From IMG/VR virus record IMGVR_UViG_3300036795_000123, positions 1-52,734 of that record: a stretch of DNA of 52,734 bases, one strand, 5' to 3'. Shown in pieces: positions 1 through 52,734 of this stretch (positions are counted from its first letter, which is position 1; every line of letters starts with the position of its first letter). The stretch comes from a virus. The notes beneath the pieces are model-generated. The model was not told the origin of the DNA. It saw nothing but the letters and a program-made list of their open reading frames with translations, and made no database searches. Position numbers and translations under genes: made by a program.

Positions 1-53
1 AAATATCACCCCCCAAAAGGGTGATATCACTACGCCGCTTTTTTGATGTCGCA

Positions 54-63
54 CACGATCGTG
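54..63. promoter_or_regulatory. Palindromic operator-like site CACGATCGTG, copy 1
   Basis: A 10-bp perfect palindrome in non-coding DNA upstream of the first plus-strand gene. The same decamer occurs at 86-95, 52558-52567 and 11492-11501, all at transcription-control positions. It is inferred to be a binding site for a dimeric phage or host regulator; none has been identified. Confidence 0.45.
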
Positions 64-82
64 AGCACACCGAAAACAAACA

Positions 83-98
83 ACACACGATCGTGTGT
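83..98. promoter_or_regulatory. Palindromic operator-like site, copy 2 (16-bp perfect palindrome)
   Basis: ACACACGATCGTGTGT is a perfect 16-bp palindrome containing the CACGATCGTG core (86-95). It is followed after 12 AT-rich bases by GGCTCTGCCA (108-117). The same order of palindrome, AT-rich spacer and GGCTCTGCCA recurs at 52558-52590, so a whole control unit appears duplicated. Confidence 0.5.
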
Positions 99-190
99 GA
101 TTTTTTCGGCTCTGCCATAGGTGGCACACCTTGCCGTTTTGCTGCCTTGGGTCCTACCCACCGTTTTGTGCGGTTTTAGGCCATCTGCCG

Positions 191-221
191 TTGATTACAC
201 TGTTTTTCTCCTAGGTAATAT
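191..221 (+). promoter_or_regulatory. Possible promoter ahead of the methyltransferase gene
   Basis: TTGATT (191-196) and TAATAT (216-221) resemble -35 and -10 hexamers, but the spacing is 19 bases, longer than ideal. The region is AT-rich and upstream of the 496-1944 gene. The call is weak because several alternative hexamers exist nearby. Confidence 0.3.
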
Positions 222-250
222 AAGAGAAGTATAAAAGGGTCCTATTGGGC

Positions 251-284
251 AAATATGATCCTTTTGGAAAATAGGATCATATTT
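251..284. other. 12-bp perfect inverted repeat (hairpin or operator)
   Basis: Arms at 251-262 and 273-284 are perfect complements with a 10-base loop. An upstream TCCTATT (239-245) could pair instead with AATAGGA (270-276), so two exclusive folds are possible in a transcript. A T-rich stretch follows. It could be an attenuator-like leader, a weak terminator or a protein-binding site; the sequence does not decide. Confidence 0.45.
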
Positions 285-388
285 GTGTTTTCATATGCAG
301 CCCTTCGACGAAAACTGTGCCAGAGCCTAAAATGCACCCCATGGCCTCCTGGTGTGCCGTACATTCGATATTCGTGACTGTGCCAAGG

Positions 389-474
389 TGTGGCAGGGGT
401 GTGGCAACCCGTTTAAACGTGTCTTAGGCCTACCTACGTGGCATCCCGCTTTTCTAAGATGGCGTAATGTGGCA
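389..474 (+). repeat. TGTGGCA short repeats (iteron-like)
   Basis: TGTGGCA occurs at 389-395, 400-406 and 468-474, with a variant CGTGGCA at 437-443. The first two are spaced by 11 bp, about one helical turn. A reverse copy (TGCCACA) lies at 52586-52592. They sit between the promoter-like region and the likely start of the first gene, and may be iterons or regulator sites. If translation actually begins at the earlier GTG (352), they would be coding. Confidence 0.3.
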
Positions 475-495
475 GTAGCTGCTATTTCTGGCGGA

Positions 496-1944
496 ATGAT
501 GCACCCCAACCCAAAAAACCCGCGCAACATCACCGACAAAAAGTTAGCAATGCTCAAGAAATCGCTGGAGACGTTCGGCGACCTCGGGGGAATCGTTGTA
601 AACGAAAGCAGCCAACAGATCGTAGGTGGTCATCAACGCGTCAAGGCTCTGCTCGGTGGGGATGGCAGTATCCCAGAAGGCGCTGTGCGTATCACCAAGC
701 GATTTTCAGAGCCGACCCGTACCGGGACCATAGCCGAAGGTCATATCGTCGCTGTAGGGGCGCACATGGCCTCAGAGCGCTATCCGTACCGGGTAGTCCG
801 CTGGGATGAGTCGCGGGAGCGCGCGGCGAACCTGTCAGCCAACAAGGGCGCTGGCGAATTCGATCTTGACGCAGTGGCGGACTGGCTCGGCGACCTAGAA
901 ACGGCGGACATCGATCTTGACTTGACCATGTTCGATGTCGATGACCGCGACGCGTTGTTGTTGGGGGAAGTGCCGCCATCGCTCGCCCCCGTGATAGCTC
1001 CTTCGGTTAACCCCGATGTCGATAGGCTGCAGGCGCTGGGTGAACTTGGTGAGGAGGAGATCCCAGAATCCGCGCCGCGTGTCTGCGAGCTCGGGGACGT
1101 GTGGCAGCTCGGCAAGCATCGGCTAGTTTGCGGCGACGCGACAGATCCGGCGGTCGTAGAAAGTTTGATGGCTGGTAAGAAAGCAGATCTGGTTTTTACA
1201 TCACCCCCCTACGCACAACAGCGCGATTACAAAAACAAGATCATGAATTGGGACGCGCTCATGCAAGGCGTGTTCGGAAACTTACCAGCGCACGAGAAAA
1301 CTCAAGTCCTAGTTAATCTAGGCCTGGTGCACCGTGATGGCGAATGGCAGCCATATTGGGATGGGTGGGTTGAATGGATGCGTGGTCAGGGATGGAAACG
1401 CAAGGGGTGGTATGTTTGGGATAAAGGCTACGCCGTCCCCACAGCGCAGCACTCGAGAATGCAGCCGGCACATGAATGGGTGTTCCATTTCTGTAAAACG
1501 GAAATCGTTGTGCAAAAAACCGCAGTGTGTAGAAGAGCAGGAGAAAAAAACTCAAAAACGAGCAGGCGAAATGCAAAAGGAGAAGTAACAGCGAGCAACT
1601 GCGCGGGCCTTGCGGTACAGGACAATAAAATCCCGGATAGTGTATTCCGTATCACTCCCGAGCAAGCGCGGGGCCTCCATAGCGCTGGGCATCCGGCCGT
1701 GTTCCCGACAAAATTGCCAGCGGAGGTTTTAGCAGCGTTCACTGATGCGGATGCTATTCTTTACGAGCCCTTCGCTGGTAGCGGCACAAGCATCATCGCC
1801 GCCGAGATGATGGGCCGCACATGCTACGCGGCGGAGATCGCGCTAGAGTACTGCGACATCGTGTTAGCGCGGTGGAAAAAGAACGGCGGCGACGAACCTG
1901 TTTTGGCACCGAGCCCAGCACCGAAGAGAAAAGTTCATGGGTAA
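496..1944 (+). CDS. ParB-like nuclease domain fused to DNA N4/N6 methyltransferase
   Basis: An amino-methyltransferase that should transfer methyl from S-adenosylmethionine to adenine N6 or cytosine N4 in DNA. The N-terminal ~110 residues match a ParB/Srx-like fold (NPRNIT near the start, then GGHQRVKAL). The methylase follows with catalytic TSPPY at about residues 235-239 and the SAM-binding FAGSGT at 426-431, so the motif order is catalytic then SAM-binding (beta type). This fusion is common in phages. The frame stays open back to a GTG at 352, but the ParB domain begins at the tandem ATG at 496/499, so I start there; no convincing ribosome site decides. The final codons overlap the next gene by 8 bases. 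Target site unknown. Confidence 0.85.
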   Translation: MMHPNPKNPRNITDKKLAMLKKSLETFGDLGGIVVNESSQQIVGGHQRVKALLGGDGSIPEGAVRITKRFSEPTRTGTIAEGHIVAVGAHMASERYPYRVVRWDESRERAANLSANKGAGEFDLDAVADWLGDLETADIDLDLTMFDVDDRDALLLGEVPPSLAPVIAPSVNPDVDRLQALGELGEEEIPESAPRVCELGDVWQLGKHRLVCGDATDPAVVESLMAGKKADLVFTSPPYAQQRDYKNKIMNWDALMQGVFGNLPAHEKTQVLVNLGLVHRDGEWQPYWDGWVEWMRGQGWKRKGWYVWDKGYAVPTAQHSRMQPAHEWVFHFCKTEIVVQKTAVCRRAGEKNSKTSRRNAKGEVTASNCAGLAVQDNKIPDSVFRITPEQARGLHSAGHPAVFPTKLPAEVLAAFTDADAILYEPFAGSGTSIIAAEMMGRTCYAAEIALEYCDIVLARWKKNGGDEPVLAPSPAPKRKVHG

Positions 1945-2326
1945 AGTTAACCACCCCGCGTGGAAAAAAGGCGAGTCGGGAAATCCTAAAGGGTCGAGCA
2001 AACGAAAAAAAGAACTCGGCAAACTAACGCGCATGACGCACGAGCAGATCGCGGACATCGGTACGACGCTGCTTAGCGGCAACATCGAACAGTTGAAGAC
2101 GATTATGAAAGCGCCCGAGTCAACGGCGCTCCAATCATGGACGGCCGCTCTCGTGTTGCAGAGCATAAAAAAAGGCGACTCGGGGATTTATCGTGCAGTG
2201 CTCGATCGTATCGCAGGAAAAATCCCAGAGACGATCCATCACAAGGAATTGGCCCCGGAAACCGAAACGGATATACGTGCGGAAATCGCACAGGCGCGGG
2301 CTGACTTGAAGCGCCTCAAGGGTTAA
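1937..2326 (+). CDS. DUF5681-like protein, candidate small terminase subunit
   Basis: 129 residues. The N-terminal motif WKKGESGNPKG is the signature of DUF5681, a basic N-terminal segment found in phage proteins often encoded next to terminases and ParB-methyltransferases. The middle is helical and the C terminus (about 100-129) is a charged helix. The start overlaps the methyltransferase end by 8 bases, implying translational coupling. No other small-terminase candidate was recognised, so DNA recognition for packaging is an inference from position and family context. It could also be a general DNA-binding protein. Confidence 0.5.
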   Translation: MGKVNHPAWKKGESGNPKGSSKRKKELGKLTRMTHEQIADIGTTLLSGNIEQLKTIMKAPESTALQSWTAALVLQSIKKGDSGIYRAVLDRIAGKIPETIHHKELAPETETDIRAEIAQARADLKRLKG

Positions 2327-2331
2327 CGACC

Positions 2332-2718
2332 ATGCTCGCGAGCAAGGCCCTAGAAAGCATCGCACACCAGGTGGCTGACCTAGAAATGGAGGTGGCTCGC
2401 CTGACAAAAGCTTGTGCTGCGGCCGAGGCGCGTGCAGCCGATGCGACACGCTCGGGCACCGTGGCGATAAAGCCCGCGGTGGTTTCGTTGAAGGGCAGTG
2501 GGCGCGAATGGCAAAAGGACCAGGGCTGGGATGGCTTAACGGGGAGTGTCGAACGCCTGCCCACGCTTGAAGACAAGGTGCGCAAGTATCTCGGTTTGGC
2601 ACCGTTCGACAACGCGGGGAACATCGCACGCAACTGCAACGTGTATTTGAAGCAACTCGATCGTGAGTATGGCGCGGGCGCGGTGGATGCGGCGATCAAG
2701 ATTTTGCGGAAAGTTTAG
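2332..2718 (+). CDS. Hypothetical protein with N-terminal coiled coil
   Basis: 128 residues, six bases after the preceding stop. Residues 1-45 form an Ala/Glu-rich heptad helix likely to be a coiled coil. The C-terminal half (about 80-128) has a compact helical pattern ending in IKILRKV. No family recognised. Its 3' end overlaps the convergent minus-strand gene by 23 bases. Confidence 0.65.
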   Translation: MLASKALESIAHQVADLEMEVARLTKACAAAEARAADATRSGTVAIKPAVVSLKGSGREWQKDQGWDGLTGSVERLPTLEDKVRKYLGLAPFDNAGNIARNCNVYLKQLDREYGAGAVDAAIKILRKV

Positions 2719-2953
2719 ACGCTAGGTTTTTTATCTGCTCGAACCTTTCTTGATCGCGGAAATGTTCGTTTAGCAGCTCTTGAATGCAACCCTTGTACGC
2801 CTCTTCAACGGTGGGGTAGACCGTTTCGCTCCATTGTGGCTTCCACTGGTCTTTCCCTACTTCGCTAGATAGCCTAAAAAAGCACGGGTCGCTGCGTTGC
2901 TCCATGGCTGTAACACCAGGCAAATTTATCCAGTAACCTTGGCGTTCCTTCAT
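2696..2953 (-). CDS. Small hypothetical soluble protein
   Basis: 85 residues (MKERQGYWINL...). The frame is open further upstream, but the ATG at 2953 overlaps the stop of the neighbouring membrane-protein gene as ATGA, the coupling used throughout this genome, so that start is chosen. A surface-binding look (PQWSETVYPTVEEAYKG) and a charged helical tail are visible. No family recognised. Confidence 0.6.
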   Translation of the reverse strand: MKERQGYWINLPGVTAMEQRSDPCFFRLSSEVGKDQWKPQWSETVYPTVEEAYKGCIQELLNEHFRDQERFEQIKNLASKLSAKS

Positions 2954-3342
2954 GACTTGAGCCAACGCGCGGCGGGCGCGATATCCTGTCCAAAAAACGC
3001 ATGCCCAATTGGGATGCCCAGCAAAAAAGGCCAGAGCGGGAGCATGGGCGGCACGATGCTGAACACGTCCACGAGCACGAGTAGCACTGCGGCGACCGCC
3101 AGCGTTATCAGCTCCCGCACACGGTCGGGCGGGACGCCGGGGCTGCCCCACGTGAGGTGTCCCACGAGCCCGCCCACGGCAAGCGCAAGCATCGGGTGAA
3201 AGTACATAAACGCGTACGATAGCGCACTGATGGTGGTGCCCGTGCCGCCTCTCGCGGCCGTGATGATGTCCCACACGATAAGGCTCACGATGGACACGAG
3301 GATGGCCAAAACGGTGTACAAACGAAAACGTGATGTAGTCAT
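2950..3342 (-). CDS. Multi-pass membrane protein
   Basis: 130 residues with four likely membrane segments (about 8-26, 36-62, 76-96 and 98-118) and a short N-terminal cytoplasmic start. It is first of a two-gene minus-strand pair, coupled by ATGA to 2696-2953 and divergent from 3390-3674. No family recognised. A role in host envelope modification or superinfection exclusion would fit, but is only inference. Confidence 0.7.
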   Translation of the reverse strand: MTTSRFRLYTVLAILVSIVSLIVWDIITAARGGTGTTISALSYAFMYFHPMLALAVGGLVGHLTWGSPGVPPDRVRELITLAVAAVLLVLVDVFSIVPPMLPLWPFLLGIPIGHAFFGQDIAPAARWLKS

Positions 3343-3389
3343 GGGCGATACCTTGCCATGTGCGTGTGCGGTAGGCTAGGAGCGAAGCG

Positions 3390-3674
3390 ATGGAAACGAA
3401 AAACAGCGAGGAAAAACTTCGCAATCGAAAACGACACGAGCATGACGTAGAGGTTATTTTTAGGGCGACGTGTACCTATCTTGAAGGCTACGACGTGGCG
3501 ATGATTTCCGTTGTCACAGCTTTGACGAACGTGTTGATGGTAGGGATGGAAGCAATACTTATAAACGACGGGCAAGATAATTTTAACAAAATCAAAGTTT
3601 ACTTATTGCGTTACTTACAAGAGGGGTTTGAGGAAATCGATAAGCGGCAAGCCATGCGCAAGGGGGAAAACTGA
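3390..3674 (+). CDS. Small hypothetical protein
   Basis: 94 residues, highly charged N terminus then a central helical hydrophobic patch (about 36-58). The start has a good ribosome site (TAGGAG, 13 bases before ATG). It ends in a TGATG overlap with the next gene. No family recognised. Confidence 0.65.
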   Translation: METKNSEEKLRNRKRHEHDVEVIFRATCTYLEGYDVAMISVVTALTNVLMVGMEAILINDGQDNFNKIKVYLLRYLQEGFEEIDKRQAMRKGEN

Positions 3675-4174
3675 TGGACGTAGCAACCATTCACTTCGGG
3701 GGCCATGAATGGCATCCGAATCTCAACGCGTTTACTTACAGTTGCGCATTATGCGGGTGGTCTATCTCTGCGGCGGGGTTAGATAAGGATGTGCAGTTAT
3801 GCCCTTCATCTAAAAGCTTTGCGGGAAGTTTTGCTGAACAGCCGCAACTTCAATCGAGCAGCATCCGCATGCGACCGGGGAGCACGTCGCGGGTGTGGAA
3901 GTACGGGTGGTCATTGCAGGGCTACACGGGGCTTGCATCCTTCGCTGTGCCCAATGGCGCTTGTCTGCTAGACGTTCAAGAACAAAACGGGGAGCTGGTA
4001 TGGTGGTACTACGTGCAGGACACCGACAACACGCAGCGTTTCGGTAAAAAATTCGCGGTAGTTCTTACAGGGCAGCCGTTCGAAGAGCAGCTAGGACATG
4101 CGGTGGAGTATGTGAAGACGATCCAGCTTCAGAGTGTGCCGGGTATCGTGGTGCACGTGTTTCAACTCTTATAG
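3674..4174 (+). CDS. CxxC protein with C-terminal DUF7352-like domain
   Basis: 166 residues. An N-terminal H/C-rich stretch (HEWHPN, then CALCGW near residue 25) looks like half of a zinc ribbon. Residues about 72-166 match the DUF7352 pattern of small phage proteins (RVWKYGW, then VQEQNGELVWWYYV and a ...LTGQP turn). The fusion of the two parts is unusual to me. Function unknown for the family. Convergent with 4162-4509, overlapping by 13 bases. Confidence 0.65.
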   Translation: MDVATIHFGGHEWHPNLNAFTYSCALCGWSISAAGLDKDVQLCPSSKSFAGSFAEQPQLQSSSIRMRPGSTSRVWKYGWSLQGYTGLASFAVPNGACLLDVQEQNGELVWWYYVQDTDNTQRFGKKFAVVLTGQPFEEQLGHAVEYVKTIQLQSVPGIVVHVFQLL

Positions 4175-4509
4175 TCATCCGGGAAAAGTTGCCGCCGCCA
4201 ATTCTCGGCGAGTTCCCGTGTGGGCATGCACTCTCTGCACGCATGGTAGCCGGCAAGCCCGTGCCCTCTTCCGTGCCACATGGGGTTATCGGGGAATGGC
4301 TCAAACCCCATGCGTTGGCATTCGGCCTCGTATGCTGCCCACCCATTCGGATCGCTTTGCGCTTTTGATAGAGGCTCGCTTGTCGGGATAGCCCAGAGCC
4401 GTTCTAGGATGCACATGTTCCCACACACCACACACTGGCGATAGTTGAGCAGCGGGAAAACGGTTTTGATGGGGCATCTTTGCGCCCGCGACAAAGGTTT
4501 TCGTTTCAT
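4162..4509 (-). CDS. Zinc-binding-motif protein
   Basis: 115 residues from ATG 4509, which overlaps the upstream stop as ATGA. It has CVVCGN near residue 27 and CREC near 92, spaced like a split zinc site, and a very basic N terminus (MKRKPLSRAQR). It may bind nucleic acid. No family recognised. Confidence 0.65.
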   Translation of the reverse strand: MKRKPLSRAQRCPIKTVFPLLNYRQCVVCGNMCILERLWAIPTSEPLSKAQSDPNGWAAYEAECQRMGFEPFPDNPMWHGRGHGLAGYHACRECMPTRELAENWRRQLFPDDYKS

Positions 4510-5219
4510 GTGCCCTGATCGTTGTACGGGATGACAACACCACCCTGACCTTCTTTTTTCTCGCACCCGAGGATTTCTAGGAGTTCATTCCACGTACGCT
4601 CGCGGCCCTCCCATGAGCGCGAAGCCCATTCTCGTACTTTTCTCAACTTGGTGGAGTCCGATATTCCGTATATTTGCGCGGCCTGCTCCCTCATTCGCGT
4701 GTCGGCCAAAATTCTCGTAATGATGCCCATCCCTTTTATCTTGTCCATATCGAGTACAGTGAGTGTAACCATGGTGTTTTCTAGCATCGGATCGGATTCG
4801 ACGATAAGCATGTCAGACTTGCTCTGTGCAAGCGCCTTTTTATAACGGTAATCCCATGGGCCGTAGTTTCCGTGCTCTTGGGTCAGTTGTGCGACTTCTG
4901 CCACATCGTAGCGCGTGGGCTCTGTGATAACCATGTCTTTGTAGAAGGCTGTTTTAGGCATGATCATGAAAACCCTATCGCCCGCCATAAACTTGCCTTC
5001 ATACACTTCATTTCCTAGTTCTATCCACGCGTGCGCATACGGTCGCCGCGCCCAGCAACAGAAGCCATGAACAAGCCTTATGTCCTTTGTGACACCTCTC
5101 ACGACGTACTCGGCAAGCATGTCCATGGCATCATCGAAACACGTCCCTGTAGGGAGCAACGATTTCGGGTTTTCTATGCTTTGCTTGCGCAGCATTTCAG
5201 GGCCACCTGTCTTACTCAT
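4506..5219 (-). CDS. Putative Cys/His papain-like or transglutaminase-like phage protein
   Basis: 237 residues from ATG 5219, chosen because it overlaps the upstream stop as ATGA; the frame also opens at 5240. The pattern TGTCFDDAMDML followed by LVHG...YAHAWIEL resembles small phage proteins with a Cys nucleophile and a His in a transglutaminase/NlpC-type fold (Cys near residue 27, His near 64). An acidic third residue could be in the following GNEVYEGK segment, but this is unverified. The C-terminal ~70 residues are charged and helical. It belongs to the operon downstream of the large terminase. Fold inferred from motif spacing only. Confidence 0.5.
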   Translation of the reverse strand: MSKTGGPEMLRKQSIENPKSLLPTGTCFDDAMDMLAEYVVRGVTKDIRLVHGFCCWARRPYAHAWIELGNEVYEGKFMAGDRVFMIMPKTAFYKDMVITEPTRYDVAEVAQLTQEHGNYGPWDYRYKKALAQSKSDMLIVESDPMLENTMVTLTVLDMDKIKGMGIITRILADTRMREQAAQIYGISDSTKLRKVREWASRSWEGRERTWNELLEILGCEKKEGQGGVVIPYNDQGT

Positions 5220-5515
5220 GGCCTTCCGCATTCGTCGCAAGGGCCAATTATCAGGCCTCTACATTTTGGGCAATCGGGGCTACCCCATGGCTGTACTACT
5301 TCGACAACTTCAAACCCCGTACTGCGTACGAGTTTGACGGGTTTGCCTTTAGCTCTTCCCACCGCAATCGCCATGGGTCGCAAGCTTTCGGCTCGGGCCA
5401 TATCAGCTCCCACCATAGGCATCCAACCGGATGGTGTTTCAAAGGCTGGGATGCCTTCATCGTTTTCGTCTTTGTCGGCCATCACCCAGGCAAAAAGTTG
5501 CTCTATTTTTTGCAT
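5216..5515 (-). CDS. Hypothetical protein with C-terminal zinc knuckle
   Basis: 99 residues, starting at ATG 5515 in a TGATG overlap with the terminase stop. The C terminus carries CPKCRGLIIGPCDECG, a clear four-cysteine zinc-ribbon knuckle. The rest is a short helix and mixed strand region. Translational coupling to terminase suggests co-expression; a packaging or nucleic-acid role is possible. Confidence 0.7.
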   Translation of the reverse strand: MQKIEQLFAWVMADKDENDEGIPAFETPSGWMPMVGADMARAESLRPMAIAVGRAKGKPVKLVRSTGFEVVEVVQPWGSPDCPKCRGLIIGPCDECGRP

Positions 5516-7026
5516 CACAAAACCTTCCACGCAGGTTGTCCGTAAAGAACGTCGACCGCCTGCGTTGTCATGTCGACCATATCGTCGTTTTGTCCCTTGG
5601 GAAAAGCCCCGAGCTCCGCGATATAGTCCCGAACCCATTCGTACAGGGACGGATGCGGAATGTAAATATTGTGCGCGTTGATGGCGGGAGATGCGGCCTC
5701 GGCGCGCTCTTCTTTGTCGCCCCGCGGCGTGTAGCTTTGAATGCCGGGAATTTCGTTTTGTAGGTGGTCCATGATCCCGGGGCCGTTCGCCTTGTCTTCT
5801 ACCCATTTCTCGAATGCGTTGGGCCATGCTGTAGAGACATCACGCACCATGTCACATGCGCCGTCAAAGCCCACGCGGGCGCGCGCGAGATGAACCAGGA
5901 AAGCAGCCGATGGCATTTTCGGAGCGTTATGCAGCCATACCCCGCCCACGACGTACGATCCCCGCTTGGTTTTCTTAAAGGTCATGTCCCACGATTGAAT
6001 AGCGCGGCGAAACTCTGCGGCCGCTGGGATAGCAACTTGCTCTATCTCGACGATTTCGCCGTCGTTGTTTGCCATCTTGATCGGGGGTGGCACCACGCCA
6101 TCGAAGTACCAGAAGCGCAGGTTGAATAGCTTGAATGTGCCGCCGCCGATGACCACCGGGTTTTGCTGGTAGATGGATTCCCAAGCCTCTAGCGTAACGG
6201 ATTCTTTAGTGGCCAGAGCCCATCCCTTGTCATAGCCCAGCTCGGGCCAGAGCGTATCCCCGACTTGGCGGGGGTCGTGGGTGGCTGTGGGGTCGATCTT
6301 CATGAGCGGGAAACGAAACTCCTCCCACTGATCTGCGTTGGGATTGTTTGCGGCCTCGATGATGCGCATGCCTGCGAAGTCATCCAAGCGCCAACGCGTC
6401 ATGATGAGTAGGACGAACGTTTCCTTCTGAGTACGTGAGCGAATCGAGTAGACCCATTCGTTTTCGAGTGTCTGCTTTTGCGCCTCGGAGCTGGCCCCTT
6501 TGAAGTTTTTCACGGGATCATCGATCAGGATACCGCCGGTGGCGCGTTTGCCCGTGATACCGCCCATGATACCGGCCGAGCTCATACCCCCTTTGTGGCC
6601 AGCGATTTTGATTAGCTTGTTATTTTTCTCAGAAATGTAGATCGGGAAAATCTCGTGGTACTCATCCGTGTCGATGTAATTCTGAATGGCCTTGGTGTTG
6701 ATGCCCGTGAGTTCGTCGGTATAGCTGGTGCTGATGTTCGATAGGTCGGGGTTGCGCCCGATGAACCAGGCCATGAACAATTGCGCCATGGTGGACTTGG
6801 CGTGTCCCGGTGGCATCGAAATGATGACGCGTTTTAGTTCGCCATCACCCACGCGCTGTAGCACTTTGATGAGATCAACGTGGAACCAGGGCAGCACCCA
6901 CGTCGGATGCATGTGATGCACGAAAGCCTTGAACGATTTTTGGCATAGCCCGCGGTATTCAATTTTTACTAGCTTCAATTCAAGTTTCGCTATTCTTATC
7001 TCGGCCTCTTCGATGGGTGACAACAC
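5515..7026 (-). CDS. terL: Terminase large subunit
   Basis: The packaging motor and nuclease that cuts concatemeric DNA and pumps it into proheads through the portal. Walker A PPGHAKST lies at about 72-79, Walker B (ILIDDP) at about 166-171, and a C-terminal RNase H-like nuclease starts near 330 (SWDMTFK...GSYVVGGVW). The frame runs to a TTG at 7047. I prefer GTG at 7026 because AAGGGGGA lies seven bases before it, a much stronger ribosome site; this gives 503 residues, normal for the family. The gene lies on the strand opposite to portal, protease and capsid, which is unusual. Confidence 0.95.
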   Translation of the reverse strand: MLSPIEEAEIRIAKLELKLVKIEYRGLCQKSFKAFVHHMHPTWVLPWFHVDLIKVLQRVGDGELKRVIISMPPGHAKSTMAQLFMAWFIGRNPDLSNISTSYTDELTGINTKAIQNYIDTDEYHEIFPIYISEKNNKLIKIAGHKGGMSSAGIMGGITGKRATGGILIDDPVKNFKGASSEAQKQTLENEWVYSIRSRTQKETFVLLIMTRWRLDDFAGMRIIEAANNPNADQWEEFRFPLMKIDPTATHDPRQVGDTLWPELGYDKGWALATKESVTLEAWESIYQQNPVVIGGGTFKLFNLRFWYFDGVVPPPIKMANNDGEIVEIEQVAIPAAAEFRRAIQSWDMTFKKTKRGSYVVGGVWLHNAPKMPSAAFLVHLARARVGFDGACDMVRDVSTAWPNAFEKWVEDKANGPGIMDHLQNEIPGIQSYTPRGDKEERAEAASPAINAHNIYIPHPSLYEWVRDYIAELGAFPKGQNDDMVDMTTQAVDVLYGQPAWKVL

Positions 7027-7102
7027 TGCGTATTCCCCCTTGTGCAACGGCTAATCCCGTGCGATAGCGATTCCTTCATATCTTTCTTTGAGGAGAAGTA
7101 AA

Positions 7103-7288
7103 ATGGCAAGGCCTACTGCATACCTAGTGACGTACGAGTGCAAAGTAAAAAAAGATTGGGTCAAAGTGAAAGAGAGCGCACTAGACAAAGCGGGCGCGCA
7201 GGAAATTCTATCTGTGCTGTCTAACCAGGGCGAGATCCGCAAGGAGGCAATCATACCCCTTTACCGAAAGCAGGCCAGCGCAGCATGA
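7103..7288 (+). CDS. Small hypothetical protein
   Basis: 61 residues, with a strong ribosome site (AGGAGAAG) before ATG 7103. Beta-rich start (PTAYLVTYECKVKKDWVKV), then a helix. First of a chain of three coupled genes; its end overlaps the next start as ATGA. No family recognised. Confidence 0.7.
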   Translation: MARPTAYLVTYECKVKKDWVKVKESALDKAGAQEILSVLSNQGEIRKEAIIPLYRKQASAA

Positions 7289-7491
7289 TGGATGTGTTTG
7301 TTGTGCTGCTAGGCACTCCCAGCAATCCGCTGATGTTGCTTGGGGCTTTCAGCTCGCGAGATTATGCGAGTATAGCTGTCAGTGCTTACATGGTCGATCC
7401 AGAGATCCCTCAATCGTCGGCTCGTGACCGTGATGGGTTTTCCATAGTTCGCATCCCCGTTGATCAAGGCATAAAAAAAGGGACAGCATGA
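7285..7491 (+). CDS. Small hypothetical protein
   Basis: 68 residues beginning in an ATGA overlap. The pattern (FVVLLGTPSNPLMLLGAFSSRDYASIAVSAY) suggests a compact alpha/beta fold rather than a membrane segment. It overlaps the next gene as ATGA. No family recognised. Confidence 0.65.
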   Translation: MMDVFVVLLGTPSNPLMLLGAFSSRDYASIAVSAYMVDPEIPQSSARDRDGFSIVRIPVDQGIKKGTA

Positions 7492-7712
7492 TTACAGAAG
7501 AGCAGCGCAAGCAACTCAACGAGTGGTTTCGTTGTTCAGCGAAGGATGGGCCCAAGGTAGAGGCTTTGAGTGCCGCAGCCCTGCACTTCGCGAAAGCCAT
7601 CATGGAGAATGTCCCGGCGGGGATGGCTCAAGTAGAGGCCCTGGCCTCCGTGCAGTATGCGTGGGGGATTGCGACTCACCCGGACGATTTCTTGTCACAA
7701 GAAACTGGGTAA
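7488..7712 (+). CDS. Possible Acb2/Tad1-type hairpin protein
   Basis: 74 residues. The arrangement of an aromatic start (NEWFRC), a helix (VEALSAAALHFAKAI), a turn with Pro (ENVPAGMAQ) and a second helix (VEALASVQYAWGIA) resembles the two-helix hairpin of Acb2/Tad1 proteins, which sequester cyclic nucleotide signals of CBASS and Thoeris immunity. The match is looser than for 34572-34814 and key residues cannot be confirmed by eye. It is coupled by ATGA to the preceding gene. Confidence 0.45.
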   Translation: MITEEQRKQLNEWFRCSAKDGPKVEALSAAALHFAKAIMENVPAGMAQVEALASVQYAWGIATHPDDFLSQETG

Positions 7713-7715
7713 GAA

Positions 7716-7780
7716 GACGCGCGCGCAGCACCCGTTTAAACCCCACAACCGTGGTTGTTAGTTTTAACCACGCGCGCGTC
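7716..7780. other. Nested inverted repeats in an intergenic gap
   Basis: GACGCGCGCG (7716-7725) pairs with CGCGCGCGTC (7771-7780). Inside, CGTGGTT (7750-7756) pairs with AACCACG (7766-7772), partly competing with the outer stem. There is no T-run, so a classical terminator is unlikely. It could be mRNA structure protecting the downstream membrane-protein transcript. Confidence 0.4.
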
Positions 7781-7796
7781 AAAGAGAGGCTAGCAC

Positions 7797-7967
7797 ATGA
7801 TGGCCATGAGTTACACCGATCTGTACAACGCTGTGCGTTTTTGGAGTTTCGTGGTGGGGCTAGTCGCGGTCGGGGCCTTTGCCCTGGTGGTTTTGATTTT
7901 CTTTGTCGCGGATAGGCTATCGAGGCGCTGCGGGGACAAGCCCGCCAAGCGGCGCACGAGCCGATGA
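7797..7967 (+). CDS. Small single-pass membrane protein
   Basis: 56 residues, too short for a 60-residue cut-off. After MMAMSYTDLYNAVR there is one strong membrane helix (about 15-38) and a basic tail (RRCGDKPAKRRTSR), predicted inside. A ribosome site AAAGAGAGG precedes it. The stop overlaps the next start as ATGA. The shape fits a small holin-like or regulatory membrane peptide, but no family is recognised. Confidence 0.6.
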   Translation: MMAMSYTDLYNAVRFWSFVVGLVAVGAFALVVLIFFVADRLSRRCGDKPAKRRTSR

Positions 7968-8158
7968 TGGTGGAAACGGAACGGCTAATCACCCACATTC
8001 TCTGGGCATTTGCTATCGTGGCGAACATTGCCGCCATGTCGGAGAATCTAGCGGCGAAACGATACTTCGCCGTTATCTGTACCGGTGGGGCTGCGGTGTT
8101 CCTCTTAGCGCTAGGGGATCATATCGATAACATGTTCCATCTAGTGCACCCCTACTAA
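7964..8158 (+). CDS. Small two-pass membrane protein
   Basis: 64 residues with two hydrophobic helices (about 8-26 and 34-52) joined by a short polar loop. Coupled by ATGA to the preceding membrane peptide. It ends by overlapping the convergent peptidase gene by four bases. The pair may act together in the membrane; function unknown. Confidence 0.65.
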   Translation: MMVETERLITHILWAFAIVANIAAMSENLAAKRYFAVICTGGAAVFLLALGDHIDNMFHLVHPY

Positions 8159-8946
8159 GGGATCGCGTTGATAACCCAGAAGTCGCTCGACAGGTTTTGG
8201 TTCAACAGATACGCGTACGGGATCGTAAAGTACCCGCCCTGCCCCCAATCCGGCCCCCAACTGTTGCGCACCTTGAAGCGCTGTGTCGCGTTGTCGTAGC
8301 CCACGGCAACGACCGCATGGCCCCCGAGCAGGCGCTCGTGGTGGCGTGGCATGGGGACGATGCCAGAGTCGGCAACGGCTTGGGATTGGAAGCTTTGATA
8401 GATCGAGAATCCGAACAGCACCGCGTTGCCATTCGCCAGCGTCAACTGGATATCCTGCGTGGTTTGATTGACGCGCGCATAGTTCGAAATGCGGCCCTGC
8501 ACGGCGGAGGTGTAGACGTTTTTCGGGGCTTCGATCCTGAACTTGGGGACATCGTAGGGCCACAGCGTTTCATTGGCGAATCCGTACACCCGCACGGCCT
8601 TCAGCCCCATGGTGATAGTCGAGCCGGAATCCTCATCCGTCGACGCGTAAGGATCGAGGTAGCGCGCGTTCCAATAAATGAAGAGCCTTGACGGCGTGGT
8701 CTGATCTACTTTCTTCTGTTTGATTTCGTCGAATTGTAGACCACCAGCCACCGCATGCGCGACGCACGATCCGAGGTCGCCTTGATCGTAGCACGGTGGC
8801 ATGCCGTCACTGAGATCCACGTGGTCGATCTGGGTCAGCTTGTCATACTGGTGGGGGCTGAAACGTAGGTAAAGATCGCGTTGATCGGGAAGGGATGGTC
8901 GCCAACCGTACCGACGAACCGACGTGCTCTTGTTTGCTGTAGGCAT
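8155..8946 (-). CDS. Papain-like C1 family cysteine peptidase
   Basis: 263 residues with the complete catalytic set of the C1A family: oxyanion Gln55 (YDQG), Cys61 (GSCVAHA), His210 (GGHAVVAVGYD) and Asn228 (RNSWGPDWGQGGYF). There is no signal peptide and no obvious propeptide, only about 45 residues before the catalytic Gln, so it probably acts in the host cytoplasm or as a virion-associated enzyme. Such peptidases are occasional phage accessory genes; the substrate is unknown. It is a lone minus-strand gene between plus-strand genes, suggesting moron-like acquisition. Confidence 0.9.
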   Translation of the reverse strand: MPTANKSTSVRRYGWRPSLPDQRDLYLRFSPHQYDKLTQIDHVDLSDGMPPCYDQGDLGSCVAHAVAGGLQFDEIKQKKVDQTTPSRLFIYWNARYLDPYASTDEDSGSTITMGLKAVRVYGFANETLWPYDVPKFRIEAPKNVYTSAVQGRISNYARVNQTTQDIQLTLANGNAVLFGFSIYQSFQSQAVADSGIVPMPRHHERLLGGHAVVAVGYDNATQRFKVRNSWGPDWGQGGYFTIPYAYLLNQNLSSDFWVINAIP

Positions 8947-9048
8947 GGCGGAGAATCTAGCGCGCGTGTGGGGGGGCTTGCAACTACCTCGGGCTCGGCG
9001 CTACACCATGGGCTCACACTGTTCGCACAACTCAAAAGGTAGAGACTT

Positions 9049-9267
9049 ATGAACATTTTTTCGATCGTTAAAGCATCCGCCATGGCCCTCGACGCCGTTG
9101 TGGGAATTGTCGCAAGTGTTGTCCCGGCCGGTAAGTTTAAGGATGTCCTGACTAAAGCGGACGCTGTGCTCAAAGAGTTACTTGCGGCTATCCCGCTTGC
9201 CGAGTCAGAGCACGCGAATCTGAAGAACGTGCAATTGAGCCTCGATGGTGATGACGAAAAAGCCTAA
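9049..9267 (+). CDS. Small hypothetical protein
   Basis: 72 residues, ribosome site AAAGGTAGAG before ATG. The N-terminal half is hydrophobic (FSIVKASAMALDAVVGIVASVVPAG) and may be amphipathic or a membrane helix; the tail is acidic. It stands alone, followed by a strong terminator. No family recognised. Confidence 0.6.
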   Translation: MNIFSIVKASAMALDAVVGIVASVVPAGKFKDVLTKADAVLKELLAAIPLAESEHANLKNVQLSLDGDDEKA

Positions 9268-9296
9268 AGAGGCGCTCACCCCCTGGGCGCACTAGG

Positions 9297-9338
9297 CCCC
9301 CTGTCCTACCGCGCACAGTAGGCAGGGGGTCTTTTTTT
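9297..9338 (+). terminator. Rho-independent terminator
   Basis: Arms 9297-9309 (CCCCCTGTCCTAC) and 9318-9329 (GTAGGCAGGGGG) pair with one bulged T, an 8-base loop and a following TCTTTTTTT. It ends the transcript of the small gene at 9049-9267. Confidence 0.85.
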
Positions 9339-9864
9339 AGAGGGTGTCGCCTATAGAAGCCATGGATATAAGGCTTCCGTTAGCATCTTGAACGAATAGG
9401 AAGAGGGTATAGTCCGACATGCCAAACCATAGGTAGTTCCCATTGCTTAAGGGCAGCGGTGCAGGGCAATGGCCTGTCTCTTGAACCAAGCCGTTAGGAT
9501 CGCGCACGGATAACTGCACCCACCCTAAAGTGTGGTTAGACGCTGTACCTTGGTTTGCCTCGATCCACGCTTCCAAATGCGCGTTGGCATCTGCGGGAAA
9601 CCCGGTGTTTGCGTCGTTGCTTCGCCCGCTACTAAACCCAGCGTAATTATTGAACCAGCTCCCATCCGATACAACTCGGGCATCCGAGGGAACGGTGTTC
9701 GGATCCTGGGAGGTCCAGCCGTAACCGACATCGGTAAACTCGCGCGCACCACACCTTAAAATTGTGTTGGCGTCCGCCGTGGCAGCATCCGTGGTGGTGG
9801 AAGTGTCGCTAGAACTACCGCAAGCCGTGATGGCGAAAACAAGGCTGAGAATTACGTACCGCAT
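9337..9864 (-). CDS. Putative lipoprotein
   Basis: 175 residues with a type II signal: basic start, hydrophobic core and lipobox ITAC, cleavage before Cys15. A low-complexity Ser/Thr/Asp/Ala linker (SSSDTSTTTDAATADA) follows, a style frequent in Myxococcota lipoproteins, so it may come from the host lineage. The mature domain has further cysteines (residue 38 and about 133) that may form a disulfide. It should be anchored in the envelope, perhaps modifying a receptor; no family recognised. Confidence 0.8.
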   Translation of the reverse strand: MRYVILSLVFAITACGSSSDTSTTTDAATADANTILRCGAREFTDVGYGWTSQDPNTVPSDARVVSDGSWFNNYAGFSSGRSNDANTGFPADANAHLEAWIEANQGTASNHTLGWVQLSVRDPNGLVQETGHCPAPLPLSNGNYLWFGMSDYTLFLFVQDANGSLISMASIGDTL

Positions 9865-9896
9865 ACTTATTAGTGTACTGTACCGCGCAGGTTCGG

Positions 9897-10184
9897 CTAG
9901 GAAATCTCATCCTGGGCCTGAAGGCGTCGACGTGCAATTTCTTTCCACAAAACCATGGCATAATTGTGGGCAAGTTGCGCGTTGGCGGGAGCTGGGTTAG
10001 TACGAAAACCTGACCCTGTAATCAGTGTTTGCATGAAAGCTATGGAAGCCCTTTCAATGAAAGCGTCGTAATGCGTGTCAGGCCCTAGTAGCTTGTTTAC
10101 CTCGCTGCAGTGCCAGCCCCCTTTTTCTTGAAGAATCTTGCGGGCCTCTTTTTTCAACTCGGATGATGCCTGGTAGTCAGTCAT
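9897..10184 (-). CDS. Hypothetical helical protein
   Basis: 95 residues from ATG 10184, which has an excellent ribosome site (GGGAGGTGATG) and an ATGA overlap with the upstream gene. Mostly helical, with a conserved-looking GGWHCSEVNKLLG element and a basic C-terminal helix. No family recognised. Confidence 0.7.
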   Translation of the reverse strand: MTDYQASSELKKEARKILQEKGGWHCSEVNKLLGPDTHYDAFIERASIAFMQTLITGSGFRTNPAPANAQLAHNYAMVLWKEIARRRLQAQDEIS

Positions 10185-10399
10185 GGGTTCATCACCTCCC
10201 ACATGCGTTTGGGTAATGTGCGCAAGTTGTAGTGGGTGCCTTTCTTGGTGGCTTTGTCCCACGCTCGACGCCAACGCACACACTCAGCTAAGTAAGCGGC
10301 CACCTTTAAGGTTTCTTTGGATGGCCCTATCGGGAAACTGAATGCCCCATACCCCCAATCGACAATACCTGCACGTGTTTCAAGAATTTCTTTTCTCAT
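10181..10399 (-). CDS. Small hypothetical protein
   Basis: 72 residues. GTG 10402 and ATG 10399 are adjacent; ATG is preferred because AGAGGTAG is well spaced from it. Trp/Arg-rich helix (ECVRWRRAWDKATKK) suggests nucleic-acid or membrane contact. Coupled to the next gene by ATGA. No family recognised. Confidence 0.65.
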   Translation of the reverse strand: MRKEILETRAGIVDWGYGAFSFPIGPSKETLKVAAYLAECVRWRRAWDKATKKGTHYNLRTLPKRMWEVMNP

Positions 10400-10401
10400 C
10401 A

Positions 10402-10839
10402 CTACCTCTTCTCAAAAATGTCTATGAAGCGCGCCACGATATCGCCGTCGCGCTGTAGGCCACCGCGCTTGACGATGACTTCCACGCGGTTCCCGTGAAT
10501 TTCTAGATCTGGTGTGCGCGGGAAGAGCGCCGGGTCGAGCAGCGCCAGGTGGTTGACCGTGGGGGTTTCCGTGCCGGTGAACACCGTGCGCGCCGCAGCC
10601 GGGGCAAAAACCAAACCACCTAGGCTATCATCCCGCACCGTCAAAAACCCGTCCCGGGTGGCTTGGTTCGCAGCGCTGTCCACGAGGTGGCACATGTCGG
10701 GCTCAAGTTCGCAGCGGTAGGTGACCGCCGGGGCCGGTGGTGGGAGCATGTGCGCGCACGCGCTAAGAGCGAGCAGAGGTAGAGCGATAGCTTTCATTTT
10801 GACTTTAACGATCCTTGTGTTGGAATTATTCCCGGTCAT
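10402..10839 (-). CDS. Putative lipoprotein
   Basis: 145 residues from ATG 10839, which overlaps the methyltransferase stop as ATGA; an internal ATG at 10797 would give a shorter signal (MKAIALPLLALSAC). Either start keeps a lipobox LSAC, followed by a Pro-rich stretch, so a membrane-anchored periplasmic protein is expected. Two cysteines in the mature part (CELEPDMC) could bridge. It shares an operon with the adenine methyltransferase. Possibly a spanin-like or receptor-masking protein, but it is far from the lysis genes. Confidence 0.7.
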   Translation of the reverse strand: MTGNNSNTRIVKVKMKAIALPLLALSACAHMLPPPAPAVTYRCELEPDMCHLVDSAANQATRDGFLTVRDDSLGGLVFAPAAARTVFTGTETPTVNHLALLDPALFPRTPDLEIHGNRVEVIVKRGGLQRDGDIVARFIDIFEKR

Positions 10840-11408
10840 GTGCGCACGAAACCAACATCTTTGAAGGCGTTCGCGAACCGAGCGATGGCCGCGTCGTTAT
10901 CTGTGCTGGGAGGGAGGTAGACCACCACCGGCGCGTGGGATGGGTTTTTGCTGGGCCCTTTGACGCTATCGAATCCGAAACGCTCGCGGGGCACCCAAAA
11001 AGGGAACGCTTGCGGGGGGGCCATGGGTAGGCATTGGCCAGTCTGCATAATCTCGATCGAGAATCCCACAAAGATGGCGTGGCGAAACTTCCCGACCGCC
11101 CATTCCCGCACGGTGCGTTTCCAGAAGAGCGCGGCCGATGACTCGCCGCCGATTTTGCCGCCAGGTGGGTTGATGAACACGGAATCTACCCGGGGCCATG
11201 TTCGTTCTAGAGCGTCTTTTTCCCAGTAGACGGTGGCGTTGACGCGCGATTCCCCGAATCCGTCGCTGGCCGGATCGAAGTCTATGGTGCCGCCTAGCAC
11301 CTCGGTGGCTTTCTCTATCAGCCACACGGGCGTGTACCATAGCGAGGTTTGCGACAGATGCTTCGCATTCATGTCATCGTCCGGGGTTTTTTGACAAGCT
11401 TGACGCAT
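10836..11408 (-). CDS. Phage adenine-specific DNA methyltransferase
   Basis: 190 residues resembling phage Dam-like N6-adenine methylases: WYTP near the start, FDPASD (SAM pocket), then FINPPGG as the catalytic NPPY-type motif with Gly in place of Tyr. Methylation would protect phage DNA from restriction or regulate packaging or transcription; target unknown. ATG 11408 is chosen for its AGAGGG ribosome site over the internal ATG at 11372. A minus-strand promoter (GTGACA-17-TATAGG) sits upstream. Confidence 0.75.
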   Translation of the reverse strand: MRQACQKTPDDDMNAKHLSQTSLWYTPVWLIEKATEVLGGTIDFDPASDGFGESRVNATVYWEKDALERTWPRVDSVFINPPGGKIGGESSAALFWKRTVREWAVGKFRHAIFVGFSIEIMQTGQCLPMAPPQAFPFWVPRERFGFDSVKGPSKNPSHAPVVVYLPPSTDNDAAIARFANAFKDVGFVRT

Positions 11409-11433
11409 AGTGTGAGGCCCTCTTTGACCGACG

Positions 11434-11462
11434 CCTATATCAGGCTGTTTTGCTGGTGTCAC
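11434..11462 (-). promoter_or_regulatory. Minus-strand promoter for the methyltransferase-lipoprotein operon
   Basis: On the minus strand GTGACA (11462-11457) and TATAGG (11439-11434) are separated by exactly 17 bases, matching sigma-70 spacing. It faces 10836-11408. Confidence 0.5.
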
Positions 11463-11480
11463 AGCCCTATGCGGTATAAC
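11450..11480 (+). promoter_or_regulatory. Plus-strand promoter for the head operon
   Basis: TTGCTG (11450-11455) and TATAAC (11475-11480) with 19 bases between them. The predicted start near 11487 would nearly coincide with the GTG at 11488, implying a leaderless or near-leaderless transcript. The -35 elements of the two divergent promoters here lie next to each other. Confidence 0.4.
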
Positions 11481-11487
11481 TAGAGGC

Positions 11488-11784
11488 GTGGCACGATCGT
11501 GGTCCCCATGGAGTCGCGAGAAGTCTAGCAAAGCCCAGGAACTCGCTCGATTAGAGCGCGAGCTCCGCGGGCGCTGCGTGCCGCACTACGCCACGACCCC
11601 CTACTCTCGCCGCTACCAGGGAGCCCCCGACTTGCTTTTGCCTGCGTTGGGGGTTGCGCTATGGTGGTTTAGCGACCGGATCACTCGGCGGCAAGCCGCC
11701 GAACAGGCCCTTATTCGGGAGCGTGGGTGGCGCGTGTTGATACCGCAGACTTTCCAAGATGCATTACGGGAGATAGATCCTTGA
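11488..11784 (+). CDS. Degenerate VRR-NUC-like protein
   Basis: 98 residues beginning with GTG. The C-terminal two-thirds follow a VRR-NUC nuclease layout: GAPDLLLP (the PD element), a hydrophobic strand, QAAEQALIRERGWRV and TFQDALREI. In place of the usual E-x-K on the strand after PD it reads VALWWF, so the catalytic pair seems lost. It may be a DNA-binding remnant. It opens the head operon and overlaps the next gene by four bases. Confidence 0.55.
   Translation: MARSWSPWSREKSSKAQELARLERELRGRCVPHYATTPYSRRYQGAPDLLLPALGVALWWFSDRITRRQAAEQALIRERGWRVLIPQTFQDALREIDP
11492..11501. promoter_or_regulatory. CACGATCGTG palindrome at the head-operon start
   Basis: The same decamer as in the control region lies a few bases downstream of the predicted transcription start of the head operon, inside codons 2-5 of the first gene. 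This is where a repressor could block elongation or initiation. Confidence 0.4.
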
Positions 11785-11945
11785 GTGATAAATTTTCTGG
11801 CCTTTATGCGTACCCTGGCACAACCCCCCCGGCCCCTCCGCCGCCACCTCCCGACGCTGCGGTTATCGAAAGCATGCAAGCCGAAATCAAAAAGCTGCGG
11901 CAAGCCGTTGAGAAGTTGACTCAACTGCTCAAGGAAAAACTTTGA
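11781..11945 (+). CDS. Small proline-rich coiled-coil protein
   Basis: 54 residues starting at TTG 11781 in a TTGA overlap; GGGAGATA lies 8 bases before. After a short start comes a Pro run (TPPAPPPPPP), then an amphipathic heptad helix (IESMQAEIKKLRQAVEKLTQLLKEKL region, about 29-54). It overlaps the portal start as TGATG. Possibly a small head-assembly or portal-associated protein. Confidence 0.55.
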   Translation: MSDKFSGLYAYPGTTPPAPPPPPPDAAVIESMQAEIKKLRQAVEKLTQLLKEKL

Positions 11946-14398
11946 TGCGCTCTTTAGCGGTGGCCGAGGTTATCGATTGGATGGATGACGCGTGGATGAA
12001 GAAATCCCGCGGTGGCCCTAAGCCGGCGGACGGTGGGGGCGTGTTCCCGCGTGCGCTAAGCACAGCCACCGTGCAGTACAACATGCGCCAAGTCCCGCAA
12101 CGGGGTATGGCCGAGATGTTGAACGCCTACCGCAGCAACCCGTGGCTGCACACGTGCGTGGACATTATCGGTCGCAAGTTCGGAGAAGTCCCGTGGAAGT
12201 TGATGGCGCGGCCGAATAAAACGACAGGCAAACGCGTCCCGATCGGGAAGTACGCACGTTTTAAGGGTGACGCGCGGTTTCGGTCGTTGAAAAAAGCGCT
12301 CGATACCGGTGAGCTCAAGGAAATCGAAAACCATCCGTTGCTCGATCTGTGGGAGCGTCCGAGCCCCGTGATGTCCGGTTTTTGTTTGCGCGATCTGTGG
12401 TGCAAGTACCACAAGATGCAAGGCGAGTCGTTCACGTACAAGCGACGTGACACAAATGGGATCGTGTACGAGCTCTGGATTTTGCCGCCCACCTGGATCT
12501 ACCGTGTCCCCACCGAAAACATGCCTTACTTCGATGTGAGCGTTATCGGCCGCACGATGCGTATCGCTGCGGAAGACATGATATGGATGAAGCACCCCGA
12601 GCTGCTTAACCCGTACACGCGTGGATCGGGACAGGGCGAATCGCTCGGCTCGTACATCGATACAGATCATTATGCGATGGAGTTTCAGAAAGCCTACTTC
12701 TACAACGATGCGCGGCCGAACCTCATGATCCACATGAAAGGCGCGGCAAAGGACACGGTAAAGGATTTCGAAAACAGGCTGGATAACGCCTTTCGGGGCC
12801 CGCTGCGATCACATCGCCCTTTCATTTACGACGGCCCGCAGCCGTTAGATGTCAAAGAGATCGACCTTTCCAAGGGAATCGATGCGGCAATCCCGCTGCT
12901 CAAAGCGGATCGTGACACATTCTTGAGTGTGTTCGGGATACCGCCAGAACTTGCCGGGGTACTTTCGAGTTCCAATCGAGCCACCATCACGGTGGCGGAA
13001 ACAATTCTCGCGCGTAACGTGACCGCGCCGCAGTGCGAGTTTGTCCTAGATGAGATCGACCGCCAGCTCGTGCCCGAGTTCGATCAAGGCGAAGGCAAGA
13101 TCCTCCTCAGCTACGACAACCCCGTGCCCGAGGATCAGGATTTCCAATTGACCGTGCTCGCCAAGGCCCCGTGGACGGCCGACATGGGTGAATGGCGCGA
13201 GCTCGCCGGGCTGCCATCCCGTGGCGACAAGGATAACTTCTACATGGTGCCGGTGGGCATGTCGCCTACGGACGATCCGAGCAAGCCTGTCATCCCGCTC
13301 GCGCCGCACAAGATCGGCGACGTGATTAAACCGGGGCAGACTTCCAACGATGTCATGGGCGAGAATGGGGCCCCCGAACCGGGATCTTTGAAGGACCCCT
13401 TAAGCGGCGTCGGCCCCACTACCGGTGGCGCGGGTGACGATGATGAAGAGGAGCCACCAGGCGGTGGTTCGGATGACACGGCTGCGGGCGTGGGCGAGGA
13501 TGGAGTTAACGGCGGCGGCTCAAAAAAAAAGTCCGGTGACTTAGGTATCACGGATTTTTACGCCGCGATAAGCAAGGCCGATGATGCGCCCAGCTACACC
13601 CGGGTAAAAGACGCGCGCACAAAACGCGTCATCGCCGCGGTGAAGCCCAAGGCCATCAACACCCAGATCGACCCCGTGTGGCAAGCTAAGGTCAAGGAAT
13701 GGGGCGATCGTGCTTTTGAAGATATGGGCGTCAATCCTGCGTTCGACATGTACAATGAGACGGTCAAGGACCACCTAGAAGATTTCTCATCCGATCGTAT
13801 CACCTGGGTGAATGACACCACGCGCGACTCCATAGCGAGCGCTCTCGGTAAGGGCATCGATGCGGGCGAGGGGATCGAGGATTTATCCCAGCGTATCAAA
13901 GACGTGTTCGCCGGCTGTGACAGCACGCGCGCGAAGTTAATAGCTCGCACGGAGGTCACGCGCTCCGCGAATTTCGCATCGTTGCAGGGCTACAAACAAA
14001 CGGGCCTCGTGAGCATGAAAAAATGGCTCGCGACGATGGATGACAAGGTGCGGGATGACCACGCGGAGCTCGGCGAACAAGAGCCTATCCCGATAGACGA
14101 TGACTTTGAGGTGGGTGACTACAAAGGTCAGGCCCCTGGTGATTTTGACGCACCCGAGCAGGATTGCAATTGTAGGTGCAGTATCACGCCCGTGGCTGAT
14201 GAAGCGCCGGGCGTGCAGCCCGAAGAATTGGAAGGCGATGACGATACCGAGAGCAAGGGCATGCGCCGTATGACGGATGAGGCGCGGTGGAAGCGCTTCG
14301 ATAGCGACGCCACGAGCTGGGAAAAGAGCGCGGTCAAGGCTCTTCGGAAGGCTTTTGCCGAGCAGGAAAGGGCTGCTCTAGCTGCTCTACGAGCCTAG
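11945..14398 (+). CDS. Portal protein fused to MuF-type head morphogenesis domain
   Basis: 817 residues. Residues about 50-460 match HK97/SPP1-type portals (NPWLHTCVDIIGRKFGEVPW, ENHPLLDLWERPS, then FGIPPELAGV...NRATITVAE). A Gly/Asp-rich linker (about 480-530) leads to a C-terminal Mu gpF/SPP1 gp7 domain (RAKLIARTEVTRSANF, then a C-N-C-R-C metal-like motif near 745). The portal ring is the DNA entry gate; MuF proteins are minor head components sometimes ejected. Fusion of both is uncommon but known. ATG 11945 is preferred over TTG 11942. Confidence 0.92.
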   Translation: MRSLAVAEVIDWMDDAWMKKSRGGPKPADGGGVFPRALSTATVQYNMRQVPQRGMAEMLNAYRSNPWLHTCVDIIGRKFGEVPWKLMARPNKTTGKRVPIGKYARFKGDARFRSLKKALDTGELKEIENHPLLDLWERPSPVMSGFCLRDLWCKYHKMQGESFTYKRRDTNGIVYELWILPPTWIYRVPTENMPYFDVSVIGRTMRIAAEDMIWMKHPELLNPYTRGSGQGESLGSYIDTDHYAMEFQKAYFYNDARPNLMIHMKGAAKDTVKDFENRLDNAFRGPLRSHRPFIYDGPQPLDVKEIDLSKGIDAAIPLLKADRDTFLSVFGIPPELAGVLSSSNRATITVAETILARNVTAPQCEFVLDEIDRQLVPEFDQGEGKILLSYDNPVPEDQDFQLTVLAKAPWTADMGEWRELAGLPSRGDKDNFYMVPVGMSPTDDPSKPVIPLAPHKIGDVIKPGQTSNDVMGENGAPEPGSLKDPLSGVGPTTGGAGDDDEEEPPGGGSDDTAAGVGEDGVNGGGSKKKSGDLGITDFYAAISKADDAPSYTRVKDARTKRVIAAVKPKAINTQIDPVWQAKVKEWGDRAFEDMGVNPAFDMYNETVKDHLEDFSSDRITWVNDTTRDSIASALGKGIDAGEGIEDLSQRIKDVFAGCDSTRAKLIARTEVTRSANFASLQGYKQTGLVSMKKWLATMDDKVRDDHAELGEQEPIPIDDDFEVGDYKGQAPGDFDAPEQDCNCRCSITPVADEAPGVQPEELEGDDDTESKGMRRMTDEARWKRFDSDATSWEKSAVKALRKAFAEQERAALAALRA

Positions 14399-14401
14399 CG
14401 T

Positions 14402-14587
14402 TTAGGCGAGCGAACGGTGGTCGATGCGAACGCCCATGCTGCGTACAAGTCCTGTAAGCGCTGTAAAGCGCCCTGGCCTACCTTCGGGTGTTTTCCTGAA
14501 CATGGCGTAGTACTGCCATGTCAATCTAGGTAATTCCAGGATGCGTTTCCACAACGGTCGGCGTCGGATGTTGGGCGGGAGCGTCAC
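14402..14587 (-). CDS. Small basic hypothetical protein
   Basis: 61 residues from GTG 14587, which overlaps the upstream stop as GTGA; another GTG at 14596 is in frame. Very basic (IRRRPLWKRILELPRL). Last gene of the minus-strand cassette inserted between portal and protease. No family recognised. Confidence 0.5.
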   Translation of the reverse strand: MTLPPNIRRRPLWKRILELPRLTWQYYAMFRKTPEGRPGRFTALTGLVRSMGVRIDHRSLA

Positions 14588-14793
14588 GGTGGCCACCGGT
14601 AGATCGAGTCATCGTGGCAGCGGTAACCTAGAACTTTGATGGCAGCGACACCACCTCTACTTGTGCATGTGTGCAAGGCTTGCATCACGCGGTGGTCGCT
14701 GATGTCCGTGTTTTCACCCATGAACAAACCCACGGCCCACCAGAAAGCAGCCGTCGCAAGGAAACTGAAGTACAGGAGGAAACTGTGCTTCAT
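14584..14793 (-). CDS. Small membrane protein
   Basis: 69 residues with one strong N-terminal membrane helix (about 4-25, FLLYFSFLATAAFWWAVGLF) that could be a signal anchor, then a polar domain with two cysteines. It overlaps the upstream gene as ATGA. No family recognised. Confidence 0.6.
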   Translation of the reverse strand: MKHSFLLYFSFLATAAFWWAVGLFMGENTDISDHRVMQALHTCTSRGGVAAIKVLGYRCHDDSIYRWPP

Positions 14794-15071
14794 GGTTTTA
14801 AGGCGCGCCCGGGATTCTTAGCACCACAGAGCGCACATTCCCAAGGATCTTCGATCTTAGTGCTCGGGAGCCACCGGCGTTGATGACCACGCATCCCGCA
14901 CATTTCTCGCGCGCCCCTCTTGTTAGCCTCTCTTAAAGCTTCATCGAGTAGATCCAATTCGATGGAGGTTTTTCTTTGTACATATCCCGCGTGATGCGCG
15001 CCCACGTCGTTGTCTAGATCAAGTTGATCTTGAAGTCGGGTCTTTAGTTTTTCTGCGGCGGGCGTGGTCAT
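14790..15071 (-). CDS. Zinc-motif hypothetical protein
   Basis: 93 residues, ribosome site GAGGTAAC. A charged helical N-terminal half is followed by CGMRGHQRRW and CALCGAKNPG; together these give a C-x2-3-H/C...CxxC zinc-binding pattern. Coupled by ATGA to the membrane protein downstream. No family recognised. Confidence 0.65.
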   Translation of the reverse strand: MTTPAAEKLKTRLQDQLDLDNDVGAHHAGYVQRKTSIELDLLDEALREANKRGAREMCGMRGHQRRWLPSTKIEDPWECALCGAKNPGRALKP

Positions 15072-15078
15072 TTTTTAG

Positions 15079-15309
15079 TTACCTCAACGCCTCGGCGAGC
15101 AACCATCGCACCGCTTCTGCGCGGCTCTTCATACCATGCGCGGTCGCGTATCGGTCAAGGGCTGCGACTAGCTCGGCGGGTAGCCGGGTGGTTTCGTTGA
15201 TGAACTTAGCGGAGGATGGTGGGCGTCCCGCGTTAGGACGTGTGCCGCCTCGATTGCCACAAATATGCACCTTGTGAAAAGTAGCACCGCAGTTTGCACA
15301 TGTATTCAT
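15079..15309 (-). CDS. CxxC plus ribbon-helix-helix-like regulator
   Basis: 76 residues. N-terminal CANCGATFHKVHICGN is a short zinc knuckle, followed by GGTRPNAGRPPSS, a basic hook, and then NETTRLPAELVAALDRYATAHGMKSRAEAVRWLL, a strand-helix-helix typical of CopG/Arc-type DNA-binding dimers. A longer frame starts at 15426, but ATG 15309 overlaps the stop of the tiny gene 15306-15422 as ATGA and begins exactly at the domain. A candidate local repressor of this cassette. Confidence 0.65.
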   Translation of the reverse strand: MNTCANCGATFHKVHICGNRGGTRPNAGRPPSSAKFINETTRLPAELVAALDRYATAHGMKSRAEAVRWLLAEALR

Positions 15310-15422
15310 CTGGTGCGCCGCATCTTCGACATGACCCAGAGTATGGACCAGAGTTTGAGCAACTGCGCGCCGCGTTGTCCGTCGAGCGCTATGCGGGCCC
15401 GGGGGCCGTTGGTGCACATCAC
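15306..15422 (-). CDS. Very small protein (38 aa)
   Basis: Starts at GTG 15422 in a GTGA overlap with the upstream stop and ends in an ATGA overlap with the ribbon-helix-helix gene, so both junctions follow the operon rule and fill an otherwise unexplained 110-base gap. Sequence begins MMCTNGPRARIALDGQRG and ends basic. No family recognised. Confidence 0.5.
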   Translation of the reverse strand: MMCTNGPRARIALDGQRGAQLLKLWSILWVMSKMRRTR

Positions 15423-15634
15423 ACACATAACGACCCCCAAGGGGATGCTAGGAGTTTTGCAGGCGCGCTATCTACCCAGACGCTACCGTCCCAATATTTT
15501 TTGTGGCCATTCCCATTTGTATTGGTGGCAATTGCCCTATGATGGGCATCTAAGTCTGGCAGATAGATGTCTCTGTCAAACGCACGGCGTGTCAGCCAAT
15601 TCTCGCTAAAATAAACAACATCGTAAAGCATCAC
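15419..15634 (-). CDS. Small hypothetical protein
   Basis: 71 residues, with a motif NGHKKYWDGSVWVDSAP and a beta-rich start. Coupled on both sides (GTGA downstream, ATGA upstream). No family recognised. Confidence 0.6.
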   Translation of the reverse strand: MMLYDVVYFSENWLTRRAFDRDIYLPDLDAHHRAIATNTNGNGHKKYWDGSVWVDSAPAKLLASPWGSLCV

Positions 15635-16008
15635 GGGCTCGCTTTCGTGGTTAAGTCTTCTAATCGGCGAACTACTTTCACGCAGCGGGCCATGTCCTGC
15701 GCGTGCAACGCGGCGAACGCTTCGATAAGCAATTCGTTGTTCACCAGCATCACGCTCTCGCCGTGGGCCACCTCGGCCTCGGCCATCAACTCAAAGATGC
15801 TGCGGCCGATGAAATGGAACTCGTAAAGAGACATCCGACGTGCGTCTTCTTTTGCTGCGCGGGCGTCGGGGGGTGTTGTAACCAATGTGTCGTAAAAATT
15901 TTTAGCGTCGGGCCAGTTGCCACGAAACAATTCTACCACATCTGTATCACTGTATCTCTCACGAATTACCCATTCTTGGCCTTCTTTTCCGATGCTTGCG
16001 CTACTCAT
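15631..16008 (-). CDS. Hypothetical helical protein
   Basis: 125 residues from ATG 16008, which has a CGGAG ribosome site; the frame continues further upstream without support. Mostly helical and acidic (GRSIFELMAEAEVAHGESVMLVN region). Coupled to the next gene by ATGA. No family recognised. Confidence 0.65.
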   Translation of the reverse strand: MSSASIGKEGQEWVIRERYSDTDVVELFRGNWPDAKNFYDTLVTTPPDARAAKEDARRMSLYEFHFIGRSIFELMAEAEVAHGESVMLVNNELLIEAFAALHAQDMARCVKVVRRLEDLTTKASP

Positions 16009-16063
16009 GGGACTACTCCGTTTGTTTGTTTTTGCCGTTATTCTAGTGATGACGTGGGCCTTT

Positions 16064-16285
16064 TTAGTAACCAAGGCCGATTTCTTCTTTGACTCGGCGG
16101 CGAGCGGCAACTGCTTCTGTTGTGAATTGCCCAGCAAAGCACATGATTTCGAGCGCAGCCCCTACTAAGATGTTCGCATCTTGTAAGTCCCCGGGGTTGT
16201 GCGCGGCGTTTAGGCGCACATTTTTGTAATTATCGATGGATGATTCGAGGATCTGGTTGGCGTATGCTTGGCTCATGTTGTTCAT
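16064..16285 (-). CDS. Small helical hypothetical protein
   Basis: 73 residues, first gene of the minus-strand cassette, with CGGAG seven bases before ATG. Helical (ANILVGAALEIMCFAGQF). It is divergent from the prohead protease, sharing the regulatory gap 16286-16472. No family recognised. Confidence 0.6.
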   Translation of the reverse strand: MNNMSQAYANQILESSIDNYKNVRLNAAHNPGDLQDANILVGAALEIMCFAGQFTTEAVAARRRVKEEIGLGY

Positions 16286-16357
16286 GTTGCGCTCCGTTGT
16301 TGCTCTACCTACTCATTAAATATAGCACGCGGTTTGATTTCCGCAAGCGAATAATCA

Positions 16358-16428
16358 ATGCCTTGATCCAACTTAGTTTCTAAACAAATTCAACGACTTA
16401 ACCTAGTTTAGCACATGCCTTGATCCAA
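16358..16428. repeat. 14-bp direct repeat in a divergent promoter gap
   Basis: ATGCCTTGATCCAA occurs at 16358-16371 and 16415-16428, 57 bp apart. The surrounding gap is AT-rich and separates the minus-strand cassette from the protease-capsid operon. The two copies probably bind one regulator or carry paired promoter elements (TTGATC in each). Confidence 0.55.
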
Positions 16429-16472
16429 ATACTTCGCAGGTTTTACTGGACTTCCAGGTTATTAGGGAGGGG

Positions 16473-17759
16473 ATGCCTGATCGTGTCTCAAGGGCCAGTT
16501 TTGCGAAAAGTAGTTCAAAAGACGTAGCCCTTTCAAAAGCTGCAGATCTGACACTCGACCCGGGCGAGGTGGGGGTTTCGTCGCGCACGGCCCCCTTCAT
16601 TATCAGCACCGAGGCGGTCGATCGTGATGGTGACACGCTAGCCCTAGATGGCTGGGATCTCGCCGATTATAAAAACAACCCCGTCATTCTCTTCGACCAC
16701 AACCCCACGTGCCCTATCGGCAAAAGCTTGTCTGTTTTCGTCGAAGACGATGCCTTGCGCGCCGTGGCGTGGTTCATCGAAAAAGATGCGCTCCCCGACA
16801 ACGTCCCGGACATTTTCAAGCTGATCGAAGCGGACGTTCTGCGCACCGCGAGCGTTACTTTCCTCCCCCTCGAATTCACCCAGGCCCTAGACCGCGCATC
16901 CAACTCCCCGTGGGGCATCCCCCCGATGAATTTCAAGCGTCAGAAGTTGCTTGAATGGTCGGTGGTGTCGGTGCCCAGTAACCAAGAGGCCTTGCGCCAG
17001 GCGAAAAGTCTCAAGGGGGTAGACTGGCGCGGCTACAATCAGTGGATCGAGCGCTCACTCGATGAAGCGGCTTACCCCCTCGCTGCCCCGCGCGTGGAGT
17101 ACGAGAAAACTCACGCCGTGGTGAAGAGTTTTCTCACTACCGCAAAACCGAAAGTCGCTCCCGTCGCGGGGGCTACGGACAACTCCTCCATGAAAACAAG
17201 CAAGGCGGGCAAAGTGCTGAACAAAGACAATTTGAACCGGTTGAAGGCGGCGATGAAGCATGCCGATACGGCCGAGGATTGCCACACGAAAGCTCTTGAG
17301 CTGCACGACAAGGGTTTGAAGCATCTCGCCTACTGCGCCGATCACATGAAAGCCATCATGGATTCGCACGACAGTGCGACCGATAAGGATGGCGATGGTG
17401 ATGGTGATGAGGGTGGCGACTCGGGAGATTCCGACAACACGGGCAAAAAAGACGCGGGGCAACAGATCGTGGATGAAGGCTCGGGGGCCGGTAACGGCAA
17501 GCCGGTAGGCGAGGTCAAGCCGGATCTGCCCGATTCGGAAGACTACTACCAGCAATATGGCAAGGCCGCCGGGGCCGGGAAAAAGGACGCGGACGTGCTT
17601 GCCCGAGCCAAGGCCATCATCCGCGGCACACCGGCTGCCCCGGCCGCGCCGGTGGTCGAACAAGAGCCGTACACCGAGGCCGAACTAGCGGAAGGCCTTC
17701 AGATCGCGCTTGAGCGTCAACATCAAAAACATCTGCGCACCTTGCGCGGCCAAGATTAA
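16473..17759 (+). CDS. HK97-type prohead protease with long scaffold-like tail
   Basis: 428 residues; the protease domain is residues 30-190. It has SVDRDGD-like TEAVDRDGDTL, catalytic His76 (FDHNPTCPIGK) and Ser127 (TASVTF), and the family strand WSVVSVPSN. It should cleave scaffold and capsid N termini during maturation. The C-terminal 230 residues are rich in Lys, Asp and Gly, including a DGDGDGDEGGDSGDSD run, and probably serve as internal scaffold. The ribosome site is GGGAGGGG before ATG. First of the capsid operon. Confidence 0.9.
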   Translation: MPDRVSRASFAKSSSKDVALSKAADLTLDPGEVGVSSRTAPFIISTEAVDRDGDTLALDGWDLADYKNNPVILFDHNPTCPIGKSLSVFVEDDALRAVAWFIEKDALPDNVPDIFKLIEADVLRTASVTFLPLEFTQALDRASNSPWGIPPMNFKRQKLLEWSVVSVPSNQEALRQAKSLKGVDWRGYNQWIERSLDEAAYPLAAPRVEYEKTHAVVKSFLTTAKPKVAPVAGATDNSSMKTSKAGKVLNKDNLNRLKAAMKHADTAEDCHTKALELHDKGLKHLAYCADHMKAIMDSHDSATDKDGDGDGDEGGDSGDSDNTGKKDAGQQIVDEGSGAGNGKPVGEVKPDLPDSEDYYQQYGKAAGAGKKDADVLARAKAIIRGTPAAPAAPVVEQEPYTEAELAEGLQIALERQHQKHLRTLRGQD

Positions 17760-17771
17760 GGGAAATCAACC

Positions 17772-19133
17772 ATGGCAGCCGTAATGGAAAAAGCGCCGCG
17801 CGCTGAACAGATCGCGGATTACTTGGAAGAGCATCTCGGCAAGGACATTGCCGCGAAAATGAAGGCTTCGACCGCGCTCGCGCGAGAGCAAAACAAGGCG
17901 GAGGGAATCGACGCTTTCACGGCGAGTGCCGAGCGCACCAATGCGTCGGGCATCACGCTTACCGAGCGCCGTAAGGCCTTCGCGCAAAAGTTCAAGTCGC
18001 AGGATTCGCGCGATTCGCAGATGGAGGATACCGAGCTGGGTTACTTCATCCGCTCGGTAGCGAAGACGGGTCACGCGTTCACCCCGCAAAACTTCGAAGC
18101 GGCCATGATGGGTTTCGATCCATCGAAGGTGTGCATCGAAGCGTGGCGCAAACATAACAAGTATCTCGGCGACAAGGGCTACCACCAGAAAGCCCTGGGC
18201 GAGATCGCCTTCATCGATGGCGGCGCGATCGTCCCGCCTCAATTCGTCACTGAGGTGATCGAGTTCCTTCGCGCCAAGGTGGTCATCCGCGCCTTGGGTG
18301 CGCGGGTTATCCCGATGCCCAAGGGCAACATCACGATGCCCTTCGCAAGCACGGGCATCGTGGCGTCGACCGTCACAGAAAACACCGTCACGCCATCGTC
18401 GCAACCCACATTCAACACGTTCCAGCTTATCGCCAAAAAGCTGCGTGCGTTGACCCCGATCAGCAACGAATTGCTTAGCGACGCGTCCCCCGAGGCCGAT
18501 CAGTTCGTTCAACAGGACATGGTCGCCGCGATCCGCGTGTTGGAAGATTTCAACATGCTGCGCGGATCGGGTTACGCTGGCAGCATGCGTGGCCTGCGCA
18601 ACTTGGCGCAAACCAACTTGCTCGCCACCAATGCGGCGGGCACCGCCGGTAGTTCGACCACGAGCGAGATCATCAAAGATCTTATGCTTATGTTGTCGGG
18701 CGTGGAGGGGCTGAACATCACCATCGAAAACGGTGGTTGGGTGTTAGCTCCCCGGGTGAAGAACGCGTTGATGTCGTTGCGGGATGGCATCGGCAACTTC
18801 TATTTCAAAACAGAGATGTTGCAGGGTCGCCTATGGGGCCACAATTGGGGCTCGACCACCGCGCAACCCGTCAATCTTGATACCACCAGCGGCGCGCTGT
18901 CCGGGAAAGAGTCGGAAGTGCTCTTCGCGGACTTCGACAAGGTCATCATCGGCGATACTCAAGAGCTGATGATCGAGCCCTTCCGCGGTGGCGCGTACTA
19001 CGACGGGTCGACGATTCAATCCGGTATCTCGAATGATCAGACCGTGATCGTGGGTCAGACCCGTTCGGACATCAACGAGCGGTACCGCGGCGCATCCATC
19101 GCAAACCTAACTCGCGTTACGTGGGGAGCCTAA
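17772..19133 (+). CDS. Major capsid protein, HK97 fold
   Basis: 453 residues. The N-terminal ~110 residues are charged helix, the usual delta domain removed by the protease. The HK97 core follows, with GGAIVPPQFVTEVIEFLR, MPKGNITMPF, LTPISNELLSDASP and the E-loop/P-domain features, and ends NERYRGASIANLTRV. Twelve bases after the protease stop with ribosome site AAGGGAAA. It forms the icosahedral shell. Confidence 0.93.
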   Translation: MAAVMEKAPRAEQIADYLEEHLGKDIAAKMKASTALAREQNKAEGIDAFTASAERTNASGITLTERRKAFAQKFKSQDSRDSQMEDTELGYFIRSVAKTGHAFTPQNFEAAMMGFDPSKVCIEAWRKHNKYLGDKGYHQKALGEIAFIDGGAIVPPQFVTEVIEFLRAKVVIRALGARVIPMPKGNITMPFASTGIVASTVTENTVTPSSQPTFNTFQLIAKKLRALTPISNELLSDASPEADQFVQQDMVAAIRVLEDFNMLRGSGYAGSMRGLRNLAQTNLLATNAAGTAGSSTTSEIIKDLMLMLSGVEGLNITIENGGWVLAPRVKNALMSLRDGIGNFYFKTEMLQGRLWGHNWGSTTAQPVNLDTTSGALSGKESEVLFADFDKVIIGDTQELMIEPFRGGAYYDGSTIQSGISNDQTVIVGQTRSDINERYRGASIANLTRVTWGA

Positions 19134-19139
19134 AAGCCA

Positions 19140-19652
19140 ATGAAACAAACAGAGATGTTCAACTTTGGCGCTTTGACGCGTCCGTATCCGGCCCTGATCG
19201 TCACCGCGGCTACCAGTGGTGTCGCGATTACGGCCGGGGACGTTTTAGACCGCTCCCTTATCGGTTACGCCGGTTCGGCGGCACTGGTGGTTGAAGGCTC
19301 GTATACCATCGCATCCGGGGCCGCAGGGGATGCGATCGTGGTGGCGGGCACGGTCAGCACCTCGGCATCGCTCTCGAGCGGCGCACTGGTTACGCCGTCG
19401 ACGTTGAAGACATTCTCGGTTTCGGTACCCTGGGTGAGCAGCGCGACGCTCCGCCGGTACTGCATCGCCGTGCCGCTTGGTTTCAACTCCGCGAACGAGT
19501 ATATCCAGCTCAGTTCGTTGACGTTGACCGCCACCTCGGCCGGCGGGACGTACTCGGCACTGACGGCGCGCGCGGTGTGGGCCACCGGTGGCGAGTATTC
19601 CACGCCAGATCCGCTTTTCAATTCCGCGGGCTATCTCAGCTACGGTACATGA
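19140..19652 (+). CDS. Putative capsid decoration or head protein
   Basis: 170 residues, beta-rich and Ser/Thr/Ala-rich, directly after the capsid gene, where decoration proteins are often encoded. No Cys/His catalytic pattern. No family recognised; role inferred from position. Confidence 0.6.
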   Translation: MKQTEMFNFGALTRPYPALIVTAATSGVAITAGDVLDRSLIGYAGSAALVVEGSYTIASGAAGDAIVVAGTVSTSASLSSGALVTPSTLKTFSVSVPWVSSATLRRYCIAVPLGFNSANEYIQLSSLTLTATSAGGTYSALTARAVWATGGEYSTPDPLFNSAGYLSYGT

Positions 19653-19667
19653 TTTAGGGAGTTCGGT

Positions 19668-20048
19668 ATGGCAGACGAAAAAAAGAACCTTGAGAAGTTT
19701 AACAAGAAACGGATCTCGTGCCTGTTCATTAAGGACTTCGAACAGTACAACGCCGGCGAATCGGCTGTGTTCGATGCCCAGGTGGCTCACGCGTACAAAA
19801 AGCGCGGGGCCGTCGAGTTCAATGAGCACGAGGTTCAGAATGACAGTAACCTCATGGGACTTCTTTCGGGGCAAAACAGCGGTGGGTTTGGTGTGCCGGA
19901 GCCCATGTCGGATGAGAAAGTTTCAGCGTTGATCGACAAGCTGCTAGACGAAAAACTCAAACCCTTGTTTGAGCTGCTCGACAAGTCCGACAAGGATAAG
20001 GTCAAGCCGGAAGACAAGGAACCTCTCAAGGGTGCGGTTAAGAAGTAG
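19668..20048 (+). CDS. Head-region hypothetical protein
   Basis: 126 residues, ribosome site GGGAG. A beta-like N-terminal half (KRISCLFIKDFEQYNAGESAVFD...AHAYKKRGAVEF) resembles small phage head proteins, followed by a charged Lys/Asp helix. Could be a head-tail joining or decoration accessory. Confidence 0.6.
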   Translation: MADEKKNLEKFNKKRISCLFIKDFEQYNAGESAVFDAQVAHAYKKRGAVEFNEHEVQNDSNLMGLLSGQNSGGFGVPEPMSDEKVSALIDKLLDEKLKPLFELLDKSDKDKVKPEDKEPLKGAVKK

Positions 20049-20067
20049 GGGGTCAACGAGGTGATGC

Positions 20068-20751
20068 GTGGCGAGCGATCCGAGAATGTTGACAACAGTA
20101 ACGCGCTTGCAGGCGGAGCTGAAAAACACGGCTAAAGTTATGGCCGCATCGGTGGAACTCGCCGCGATCATCGTTGAAGTTTCCTGGGATCTGGCATCAC
20201 GCTGTAACCGAGAGTTCTACTACGCCAGCAACGTGGTAGAATATGTCGCCGGTTTCGCTTCGACGAATCTTCAAGTCAGCAAGCATTGTCCGATCGATGT
20301 CACGCCGCCCGCCACCGTCGCGGTTACGTTCGATGGTGGGCCGATAGATCCGAACGTTTACACGATCCCAGATCCTGGGTTGGGTTTCATCTACAACCGA
20401 ACGGGGTGGTACTGGACAGCATCGCTGTTGCCCAACGTGCAGCAAGATCCGTTCGCGGGCTACGAGAATCGGCTCTATCAAATAACCTATTCGGGTGGGT
20501 GGGTGACGCCGCAGCAAGCCCTGGATAACCCAGCCGATCCTATTTTGAGTGTGCGTACGTTGCCTTTCGATATCGAGCGCGCGTGCTTACTGTGCTGCGT
20601 GATGTGGTACCGCATGCAAGCCCAGAATCCGCTGTTCAAGAGCGAAAGGCTGATGTCCTATTCCTACACCCTCACGGAAAGCATGGAGATACCTTTCGTG
20701 GAGGGGGTCGTGGCCCGCCGCCGGCGCACGGGGATGAGCGGGAGCGCCTAA
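20068..20751 (+). CDS. Head-tail connector (adaptor) protein
   Basis: 227 residues from GTG 20068, with GAGG six bases before it. Position and layout match gp6-type adaptors: an N-terminal helical part, a surface-exposed insert with NVYTIPDPGLGFIYN, then YSGGWVTPQQ...LPFDIERACLLCCVMWYRMQ, the helical element seen in connectors. It should bind the portal base. Confidence 0.65.
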   Translation: MASDPRMLTTVTRLQAELKNTAKVMAASVELAAIIVEVSWDLASRCNREFYYASNVVEYVAGFASTNLQVSKHCPIDVTPPATVAVTFDGGPIDPNVYTIPDPGLGFIYNRTGWYWTASLLPNVQQDPFAGYENRLYQITYSGGWVTPQQALDNPADPILSVRTLPFDIERACLLCCVMWYRMQAQNPLFKSERLMSYSYTLTESMEIPFVEGVVARRRRTGMSGSA

Positions 20752-21075
20752 ATGGACTTGGAACACCTCCTTACGGACACGATCACGATCTCGGTGCGTA
20801 CCGGGCAGGATGCGCACGCGCAGTCGACCTACGCCGCACAAGTCACCGGGGTGGCGGCGCGCGTGGAAACTGCTTATGCCTTGAGCCTGACGCTGCATTC
20901 CACGGCGTTGGATTTCACGCATGCCATTTGCCTAGAGACGCCTCTTAACCCCAACGACCGGGTGTGGCTCGCTGGCGATGACATCACGTCCACGGACAAG
21001 GCGCGCATGGTGAAACGCTCCGCGTCCGCTTACACGGGGGACGATTCCTACACCCTCTACATGGCGTATCTGTAA
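20752..21075 (+). CDS. Head-closure (stopper) protein
   Basis: 107 residues, beta-rich (TITISVRTGQDAHAQSTYAAQ). Size and order after the adaptor fit the stopper ring that seals packaged DNA. It begins immediately after the preceding stop and ends in a TAATG overlap. Assigned mainly by gene order. Confidence 0.6.
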   Translation: MDLEHLLTDTITISVRTGQDAHAQSTYAAQVTGVAARVETAYALSLTLHSTALDFTHAICLETPLNPNDRVWLAGDDITSTDKARMVKRSASAYTGDDSYTLYMAYL

Positions 21076-21464
21076 TGGCACCGCTTAAGGGCAAGGAATG
21101 GTATCTCGCGCGCGTCAAGAAATTCACCGAGGATTTCCCCGGGGTCGTGGGCGATGCCATGTTTGAAGAGGCGACTAACATCGCTCGGGCGTCTCAAGAG
21201 CAATGTCCCGTTTACGTCGGTAAGCGATACCTCGGCGGTACGTTGCGCGCGAGTTTTTTCATGACCCAATCCGGGACAAAGGAAAATCCCAAGGTCATGC
21301 TAGGCTACGGCACGAAATATGCGGTGTACGTACATGAGAAAGTGGACGATCATCATCCGGTGGGTAAGGCTAAGTTCCTAGAAGATCCGATCATCGCCGC
21401 GCGCCCGATGTGGCTGCGGAACGTTTGGGCGCGGGCGAACAAAGCGCGGCTAGGTGGCAAGTAG
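21075..21464 (+). CDS. HK97 gp10-like neck protein
   Basis: 129 residues with the typical gp10-family signature: QEQCPVYVGKRYLGGTLRASF, then YAVYVHEKVDDHHPVGKAKFLEDP. These proteins join head and tail or complete the tail. Overlaps the previous gene by one base and abuts the next. Confidence 0.8.
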   Translation: MAPLKGKEWYLARVKKFTEDFPGVVGDAMFEEATNIARASQEQCPVYVGKRYLGGTLRASFFMTQSGTKENPKVMLGYGTKYAVYVHEKVDDHHPVGKAKFLEDPIIAARPMWLRNVWARANKARLGGK

Positions 21465-21932
21465 ATGCCATCCTTCCTACCGGCCGATGACGTGGCGGCA
21501 CAGATAGCTGGTGCGGGGCTCGGTTGGGCCCTGGCCACGAATCTGTTCGTTTCCGATGTGGCACCCTCCTATCAGACCGATACGAGCGCTACGGGCACAC
21601 CCAGCGCCTCGGTGTTCGTGCTGCTCGCGGGTGGTTACGACATCCCGACCCGCTATCAGCTCGACACCTACGCCAACGCGCCGAGCGCCACCCAGGCCCG
21701 TGAGCCGCGCGTCATGATCTACGTCCGCAGCCCCCGGCAACAGTACAACACGGGGATGGTATCGGCTCGCGCCGTGAAGGATGCGTTACACGATCAGCCT
21801 TTGCAAATAGGATCGTCCGGATCGTATTATGACGCGTGTCGAATCGTCGACGCGGAGCCCACGCTGTTATCCGAAACGGACAACGGCGAATTTTTGTTTT
21901 CGCTTAACTGTCACCTTTACCTAGACGCGTGA
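21465..21932 (+). CDS. Tail terminator / minor capsid-type protein
   Basis: 155 residues resembling the phage minor capsid family used as tail terminators: AGLGWALATNLFVSDVAP, then TYANAPSATQAREPRVMIYVRSP and a C-terminal NCHLYLD. It caps tail-tube polymerisation and docks to the neck. Confidence 0.7.
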   Translation: MPSFLPADDVAAQIAGAGLGWALATNLFVSDVAPSYQTDTSATGTPSASVFVLLAGGYDIPTRYQLDTYANAPSATQAREPRVMIYVRSPRQQYNTGMVSARAVKDALHDQPLQIGSSGSYYDACRIVDAEPTLLSETDNGEFLFSLNCHLYLDA

Positions 21933-21942
21933 GGTTCATACC

Positions 21943-22308
21943 ATGGCGGCAACACTTCTGACTCCCATACAAGGCGGCCCGTTCGGCGCGGCGGCAACTT
22001 TAGCTACCACCACCCCGGATGCTGTAAATGGAAATGCCTACGCTAATCCGGGTGGCACCCCCACGGTGTTGCAGATAACCAACGGATCGGGGTCGCCTAT
22101 CACCGTGACGTTCACGTACCCGAACACGCCTTATAACGGTGGGGGGAATCTCGCGGCGACGGCCCCCACGGTGGCCGCATCTGCTACAAAGTTTTGGCTG
22201 TTGGAACCATCGTTGTTCAACAACGCGAATGGCCAAGCCGTGTTCACCGTATCATCTGCGACCACGGTCACGTGCGCCGTGTACCAGTTCGTTCGCTCGC
22301 TTCCCTAA
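21943..22308 (+). CDS. Hypothetical tail-region protein
   Basis: 121 residues, beta-rich and low in charge (ITNGSGSPITVTFTYPNTPYNGGGNL), like small decoration or tail proteins. Lies between the tail terminator and tail tube genes. No specific family recognised. Confidence 0.6.
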   Translation: MAATLLTPIQGGPFGAAATLATTTPDAVNGNAYANPGGTPTVLQITNGSGSPITVTFTYPNTPYNGGGNLAATAPTVAASATKFWLLEPSLFNNANGQAVFTVSSATTVTCAVYQFVRSLP

Positions 22309-22334
22309 ACGAATGATGTGAAAGGAGTAGGACC

Positions 22335-22754
22335 ATGGCAAAGGCTTTAGGCACTATATCCGTAACACACGTGGGCACCGATGGCTCGACGTGGACGTTG
22401 CTCGGCAAGGTCAAAAAGATGGCCACGCCGATCAAGAATGAGCCGGTGGACAGCACCGATAACGATGACGGTGGGGCAAAGAGTAACCTCTACGGCGACG
22501 TGAGTTATGATGTTGACGCCACGTGCAACTACGATCCCGCAGATGCGGGACAGGCCGTCTTGTCGAACGGTGCGTTGAATAAAACGACCGTTTACTTCCG
22601 TCACCGGCCGCGCGGTACCGGTACGGGCCTACCGCAGATTTCGGGGCAGGCCGTGCTCGCAACGGCGGACATCTTCACCACCGAGCACGACAAGGTTGCG
22701 GAGTTCGCAATCAAAGGTTCGTCAACGGGACTGTGGACGCAAAGCAATCAGTAA
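22335..22754 (+). CDS. Major tail tube protein
   Basis: 139 residues with a very strong ribosome site (AAAGGAGTAGGACC). Pattern TWTLLGKVKKMATPIKNEPVDSTDN...YGDVSYDVDATCNYDP fits tube proteins of siphoviruses. Position just ahead of the tail chaperones supports it. It polymerises into the tail tube. Confidence 0.7.
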   Translation: MAKALGTISVTHVGTDGSTWTLLGKVKKMATPIKNEPVDSTDNDDGGAKSNLYGDVSYDVDATCNYDPADAGQAVLSNGALNKTTVYFRHRPRGTGTGLPQISGQAVLATADIFTTEHDKVAEFAIKGSSTGLWTQSNQ

Positions 22755-22766
22755 CGGAGGGACTTT

Positions 22767-23183
22767 ATGCCACACGTATCAGAGATAACGATCCCGATCG
22801 CCACGCCGCAAGTATTGAAGGTGACCTTCAACAACACGGCGTACAAGAAAATCAAAGAGCTAACGGGCGTTAGCGTGTTCGAATTTCAGGACATGACGAA
22901 AATTCAGGATCCGATACTGCTAACGGCGGTCTTATTTGCCGGTACGCGTAAGCACCACCACAACCTGGATTTAGAAAACCTGAATGATTGGTTAGATGAA
23001 GTCGACACCGCGGACTTGTTCAAAGTGTACGGCGAAATCATTCAGGCCCTGGGTGCGAGTTTTTTGGACCCGGACAAAAGGGCAAAGTTTCTAACCGAGG
23101 TGAAGGTAGCGAAAGCGAAGGTGAAGGTGGATGCGAAGAAAGTCCTGACGAACAGTGGGACCGATACGTCATCGGCGGCTTAG
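22767..23183 (+). CDS. Tail assembly chaperone, short form (G-like)
   Basis: 138 residues, located between tail tube and tape measure, where siphoviruses encode frameshifted chaperones. It has a helical core (YKKIKELTGVSVFEF, LNDWLDEVDTADLFKVYGE) and a Lys-rich tail. It would coat the tape measure protein during tail assembly. The frame ends at 23183, while the -1 frame continues open to 23428. Confidence 0.75.
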   Translation: MPHVSEITIPIATPQVLKVTFNNTAYKKIKELTGVSVFEFQDMTKIQDPILLTAVLFAGTRKHHHNLDLENLNDWLDEVDTADLFKVYGEIIQALGASFLDPDKRAKFLTEVKVAKAKVKVDAKKVLTNSGTDTSSAA

Positions 23184-23428
23184 AATCGGGCGTTACGTGG
23201 GCTGACTTTTGGGAGCATGACTACTACGAGGTGTCTCTCTACATACGGGCCTACAACGCACGCATGATGAAGCTGTTAGAAATCGGAGCGTTTCAGGTGA
23301 TGCATATTTACCGCGCGTTCACCGGCGATAGCGTTTCGATCGATCAGTTGCTTGGGCGTGGGACGCGCATCGATCTTGTAAACGACCCTATGGCGGCGAA
23401 TAGGCTGCGGGAGGTGGCGGATGGGTGA
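22767..23428 (+). CDS. Tail assembly chaperone, frameshifted long form (GT-like)
   Basis: Predicted by a programmed -1 frameshift from 22767-23183 into the frame ending at 23428. The -1 frame is open from at least 23039 and reads DEQWDRYVIGGLESGVTWADFWEHDYY just downstream of and across the zero-frame stop, then YNARMMKLLEIGAFQVMHIYRAF, a helical T-like domain with no good start of its own. The best slippery heptamer is T TTT TTG at 23060-23066; a later AAG AAA near 23143 is weaker. The end overlaps the tape measure start by 8 bases. Confidence 0.65.
23060..23066 (+). promoter_or_regulatory. Candidate -1 ribosomal slippery site
   Basis: T TTT TTG in the zero frame (AGT TTT TTG) lets both tRNAs re-pair after a one-base backward slip. 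It lies about 120 bases before the stop of the short chaperone, further upstream than in many phages. No obvious downstream pseudoknot was seen by eye. Confidence 0.45.
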
Positions 23429-26129
23429 AACATACGATGCTGGCACACTTACCGCCGAGCTGGATCTCGATTCCTCCAAGCTAAACAAAGGGGCGGAAGA
23501 TGCGAAGAAGAGCCTAGAAGATGTTGAGAAGTCCGCCGACAAAACGGGCGAGGCTCTTAATACGCTAGCGGAGATCGGCGAGGCTTTAGGACTTGCGGAA
23601 ATATTTTCGGTTATCAAAGAACAGGCGAATGAGTGCATAAAGGCGTTCGACACTAACGCTGCAGCGCTGCGCACCATGTCATCAATGGTCAAAGACGTGG
23701 ACGTGGGGAAATTCACGGAGCTGGCCGAGCAGCTTAGTGCGGTGTCGCGCAACTCGGTCGCCACCGAGATGACTACCGTATCAATGATGAGCAAGTTTAG
23801 TCTCACCGATCGAACCATCGCGACGTTGCTCCCGAGCGTTCAAAACTTCGCCGCAGCGATGCGCGAAGATCTTCCCAGTGCTGCGCAACGCTTCACCATG
23901 GCAATCAGCTCGGGGGAAGCCTCGGTGCGTCGCCTGGGAATCAATTTAGGCGAGCAAGGAAGGGCAGCATTTAAGGCCGCAGATGAAACCGGCCGGTTAA
24001 GTATCATCATGCAAGCCCTATCGAAATACAACGGGGCCGCGGCGGAGGATGCGAAAACAGCATCGGGCGCGCAAGCGAGCATGGCAAAAGCATCGGAAGA
24101 GTTGCACGCGGCGATCGGCGGTATCATCGATCAGCCCGTGGCTTCTTTTTTCAATACGGCCGCCGAGGCAATAAACGTGGTTACGGGGTACATCAAAGAA
24201 CTTTCGCCCGCAACGAAAGAGTTTCTCGGCTACGCCGTATCTATCGGCACAACGCTTGCTTTGTCTGCGGTAGGATTCGGGGCTGTTAGCAAAGCGGTGA
24301 GCGTGTTGGAACCTGTTCTAGCCCCCTTGGCGGAATCTTTTTTAGCATTGATGGCCCCCTTAGTAGCAGTGGCTGCGGCGGCGGTGGCGGTGGCTGCGGC
24401 GTACGGCTCGATTCGAAATGCCATGGAAGGGAAGTTTGGAACGAGCGTTTTAGATGGCCTGAAGATGGGCCTTCAACGTGCTGTTGCCGATGCGAAAGAG
24501 CAACTCAGTGGCTTTATGTCAGCGGCAAAGGGCGCGGTCGGCGGCGCGGTCGGGAAAAAGTCAGAAGGGCCTGCAAAGCCTGGTGAGTTCGACAACACAT
24601 CGCAAGTAAAGAAGAGCATTGATTTTTCCGAGGTCGGCAAATTCGGCACGGATAAATCGACGGGCGTCGATCTGGGTAATGGCGTCATGGATTTCAGTAA
24701 AAATCTAGATGATGCGCAAAAAGCCTGGAAAGCTAAGATGATAGCGACGGCCGACAGTGTGGCAAAAAGCTTCAACGCTACCGTCGACGCTAACGCAGAT
24801 CTTCAAGAGGCTTTTGCCAAGCAACAGGATGCACAAGAAACCGCGGCCACGGCGGTAGGTGGGATGTGGACGCAACTGCTTCAAAACAAGCTACCGGGAA
24901 CGGCGGGGGCGGGCGGTGCGGCCCCACCTCCTATCACGGCTACGAGTGCGGCGGGGGCCGGGGTGCAAGCCGCATCCGGGGGCATGGGTTTAGCCGGATC
25001 TATGATGGGCTCTTTTGCGCAGGGCACCGCAGCCGGTGGCCCTATCGCGGGCGTTGCCGCCGCAGCGGGCACGCTGCTTATGCAAAGCACGGCGTTTCAA
25101 AAAATCATGGGCCTGATTAACAAGTTGCTAACGGTGATCATCCAAGCCATCAACCCTATCCTAAGCGCCGTGCTCCCCGCGCTTACGGTACTCTTAGGCG
25201 CGGTGAGCGCCGCAATCAAAAGCGTCGTTGCAGCAATGCAGCCATTGATGGCCCCGATCACAAAACTAGTCACGACGGTTATGCTCATCATCCAACCGTT
25301 CATCAACCTGGCCACGCAACTTTCCACGCAGTTGATGCCCATCATCACGAAAATTTTGACGCCGGTTCTTAACGCGCTCTGTACGGCGCTCATGTTCCTA
25401 GCAAAATTCGTCATAAACGGTATCGTCAACCCGCTCATTCATGTGTGGAATGCCATTATCGACATGATCGACGGGCTTTTGGGATGGACCGGCCTAGACT
25501 TGAGTAGTTTGAAGTTGCATACGGTTTCGCTGAATACAAACGCGGACGCCGTCGACGCCGTAACAAAGTCCATGAACGATCTGGATCAGTCTTCACAAAA
25601 TATCCCGCAAGGTTTCAAGGTGGCGTTATCGGCCTATAATGCTACAGGGTTGATAGACACTCAGACACCAGCAACGCCGGGGATCCCCGATGTAAGCGGG
25701 GATAATGTTATCGCAGAAATTACGGCCCTTACATCATGGCTACAAACTCAACCTAAAGGCACTACCGTAGCGTCGAGTGGTTTTGTGAGCTCAGATCAAC
25801 TCGCGCAACAGTATGCCCAATCGGGGGGGATAATGGGCATACATTACACAGCGGCTACCACCCCGGGTGGCCCCTTGGGGTGGACTTCCGATAATACTAC
25901 CACTACGTCTTCTGGGACCGCCGCAACGACAAAAACGGCGATGCGTTCGAACCTCGCAATGGGTGGCGGTAATGCGGGGAGCGCCATCAACATTCAGAAT
26001 GTCATGGTACAGGCCGCGACACCCGATCTCATAGGTCAGATCCAGAGTGCCTTGAAGAACCAAGGCTATCTGAAATCGGGAACGCCTCTTTCCGGGGCCA
26101 CTAACCGTTTTCAATACGGGAGCGCCTAG
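23421..26129 (+). CDS. Tape measure protein
   Basis: 902 residues, the longest virion gene, with ribosome site GGGAGGTGG. The N-terminal ~250 residues are charged coiled coil (AELDLDSSKLNKGAEDAKKS), typical of tape measures. Hydrophobic stretches lie near 270-330 and 510-670, including a long run of membrane-like helices (about 550-665) that may enter the host inner membrane during DNA ejection. No lytic domain was recognised. Its length sets tail length, by the usual rule roughly 135 nm. Confidence 0.9.
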   Translation: MGETYDAGTLTAELDLDSSKLNKGAEDAKKSLEDVEKSADKTGEALNTLAEIGEALGLAEIFSVIKEQANECIKAFDTNAAALRTMSSMVKDVDVGKFTELAEQLSAVSRNSVATEMTTVSMMSKFSLTDRTIATLLPSVQNFAAAMREDLPSAAQRFTMAISSGEASVRRLGINLGEQGRAAFKAADETGRLSIIMQALSKYNGAAAEDAKTASGAQASMAKASEELHAAIGGIIDQPVASFFNTAAEAINVVTGYIKELSPATKEFLGYAVSIGTTLALSAVGFGAVSKAVSVLEPVLAPLAESFLALMAPLVAVAAAAVAVAAAYGSIRNAMEGKFGTSVLDGLKMGLQRAVADAKEQLSGFMSAAKGAVGGAVGKKSEGPAKPGEFDNTSQVKKSIDFSEVGKFGTDKSTGVDLGNGVMDFSKNLDDAQKAWKAKMIATADSVAKSFNATVDANADLQEAFAKQQDAQETAATAVGGMWTQLLQNKLPGTAGAGGAAPPPITATSAAGAGVQAASGGMGLAGSMMGSFAQGTAAGGPIAGVAAAAGTLLMQSTAFQKIMGLINKLLTVIIQAINPILSAVLPALTVLLGAVSAAIKSVVAAMQPLMAPITKLVTTVMLIIQPFINLATQLSTQLMPIITKILTPVLNALCTALMFLAKFVINGIVNPLIHVWNAIIDMIDGLLGWTGLDLSSLKLHTVSLNTNADAVDAVTKSMNDLDQSSQNIPQGFKVALSAYNATGLIDTQTPATPGIPDVSGDNVIAEITALTSWLQTQPKGTTVASSGFVSSDQLAQQYAQSGGIMGIHYTAATTPGGPLGWTSDNTTTTSSGTAATTKTAMRSNLAMGGGNAGSAINIQNVMVQAATPDLIGQIQSALKNQGYLKSGTPLSGATNRFQYGSA

Positions 26130-26133
26130 CCTC

Positions 26134-27672
26134 GTGCCTTTTTTGACCATCAATGGTGTAACCGTACCCACCTCGAAAGACGGTGGTACGATCGCGCGCA
26201 CGCTCTACGGCGAGTACATGGCGGGCTACGACGGTACAGCCCAAATCGATGTCCGATCGCGTAAGAAGGTTTGGGATTTCAACACCAAGCCGATCGACCC
26301 CTTGCGCTCACAAGCGCTCGTGGGCTTGATCGAAGGGAACGGGTTGTTGTTCCCGTACAACGGGAATTTGTACGCCAGCAATGGCCTCGGCCCAGCGACA
26401 ACGACGGGAACAACTTTTCAAAACTTTACGGCTGCGGATGGTGCCACCGTTTATGATGAGAATGGCACGGCTATGAGCCAACAGGCTCTAGCTAGTACAA
26501 GTTCTTTGCAAGCGGATATTGGAACGACGAATACCATCACACAAGCCCAAGCAACATGTTCTGCCACCACCGGTTTTCAAGTTAACGGTGGATCTTCTAT
26601 GGCTGTAGATACGACGCATTTTTGGGAAGGAACGAATGCGATCAAGGTGACGCCGGTAGGATCCGGATTTCAGTTTCAATTGAATTCGTCGCAAACTGTT
26701 ACGAGCACCACCGCGATCTGGGTTGCATCGGCGTACATTTATAGCTCGGTTGCTGCCACCATATCGATAAGTATCGGCCCTAGTTCAGGCGGCGGCGGCG
26801 GGACGATAACTTTCTCTCACACGGGTGGTTACTGGCATCGGGTTTTTACTTTCGGGACAATGAGCGTAATTAGCGCCACGATCATCGTGTTTTTCAAAAC
26901 AAGCAACACGTCGGCCCCTTTTTGGGTGGATGGTATTCAGCTTGAAAATTCAGGGGTGCTTGCTAGTTCTTACGAAACCCCCACAGCATGGCAGAATCCT
27001 GGCAGCGGTGCGCGTGCAGCGAGTAACCTCACTTACAGCGCGAATCTAAGCTCGCTCGGTGGTTTTACCGTCGCAGGGTGGTTGATGGACGCCCCCCTTA
27101 CGCCAACGGGGTTAACTCAAGTTTTGTTCAACGCAAACAATGCTATCGAGGTCCTGATACAAGTCGTTTCCGGGAATCAGACCCTTAATTTTTCGACCGT
27201 TAGCGATGCGGGGACCGGGGACAATTTACGTTGGACCATTACTACGATCCCCCTTTATGGGTTTTTTGTTTGTACGCTGAACGTCAATCCCGTATCAGGG
27301 CAGCCCACGAAAACCATCTACTGGAATGGCGTGCTCGTGGCGTCGAGCACGGCGACGAACTATCCCGTAAATAACACCATCACGGCGTTTTCTGTAGCTA
27401 GTGCGACAGGCAATTGCTTCAACGGGCGCATCAACAACCTGCAGGTTTTACCGTACGCCATCGATCAGTTTTGGGTGTCCGGGATGTACGCTGCGGCCGC
27501 TTTGAACGCTGGTGCCACACCGTTGTTGACCATGAGCGGCTCGTGCATCAACTACCAGTTTAAGCAAGTCTACGGGCAAGTCAAAAAAGAGGATTTCGTG
27601 GGGTTTAGAGATCCTGTTATGGGCTGGATATCGCAAGGCCGAAAACTCAGCATTATTTTGACGGAGGTGTGA
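26134..27672 (+). CDS. Distal tail protein with inserted carbohydrate-binding-like domains
   Basis: 512 residues from GTG 26134. The first ~100 residues (FLTINGVTVPTSKDGGT, RSRKKVWDFNTKPID) and the last ~50 (CINYQFKQVYGQVKKEDFVGFRDP...GWISQGRKLSIILTEV) look like the two halves of a distal tail protein core. Between them lie two beta domains: about 135-290, a jelly-roll CBM-like segment (FWEGTNAIKV...GYWHRVFTFG...FWVDGIQLE), and about 300-460, a concanavalin/LamG-like segment (FTVAGWLMDA...IYWNGVLVAS...FNGRINNLQVL). Such 'evolved' distal proteins bind host sugars. Domain names rest on pattern recognition. Confidence 0.7.
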   Translation: MPFLTINGVTVPTSKDGGTIARTLYGEYMAGYDGTAQIDVRSRKKVWDFNTKPIDPLRSQALVGLIEGNGLLFPYNGNLYASNGLGPATTTGTTFQNFTAADGATVYDENGTAMSQQALASTSSLQADIGTTNTITQAQATCSATTGFQVNGGSSMAVDTTHFWEGTNAIKVTPVGSGFQFQLNSSQTVTSTTAIWVASAYIYSSVAATISISIGPSSGGGGGTITFSHTGGYWHRVFTFGTMSVISATIIVFFKTSNTSAPFWVDGIQLENSGVLASSYETPTAWQNPGSGARAASNLTYSANLSSLGGFTVAGWLMDAPLTPTGLTQVLFNANNAIEVLIQVVSGNQTLNFSTVSDAGTGDNLRWTITTIPLYGFFVCTLNVNPVSGQPTKTIYWNGVLVASSTATNYPVNNTITAFSVASATGNCFNGRINNLQVLPYAIDQFWVSGMYAAAALNAGATPLLTMSGSCINYQFKQVYGQVKKEDFVGFRDPVMGWISQGRKLSIILTEV

Positions 27673-27675
27673 TCG

Positions 27676-29070
27676 GTGCGCGTGCTTACCGCTAACCAGT
27701 CACACATGCTCGGGCTCACTTCAAGGGCAACGCACGTCGACGTGCAGGTTTATAACACCACCACCTCGGCTTGGGTGTCGCTGCGTTCGCTGCTCGGGCA
27801 GAATTTCATCCGCACGGTGTCGTGGACAGATGATATAGACAACCATGGGGCCACCGCCACGATCGTGCTCGATCGTAATCAGTACTTTAAGAACCTCGCA
27901 AACCTCGTGCAGACATTTCAGGTTTGGGGCACGTATGGCATTTTGATAGATCTGAACATTCCGATCAAGATCTTCGCTGCCGTGGTCCCGCAAGGCATGA
28001 CGCCCGCCGCCGCGGATTGGATGGAGGTTTTCTACGGGCGGATCTATTCGACGGACTGGGCCACGAATGAAATGCAGTTGCAGTGTAGGGATTGGATGGA
28101 TCAGCTACAAAGCCTATGGATAGAGCATTCCTACGGTGTCATTGACGCTGCTCCATCGGGGCAGTCTTCGCAAAGCATTATGCAGGCGTTGCTAAACGTC
28201 GTGGCTGCGTACACTGGCGCGGGGCTCGTGTTGACCACGGTGTATAGTGTGAACGGCACGGTCATCACGCCGTTTTTAACGGGGAGCGCGCCCGACGATC
28301 CGGGTTGGGCTATCGCGTCAACAGATCCTTATCCCACGTCGCTCATGACAGTTTTTACTTCGCTCGACAACATCAACCAACAAATAGGCTGGTGTCTGCG
28401 ACAAAAGTTCAACAGCAATATTAACGGATGGGCGTTGACGTGGTACGATCCGTTACGCACCAACGTCACACCCGCATGGACGTTCCCGCAGTCTTTCATA
28501 AAAACCGTGTCCACGTGCGGGCTACACATCGGTGATATCCGTAACGTCATGCAACTCTGGTATTACGATTTCGACAACAACGCCTTGGCCACCGCAGTGC
28601 AAGGGCAGGATAGCGCTTCGATCACAAAGTACGGTCGCCAATTTATGCAGATCGGGGCCGACACCACCAAGGGAATTACAGGCAACACGCTCGCGTCAGG
28701 GCTGACAGATTTTCAGACCATGCTAAATTCGGCTCTGTCAGATCTCTCTCAGCCCAACATTGACTACGTGGTGGAGGTGCCTCTTTTCTACCCAGTAGAA
28801 TTGAACGATATCTACACTTTCAGTGCCGATAACTACCATTTCAGTGCCGATCAGACCCTAGCGTGTATCGGCTACACCCACACGATCGACAAAGGACAAG
28901 GCATCACGTCGCTGCAAATGCGCGGCAAACCGTCGAGCGGGATATCGCGGTGGTTCAACCGGCAACAGTTGAGTTTCACAAAACAGCTAGGTGTCGTGAA
29001 CATGAACACCAACACCACCACGAGCGACCTACACCCTAACTCTAACTTAGGGCAGTATTCGAGGTTCTAG
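27676..29070 (+). CDS. Baseplate hub / tail-associated protein
   Basis: 464 residues from GTG 27676, ribosome site GGAGG. N-terminal beta region (HVDVQVYNTTTSAWVSLRSL...VSWTDDIDNHGATATIVLDRN) and C-terminal FYPVELNDIYTFSADNYHFSADQTLACIGYTHTI resemble hub proteins of long-tailed phages, which close the tube and trigger opening. It directly follows the distal tail protein. No lytic domain seen. Confidence 0.7.
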   Translation: MRVLTANQSHMLGLTSRATHVDVQVYNTTTSAWVSLRSLLGQNFIRTVSWTDDIDNHGATATIVLDRNQYFKNLANLVQTFQVWGTYGILIDLNIPIKIFAAVVPQGMTPAAADWMEVFYGRIYSTDWATNEMQLQCRDWMDQLQSLWIEHSYGVIDAAPSGQSSQSIMQALLNVVAAYTGAGLVLTTVYSVNGTVITPFLTGSAPDDPGWAIASTDPYPTSLMTVFTSLDNINQQIGWCLRQKFNSNINGWALTWYDPLRTNVTPAWTFPQSFIKTVSTCGLHIGDIRNVMQLWYYDFDNNALATAVQGQDSASITKYGRQFMQIGADTTKGITGNTLASGLTDFQTMLNSALSDLSQPNIDYVVEVPLFYPVELNDIYTFSADNYHFSADQTLACIGYTHTIDKGQGITSLQMRGKPSSGISRWFNRQQLSFTKQLGVVNMNTNTTTSDLHPNSNLGQYSRF

Positions 29071-29922
29071 ATGGCATCGCAGGCCCCGCCGGATGGATGG
29101 ACAGTAACGACGGGCACGTGGAACACGGGCATAGGCCAGTCCACGACGCAAGCGTTGAACGCAGCGAGCTCGGTGAATATCACGGCGGCGGGGATCGTGT
29201 TCGTCGGGCCCTGGATCCCTCTCAGCTCTTACAACCCGTACCCGCCGGGCTCTTTGACCACGACAACGTACCAGCAAACATACACGCCAAGCATTTTTGT
29301 TTATGGCGACAACGCCTCCAACAACGTGTCCGTCACTTTCGCATACTACGGAGCAAGCCGAATTTCGCCCCTCGCCACGCCTCTTTCTTTGATGACGGGA
29401 GCCCCCGCAAACCTAAATGTGTGGAGCAAGTATTCAAAATACATTGTGAATAACTTGCATGCCGTGTGGGGGAGGATTGAAATCACATCTAACGTGGGGC
29501 ACACGGGGAATTTCTACATTGGCGGATCGTCCGTGCTCGCGAGCGCACCCGCTTTCACAGCGACCGGATCCGCACCAATAACCCACGGCGTTAATACGGC
29601 TGTGTCTATGACCACCTTATCCGGGAATCTTGTGGGGTTATCCGGCGGTGATATTTTATTGAGCGACTCGGGCTTTTGGGGTTTTTCTGTTTACATGTCA
29701 TGGAGCGTAACGCAAACGTCGTGGACCGTGGATATTTTCAATGTTACAACTGGTGGCGCAGTGGGTGGCGGAGGTCCTGTAACCTTTGCCGGACAATTTG
29801 CTTCATGGTCATGTGCGGCGCTCGTGCAACTCAACAACCCGCAGTCTTTGCTTACGTTGCGACTTAACCCGGCTTCGTCCGGGACTTGCTCTATTGTTTG
29901 GGGTGGTACTTACTTGCGTTGA
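29071..29922 (+). CDS. Tail tip / fibre protein with C1q-like C-terminal domain
   Basis: 283 residues, beta-rich throughout. Residues about 170-283 follow a C1q/TNF-like jelly-roll scheme (GVNTAVSM, LLSDSGFWGFSVYMSWS, then LRLNPASSGTCSIVWGGTYLR), common in receptor-binding tips. It starts right after the hub stop. The domain assignment is tentative. Confidence 0.6.
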   Translation: MASQAPPDGWTVTTGTWNTGIGQSTTQALNAASSVNITAAGIVFVGPWIPLSSYNPYPPGSLTTTTYQQTYTPSIFVYGDNASNNVSVTFAYYGASRISPLATPLSLMTGAPANLNVWSKYSKYIVNNLHAVWGRIEITSNVGHTGNFYIGGSSVLASAPAFTATGSAPITHGVNTAVSMTTLSGNLVGLSGGDILLSDSGFWGFSVYMSWSVTQTSWTVDIFNVTTGGAVGGGGPVTFAGQFASWSCAALVQLNNPQSLLTLRLNPASSGTCSIVWGGTYLR

Positions 29923-29936
29923 GGAGAAGAAAAAAC

Positions 29937-30401
29937 ATGGTCCTAGCACTTTTAGCAGCGCTCTCGGTAGGTCAAGCCCTTGGCAGTCTTAGTGACGGGC
30001 CCGTGGCATGGATGGACACGAATGTCCTAGTCACCCAAAACGGCAACGCCATCGTAGCCGCTCCTTTGAACGTCACGATCACGACAGACAGCATCAAAGT
30101 CAAAGGCTACCGGTGGGTGGAATGGGCCATTCAATACGCGTGGTCGGCCGCCAGCGCGGTGACCATGACGTGTCAGCAATCCGAAGACAACGTGGTGTGG
30201 CTCGACATTCAGGCGCTGCAATTCGTTTCTTTTCCCACCGCTACCTCGGGGAAGATGCTGTGGAGCGAAGCGGTAAGCGCCTCGGGTAACTGGCCCTGGG
30301 TGGTTCCCAATCATAGCGTGTTCATGCGTTGCGTTTTCAACGGCACGGGGGCGTCATCGTCGGACAAGCTGACAACCCTAAAAGCCCGAGCGGGGATCTA
30401 A
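29937..30401 (+). CDS. Tail-tip-region protein with N-terminal hydrophobic export-like segment
   Basis: 154 residues from ATG 29937, with GAGGAGAAG just upstream; the frame opens earlier but overlaps the previous gene. The first ~18 residues (MVLALLAALSVGQALG) are hydrophobic and could be a short signal peptide, although no basic residue precedes them. The rest is beta-rich (WVEWAIQYAWSAASAVTMTC, DNVVWLDIQALQF). It is the first of three consecutive fibre-region proteins with such N termini. Confidence 0.6.
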   Translation: MVLALLAALSVGQALGSLSDGPVAWMDTNVLVTQNGNAIVAAPLNVTITTDSIKVKGYRWVEWAIQYAWSAASAVTMTCQQSEDNVVWLDIQALQFVSFPTATSGKMLWSEAVSASGNWPWVVPNHSVFMRCVFNGTGASSSDKLTTLKARAGI

Positions 30402-30402
30402 G

Positions 30403-31632
30403 ATGAAGCCCATGAAGTTGCTCATGTGGGGCCTGGTTCTTTCGGCATGCCTGGGCACGATCGCCGTCGCGCAAGTGCCGCACGATCCTTCCTCTTCCCA
30501 AGATTACGTGGCGTTCACGGTGAGCGGCGGTAACGCGGTCACCAGCGTGGGCATGACCGTTCCGTCCATCATGTCGGTGGCGGGGTCGCCGGTGACATCG
30601 AGCGGGACGCTGGCGGTGTCGCTCGCTACCGAGAGCGCCAACACATGCTTCGCGGGGCCGAGCAGCGGGAGCGCGGCGACGCCTACCTTCCGCGCCCTCG
30701 CCGCCAACGATATCCCGGGGACGCTGAACGCCACCGCCGCGCCATCGTTTACGGTCAACCCTAACACGGGGAGTTTTACATTCGTGGGGAGCACAGCGTT
30801 CACCGCGCCAGCGAATGGCACCGCGCAAATAACGAAAGCCGATGGGACTTTCGCGACGCTGTTATTCGGCGCTGCAGGTTCTACGACCGGCGTTAAAATT
30901 ATCCCTGGAAATGCTACTTTGACGATCACGGATGGTGCCGGTGGGAGCACTGTTCAATTGTTAGTTACGTCCGCATCTATTTCGACACTTACTCCCACTG
31001 TGATTAATGTCGCAAATGGTAGCCTTGGCTCATCTGCCTCACCGGTAATTCGTCAAAACGCCGTACAGACTTCGGGAATGTATTTTCCTTCTACCACTGC
31101 CGTAGCACTCACGAGCGTTGCGGGAACCGGTGGGACAATTCAGCTATCGGGTGTCAATACGGGAGCGATGACATTTACACAGGCGACGGGCACGTTATCG
31201 GGGCCTGGGTTTTTGTTCAATGGGGCCGTTGAGGGGATGTCGAAATTCTCCATCGCGAACAATGCCAACGTAGTGTTGACCGCAGCGCAATCCGGCTCAC
31301 ATATCACCAACATCGGCGCGGCCGGTGGAGTGCAAGTGACGCTACCCGCACCCGCGAAGGGGCTCAATTTCACCATAAAACAGATCGCCGGATTCGCTAT
31401 GAACATAATCACGCCATCGGGGACCATTCAATCAGGCGCACTAACTACCGGTACTACACGGGTGATTTCTGGGAGCGCGCTCGGGGTACTCAGCATCACG
31501 TGCGAAGATGGGACGAATTGGCATGCCGATTATGCCTCGGGCACCATTACTTGGCTGGGCTTCGACAACGTGCCGCCTGAGTACATGCCGGCTGTAAATA
31601 CGGATCGTGAAGAAAAAGAAGTTGCTGCTTAA
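30403..31632 (+). CDS. Fibre-like protein with Sec or lipoprotein signal
   Basis: 409 residues. The N terminus has Lys2 and Lys5, a hydrophobic core and either a lipobox LSAC (13-16) or a signal peptidase I site after AVA (23). Residues about 55-110 are the repeat known from tail fibres (SVAGSPVTSSGTLAVSLATESANTCFAGPSSGSAATPTFRALAANDIP pattern, split here for recognition). Beta-rich repeats continue, and the C-terminal ~130 residues form a compact fold. A virion fibre should not need export, so a periplasmic or surface role is possible. Confidence 0.65.
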   Translation: MKPMKLLMWGLVLSACLGTIAVAQVPHDPSSSQDYVAFTVSGGNAVTSVGMTVPSIMSVAGSPVTSSGTLAVSLATESANTCFAGPSSGSAATPTFRALAANDIPGTLNATAAPSFTVNPNTGSFTFVGSTAFTAPANGTAQITKADGTFATLLFGAAGSTTGVKIIPGNATLTITDGAGGSTVQLLVTSASISTLTPTVINVANGSLGSSASPVIRQNAVQTSGMYFPSTTAVALTSVAGTGGTIQLSGVNTGAMTFTQATGTLSGPGFLFNGAVEGMSKFSIANNANVVLTAAQSGSHITNIGAAGGVQVTLPAPAKGLNFTIKQIAGFAMNIITPSGTIQSGALTTGTTRVISGSALGVLSITCEDGTNWHADYASGTITWLGFDNVPPEYMPAVNTDREEKEVAA

Positions 31633-31653
31633 AACCAAAAGGAGATCGTGATC

Positions 31654-32292
31654 ATGAAAAAGTTCATTCTCGCATCGGTGGTTTCGTTGTTCACCATGGC
31701 GGCTTACGCGCAACCCCTGCCCCCCTTGACCGGCCCGTTGTTCCCGCTCAACTCCGCCGGCAACCCCAACATGGGGACGTTCGTGAGCCCGTTACTCGGG
31801 TTGAACGGGAACGCGGCCGCGCCGGCCTACTCGTTTTCGCTCGACCACAACAGCGGGTTGTATTCATGCGGGACGGGTTGCCTCGGTTTCACCGTGAACG
31901 GCAACAACGTGATGACCGTCAACCCGAACGGCGCGGTGACGCACTTCGCGAACGTGATCGCGGAGAATGCAAACTACGTCATCAACCCCAATCAAAGCGC
32001 CACGGAGTTCACCAATTTCGGCACGGCCGCTGCTATCACCGGGACGCTCCCGCAGTGTACCGCGGCCAACGTGGGTATGAACGTGCGATTTACCATCGCG
32101 TCAGGGTACGCTTTCGCACAGCAAGTGCTGTTTAACGCTGCTGATATCGTGAGTGCGCCCGGCATTTCGCAGACCACGAAAACGGCGCTCTACAGCCCCA
32201 CCACCGCGGGAGCGACCATCGGGGTGGGCTGCTACGCCGTAGGGTTGTGGCGCATCACGAGCGCCCCCACCGGGACGTGGACCGGGAACTAA
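31654..32292 (+). CDS. Fibre-region protein with classical signal peptide
   Basis: 213 residues from ATG 31654 (AAAGGAG nine bases upstream). The first 20 residues are a textbook Sec signal: Lys2-Lys3, a hydrophobic core, and a Tyr-Ala cleavage site before Gln (AAYA-Q). The mature part is beta-rich with cysteines (YSCGTGCLGF, LPQCTAANVG, GVGCYAVG). YSFSLDHNSGLYSCG...NNVMTVNPNGA is like the YSFTGDPNTGMF element of many phage fibre proteins. Export of a fibre-type protein is unexpected. Confidence 0.7.
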   Translation: MKKFILASVVSLFTMAAYAQPLPPLTGPLFPLNSAGNPNMGTFVSPLLGLNGNAAAPAYSFSLDHNSGLYSCGTGCLGFTVNGNNVMTVNPNGAVTHFANVIAENANYVINPNQSATEFTNFGTAAAITGTLPQCTAANVGMNVRFTIASGYAFAQQVLFNAADIVSAPGISQTTKTALYSPTTAGATIGVGCYAVGLWRITSAPTGTWTGN

Positions 32293-32301
32293 AAGCGACC
32301 C

Positions 32302-32457
32302 ATGGTAACCATCCGGCTGTGGGTGCTGTACATGATCGGGCTCGCGGGAGCGTTCACGGTCATGGTGGCTTTCATAGCGGGGTGGTACATGGGATACGTG
32401 GTGGGCGATCGCGAAGGGCATCAAAAACAACGACGCGAACGAAAGAGGCTTCGATGA
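32302..32457 (+). CDS. Small membrane protein, holin or spanin candidate
   Basis: 51 residues, below usual length cut-offs. One membrane helix (about 7-35), then a strongly basic tail (HQKQRRERKRLR). It starts the lysis cassette and its stop overlaps the next gene as ATGA. One-helix proteins with a basic tail directly before an endolysin are often holins. Confidence 0.6.
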   Translation: MVTIRLWVLYMIGLAGAFTVMVAFIAGWYMGYVVGDREGHQKQRRERKRLR

Positions 32458-32582
32458 TGTCGACAGCACGCACGGTTTTTGCATCGCCCCCCGCCATGAG
32501 CACACAGCAAGCCCAGATCATGGTTGCCACGGTGATTTTCTTTCTAGTATCTAGTTTGGTGAAATTCGCGGCCTATGGTTGA
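32454..32582 (+). CDS. Very small membrane protein, lysis-associated
   Basis: 42 residues, one C-terminal membrane helix (about 22-40, IMVATVIFFLVSSLVKFAAYG). Starts in ATGA overlap with the previous gene and overlaps the endolysin by 8 bases, which strongly supports it despite the size. Possibly a holin partner or antiholin. Confidence 0.55.
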   Translation: MMSTARTVFASPPAMSTQQAQIMVATVIFFLVSSLVKFAAYG

Positions 32583-33057
32583 TCCAAACACGGCCGCGCA
32601 GCGCCTCATCCTAGCGCGAGAAGAGCACTTCGGGCCGATCGTGCGCGGTGCCTTCCGCAAGGCTGGGCTGCCCGTGGAATGGGGCATGGCCATCGCTCGG
32701 TTGGAGTCATCCTTCGACCCCACGCGCTCGGTGCGTACCGGGGCCGACGGCGCTATGGGGGGCGCGTGGGGTATCTGTCAGATGACCCTCCAAACAGCCC
32801 ACGACGAACTCAACTATAAGGGCGATGGCCCGGCGCTGCTCGATCCTACGCTGTGCTCCACCCTCGCGGCCCAGCTCTGTGTGCAGCACGTGAAGATCTA
32901 CGGGAGCAATTTCAAGGACATCGCCGCTACCTACAACGGGCGGTTTCCCTACGTGAAAGCCAACGCGCGGGCGCGGGCCTATGCTGACGCGGCGTGTCTT
33001 TTCGCTGCGGGCTACGCGGGTAAATTTGATGACGAACGCGACGCTATTGTGGCATGA
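32575..33057 (+). CDS. Endolysin, lytic transglycosylase-like
   Basis: 160 residues with the SLT/goose-lysozyme-type core: WGMAIARLESSFDP, where Glu44 is the likely catalytic residue, GGAWGICQMTLQTA (the GxxGxxQ element) and ATYNGR near 122. It should cleave glycan strands of peptidoglycan. There is no signal peptide, so it depends on a holin among the neighbouring membrane proteins. Confidence 0.85.
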   Translation: MVDPNTAAQRLILAREEHFGPIVRGAFRKAGLPVEWGMAIARLESSFDPTRSVRTGADGAMGGAWGICQMTLQTAHDELNYKGDGPALLDPTLCSTLAAQLCVQHVKIYGSNFKDIAATYNGRFPYVKANARARAYADAACLFAAGYAGKFDDERDAIVA

Positions 33058-33070
33058 TTAACCCACCTCC

Positions 33071-33367
33071 ATGGAAGACCTACTCCCGCAGTTGCGCCAG
33101 CTAGGCGAGGCGCACACGTTTATCGGGATTTTCGCCACGACTTGCGTCGTAGGGTGGCACCTCTATCGGTTGCCGCTCTTACAGGCGCGCATCCCCGCGC
33201 GCGTGCGGTGGGAGAGTTTCACGCCCTTGCAACAGTGGACTTTCACCGCGGTGGCCTCGGCCGTCGCGGGAGCACTCACGGCTCTGAGTACCGGAAAGTC
33301 TGGCTGGGAAATCGTGCGCGCGGTATTGTCCGCTGTGCAGAGTGCCATTCTGGTACCCGGCAAATAG
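33071..33367 (+). CDS. Two-helix membrane protein, holin candidate
   Basis: 98 residues with membrane segments at about 14-34 and 56-76 and possibly a third near 80-94. It lies 13 bases after the endolysin stop and its stop lies within the left arm of the following terminator. Position and shape fit a holin. Confidence 0.6.
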   Translation: MEDLLPQLRQLGEAHTFIGIFATTCVVGWHLYRLPLLQARIPARVRWESFTPLQQWTFTAVASAVAGALTALSTGKSGWEIVRAVLSAVQSAILVPGK

Positions 33368-33417
33368 CGCGGTGTTTCCTATCGACGTAGGGAATTGACC
33401 ACACCGCGCTATTTTTT
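33362..33417 (+). terminator. Strong terminator at the end of the virion-lysis operon
   Basis: A 14-bp perfect inverted repeat (33362-33375 with 33401-33414), with a nested TTCCTA/TAGGGAA stem in the loop, runs into a T-tract (33412-33417). Confidence 0.9.
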
Positions 33418-33419
33418 GT

Positions 33420-33950
33420 ATGACCGCACCCATGCATGATCCATCAACGGTCGCCATCGAAATCCCCAATTACTTTGTGCGCTCGGAGCTCCTCGGCACT
33501 TCAAGGCACAAATACCGCCCTTCGTTGATCGTTGTCTGGCACACAGATCCTGAAACGGATGGCACCGACGATAGCTGCGGGTGGGCTTGGCCGAACCTAT
33601 CAACGGAAGAACGGGCATTCGTCGATAGGCTGATAGACAACGAAAATGACAACATCATGTCGTTTTTCCCCGCCACCAGAAAAGACGATGCTAAGGCGCG
33701 TGTTCGTCAGAGTTTTCGCCTCTATAAGAGGCATATCCGCCCGTGGTGGAAGCACCCACGCTGGCATGTGTGGCACTGGCGAATTCAGATCATCCCGCTT
33801 CAGAATTTCAAGCGATGGGCTTTCTCTCGGTGCTGTAAGTGCGGTGGGAGGTTCACGTGGGGATACGGCCCCACGACAACGGACTGGTACGGTAAGGGGC
33901 CGAGATGGTTTCGCAGTGAAAAGAATACCTACCACAACGATTGCCATTGA
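33420..33950 (+). CDS. Conserved phage protein with zinc knuckle
   Basis: 176 residues; an in-frame ATG at 33432 could be the start since no ribosome site precedes either. It resembles a widespread phage family of unknown function: SLIVVWHTDPETDGTDDSCGW, then WHWRIQIIPLQNFKRWAFSRCCKCGGRFTWG and a closing His/Cys (YHNDCH) for zinc. Ends in a TGATG overlap with the next gene. Confidence 0.7.
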   Translation: MTAPMHDPSTVAIEIPNYFVRSELLGTSRHKYRPSLIVVWHTDPETDGTDDSCGWAWPNLSTEERAFVDRLIDNENDNIMSFFPATRKDDAKARVRQSFRLYKRHIRPWWKHPRWHVWHWRIQIIPLQNFKRWAFSRCCKCGGRFTWGYGPTTTDWYGKGPRWFRSEKNTYHNDCH

Positions 33951-34180
33951 TGCCTATACGCGGACGCACCTATTCCACGGCTGGGCCGTTTACTGTCCTG
34001 GTGGCTGTCCTAGCTTATCGTCGTGGCACTCCCCCCGTGCGGATAATTCAGGATCTAGGCATCAACCGATCTACGTTGTTTCGGTGGGTGCACAAATACG
34101 AGAGCGATGCGGGTAAACTAGAAAGTCTTCTCCGCACCGTAGCAAATACCGGCGAAGTCCCGGATCCTCTTGACCCCTAA
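33950..34180 (+). CDS. Helix-turn-helix DNA-binding protein
   Basis: 76 residues from ATG 33950 (TGATG overlap). VLAYRRGTPPVRIIQDLGINRSTLFRWVHKY is a clear helix-turn-helix of the resolvase/transposase type. Small enough to be a regulator; a candidate ligand for one of the palindromic sites. Confidence 0.75.
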   Translation: MPIRGRTYSTAGPFTVLVAVLAYRRGTPPVRIIQDLGINRSTLFRWVHKYESDAGKLESLLRTVANTGEVPDPLDP

Positions 34181-34229
34181 AAACAAACCAGCGATAAGGG
34201 CTCGGTAGTTCTAACTCTAGGAGCTAAAC

Positions 34230-34571
34230 GTGGATCTGTCCGAAATTAAAAACGCCGTCGCACAATTCAAAGAAGGCAAAAAGTCCGTGAGCAGCAAAAA
34301 GCAAGTGCTCGCTTCGCTTAAGGGCCTCGTTTCCAAGTCCGAGTTATCATCGATGACCGTCCACCAGGCTCTGGAATTCTTCACCATGGTGTTGGAGTTA
34401 CCTGATGTCGTGGCTTTGACCGATGGCGGTGAGACGTTCACCCTCGGTGAGCTCACTAGGACCGAGCGCGGCCCCCGTCAGCCTAAAGTCGCGCTCGCAC
34501 CATCGGTCGAAGACGATCATGGTGAAGACGATGAAGATGAAGATGATGAAAGTGATGAGGATGTGGCGTAA
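34230..34571 (+). CDS. Small protein with acidic tail
   Basis: 113 residues from GTG 34230, ribosome site TAGGAG. Residues 1-70 are helical with Lys-rich stretches; the last 25 are nearly all Asp/Glu (VEDDHGEDDEDEDDESDEDVA). Such tails can mimic DNA or bind basic proteins. The stop directly abuts the next gene. No family recognised. Confidence 0.6.
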   Translation: MDLSEIKNAVAQFKEGKKSVSSKKQVLASLKGLVSKSELSSMTVHQALEFFTMVLELPDVVALTDGGETFTLGELTRTERGPRQPKVALAPSVEDDHGEDDEDEDDESDEDVA

Positions 34572-34814
34572 ATGGTAGCTAACCGTTTTGATTACGTGCC
34601 TTACGATGAAACTGCCCAGGCACAACAGAATGATTTCAAGAAAGCCTATTCTGAGATCGCCGACAAGCTAGAAGCGCTGCCTTCGGGCCGTGCGGTGAGC
34701 CTAGCGTTGACGAAATTGGAAGAGGCCTACATGTGGATCGGGAAAGCCATTCGCGACGATCAGATCTCGCGTAATGGTTCGGCCCCATTACAAGAAGAGC
34801 GCACGGACGATTAA
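34572..34814 (+). CDS. Acb2/Tad1 hairpin-domain protein, putative immune-signal sponge
   Basis: 80 residues closely resembling a phage family with the Acb2/Tad1 hairpin: NRFDYVPYDETAQAQQ, a helix FKKAYSEIADKLEALPSGRA, then SLALTKLEEAYMWIGKAIRDDQISR. Acb2 and Tad1 proteins bind cyclic nucleotides or cyclic ADP-ribose isomers made by CBASS and Thoeris systems and so block abortive immunity. Which ligand this one binds cannot be told. It ends the plus-strand block, before a hairpin terminator. Confidence 0.8.
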   Translation: MVANRFDYVPYDETAQAQQNDFKKAYSEIADKLEALPSGRAVSLALTKLEEAYMWIGKAIRDDQISRNGSAPLQEERTDD

Positions 34815-34828
34815 AAAAACGTCCCCCC

Positions 34829-34869
34829 AACAGCTCCGTGAGGTTCGCACCGCTCCTCACGGAGCTGTT
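34829..34869. terminator. Bidirectional hairpin between convergent operons
   Basis: 15-bp perfect inverted repeat (34829-34843 with 34855-34869) with an 11-base loop. It separates the plus-strand block from the end of the minus-strand replication operon. T-runs are weak on the plus side and 11 bases distant on the minus side, so efficiency is uncertain. Confidence 0.7.
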
Positions 34870-35105
34870 TGTCTGCACAGCACCACGATAAGTCGACGTT
34901 TAGCGAGGCAACGAAACCCATGATGCAGCACCCACGCGCTGCTAAACAATCCCAGCCAACCTAGAGCGTAGGCCAGCGCGGTTTTTGCTTCGCGCACTAT
35001 CCACACATTTAAGCCTACGTAGAACGCCCCCGCTGCAAAGCATGTTAAAGCCATGGTCAAGTATTGCCGCGCGTGGTGGCGGCACGGTGGGCACAACGGT
35101 ATCAC
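34857..35105 (-). CDS. Small membrane protein
   Basis: 82 residues with two membrane helices (about 17-36 and 42-62) and Cys pairs at the N terminus (PLCPPCRHHARQY). Last gene of the long minus-strand operon, coupled by ATGA to the SLOG gene. No family recognised. Confidence 0.65.
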   Translation of the reverse strand: MIPLCPPCRHHARQYLTMALTCFAAGAFYVGLNVWIVREAKTALAYALGWLGLFSSAWVLHHGFRCLAKRRLIVVLCRQTAP

Positions 35106-35452
35106 GGAATAGGAACCATGACGTGGACCTCTAGCCCTTTTTCCTTGGCGATATCGATCATGTGTTTCGTGCCGCGCGATTTCTCATCCCAAAACGCGAG
35201 CAGCGCGTCAGCATAATCGGCCATCTGACAGTTACGCGCGTAGCCCGCACGTCGGCCTAAAAGGACCCAGTCGGCCGGGAAGCGTTTAACTGGGATGTTA
35301 TAGAGTACACCGTAGTTTTCGCCGCACACATCCACACCGCTCGCTGTGCCGCTTACGATTTCTCTGGGTGCGAAACCGGCCTGCGCGAGTGCATCGAAGA
35401 TATCAACGACCGTGGGATGCAGCGTGCGGCTACCGGCGATGATGACCTTCAC
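35102..35452 (-). CDS. SLOG / DUF2493-family nucleotide-binding protein
   Basis: 116 residues from GTG 35452, chosen since it overlaps the upstream stop as GTGA. KVIIAGSRTL, VSGTASGVDVCGENYG, then FPADW...RAGYARNCQMADYADALLAFWDEKSRGTKHMID is the YspA-like SLOG pattern. The fold binds nucleotides or nucleotide-derived signals. Function in phages is unknown; interference with NAD- or ADPR-based immunity is possible. Confidence 0.85.
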   Translation of the reverse strand: MKVIIAGSRTLHPTVVDIFDALAQAGFAPREIVSGTASGVDVCGENYGVLYNIPVKRFPADWVLLGRRAGYARNCQMADYADALLAFWDEKSRGTKHMIDIAKEKGLEVHVMVPIP

Positions 35453-35664
35453 GGAATTTTTACTCCGCAAAATGGGCAGTAGGTGGCGTACAGAGTTAAC
35501 GCTTTTTTTCTACCCGTGCCATCCCGTTCCAACTTCACGCAGTAGGGTGAGCCGCTCACTATTAACTTTTTCTTTTCGTCAAACGTGACTATGAAGGGGA
35601 GTTTCCAACCTGTTCCTTGAAGAGATTTCTCGATTTTCTTTTTACAGCCACAACCCTTTTTCAT
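35449..35664 (-). CDS. Small zinc-motif protein
   Basis: 71 residues. CGCKKK near the start and YCPFCGVKIP at the end provide paired cysteines, with a beta-rich middle (PFIVTFDEKKKLIVSGSPYCVKL). Coupled on both sides by ATGA/GTGA. No family recognised. Confidence 0.65.
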   Translation of the reverse strand: MKKGCGCKKKIEKSLQGTGWKLPFIVTFDEKKKLIVSGSPYCVKLERDGTGRKKALTLYATYCPFCGVKIP

Positions 35665-36224
35665 GCTTTGAAGTCACCCATGAGGGTGCCCATCATTTTC
35701 AAGTAAAAACGGTACTGCTCGACGGCCGCGTCGACCTTGGCTTTCACGCGTGCGCTGTAGGGACGTTTGTAGATCTCCCCGTGCTGGGCCACGGCGAAGA
35801 ATTTCTCTAGGGAAGTCACATCGATGTTTTGGAAGTGCAGAAAATCGTCACTATCATGGTTGGTTCGCTCGCGAATAAACTGGCGACAAAAAGCCGGCGC
35901 GTAGCCTGCGACGTAGACTTCGCAGCCCTTCAGCTCGCGAAGACACGCCATGATCTCATTTCCCATTTCGAAAGGGGCGAGTTTCGCTTTTTTCATGTCA
36001 TCGAATAAGCCGCTCTGGGTGTGCCATCTTTGCACGTTGGCATCGCAGCGATCTTCGATATTCACGAGGTGGCCTAGCACACCGTAGTAAACCCCCTCGG
36101 TTTCCTCCGCGCGCATGTCGGTAACGCGCAGGTAAACTTCCAAGAGCGCATCCTTGCCGGGATCTAGTCCGGTGGTGGCCACGGCCGCCCAGAGAAGTCG
36201 CTGCGGTCTATTTTTTTGTGTCAA
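35661..36224 (-). CDS. Oligoribonuclease-like DEDD exonuclease with lost catalytic residues
   Basis: 187 residues aligned by eye to oligoribonuclease: LLWAAVATTGLDPGKDALLEVYLRVTD stands where the family has IDLEMTGLDP. The D-x-E catalytic pair is replaced by Ala at both positions, so metal-dependent cleavage is unlikely. Later elements persist (WHTQSGLFDDM, and VDAAVEQYRFYLK at the end). It may bind short RNAs or dinucleotides without cutting, or serve as a structural paralogue. Confidence 0.6.
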   Translation of the reverse strand: MTQKNRPQRLLWAAVATTGLDPGKDALLEVYLRVTDMRAEETEGVYYGVLGHLVNIEDRCDANVQRWHTQSGLFDDMKKAKLAPFEMGNEIMACLRELKGCEVYVAGYAPAFCRQFIRERTNHDSDDFLHFQNIDVTSLEKFFAVAQHGEIYKRPYSARVKAKVDAAVEQYRFYLKMMGTLMGDFKA

Positions 36225-36946
36225 AGTAACTCCCAGATCGGATAGGGCTCGGGGATAACGTCCACACCCATATCCCTTAATAGCTTCAAACTACTATCGT
36301 AGTCTTCCATATCACTTTCGATAAACAGCCACGCAGCAAGAGATTTCCCAAAAAAATTGAAGCAGGATTCCGTCGATAGTTCGCGCCAGTCATCGCCAGA
36401 CTTTTCAACGTACATCGCTACGAGCAGCATGTACGGGAGCGGCCCGATCGAGTTAGGTAACCCCGACGCTCGCAGGATATCGCTAGCCAACCCCCAAAAA
36501 GGCGCACTGATTTTCGCCGCCGGCAATTGTTTTATGGGGTATGTTTCCTTGGCCCCACATTTCCACGCCTCATCAAAGGAATGGTGGGCACGGCAAACTA
36601 CCGGGCGCGAGTCATAAGCCAAGCAACGAGAATCTTTCAGTACCGGGCAGTCCGTTTCCGTGTCCCGGTACTGCGCTGCGGTCAGCTTTTTAGCCACCAG
36701 ATCTTTTGATATCGCCGTACACTCTTCCTGGATACGGGCGATTTCATCCGGGTGGGTTTTGCGGAGTGCGCAGAGCACAGCCACCGCGTCCGCCAACGTT
36801 ACCGTCGGCAATAGGCGACAACACGCAGAGCAGCCTGCGCGGCACGACGAACGCAGCCGATGGACATCACGTTCCTTCGCGAGAATGGCCGAAACGGTTT
36901 TGTCGACAGTGTTGTGAAGCTTGGCAAGGGCTCGGTGAAGTTGCAT
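36221..36946 (-). CDS. YkgJ-family cysteine cluster protein
   Basis: 241 residues from ATG 36946 (TGATG overlap). Motifs CRAGCSACC near residue 34 and CPVLKDSRCLAYDSRPVVCRAH near 105-125 give the metal-binding cysteine cluster of the YkgJ family (zinc or iron-sulfur). A coiled N-terminal helix precedes it. The biochemical role of YkgJ proteins is not known to me. Confidence 0.75.
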   Translation of the reverse strand: MQLHRALAKLHNTVDKTVSAILAKERDVHRLRSSCRAGCSACCRLLPTVTLADAVAVLCALRKTHPDEIARIQEECTAISKDLVAKKLTAAQYRDTETDCPVLKDSRCLAYDSRPVVCRAHHSFDEAWKCGAKETYPIKQLPAAKISAPFWGLASDILRASGLPNSIGPLPYMLLVAMYVEKSGDDWRELSTESCFNFFGKSLAAWLFIESDMEDYDSSLKLLRDMGVDVIPEPYPIWELL

Positions 36947-37209
36947 CACTTGGCAGCGCAGTGCCCGCCGATGGCGAGCATTTTTTTCTTGTGCTTTTTG
37001 CAGGGCACGATGACCACATCGCCATGTGGCATGAAGCGGTACGAGCAACCGCAGCACTCCATGCGCGCGAACTCAACCCCGTTAGCCCACCATGTCAGGC
37101 CCGTGGGCGCGTTGGGATTGATGAGCAAAGTTCCAGGAATGGTGTCCGTTACGAGCTGCTCGTGCGCCGGTGGTGCGGGGGCATTACCCATGTCGATAGG
37201 TGCGCTCAC
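36946..37209 (-). CDS. Hypothetical protein with cysteine motif
   Basis: 87 residues from GTG 37209, which overlaps the upstream small gene as GTGA and has GGAGG upstream. Pro-rich start, then RMECCGCSYRFMPHG and a Lys-rich HKKKMLAIGGHC end, possibly binding metal. No family recognised. Confidence 0.6.
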   Translation of the reverse strand: MSAPIDMGNAPAPPAHEQLVTDTIPGTLLINPNAPTGLTWWANGVEFARMECCGCSYRFMPHGDVVIVPCKKHKKKMLAIGGHCAAK

Positions 37210-37367
37210 TTCCACCTCCGCGAACCAAGGCCCATGCATTCCTTGTTACAGTGCACTCGTTTTTCGAAAGCCTTTCGAGATTCCATGTGCTTCCCTTGGA
37301 ACTTGCGAGCCATCTCGCGGCCGCAGTACTTACATTTTTTAGGTGGTGTTTCACCGGGATCGGTCAT
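37206..37367 (-). CDS. Very small zinc-finger protein (53 aa)
   Basis: Missed by a length cut-off, but both junctions are four-base overlaps (ATGA upstream, GTGA downstream). It contains CKYCGREMARKF and VHCNKECMGL, a four-cysteine zinc finger of the type found in small phage proteins, and a basic tail. Likely nucleic-acid binding. Confidence 0.65.
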   Translation of the reverse strand: MTDPGETPPKKCKYCGREMARKFQGKHMESRKAFEKRVHCNKECMGLGSRRWK

Positions 37368-37609
37368 GGCCTGCGCACGTCTTCCTTAGCGACGATGGCC
37401 CCTGCCACATACTCGACACCATCTACTTTTTCGAGCTGGGATGGGAAGTAAAAAACACGACAGAATCCAATCAGAAGTACGTCACAAAAATTATCACCGT
37501 CTTTAGGATCGGAATAAATGATGCCCAATCGATGATCGGGGTAAATGCACTGTTCGTTTTTGCCAGCGCTCACCACGACCACCACATCGTCTTTTCGAAA
37601 CGAGTTCAT
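37364..37609 (-). CDS. Small hypothetical protein
   Basis: 81 residues from ATG 37609 (ATGA overlap). Beta-rich, SH3-like look: DDVVVVVSAGKNEQCIYPDHRLGII...YFPSQLEKVDGVEYV. No family recognised. Confidence 0.65.
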   Translation of the reverse strand: MNSFRKDDVVVVVSAGKNEQCIYPDHRLGIIYSDPKDGDNFCDVLLIGFCRVFYFPSQLEKVDGVEYVAGAIVAKEDVRRP

Positions 37610-38211
37610 ATCGACGCGATCCCCTCCTCTTGAAAGTACGCGACACCCGGCGGAGGGTTCGTCCACCCGCGCTGTACGGCGTGCTTACGTAACGCCACGG
37701 TGTCCACCATGAGGAACTCGCGGGGAACCTGGTACGGGTCGATGACGCGCAGCTTCCACGTGAGCCGTACCGATACGCCGGCGATGCGCGGGATTTCTTT
37801 GACGGCCTCGGCGACGTGGGTCATGGCGGTGGCGTGGTCACCTTGTGCGAGCGCTTTGCGGGCTTCGCGATCGGCGATCTCACGCTGCGCTTCTAGGCGT
37901 TGACGGTAGAGCAGCATTACATTTTTTATCGAATCCTTCGCGGCCTCTAAGCTATCGATCGTCGGGCGGTACATGGCGCGGATGCGTTTTACGCCGTCGT
38001 TGATGGGCCGGATGATCGCGTCCATATCGGCCTTGACGGATTTTATTTGCTCGCTGATCTCGTGCAGCAACGTCGCGCCATTCTCGTAATCAGTCTCATC
38101 TAAGATCTCGGCATGGTAAGCGCTCTCGCGCACCGCGGCGGCCCCCTCGGTGGTGGCCAGCGTAGGACCGTGCAGGGGGATTACGACCGCGTCATTTCGT
38201 TTCGGTGCCAT
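37606..38211 (-). CDS. Conserved phage recombination-region protein
   Basis: 201 residues, ribosome site AGGAAAGG. A long central coiled coil (about 50-125) and a C-terminal beta domain (VSVRLTWKLRVIDPYQVPREFLMVDTVALRKHA...PPPGVAYFQEEGI) match a common phage family found near ssDNA-annealing and nuclease genes. Function not established. Confidence 0.65.
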   Translation of the reverse strand: MAPKRNDAVVIPLHGPTLATTEGAAAVRESAYHAEILDETDYENGATLLHEISEQIKSVKADMDAIIRPINDGVKRIRAMYRPTIDSLEAAKDSIKNVMLLYRQRLEAQREIADREARKALAQGDHATAMTHVAEAVKEIPRIAGVSVRLTWKLRVIDPYQVPREFLMVDTVALRKHAVQRGWTNPPPGVAYFQEEGIASI

Positions 38212-38271
38212 GGGCCTTTCCTACCTTTTGAAACGTGCATTGTCCACGCCCCACTACGTCAAAAAGCAGAG

Positions 38272-38760
38272 CTATCGCAGGCCCGCGCGAGCGAGGTGCC
38301 ACACCCCTAAGCCCACCGCGTCAAGGATGTTATGGACGCGCTCCCCCGCCGTGATCTTGGCCTCTTTTACGATCGTCAGCTCGGCGGCGGACAGCTTACC
38401 CATGAGGCGCTTATGGTGGATGGCCTTGGGAACCTGGCCCTTCCATTCAGCGGGCCAAAACGTTTCGATTTTTTTGCATGGGATCGCGGCGCATAGAGCT
38501 CCCGCCACCATGGCCACCGCCACGAGGTCGTTCGGGTCGCCGGGGGATGTTTTGTAGATCTGTGGGATCTCGCACACGATCGTGTCCATCGGCGATGCGT
38601 TATTCTCCGCCATTTGATAGGCGCGCCGCGCGATTTCACCGAACATAGATCGGCGAGCTACGATTTTCGTGTCCCACAACGCGGTGTTTTTTAGCTGCCC
38701 CCCATGAAAAAAAGCGAACCCCGTGCCGTGTACGCTGGGATCGATGGCGAGCAGCTTCAA
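38272..38760 (-). CDS. RuvC-like Holliday junction resolvase
   Basis: 162 residues with RuvC-fold acidic motifs: LLAIDPSVHGTG (Asp7), IVCEIPQ (Glu64) and HNILDAVGLG near 143-152. It should resolve branched DNA in replication concatemers before packaging. A 60-base gap separates it from the next gene. Confidence 0.85.
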   Translation of the reverse strand: MKLLAIDPSVHGTGFAFFHGGQLKNTALWDTKIVARRSMFGEIARRAYQMAENNASPMDTIVCEIPQIYKTSPGDPNDLVAVAMVAGALCAAIPCKKIETFWPAEWKGQVPKAIHHKRLMGKLSAAELTIVKEAKITAGERVHNILDAVGLGVWHLARAGLR

Positions 38761-39101
38761 CGCGCCGCCAATTCGTTTAAGCGGCTTTTATGGATATTTC
38801 TGGTGCGCCACGCTTTAGCGCGCGAAAGCGTTTCGGCACATTTTTGGCAAAGGTAATTGTTATGGCTTTCGTCAAGGTCGACTATGGCGCTCCCATCACA
38901 CTCGGGCAACAGCCGATCATGAACAGGAATGTACCGATAAGGCGTTCGCACATTCCACACCCACCCGCGCACCGCGAAGCCACATTCTACGCATGGCATC
39001 CTAAAAACCAAAAAGCACTTGCGCACGGGATAGCGTTCGGCCCACGTGCGCGGGGGCGTGCGTAGGCTCTCACCGCGAAGCCATGCTTGGAAGATGTTCA
39101 T
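38757..39101 (-). CDS. Zinc-motif hypothetical protein
   Basis: 114 residues from ATG 39101, which overlaps the tiny upstream gene as ATGA. MPCVECGF near residue 35 and CQKCAETL near 85 form a four-cysteine zinc site spaced by 45 residues; the ends are basic. No family recognised. Confidence 0.65.
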   Translation of the reverse strand: MNIFQAWLRGESLRTPPRTWAERYPVRKCFLVFRMPCVECGFAVRGWVWNVRTPYRYIPVHDRLLPECDGSAIVDLDESHNNYLCQKCAETLSRAKAWRTRNIHKSRLNELAAR

Positions 39102-39214
39102 GAAAGAAGCCATCTCAGGAAAAGTGTGATGCCTATTCCCACAAGGAATCCCGCAACAAAGCCGTCGCTATATATCGTTTTGGCGTCGAAAGCTGGGCCG
39201 GGGTCGTGGCTCAC
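39098..39214 (-). CDS. Very small membrane protein (38 aa)
   Basis: Starts at GTG 39214 in a GTGA overlap and ends in an ATGA overlap, filling a gap with no other candidate. After a short polar start it has one membrane helix (FVAGFLVGIGITLFLRWLL). Function unknown. Confidence 0.55.
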   Translation of the reverse strand: MSHDPGPAFDAKTIYSDGFVAGFLVGIGITLFLRWLLS

Positions 39215-39465
39215 CGTTTTGTTGCCTCATCTATCGCAATCAAGGCTTCCGTCAACGTATCGAATTGGGTTTTCCACCAAATAAACGGTTTGGGTGTAAG
39301 CACGCTCCAACGCATGCCTGAATTACCGATACCACCGCCCTGAACAGCAAGGCCGCCTAACTCGATCGAGTATCCTTTGTATTCGATCGCGTTCGATGGC
39401 TCGCTATCCGGGCAATGAATAAGCGCGTACTGCTTAGGGCCCTTCCCGCGAAAAAACCAATTCAT
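39211..39465 (-). CDS. Small hypothetical protein
   Basis: 84 residues. Central beta pattern (YKGYSIELGGLAVQGGGIGNSGMRWSVLTPK) then a helix (FDTLTEALIAIDEATKR), resembling small phage strand-helix proteins. Coupled to the C5 methyltransferase by ATGA. No family recognised. Confidence 0.65.
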   Translation of the reverse strand: MNWFFRGKGPKQYALIHCPDSEPSNAIEYKGYSIELGGLAVQGGGIGNSGMRWSVLTPKPFIWWKTQFDTLTEALIAIDEATKR

Positions 39466-40409
39466 TGCATCGCCTCATCTAGCAACGTGGAAAACGCTAA
39501 TGCTGCGGTGGCGGGAACAACGGCGTTCCCTAGCGACCTAAGTCGGTCCACCCGATGGGGAAGCCCATCAACCATTCGACCCACATCGGGCTCAGATTTC
39601 CACCACCCGTTCCTTGGGCACACGCTGCTACTTCGTCGTTTAGATTCCGACCCCCATGTTTGCTGCCGAAGCGACCCACCCTGGACCCATAACCCCTCGT
39701 TGCGTCGTGCGCTAAAGGCATTGGCCATAACTTCACAGCCGTTTCTAGCCCGTCCCCCGAATTCGGCGAAGCCCCCGCACGATTGTAGTTGCCGCTGATC
39801 GTCGGTGTCGGCCAGAGATTCTTCCGCGCCATGGATTCCAGACTGGGACGTATCTTCCCCACGCGTCCCGCCGTGCTGCCACGGTTGTCGCCGTATGATT
39901 GTGCGGTCGGTGTGGGCAAGTATGAAAAGCCGTTGTCGTAGGTGGGGCGCGCCGATTTCCGCTGCCGAGAAGATGCCCGCCGAAACGTGGTAACCCATTC
40001 CTTGAAGGTCTGCGCGGACTTGCTCAAGTCCGATGGACACATGTCCGGGGACGTTTTCAAAGAAGCATAAAGCTGGTTGGCACTCTGCGATGATTCGAGC
40101 GATGTGTGGCCACAAGTGCCGAGGATCATCTTCTCCCCCGCGTCGCCCTGCAACGCTGAAAGGCTGACACGGGTATCCCGCAGTAGCAAGATCCACGACG
40201 CCACGCCATGGCTTGCCTCGGAATGTCTTAACGTCATTCCAGAGAGGAGCCGGATCCAGTTCGCCTTTTTCCATGCGCGCGACAAGGCATGCGGCTGCGT
40301 ATCCTTCCCTCTCGACGTAACACACGGTTCGGTGAGGCACCATGGCGCTAATTCCGCGTTCAAGTCCCCCAATCCCGGCACATAAAGCCAACCCATTCAG
40401 CACCTTCAT
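39462..40409 (-). CDS. C5 cytosine DNA methyltransferase
   Basis: 315 residues with the ordered C5-methylase motifs: I LALCAGIGGLE (7-17), IV GYPCQPFS (catalytic Cys81), VI FFENVPG (116-122), VIII LRQRLFIL, and X LGNAVVP near the end. The region between VIII and X is short, so the target-recognition domain is small. It methylates cytosine, probably to evade restriction. Most of the gene is also open in another frame (39530-40396). Coupled by ATGA on both sides. Confidence 0.92.
   Translation of the reverse strand: MKVLNGLALCAGIGGLERGISAMVPHRTVCYVEREGYAAACLVARMEKGELDPAPLWNDVKTFRGKPWRGVVDLATAGYPCQPFSVAGRRGGEDDPRHLWPHIARIIAECQPALCFFENVPGHVSIGLEQVRADLQGMGYHVSAGIFSAAEIGAPHLRQRLFILAHTDRTIIRRQPWQHGGTRGEDTSQSGIHGAEESLADTDDQRQLQSCGGFAEFGGRARNGCEVMANAFSARRNEGLWVQGGSLRQQTWGSESKRRSSSVCPRNGWWKSEPDVGRMVDGLPHRVDRLRSLGNAVVPATAALAFSTLLDEAMQ
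39530..40396 (-). CDS. Long overlapping reading frame inside the C5 methyltransferase gene
   Basis: 288 residues in the +1 frame of the methyltransferase, with its own AAGGTG five bases before ATG 40396. The C-terminal half (LPTPTAQSYGDNRG, LWPTPTISGNYNR, then LSPMWVEWLMGFPIGWTDL) looks like a phage protein family I recall as separately annotated genes next to C5 methylases. Dual coding is therefore plausible. It could also be non-expressed shadow, with the 'family' itself arising from methylase genes read in this frame. Confidence 0.4.
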   Translation of the reverse strand: MGWLYVPGLGDLNAELAPWCLTEPCVTSRGKDTQPHALSRAWKKANWIRLLSGMTLRHSEASHGVASWILLLRDTRVSLSALQGDAGEKMILGTCGHTSLESSQSANQLYASLKTSPDMCPSDLSKSAQTFKEWVTTFRRASSRQRKSARPTYDNGFSYLPTPTAQSYGDNRGSTAGRVGKIRPSLESMARKNLWPTPTISGNYNRAGASPNSGDGLETAVKLWPMPLAHDATRGYGSRVGRFGSKHGGRNLNDEVAACAQGTGGGNLSPMWVEWLMGFPIGWTDLGR

Positions 40410-40753
40410 TTACAGATCGACCAGTATTTTCTAGGCAACCCGCGTTTTTTGGCCTCGGCCACGGCCTGCTCGCGCGTAAGGCCCATCGCCATGAGGGTGG
40501 GGACGAATTGCCCCGGGGAGATGGTGATAGGTGCCTCTTCCTTCGCAGATCGAGCAGCGCAGGTACGACACATGTCGGGATTGGGTACACCGAAACTGCT
40601 CGGCGGTGCGTTAAAGGACGTGTGACAAACGATGCATTTCATGGAAGGATCCTCATTAGGAAAAAATTTAGGTTCGGCGCACATCCGACAAATATTCGCG
40701 CACTCGAAACCGCGCGGAAGATGGTTGCCGCATGCGGCGCACCTACTCATCAA
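40406..40753 (-). CDS. Multi-zinc-knuckle protein
   Basis: 115 residues with repeated paired cysteines: CAACGNHL, CANICRMC, CIVCHT and CRTC, enough for two zinc sites. The C-terminal helix (MGLTREQAVAEAKKRGLPRKYW) is basic. Possibly a nucleic-acid-binding regulator. Coupled by ATGA on both sides. Confidence 0.65.
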   Translation of the reverse strand: MMSRCAACGNHLPRGFECANICRMCAEPKFFPNEDPSMKCIVCHTSFNAPPSSFGVPNPDMCRTCAARSAKEEAPITISPGQFVPTLMAMGLTREQAVAEAKKRGLPRKYWSICK

Positions 40754-41760
40754 CTCGCCGTCGTGGCGTCTTCTTTGCGCGCCCGAAAGTGTGCCCTACA
40801 GGCATCACGGATGGATTGTTGTCGGGAGGTGTTCGTCACGAGCTGTAGTACCCCGGAAACATCACGCCTCAGATCGGTGCTAGGATCGAATTGATACTTC
40901 ACTAAAATTTGTCCTCGCGTTTCATACTGACGATCTGACGTGCGACCGTGCCACATGTGACGCACCGTGTTTTCGATCACCCCGATGTTTCTTCCCAGGG
41001 CATTCAGTGCGTTGGTTTGATACGCGTACATGGGACCACTGTACCCCGGCGAAAACTTAGGATCGAGGTATGGCTTCAACAGCCCTGTCAAAGAGAGAGC
41101 CAAATACAGATCCCCCGCTCCCAAAATACCCCAATCGATTAACGGCGAGCTCAAACCGCAGCCCAGCTTACCGAGCGACTCGCGCCGCGCTGCCCACGCA
41201 CCACCGGGGCTACCTATCCATGGCGGGTACTGCCCCGCCGGCGTGGTGGGAATGCCGTTCAGATAATTGAACATGAACGAGGTGCCCACGCGGCCTTGAA
41301 GTATCCCGCCGGTGGGGGACAGGTTGATGAGGTGTGACCACATTTGCACCAGATCATAATCCTGCAACGCCTCGATGGTTTTCGCGAAAGCATCCGGTTC
41401 CCACAAAAAATCCGCGTCCACCCATGCTACGTAGCGCCACGTCGGGTCGGCGCGCGTGATGAATATCAACGCCAGGTTGATGAGGTTTTCCTTGTGCCAG
41501 ATCTCGCCCGGGATGGCCGAGGTCCACAATTGAATGTGCCGTTCGTTGTCGCTCTGCGTGATGGCAGCGGGGCGCTTCCCGTGTTGCAGCTCCACCGTCC
41601 ATAGGCGCACCGTGCAGCCTTGCTGATTTCCCAAGGCCGCGGCGAATGTCTGATAGAGCGCGTAGCGACTCGTAAACTGCATGGGGTTTTCGATTACGGC
41701 AATGACTTCAATGGAAGGCAACGCTGTGGCCATCGGTGCTTTTTTCACGGATGAGCACAT
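40750..41760 (-). CDS. GT-A glycosyltransferase
   Basis: 336 residues from ATG 41760. YVAWVDADFLWEPDAF carries the DxD metal and nucleotide-sugar motif of GT-A enzymes; SPGGAWAARRESL and GAGDLYLALSLTGL match the acceptor-side elements. It would transfer a sugar to phage DNA, a virion protein or a host surface polymer. Position next to the methylase is suggestive of DNA decoration but not proof. Confidence 0.8.
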   Translation of the reverse strand: MCSSVKKAPMATALPSIEVIAVIENPMQFTSRYALYQTFAAALGNQQGCTVRLWTVELQHGKRPAAITQSDNERHIQLWTSAIPGEIWHKENLINLALIFITRADPTWRYVAWVDADFLWEPDAFAKTIEALQDYDLVQMWSHLINLSPTGGILQGRVGTSFMFNYLNGIPTTPAGQYPPWIGSPGGAWAARRESLGKLGCGLSSPLIDWGILGAGDLYLALSLTGLLKPYLDPKFSPGYSGPMYAYQTNALNALGRNIGVIENTVRHMWHGRTSDRQYETRGQILVKYQFDPSTDLRRDVSGVLQLVTNTSRQQSIRDACRAHFRARKEDATTAS

Positions 41761-42095
41761 CAACGCAAATGTTTCAGCTTCTCAAAAGCCTGCGCTTCGA
41801 TCTCGCCCACCCGCGTTTCCGAAACCCCTAAAACGGCCCCCACCTCATCCGGGCGCATCCCGCCACGCGCCGCCAGATCCAACGCGCAGGTTTCACCACC
41901 GGGGGGGAGGATCTGAATGCCCCCGGCTCGTGTCACGTTCAGTTTTAGGTGGTAGCGGCAACCCATGTACGGACAGGGCCGCGGCCCATCGGCGCAATCC
42001 CCTCGCGTTTTCGGGCGCGCGTAGGGGCGGGGGATCGGCTGCTTACCGGCGCGGTCGAGTGTGCGCCTGTTGATCGTGATTTTTTTTTGGCCCAC
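41760..42095 (-). CDS. Sigma-70 region 4-like DNA-binding protein
   Basis: 111 residues. The N-terminal module GPRPCPYMGCRYHLKLNV is followed by GETCALDLAARGGMRPDEVGAVLGVSETRVGEIEAQAFEKL, a helix-turn-helix like sigma region 4. I recall this Cys/His plus sigma-4 arrangement from Myxococcota and their phages. It may redirect host RNA polymerase to phage promoters, or act as a repressor. Confidence 0.75.
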   Translation of the reverse strand: MGQKKITINRRTLDRAGKQPIPRPYARPKTRGDCADGPRPCPYMGCRYHLKLNVTRAGGIQILPPGGETCALDLAARGGMRPDEVGAVLGVSETRVGEIEAQAFEKLKHLR

Positions 42096-42098
42096 GGC

Positions 42099-42374
42099 CT
42101 ATTGAAAACCACGCGGACGGCTCATCACCGGCGGCCCACCATCCTCCGTATGCCTCTTTGCAAAAGAAGGTTCGTCTTCGACGATATCCAGCGACGACTC
42201 GTCGAAACTTCCCATGTCCGGGACTTTGCCGTCCTTGTCGACCGGTGGCTGCACGCTCACCCGAGCGCAACCCGTTAACCACATGGTGTAGGCCACGGCT
42301 ATGCCGGTAAAACCCGTGATCTTGTCCCGTACTTTGCGACCCAAAATAGCAGGGTTGTTTTTGTCATCGAACAT
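42099..42374 (-). CDS. Small conserved phage protein
   Basis: 91 residues with a strong ribosome site (AAAGGAG). LGRKVRDKITGFTGIAVAYTMWLTGCARVSVQPPVDKDGKVP is a frequent phage-protein signature, a small beta-barrel of unknown function. The C terminus is acidic. Sits between polymerase and sigma-like gene. Confidence 0.75.
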   Translation of the reverse strand: MFDDKNNPAILGRKVRDKITGFTGIAVAYTMWLTGCARVSVQPPVDKDGKVPDMGSFDESSLDIVEDEPSFAKRHTEDGGPPVMSRPRGFQ

Positions 42375-42385
42375 GCTTTTCTCCT

Positions 42386-44188
42386 TTAGGCTGCGACATG
42401 ATGCACCAACACTTCGCCGTCGAGATCTACGATCCGCGGTGCATCTTTCGTGTAACGATCGGTGAGCACGCCCGACACGCGGATCGGCACATCGGGGCAA
42501 ACTTGCTGCATTCCTGTCACCATGATCTTTTCCGCATCTTTCAGACACCGTGATGCCACGGAGATCGGGACTTCAATCAACGCCTCATCATGCGAGAAAC
42601 CTACCGGGCGCGAGCCGTACAACACCGCGTCTTCAACGGCGTAGCAAACCATGGACAGGATGAAAAGAGACAGCGCGCTCCCGTCCGCCGCAAGGCCTTG
42701 GAACATCGTATTGCTGAGGTCGCAATACTTCAGGCCACCGCGGATGCGCTTCGACCAGTGCTGTTCGACCCACCCCTTTTTTTCCTGGTGACCCACCCAG
42801 TCGAAATACCGTTGCGCTCCCCATGTGGATGCCCACGCGGATTTCATGCGCTTAGCTTCGCGTTCGGAGATCTCATAGCCGTAATTGTTGAAGGCATACT
42901 CCACGAAACGCGGAGCCCCGAGGCCACCCGGGAAACCGAAATTCGCCGCTTTGCTGGCCTGACGGGCCTTTTTCATGGCGGGATCGCCGGCGGCTTTAAG
43001 CGCGAGCCCCTCTTCATACGATATATTTAGGAAGTACTCCGCGCCGAATTTCGTGTGGGGATCGGCGTCCGGATCGTCGCGGTACATGAGCGCCATGGGC
43101 ACACGATCTATCCCGAACAAGTTCACCATCACTTGCGACCACGTGCGCAGCTCGACCGTATCATAATCGATGTTGGCGAAGACGCATCCGTCCCGGGGCC
43201 GGTAGCACTCCCGCACGCCGCCCTGCTTAGGGAGGGTCTGTGCGTTCTTATTGGCCCCCCGGCGGCCGGTGGCGAGCATGTGGTACTCAGCATGGATGGT
43301 GCCGCGCGTACCCTCTTCCAACACACGGATGTACGTGGAATCCAATTTCTGTAACGACACGAAATCCGCCACCGTCTTTAACTGCGGGTGGGCCGACACC
43401 GTTTCCCGGCTCGTGCTGATGTTGCCTTTCTCGGTGCGCGGGGCCCGATCGCCGTAAGCCTTCTGTACCGCTGCACGGATGGCCTTGAGATCGCGCGACA
43501 CCTTGCCCTTGTTTTTGCCCGACGCCTTTACCTTCATGAGCCCGGCCGCGATCAGGGCGCGCCGCAGCACGCCCATATCCGCGTGGGTGCGCACCCGCAG
43601 CGCCTCGACGCGCGCCGCGTCCGTGATCATGCCCCAACACGTCATGAGCCGGTAGGCGAAGCTATAGGCCGCTTGGCGAGCGCCGTCCGCGACATCGCCC
43701 TGCGCATCGTAGATCTTGCTCGGGGCCCGCGCATCTTCCTTGGCGTACTCGATGGCCCCCGGTGGCCATTCATCGAGCGACAAGTCGTGTAGCTCCCCAT
43801 AGCTGAGACGGTAGGTTTCCTTGTCGAGAGCGTGCTTCAAATATTTGTGGCTTAGGTGCGCCAGCGAGTAACCACCGCCGTGCATGAGCATGCCTTGCGA
43901 ATTGGCGATCAACTGCTCGCGTAGCATTGTGTCGTGGATACGTTCGGCTAGGTAGGCTTCGAACAACGCGCGGGTGATACGGGGCTGGTGGCGGCAAAGC
44001 ACCGCCGCATCGTAGGCGATGTTATGCCCTACGATCTCCTCTTCCAACAATTCGCAAAGTAGGTCGTACGTGACATCGCTGTGGTGCAAAACGTCCGCGC
44101 CGTCGCCGATGGCGAGAGACATGCACACGAGGCGCGGGGCCATGTTACCGGGGCCGAATCGCTCGGTTTCGGTATCCATGCCCAGCAT
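42386..44188 (-). CDS. Family A DNA polymerase with 3'-5' exonuclease
   Basis: 600 residues. The proofreading domain has DTE (5-7), GHNIAYDAAVL near 55 and YAKEDARAP near 150. The polymerase domain has motif A IDYDTVELR near 340, motif B KARQASKAANFGFPGG near 405 and motif C FSHDEA near 530. There is no 5'-3' exonuclease domain, as usual in phages. It replicates the phage genome together with the primase-helicase upstream in the operon. Confidence 0.93.
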   Translation of the reverse strand: MLGMDTETERFGPGNMAPRLVCMSLAIGDGADVLHHSDVTYDLLCELLEEEIVGHNIAYDAAVLCRHQPRITRALFEAYLAERIHDTMLREQLIANSQGMLMHGGGYSLAHLSHKYLKHALDKETYRLSYGELHDLSLDEWPPGAIEYAKEDARAPSKIYDAQGDVADGARQAAYSFAYRLMTCWGMITDAARVEALRVRTHADMGVLRRALIAAGLMKVKASGKNKGKVSRDLKAIRAAVQKAYGDRAPRTEKGNISTSRETVSAHPQLKTVADFVSLQKLDSTYIRVLEEGTRGTIHAEYHMLATGRRGANKNAQTLPKQGGVRECYRPRDGCVFANIDYDTVELRTWSQVMVNLFGIDRVPMALMYRDDPDADPHTKFGAEYFLNISYEEGLALKAAGDPAMKKARQASKAANFGFPGGLGAPRFVEYAFNNYGYEISEREAKRMKSAWASTWGAQRYFDWVGHQEKKGWVEQHWSKRIRGGLKYCDLSNTMFQGLAADGSALSLFILSMVCYAVEDAVLYGSRPVGFSHDEALIEVPISVASRCLKDAEKIMVTGMQQVCPDVPIRVSGVLTDRYTKDAPRIVDLDGEVLVHHVAA

Positions 44189-44191
44189 GCG

Positions 44192-44437
44192 CTACACTTT
44201 TGCGTCCATGGTAGCCTCGGCCACCATGCGATAGCAGGGAATGCTTTCGGCCTTTTTCAGCACGGCATAAAGCGTGAGCTTTCTCAAATTCAATTCGACC
44301 TGGATTTCAGCATGTCTGCGATCCAGATCGAGGCATGTTTCACAAGTAGTACACCCAAAAATGGAGGGGGCGGTACCGCATGCAGCACACGTGTTGCCTG
44401 GCGCATCATGCATAATGTGAAGTTTGGGCTCTGTCAT
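44192..44437 (-). CDS. Small zinc-motif protein
   Basis: 81 residues from ATG 44437 (ATGA overlap). CAACGTAPSIFGCTTCETCLDLDRRH gives a tight cysteine cluster able to bind one or two zinc ions. Helical C terminus. No family recognised. Confidence 0.65.
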   Translation of the reverse strand: MTEPKLHIMHDAPGNTCAACGTAPSIFGCTTCETCLDLDRRHAEIQVELNLRKLTLYAVLKKAESIPCYRMVAEATMDAKV

Positions 44438-44916
44438 TCCGTGGCCCACGCTTTCAGCTTCTCTTGGATATTACCCTCGGTGGCGACGAATGTCTTCAGA
44501 TCTCTGGCGTGCGCGTATTTGTATACCTCTTTCGCTTCTGGATCTTCTGACCACCCAGGCATCAACAAAATCCCGTCGCAGCGCGCCGCGAGTTCCTTAC
44601 CACCCTCCTCAAAAATCGCGGGCAGCGCGAAGTCGCGCATGGTGTACTCGGTGTTGACGCCCACGCTCACCGGGTAGATGCCTAGCTGTAACAACGAAAC
44701 CATGCGCTGTTTTACCATGTCCCGGTGGTCATTCGCATCTTCGACGCTTACGCCGCGCATGTCGGCGAGCACGTATATCATTTTCACGAGAATTTCCTTG
44801 GGTGGATCTATCCGCGCAGGGGCAGCCACGGGGATCCGCCGCAAAATGGGCCAAAACGAAAACGCCGCTATCGCCGCACCGCACACCAGGCCGATCGGTA
44901 TGAGCCACCAATCCAT
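44434..44916 (-). CDS. Membrane-anchored DUF4406 protein
   Basis: 160 residues from ATG 44916 (TAATG overlap). The first ~26 residues are a membrane anchor (WWLIPIGLVCGAAIAAFSFW). After a Pro-rich linker comes MIYVLADMRGVSVEDANDHRDM, then GGKELAARCDGILLMPGWSEDPEAKEVYKYA, the DUF4406 pattern related to nucleoside deoxyribosyltransferases and SLOG proteins. Anchoring this fold to the membrane is unusual. It may process or sense nucleotides. Confidence 0.75.
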   Translation of the reverse strand: MDWWLIPIGLVCGAAIAAFSFWPILRRIPVAAPARIDPPKEILVKMIYVLADMRGVSVEDANDHRDMVKQRMVSLLQLGIYPVSVGVNTEYTMRDFALPAIFEEGGKELAARCDGILLMPGWSEDPEAKEVYKYAHARDLKTFVATEGNIQEKLKAWATE

Positions 44917-45365
44917 TATGCGAGCGACACGAAAGCTATCTTGGGGTACTGCGGCTTTTCGTCATTCGGCGTTACCGAAATGCCCACCATCTTACCCGTG
45001 CAACTCCCCGGGCGCGGGTTGTCGCGATCGTTGATGGCTCTTTCGGCCACGTCACCCGTCACGTCCCCGATATCCGTCCCAAGAGCTGCGGCCACGAAAC
45101 CGCGCACCCGGCCCAAGTAGTATCCGGGATACCGCGCATCCTGCACGAAAACCGCCGAGTACATCTGACCGATATGTCCCTTCGCATCTTCGCTGTCCTG
45201 CATTTTCATTTCCACGACGGTGGTGGGCGCGGCGGACATGGTCCCCTCGAACCGGATGGCGCGCGTGATCTGCATCATATGAAGGCCCAGCGGTGGCGCG
45301 GGATATCGGTCGTTAGGTACGTGATCCTCTATCCCCGCGTACGCGCCTGCTTGTTTAAAGCCCAT
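44916..45365 (-). CDS. Putative single-stranded DNA-binding protein
   Basis: 149 residues, ribosome site GGAG. Beta-rich OB-like layout with GRVRGFVAAALG, DRDNPRPGSCTGKMVGISVTPN and a hydrophobic end. This pattern occurs in phage ssDNA-binding families encoded beside polymerase and nuclease genes. The typical acidic tail is absent, so the assignment is tentative. Confidence 0.5.
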   Translation of the reverse strand: MGFKQAGAYAGIEDHVPNDRYPAPPLGLHMMQITRAIRFEGTMSAAPTTVVEMKMQDSEDAKGHIGQMYSAVFVQDARYPGYYLGRVRGFVAAALGTDIGDVTGDVAERAINDRDNPRPGSCTGKMVGISVTPNDEKPQYPKIAFVSLA

Positions 45366-45406
45366 GTTCTTTTTCTCCGAGTTTCAACTAGAAAATGTTT
45401 TTTCTC

Positions 45407-45441
45407 TTCAACACGTTTCAACACGTTTCAACAACTTCAAC
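45407..45441. repeat. Tandem TTCAAC-containing repeats
   Basis: ACACGTTTCA is repeated in tandem (45411-45420, 45421-45430), and TTCAAC occurs at 45407, 45417, 45427 and 45436, plus one at 45383. They lie in a 99-base gap between two minus-strand genes where operon coupling is broken. Possible regulator or origin site. Confidence 0.45.
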
Positions 45442-45464
45442 TTCCGATAGCCTCTATACCTCGC

Positions 45465-45737
45465 TCACAGAAAACCGTCAAAACAAACCGTGCACGAAAG
45501 TGTTTTTTTGATCGGCGTTGTACAGTTGAAGCACGGGGAGCTGCTCGACAAGTAGACCGTATCGCTCGGGTGAAGTGTGATCGTTGAATTCGGAGATGGC
45601 CGGATGAGCCAAAAAGGTTCCTCCCCAAGCGGCGTTTCGATGCATGTTAACACGCCTTTGATCGTGATCCCGTTGCGAACCAACACGGCTTTTTCACCGT
45701 CCTTAAAATCCCGCATATTCATTAAGACAGCGCTCAT
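45465..45737 (-). CDS. Small hypothetical protein
   Basis: 90 residues from ATG 45737, with GGAGGGG about ten bases upstream; in-frame ATGs follow at residues 7 and 9. Beta-rich (KAVLVRNGITIKGVLTCIETP), with CFNC and CTVC at the C terminus for a zinc site. No family recognised. The upstream gap 45738-45918 shows no convincing gene. Confidence 0.6.
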   Translation of the reverse strand: MSAVLMNMRDFKDGEKAVLVRNGITIKGVLTCIETPLGEEPFWLIRPSPNSTITLHPSDTVYLSSSSPCFNCTTPIKKTLSCTVCFDGFL

Positions 45738-45918
45738 GGTTTTTAACCCCTCCCCCGGGAATACGTGTGCCGTGATAATCGTTAACGGTCTGAAATGGAA
45801 AAAGCCCATAACGCCGTGTGCCTCGTAGATGCTTGTTTTGAGGCCAGCTTGCTTGCCTTAGATGGTGCCACCAGCGTGGTTGAAGCACGTACCATTATTC
45901 AGAAGTGCCGCACCACGA

Positions 45919-46116
45919 TCATGGAAGTTGTGCGCGCAACAACCTGCATAGAAAAACCAACGCAAAAGCCTGAAACCACGTGATGGTGGTCGCAGTTATC
46001 GTAGGAAATGCGCGGTGAACGGCGGGCCAAAACAAGTGCAGCACCATTATGCACAGCACCGCTTGGAAAAACGCATACACGAATTTCGCAACGTCTTCGG
46101 ATACTACCGTTGTCAT
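45919..46116 (-). CDS. Small membrane protein
   Basis: 65 residues from ATG 46116 (ATGA overlap). Two membrane helices (about 10-33 and 43-60). Follows the SNF2-like helicase in the same operon. Function unknown. Confidence 0.65.
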   Translation of the reverse strand: MTTVVSEDVAKFVYAFFQAVLCIMVLHLFWPAVHRAFPTITATTITWFQAFALVFLCRLLRAQLP

Positions 46117-47717
46117 CGCCATACTCCCATGAGCAGTTTTTGCTTTTGCCCCATCGAATCCTGCGTGTAACGCGCCCCCTCTATAGCAGCCTCTAGGCTG
46201 TCACGGAATGCCTCGGTGTGCTGATAAACCGTAGCGCGCACGCGCGGGGAGGTCTGTCCCATGCGGTGGGTGCGGCCTATCATTTGCTCCCATTCCGAAC
46301 CGGACGCCGAGGGGGAAACCACGATGTTGTCCCAACGCCGTTGCAGATTTTTGGCTTCGCGGTGGGCGCGCTGCGACAGGCCTACCGAGCCGCGCGAGTC
46401 GTTGATCTCCGCCTGCGTGGCTTTTGGCCCGAAATAGGGGAAACCCTTACGCAATAGCCGCGCCCCGAAAGCGGAGTGTTCCACCCAAACGAGTGCGTCG
46501 CGGCCGCGCGCCGCTCGGATCACCGCGTCAACGAAAAAGTCGGACAGCCATACCGGCTCGACCACGGGCTTATACTCGGGGCGCACCGCTTCCCATGTGC
46601 GCCACAACCTCCCCGGATCGGAGATTTCACCGGACACCACCCCCACCTCCACGGCCTTCGGGCTATCGTACCGGCGGCGGCCGCCGATGACGTTGCGCAC
46701 AAATTTGTGCCAGTCCGCTCGGGCGCGCACCCACCGTTCGTTGACCACGCCACCGGGCCACACCCACCGGTAGTAGAAGCCACATGACAACTCGCGCCCG
46801 TGCCGCCAGAGCTCCATGGCGTATTGGCACTCCTCCCCGCCGGGGGTGGCCCATTTCGCGTAGAGGTTTACGATCGCCTCATAGACGTTGGGCGGCACGT
46901 CGACGGTAGTCTTTTCGAACTCGATCCGCGCGTCGCAGCTCGCCGCCATGGTCAAGATCACCCCGGGCGTGTCGCTAAGCCGGCGCTGCCATGCCTGACG
47001 GACGTTTTCGCCATTCTCGCACCAGGCGCGCAGGGGCCCCGACGCCACGAGGCGCTGCGGTTTCAGATCGAGCGCTCCCGCCCACATTTCCAAGTCCTGA
47101 TAGGTGTGCGGCACGGGGCAACCCTCGGGCAGCGCTAGCCGCACCATGTGCGCGTAGTCCTTCATGCTGTTCGTGGTGGGGGTACCGCTCATGGCCGCGA
47201 GCCGCGTCTTCGGGTGGTCGGCAAAGAAGCGCATGAAACGCCGGCCGCGCGCCGTGGTCACGTCCTTCAGCTTATGGGCTTCATCGGCTATCACCCAATC
47301 AGGATCCATCGTGTACAGCGCGTTGACGCCGCTAAGCCGGCTCAACTCTTCATAGCTCAAGATCTGCAGATAGGGATGAAGCTTGAAGTGCAGCCGGTAG
47401 CCCGGGATCTCAGCGTAGGTTTTTTCCCGCGCGCTCGCCGGCAACATGAGCAATGGCCGCTTGGCCCCCACGATCATCGGGATGAGCAAGCTAACGATCG
47501 TCTTACCGGCCCCCACCCCGGCGGAGGTGAACAGGCCACCCTGCTCGACGGTGTACACGAGCGCCGCGGCTTGCCATGGTTTCAACACCATGGTGCCGTT
47601 GCGGCTCTTCAATGCGTTTTGAATGGGGGCGAGCCACGTCGCACCGATGCTCTCGTAATTATCGCGCGGGAGCGCATCGATGCGTCGGAATTCGGCGCTT
47701 TGTTTTACGTGGTCCAA
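46113..47717 (-). CDS. SF2/SNF2-like helicase
   Basis: 534 residues starting at TTG 47717, as no nearby ATG keeps the N terminus. Motif I GVGAGKT (67-73), II DEAH (145-148), III SGTPTT (177-182) and a C-terminal EQMIGRTHRMGQ (motif VI) define a SNF2-like ATPase. It may move on DNA to assist replication restart or displace proteins. It lies directly after the Cas4-like nuclease. Confidence 0.9.
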   Translation of the reverse strand: MDHVKQSAEFRRIDALPRDNYESIGATWLAPIQNALKSRNGTMVLKPWQAAALVYTVEQGGLFTSAGVGAGKTIVSLLIPMIVGAKRPLLMLPASAREKTYAEIPGYRLHFKLHPYLQILSYEELSRLSGVNALYTMDPDWVIADEAHKLKDVTTARGRRFMRFFADHPKTRLAAMSGTPTTNSMKDYAHMVRLALPEGCPVPHTYQDLEMWAGALDLKPQRLVASGPLRAWCENGENVRQAWQRRLSDTPGVILTMAASCDARIEFEKTTVDVPPNVYEAIVNLYAKWATPGGEECQYAMELWRHGRELSCGFYYRWVWPGGVVNERWVRARADWHKFVRNVIGGRRRYDSPKAVEVGVVSGEISDPGRLWRTWEAVRPEYKPVVEPVWLSDFFVDAVIRAARGRDALVWVEHSAFGARLLRKGFPYFGPKATQAEINDSRGSVGLSQRAHREAKNLQRRWDNIVVSPSASGSEWEQMIGRTHRMGQTSPRVRATVYQHTEAFRDSLEAAIEGARYTQDSMGQKQKLLMGVWR

Positions 47718-47721
47718 CGAA

Positions 47722-48855
47722 TCAGAGCGTAGCCGTCGCGGATTTCAGTGCGCCGATGGCCGCTTCTAGGCTGTTCCCCGTGCCGGTGGCGGTCACCGTG
47801 AACGTGCCATCGCACTGACGTGTTTCGTAACCGGCGCTCGCTTTAGTGTTTCCCACCTCAGCGTTGGCGGCGGCCGCAGCTTTCGCTGCTTTTTCGGCCT
47901 TGGCGGCGGCTTTCGCCGCGCGTTTGGCTTCTAGTGCTCTAATCTGTGCGGCCTCTTCATCTTCTTCGCCATCCGGCACGTCTTCATGCGGCGGCGGGGG
48001 GTTGATGGGATCGGGCTGGCGCTGCGGCGCGGCCGTGGCGGGGGCCTCATTATGCATGGCGGCCAAGCGTGCTTTCATGTCCTGAAAACTCATGTTGTCA
48101 TCCTGTTTTTTTACTGCGTCGCAGTAAGTCATGTGGGGACACCCGCCGTACGCCCCACAAAAATCCGTGTTGGCGGGAAGGGCGTTGTTAACATAGTCGA
48201 TCGGGGTCGCAAAGCCCTTTACCACCTCGCGATGCGCGTACATCTCCCCCGCGATACGCCAAATATCGGCCATGCCTTCGGACAATTGCTCATAGGTCAG
48301 ATCGGCTTGCACGACCCTCACCCGGAAAGGCTTAGCGCGCTCGATGTAAATCCATTTGAGATCTACCGAATAATTCGTATCGGCACGACTCCATGCGTAA
48401 ACGAGCGCTTGTGTGTCTTTCCTTAATGTGCCGGGCGTGTGGGCGAATTCGAAGGGAATTCGACGCACCGATACAGTTTTGTAGTCCACCACGCGGCACT
48501 CATCATGCGGTATGAGATCGGGGTAGCCGTGGATGAACATTTGATTTTGCCGCAGAGCAATATGTTTTTCACAACGATGGTGCGGGCTGGGATACGGGAG
48601 AAAGGGCACCGCGTTCCACACCGCCGTCGCGTACTTCTCCCGCCGCTCGGGCAGCACGCCGGTGAGCGCATACTTTTCCAGCATGTCATGGATGGCCTTA
48701 CCCGCCACCTGAAAACTGAATTCGGGCTCGGGCTGCCCCGCCAGCTTACGGAAACCCCATTTACGCGAGCAGCTCCGATAGGTGTCGATCTGACTCGGCG
48801 ACAAGGTGCCGGGCGGACAGCCGCATTCGGGGCGCGCGGGCGCGGATGGTGTCAT
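47722..48855 (-). CDS. Cas4/RecB-like PD-(D/E)XK exonuclease with iron-sulfur cysteines
   Basis: 377 residues. LSPSQIDTYRSCSRKWGF (Cys29), GKAIHDML (His56), YPDLI (Asp113), VVDYKTV (Asp124, Lys126) and FCGAYGGCPHMTYC (about 232-246) match the Cas4/AddB-type nuclease with a four-cysteine iron-sulfur site. Residues 270-340 add a Pro then Ala/Lys coiled extension, and the last 40 form a beta-like domain. Likely processes DNA ends in recombination. Confidence 0.88.
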   Translation of the reverse strand: MTPSAPARPECGCPPGTLSPSQIDTYRSCSRKWGFRKLAGQPEPEFSFQVAGKAIHDMLEKYALTGVLPERREKYATAVWNAVPFLPYPSPHHRCEKHIALRQNQMFIHGYPDLIPHDECRVVDYKTVSVRRIPFEFAHTPGTLRKDTQALVYAWSRADTNYSVDLKWIYIERAKPFRVRVVQADLTYEQLSEGMADIWRIAGEMYAHREVVKGFATPIDYVNNALPANTDFCGAYGGCPHMTYCDAVKKQDDNMSFQDMKARLAAMHNEAPATAAPQRQPDPINPPPPHEDVPDGEEDEEAAQIRALEAKRAAKAAAKAEKAAKAAAAANAEVGNTKASAGYETRQCDGTFTVTATGTGNSLEAAIGALKSATATL

Positions 48856-49133
48856 CCCTTTCGCGCGCTTTCATCGATGGCCGCATCACGTTCGGCTATC
48901 AAAGTGCTGCGCTGCTTACGCAACTCCAACAATTCGGCGACCGCGTTATCTCGTTCGCGCTGCACCTTGCCCACCTCATGGATCAGAGCGGCTTTTAGCC
49001 CATCAATTTCATAGCGCGCGTCAAGAATCTCGCCGGCCCATATTTCTTGAGCCGATATCAAATAGCCCTCAGCCTCAAATCCCGGCCGCAACACGTCATC
49101 GATCTGTTCTTGAGTATATTTCTGTGTAGTCAC
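48852..49133 (-). CDS. Small coiled-coil protein
   Basis: 93 residues from GTG 49133, in a GTGA overlap. Residues about 45-90 form a long heptad helix (VQRERDNAVAELLELRKQRSTLIAERDAA). Between two replication genes; perhaps an accessory factor. Confidence 0.65.
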   Translation of the reverse strand: MTTQKYTQEQIDDVLRPGFEAEGYLISAQEIWAGEILDARYEIDGLKAALIHEVGKVQRERDNAVAELLELRKQRSTLIAERDAAIDESARKG

Positions 49134-49348
49134 CAGTCCCTCCAAACAACGTCCCTACAGAGTTCTTCGCGCTTCATGGCTGCGACCACCCGCGCACGTG
49201 CCCACACTTCACGCGGATGGCTCGCCAAGATTTTTAGGTCATGGGAAAACTGATGGCGGCCATAGCGCACGGAGTACACCGCGAAACCATGCTCCGCGAG
49301 CAATTCCTTAACGCGCAGGTTGCGAACTCTACCCGGGTCCATCGCCAT
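49130..49348 (-). CDS. Small basic hypothetical protein
   Basis: 72 residues; ATG 49348 or ATG 49342 may be the start. Basic with HGFAVYSVRYGRHQFSHDL, a strand-turn pattern. Overlaps the upstream gene by about 20 bases. No family recognised. Confidence 0.55.
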   Translation of the reverse strand: MAMDPGRVRNLRVKELLAEHGFAVYSVRYGRHQFSHDLKILASHPREVWARARVVAAMKREELCRDVVWRDW

Positions 49349-49814
49349 CTTTCACTTCGCTCGCCCATAGTTGCCATGATGTGATCATCTGTTGCTTTCG
49401 CGCGGGGGCCTCATTCTCTACTCGCATAACACGGCCCCTCTGACGAAACACGTCCCCCACCTTCAACGACTCGAAAATCACGGGCACCCAGGCATCATCC
49501 TTTTTGATGAAGGTTTCCGCATCCGCGTCGACCCATAGACCGCATGCGCACTGCACGTGCTCTTTGCTGTACTGCTTAGGCTCGGGGACGCCTGACGTGA
49601 TGGTTGCGATGCGCGCATCTATTTCATCGTCCGTGTCCCCCCACGCTTTCTCTGCGGCGTTGAAATCGGGTCCGTACGCGTTATCGTTGCCATCCGCCTC
49701 CCACCCGCGCGTGTGCTCCTCTTGTCGCTGCCGTACCCATCGCAGCTCGGCGACGCGCGCGGCGGCGATTTTTTCGTCCGCGTCTTTCCAAATGCTCAGA
49801 TCTTCAGTGATCAT
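49329..49814 (-). CDS. Hypothetical protein with cysteine-containing beta domain
   Basis: 161 residues from ATG 49814, two bases after the primase stop. N-terminal charged helix, then VQCACGLWVDADAETFIKK and beta segments. No family recognised. Confidence 0.65.
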   Translation of the reverse strand: MITEDLSIWKDADEKIAAARVAELRWVRQRQEEHTRGWEADGNDNAYGPDFNAAEKAWGDTDDEIDARIATITSGVPEPKQYSKEHVQCACGLWVDADAETFIKKDDAWVPVIFESLKVGDVFRQRGRVMRVENEAPARKQQMITSWQLWASEVKDGDGPG

Positions 49815-49815
49815 G

Positions 49816-52269
49816 CTATCCCTCCCCGACGTGCCTAAGATCGCCGTCGACCATGGCGCGATACGGGTCACTATCCACCCCCGCACGCTGTTCTAAAAAT
49901 TGGTAAAACAATTCCGTGTTGACCCTACATGTCTGCACACGCTTGCCCTTGAATAACGCCCTTGTGACGGTACCCACCTTCTGTAACTGCACATTCGTGT
50001 TTGTCCATGGGGCTTCTTTGAAATGTTGTACCCACCGCGTGCAAATATCCGGCCCGCAAACGTATAAGCTACCTTTGCCCCAACCTGTTGCTTTTAAACG
50101 GGTCGTGTTGGCGGAATCTTTGCCCTCAAAATCATCATCCATGACGCTTTGCAGAATGGTGAATATTCGTTGCGTAGGATGATCATCGATCAAGATCGCC
50201 GAGAAGAGCCCCGTCGCTCCGCTTACGGCGAACCGGGCCCCGCGCGCCATGGGGGGTCGGCGATTTTCGGCGAGCCATAGCACGTGCTTTGCGATGTCTT
50301 CACGAGCCATTCGCTCGCACATCTCAAAAGACAACTCCGCTAAGAATCGCTTCGCCGACAGACTGCACGGGCATACCCAAATGCGTTCTTGCAACGCTTC
50401 AAGATCGTCACGCTCTAGCATGTTGTTTTGAAAATTCAACGCTTGGCTGTTGTTCGCCGCGATCATCACGCGCCGTGCCCCGAGCGACTCGCCCGTGTCG
50501 CCGTACTTTTTCTCGATCTTAAATGTGCGGTTACCCGTAAGCTTTCGCAAATGCTCGGTGACCGCAGGATCACGGGGCAGCCCCTCATCTGCGAAGATGA
50601 ACGGCGATTTTGTGATGTCAAAATTGAATTGAGTAATGGCCTGGTCGAACGTAACGGGATAACCGTGCTCCCAAATTCGCGCCAGGCCCTCCGCCAACAG
50701 CGTTTTACCGCTACCACCCGGGCCCGACAAGAATAGCGCACACAGTAGATGTGACGTGTCCGGGAACCATGACAACCATGCTTCGCCCTTGGCGTATTCA
50801 TCGCCGAACAGCGCCCGCAAAAAACCATCTACCTCATCCACATAGGTGGGCTGCAAGGAACTCTTCAAGCAAGGAAGTGTTAGCACCGTGCCGTCAAGGC
50901 GATGTTGCTGAATTCTGTTGTCGTACCTCACTATTTCCAACGACCTCGTATTTTTGTCCGTCAAGTCTTTGAGTGCCTTGGGCACCAAGCGAGGCGATTC
51001 TTTCGGGCCCCGCACGTTGTGGATCTCGATCCCGGTTGGCCGCAATAGGCCGAGATGGTGCGCCACATTTTCGGGCGTGTTCAGGAAACCCACGAGCCCT
51101 TTCAATGTCACGAAAAATATCTCTTTGCTAGCTGGCGACATGATGATCCAAATATTTTCATCGGCTGTTATCCCAAGAGCCTCGGCAATCTCTTCACGGT
51201 CATCGTCGGTGTACGCGTAGTCAGGATCGGCGACGCCGGCCGCGCGTTCGTTATCCGCGGTCGCGCGCTGCTCCTCCCACAACGCCAGCTCGGCGCACTC
51301 CGCGTGATAGGCCGCTTGGGCCGATCCGAGCCCCTCGATGATGGCAGCCATGCTGTCAGGGGGTGACTCATGTATGGCGGTCATCTCGGCTTGCGACCGC
51401 TCGAAAATCGGGGCCAGTGTCTCGGGGGGGCAATGCGGGAACTCGCGCCCGATCCTATGCGTCAGCCGGATCATTGCGTCATGACGTGAACGAAATTCGC
51501 TGTACGCTCGCCCGCCCAGGAGCGCGCTCATGGCCAAGCCGAGCGATGGATCATCTTTCTTCTCTAACTTTTGAGCCAGCTTGTGAAGTTTCGCTTCGAT
51601 CTGCGGTAAGGGAACATTTAGGACAGGGGCCTTGGGTATCTGTGAGGAGGGAAGACAGGCCATAGCCTCGATCACCGCTACGTCAAGCGGTGCGGATACC
51701 GTGTCAGAAAAGAAGCCCTCGGCCATCCAATCCAACGCCTCTTGTGATGGCGCGGCGGGAAGGTAGTACAGGTGGTTCGCGTTTTTGCATCTTGTGTCGA
51801 GTGTCCATGCATCAAAATACTTTTGCGCTTTGAGCCAAAACTTCTCCCAGCGTGCGAAGGGGATAGGCTCCGACAACGGAATGATGACGCGCACCTTATA
51901 GTGACCGGATGCGTGATAGGTGGCGTAACAACTATGCGTGGGATGCAACGCGTAAGCATGCCCCTTTAGTTTTTCCAAGAGCGCAAGTAGGGATGCCTCG
52001 GTTAGCTGCTCGTCGATATCTAGCCCGAGCAGGTGGACACTATCCACGCTGGTCCTGCACTTCCCTTTCGTTAGGTCATTCCATAGCGCCGGGACAAAAC
52101 AAGGGATGACATCCTTGCTCGGCACGATGCGCCCGCTCGTGAATAAGGCTGCGATGTCCGACCACGGTGCGCTCTGTTGCCGGATAGGGATGAGGGGAGG
52201 ATCGGTGGGTTTCTTGGGGGGACTGTTTGCCTTGCGACTCGTGTGCGTGCTGAAAGCTAGCTGTTGCAC
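49816..52269 (-). CDS. AEP-type primase fused to SF3 helicase
   Basis: 817 residues from GTG 52269 (AGGGG upstream). The N-terminal archaeo-eukaryotic primase domain has the catalytic LGLDIDE near 81-87 and the HYKVRVII strand near 123-130. The C-terminal D5/SF3 helicase has Walker A SGPGGSGKT at about 514-522, Walker B FIFADEG near 560 and ARRVMIAANNSQAL (motif C). It primes and unwinds DNA at the fork. First gene of the replication operon. Confidence 0.9.
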   Translation of the reverse strand: MQQLAFSTHTSRKANSPPKKPTDPPLIPIRQQSAPWSDIAALFTSGRIVPSKDVIPCFVPALWNDLTKGKCRTSVDSVHLLGLDIDEQLTEASLLALLEKLKGHAYALHPTHSCYATYHASGHYKVRVIIPLSEPIPFARWEKFWLKAQKYFDAWTLDTRCKNANHLYYLPAAPSQEALDWMAEGFFSDTVSAPLDVAVIEAMACLPSSQIPKAPVLNVPLPQIEAKLHKLAQKLEKKDDPSLGLAMSALLGGRAYSEFRSRHDAMIRLTHRIGREFPHCPPETLAPIFERSQAEMTAIHESPPDSMAAIIEGLGSAQAAYHAECAELALWEEQRATADNERAAGVADPDYAYTDDDREEIAEALGITADENIWIIMSPASKEIFFVTLKGLVGFLNTPENVAHHLGLLRPTGIEIHNVRGPKESPRLVPKALKDLTDKNTRSLEIVRYDNRIQQHRLDGTVLTLPCLKSSLQPTYVDEVDGFLRALFGDEYAKGEAWLSWFPDTSHLLCALFLSGPGGSGKTLLAEGLARIWEHGYPVTFDQAITQFNFDITKSPFIFADEGLPRDPAVTEHLRKLTGNRTFKIEKKYGDTGESLGARRVMIAANNSQALNFQNNMLERDDLEALQERIWVCPCSLSAKRFLAELSFEMCERMAREDIAKHVLWLAENRRPPMARGARFAVSGATGLFSAILIDDHPTQRIFTILQSVMDDDFEGKDSANTTRLKATGWGKGSLYVCGPDICTRWVQHFKEAPWTNTNVQLQKVGTVTRALFKGKRVQTCRVNTELFYQFLEQRAGVDSDPYRAMVDGDLRHVGEG

Positions 52270-52286
52270 TATCCAACGCCCCTTTT

Positions 52287-52303
52287 AGGGTGGTTGACAC
52301 CCT
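52287..52303. other. Short inverted repeat overlapping a TTGACA
   Basis: AGGGTG (52287-52292) pairs with CACCCT (52298-52303). The loop and right arm include TTGACA (52294-52299), so a regulator could sit on a -35 element. It lies just upstream of the primase start on the other strand. Confidence 0.35.
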
Positions 52304-52323
52304 AGTGGCGCGGTGGTAACACG

Positions 52324-52405
52324 AGATCAGGAGCAATCGTTGCACTACCACTGCGCGAGTTTTTAGAAGGCCCCGGGGAGGTTGTAATCCCCGGGGCCTT
52401 TGTCT
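52324..52405 (+). ncRNA. Possible small RNA gene
   Basis: TTGACA (52294-52299) and TAACAC (52317-52322) at 17-base spacing could start a plus-strand transcript near 52324 that ends at the terminator hairpin 52367-52400, giving about 80 bases with no reading frame of note. It would be divergent from the primase gene. The -10 match is poor, so this is an inference. Confidence 0.3.
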
Positions 52406-52410
52406 TTCCT
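52367..52410 (+). terminator. Strong GC-rich hairpin terminator
   Basis: A 13-bp perfect inverted repeat (52367-52379 with 52388-52400), 8-base loop, followed by T-rich TTTGTCTTTCC (from 52399). It lies in non-coding DNA with no plus-strand gene before it in this region. Confidence 0.7.
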
Positions 52411-52553
52411 GCTAGGTCAACTATCGCGTTGACGCCCTCATGTAAACCAATCGTTCCAAGGCTTGGCGTGCGCTTCCGCAGCGAGGCGATCCCTAGCCAC
52501 CACCACCGAAACACAAGTAACTAACGCCAAAACAACACAAGGTTAGAAATATT

Positions 52554-52582
52554 TTGACACGATCGTGATCAAAATAAATAGG
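52554..52582 (+). promoter_or_regulatory. Promoter-like site overlapping palindromic operator, copy 3
   Basis: TTGA-CACGATCGTG-ATCAA (52554-52572) is near-palindromic, and its first six bases are TTGACA, a consensus -35. AT-rich DNA (AAAATAAATAG) follows at -10 distance, though the hexamer is weak. GGCTCTGCCA follows at 52581-52590, as in copy 2. A regulator bound here would block the promoter leading rightward across the junction to the gene at 496. Confidence 0.45.
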
Positions 52583-52613
52583 CTCTGCCACACCGAGGCA
52601 CAGCCGTCCCGGG

Positions 52614-52734
52614 AAATATCACCCCCCAAAAGGGTGATATCACTACGCCGCTTTTTTGATGTCGCACACGATCGTGAGCACACCGAAAACAAACAACACA
52701 CGATCGTGTGTGATTTTTTCGGCTCTGCCATAGG
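52614..52734. repeat. Terminal direct repeat, right copy
   Basis: Identical to bases 1-121, including the two CACGATCGTG palindromes. See the left copy. Confidence 0.9.

Follow-up and report, generated by a model that had tools for sequence, protein, structure and literature searches.

The stretch of DNA analysed here (the window) comprises positions 1 to 52,734 of the IMG/VR virus record IMGVR_UViG_3300036795_000123, 52,734 nucleotides in length. On its minus strand lies a gene for a C5 cytosine-specific methyltransferase (MTase), and a second long ORF is nested wholly inside that gene in another reading frame (Table 1). The methylase frame, called frame A, matches PF00145 in Pfam over residues 7-179 (E = 3e-29) and PHROG_363 (E = 2e-61). 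Since it encodes a large domain of the M.HhaI fold with the catalytic PCQ (Cys81, at about 40167-40169) and the ENV motif, it can be assigned to the C5 cytosine-specific MTases. The nested frame, called frame B, is offset by +1 relative to frame A, with the second codon position of B falling on the wobble position of A, and its residues 70-285 match the profile of PHROG_1008, 'DNA methyltransferase' (E = 3e-21). A sequence-only reading of the window had pointed out the 288-residue frame lying fully within the 315-codon methylase gene, its LPTPT/WPTPT elements and terminal WVEWLMGFPIGWTDL, and its resemblance to a known phage protein family. All of these were found to be correct, the last through the PHROG_1008 match. 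The ATG of the methylase gene overlaps with the stop codon of the upstream ORF as ATGA (40406-40409), which suggests translational coupling with that ORF. The neighbours of the methylase gene are minus-strand genes including those of a family A DNA polymerase and a PD-(D/E)XK nuclease. A second DNA methylase gene, of the N6/N4 type, lies elsewhere in the window (352-1944, plus strand; PF01555, E = 2e-22).

Table 1. Features of the nested methyltransferase locus, in window coordinates (TRD, target-recognition region; SD, Shine-Dalgarno energy in kcal/mol; SN and NS, substitution rates defined in the text).
Feature	Position	Strand	Evidence
Frame A: C5 cytosine methyltransferase, proposed alpha subunit	39462..40409	-	315 aa; PF00145; AlphaFold vs M.HhaI
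Frame A residues 1-172: large domain, motifs I-VIII	39894..40409	-	pLDDT mostly >90; SN 0.196 vs NS 0.039
Frame A residues 173-286: opposite frame-B TRD and motif IX; open, mostly unstructured	39552..39893	-	pLDDT drops <50; A stops at 1/522 sites
Frame A residues 287-315: motif X (LGNAVVP) and C-terminal helix	39465..39551	-	pLDDT 77-97; SN 0.239 vs NS 0.039
Frame B ORF: proposed nested beta subunit	39530..40396	-	288 aa; PHROG_1008; codon shuffles
Frame B residues 160-263: target-recognition-like region, LPTPT/WPTPT repeats	39608..39919	-	NS 0.192 vs SN 0.026; L229 and L010 (fused MTases) have a homologue in frame
Frame B residues 267-286: NLSPMWVEWLMGFPIGWTDL, motif IX equivalent	39539..39598	-	near-invariant residues; NS 0.149 vs SN 0.022
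ATG preceded by AAGGTG: start in the sequence-only reading	40394..40396	-	SD -3.9; extension unprotected from stops in homologues
ATG, frame B residue 54: candidate beta start, 23 codons before the catalytic Cys	40235..40237	-	weak SD, -1.7
GTG, frame B residue 65: candidate beta start, 12 codons before the catalytic Cys	40202..40204	-	SD -5.9

Is frame B open merely by chance? When the synonymous codons of frame A are shuffled, frame B runs for 123 codons on average; the actual length exceeds that in all shuffles (500/500). The third frame of the window (frame C) is unremarkable, with 92 codons against 80 in such shuffles. Frame B served as the query for the first 80 viral loci, almost all of which have a methylase in the same relation. 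This recruitment bias was countered by collecting further loci and pairs by frame A only. In 86 loci, mostly viral contigs found by the methylase frame alone, frame B exceeds the codon-shuffle null (p < 0.05) in 88% of cases, compared with 3.5% for frame C, and a set of loci from bacterial genomes repeats this openness. Across 141 non-redundant loci, the frame-B stops fall from the null rate to nearly zero at about 15 codons before the catalytic Cys and remain so through motif VIII, while the frame-C stops track their own null. In summary, hundreds of homologous loci, among them the sets recruited by the methylase frame alone, have a stop-free frame B but not a stop-free third frame. Interruption of frame B in close homologues, which had been named earlier as the sign of an artefact, was not seen, as frame B is unbroken in the homologues found by frame A alone. 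These loci and pairs answer the objection of recruitment bias. GC content was rejected as the cause of the open frame, the effect being strong at 42-50% GC and lacking in frame C. Column-wise conservation compared with shuffles was dropped as a proof because relatedness inflates the z values, which are large for frame C, too.

Which frame is coding, and where? For independent pairs of homologues, an OLGenie-style classification sorted the substitutions according to their consequences in frames A and B, where SN denotes changes that are silent in A but alter the amino acid in B, and NS the reverse. The counts were taken on one sequence of each pair, using only isolated substitutions and a simple transition weight; the rates are therefore approximate. 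In 53 independent pairs, SN predominates over NS along motifs I-VIII, indicating that frame A is the coding frame there. The relation is reversed between motifs VIII and IX, where the TRD lies, and in motif IX itself, indicating frame B in both segments, and it returns to that of frame A past motif IX (rates in Table 1). For the TRD segment, 46 of the 53 pairs agree. Over the TRD and motif IX together, substitutions that are synonymous in B and nonsynonymous in A occur at 0.19 per site, while those of the opposite kind occur at 0.03, so the constraint on frame B that had been proposed as a check is borne out. The 26 pairs recruited by frame A only gave the same result. Frame-B stops were found at none of 797 sites from 15 codons before the catalytic Cys to motif VIII (53 pairs), and frame A keeps its near-freedom from stops in the TRD segment despite little constraint on its amino acids there. 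Frame A thus has coding control over motifs I-VIII, frame B over the TRD and motif IX, and frame A again over motif X, with both frames open throughout (53-54 pairs). Frame B is conserved and subject to selection at the protein level, and it carries the TRD and motif IX. From the pattern of sequence change, the constrained part of each frame appears to face a stretch of the other frame for which the main requirement is to remain open.

Because of this segment-wise pattern and the avoided stops, both frames are apparently translated. The alternative that frame B is an annotation artefact or a fossil, open through high GC or as the untranslated remnant of a frameshifted ancestor, may be regarded as close to negligible. 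High GC does help in a minority of loci, in which the shuffle null is itself long; however, the effect persists at the GC values given above and in independent pairs, and stops in frame B are fully avoided. Between a true dual-coding gene and an artefact, the two options left by the sequence-only reading, the former is favoured by the stops, by the substitutions and by the members of the frame-B family described below.

A census of homologous loci gave 334 nested loci, all at +1 (334/334), 32 split loci, 31 of which are at +1, and 8 loci with both parts in one frame. Four of the last group (L010, L220, L229, and L389) look complete, and some of the 8 are deletions or frameshifts. Sequencing errors may be present in some of the metagenomic loci that are split or fused; isolate or prophage genomes cover all three forms, namely nested (Diva), split (Eagle), and fused (prophiT49-1). 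The nested members include gp50 of Paenibacillus phage Diva, annotated as 'g49 internal gene', and ORF28 of Escherichia phage K1ind2. In Mycobacterium phage Eagle, the methylase chain gp78 ends after motif VIII. The PTP repeats and motifs IX and X are found in gp77, which is read in the +1 frame and overlaps gp78 slightly. Thus, family members whose genes are not overprinted on a methylase gene do exist: Eagle gp77 is one, some 30 further split loci provide more, and there are also in-frame fusions. In L229, L220 and L010, the catalytic domain and the frame-B sequence are fused in one frame; the fused L229 matches the frame B of the window at 40% over 121 residues (E = 1e-17), and L010 matches it with E = 5e-11. 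The other two frames of L229 have 11 and 6 stops, and the alternative frames of L220 also have many. Across homologues, frame B shows WPTP repeats and the C-terminal end LNPMWVEWLMGxPxGWTDL, with L268, P270, V273, E274, L276, M277, G278, P280, G282 and T284 of the motif IX equivalent being near-invariant. A fourth layout was found in Actinomadura and Streptomyces (L341, L344, and L346), where the PTP-repeat TRD is in frame B, which stops just before motif IX, and motifs IX and X are in frame A.

The AlphaFold model of frame A can be superposed on M.HhaI with a Z score of 22.9 over 200 residues. It consists of a confident M.HhaI-like large domain and a motif X helix, with about 100 disordered residues between them (pLDDT <50), and because of this disordered stretch, frame A would provide an alpha chain without a small domain. 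Frame A also lacks motif IX. In a single-chain C5 MTase, one chain combines the large domain with the TRD and motif IX, whereas residues 180-286 of frame A are predicted to be disordered and the TRD and motif IX reside in frame B. Frame B modelled alone reached a pLDDT of 58, and no PDB match was obtained by Foldseek with that model. Searching PDB sequences with frame B and Eagle gp77 also gave no match. Since the alpha chain lacks motif IX and the small domain, since Eagle gp77 is a separate protein, and since L229, L220 and L010 have the two parts fused, frame B is best read from these sequences as the missing small domain of the methylase itself, a relation that had gone unnoticed in the earlier note.

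The locus very probably encodes a two-polypeptide C5 MTase of the M.EcoHK31I kind, in which the alpha subunit would be the large domain and the nested beta subunit would be the small domain. The putative alpha chain would be translated from frame A and comprise motifs I-VIII, a disordered run-through of about 100 residues and the motif X helix. The putative beta chain would be translated from the +1 frame B from its own start, its C-terminal half forming the small domain with the TRD and motif IX. The two chains would then assemble in trans into the usual two-domain methylase and methylate DNA. It is likely that the arrangement arose when two compensating frameshifts, the first following motif VIII and the second preceding motif X, divided a single-chain enzyme; the single-shift (split) and unshifted (fused) forms both occur among the homologues.

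The same succession of coding frames could also be read by a single ribosome, which would translate motifs I-VIII in frame A, read the TRD and motif IX after a +1 shift into frame B, and return to frame A for motif X to make one polypeptide. The A-B-A coding control does follow the motif order of a single-chain enzyme, and fused in-frame homologues are known. However, such frameshifting needs no protection of frame B from stops ahead of the hand-off, yet about 110 codons upstream of it are protected; frame A stays protected through the TRD and motif IX; and the split homologues have frame B as a gene of its own, equipped with a motif X. One-polypeptide frameshifting is therefore quite improbable. 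Rather, I infer that the beta chain of a two-chain enzyme is initiated independently, because of the protected stretch upstream of the hand-off and the split homologues.

Where would the beta chain start? The sequence-only reading had given frame B a ribosome site of its own, and the AAGGTG before the ATG at 40396 (-3.9 kcal/mol) does indeed surpass the site of the frame A start (-2.2 kcal/mol), but the extension that would begin there is unprotected from stops in homologues. The beta start in the window would be among 40396, 40237 and 40204. Because stop protection begins only about 15 codons before the catalytic Cys, the first 55 or so of the 288 codons are probably an unselected extension, and 40237 or 40204 is the more likely start. 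The Shine-Dalgarno support for the beta starts is weak: the sites are stronger than those of the other frames (p = 1e-4) but not clearly stronger than in codon-shuffled sequences at those positions (p = 0.06).

Streptococcus phage MM1 orf14 (L171:1655-2080) and L400-L478 are single-chain C5 methylases with the TRD and motif IX in frame A. These MM1-like methylases were tried as a negative control and failed as such, in that their frame B is open over motifs IV-VIII (no B stops at 173 A-silent sites), though not over the TRD and motif IX. Their frame B ends in a conserved SLSDILEEnVpEKYFLS, which is a main-frame element in other C5 methylases, such as L368. Thus, openness over motifs IV-VIII alone is no evidence for a TRD subunit, and the present case rests on the TRD and motif IX segments. 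Since the MM1-like methylases keep frame B open over motifs IV-VIII, the N-terminal half of the beta chain may have a role of its own. Could frame B then be an overprinted gene of unrelated function that overlaps the methylase gene by chance? The openness of its N-terminal half even where the TRD and motif IX are in frame A would fit such a gene. On the other hand, its C-terminal half shares homology with the TRD and motif IX that single-chain methylases carry in frame, and it is precisely that small domain which the alpha chain lacks, making an unrelated function very improbable. Around the two-chain enzyme, a broader picture is offered tentatively, as a real possibility that falls somewhat short of being probable. 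Phage C5 MTases in general would share one fold between overlapping frames in at least four switch-point layouts (nested, split, TRD alone in frame B, and MM1-like with only the post-VIII element in frame B), and the N-terminal half of frame B would be a conserved protein module that docks onto the catalytic chain or regulates it.

The enzyme of the window resembles M.HhaI in the fold of its large domain and in the motif order along the DNA, while M.HhaI has one reading frame and one polypeptide and the present locus uses two frames. M.EcoHK31I offers a closer parallel. Its beta gene, too, is nested in another frame; in the window, frame B is contained entirely within frame A at +1. In M.EcoHK31I, the alpha chain has motifs I-VIII and X and the beta chain has motif IX (Lee, Kam and Shaw 1995, as described in PMC3404938). 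Judged by this published layout, the window has the same two chains, with I-VIII and X in the large one and IX in the small one. The predicted TRD of M.EcoHK31I was placed in its large subunit (PMC3404938), whereas the TRD of the window is in the nested frame B, as indicated by selection and by the fused homologues. M.AquI consists of two polypeptides of one methylase plan, split after motif VIII (PMC3404938), a layout shared within the present family by Eagle gp78/gp77. In contrast to M.AquI, which has motif X in the small subunit, the window has motif X in frame A and a wholly nested beta frame. A literature search for nested phage methylases found none. In PHROGs, frame B (PHROG_1008) and frame A (PHROG_363) are separate families, whose labels are silent on their being two parts of one enzyme.

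Thus, the kind of enzyme is known from one studied example, and what is new is its breadth and the hand-off between frames. The comparison settles the frame-B family, often annotated as a hypothetical protein, an internal gene or a duplicate methylase, as real, and identifies it as the probable DNA-recognition half of the enzyme it overlaps; frame B, rather than the disordered part of frame A, is therefore the place to look for what determines the specificity of these methylases. Annotation frequently omits frame B or labels intact pairs as broken. On the chromosome of E. coli Ec1117 (L397:1063-2232), RefSeq gives two incomplete pseudogene pieces, yet frames A and B are both open. In Pseudomonas phage Shamal (L175:1505-2191), the frame-B protein alone is annotated and the methylase-like frame there is unannotated. 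With fused, split and nested forms within one enzyme family, the evolution of overlapping genes becomes traceable.
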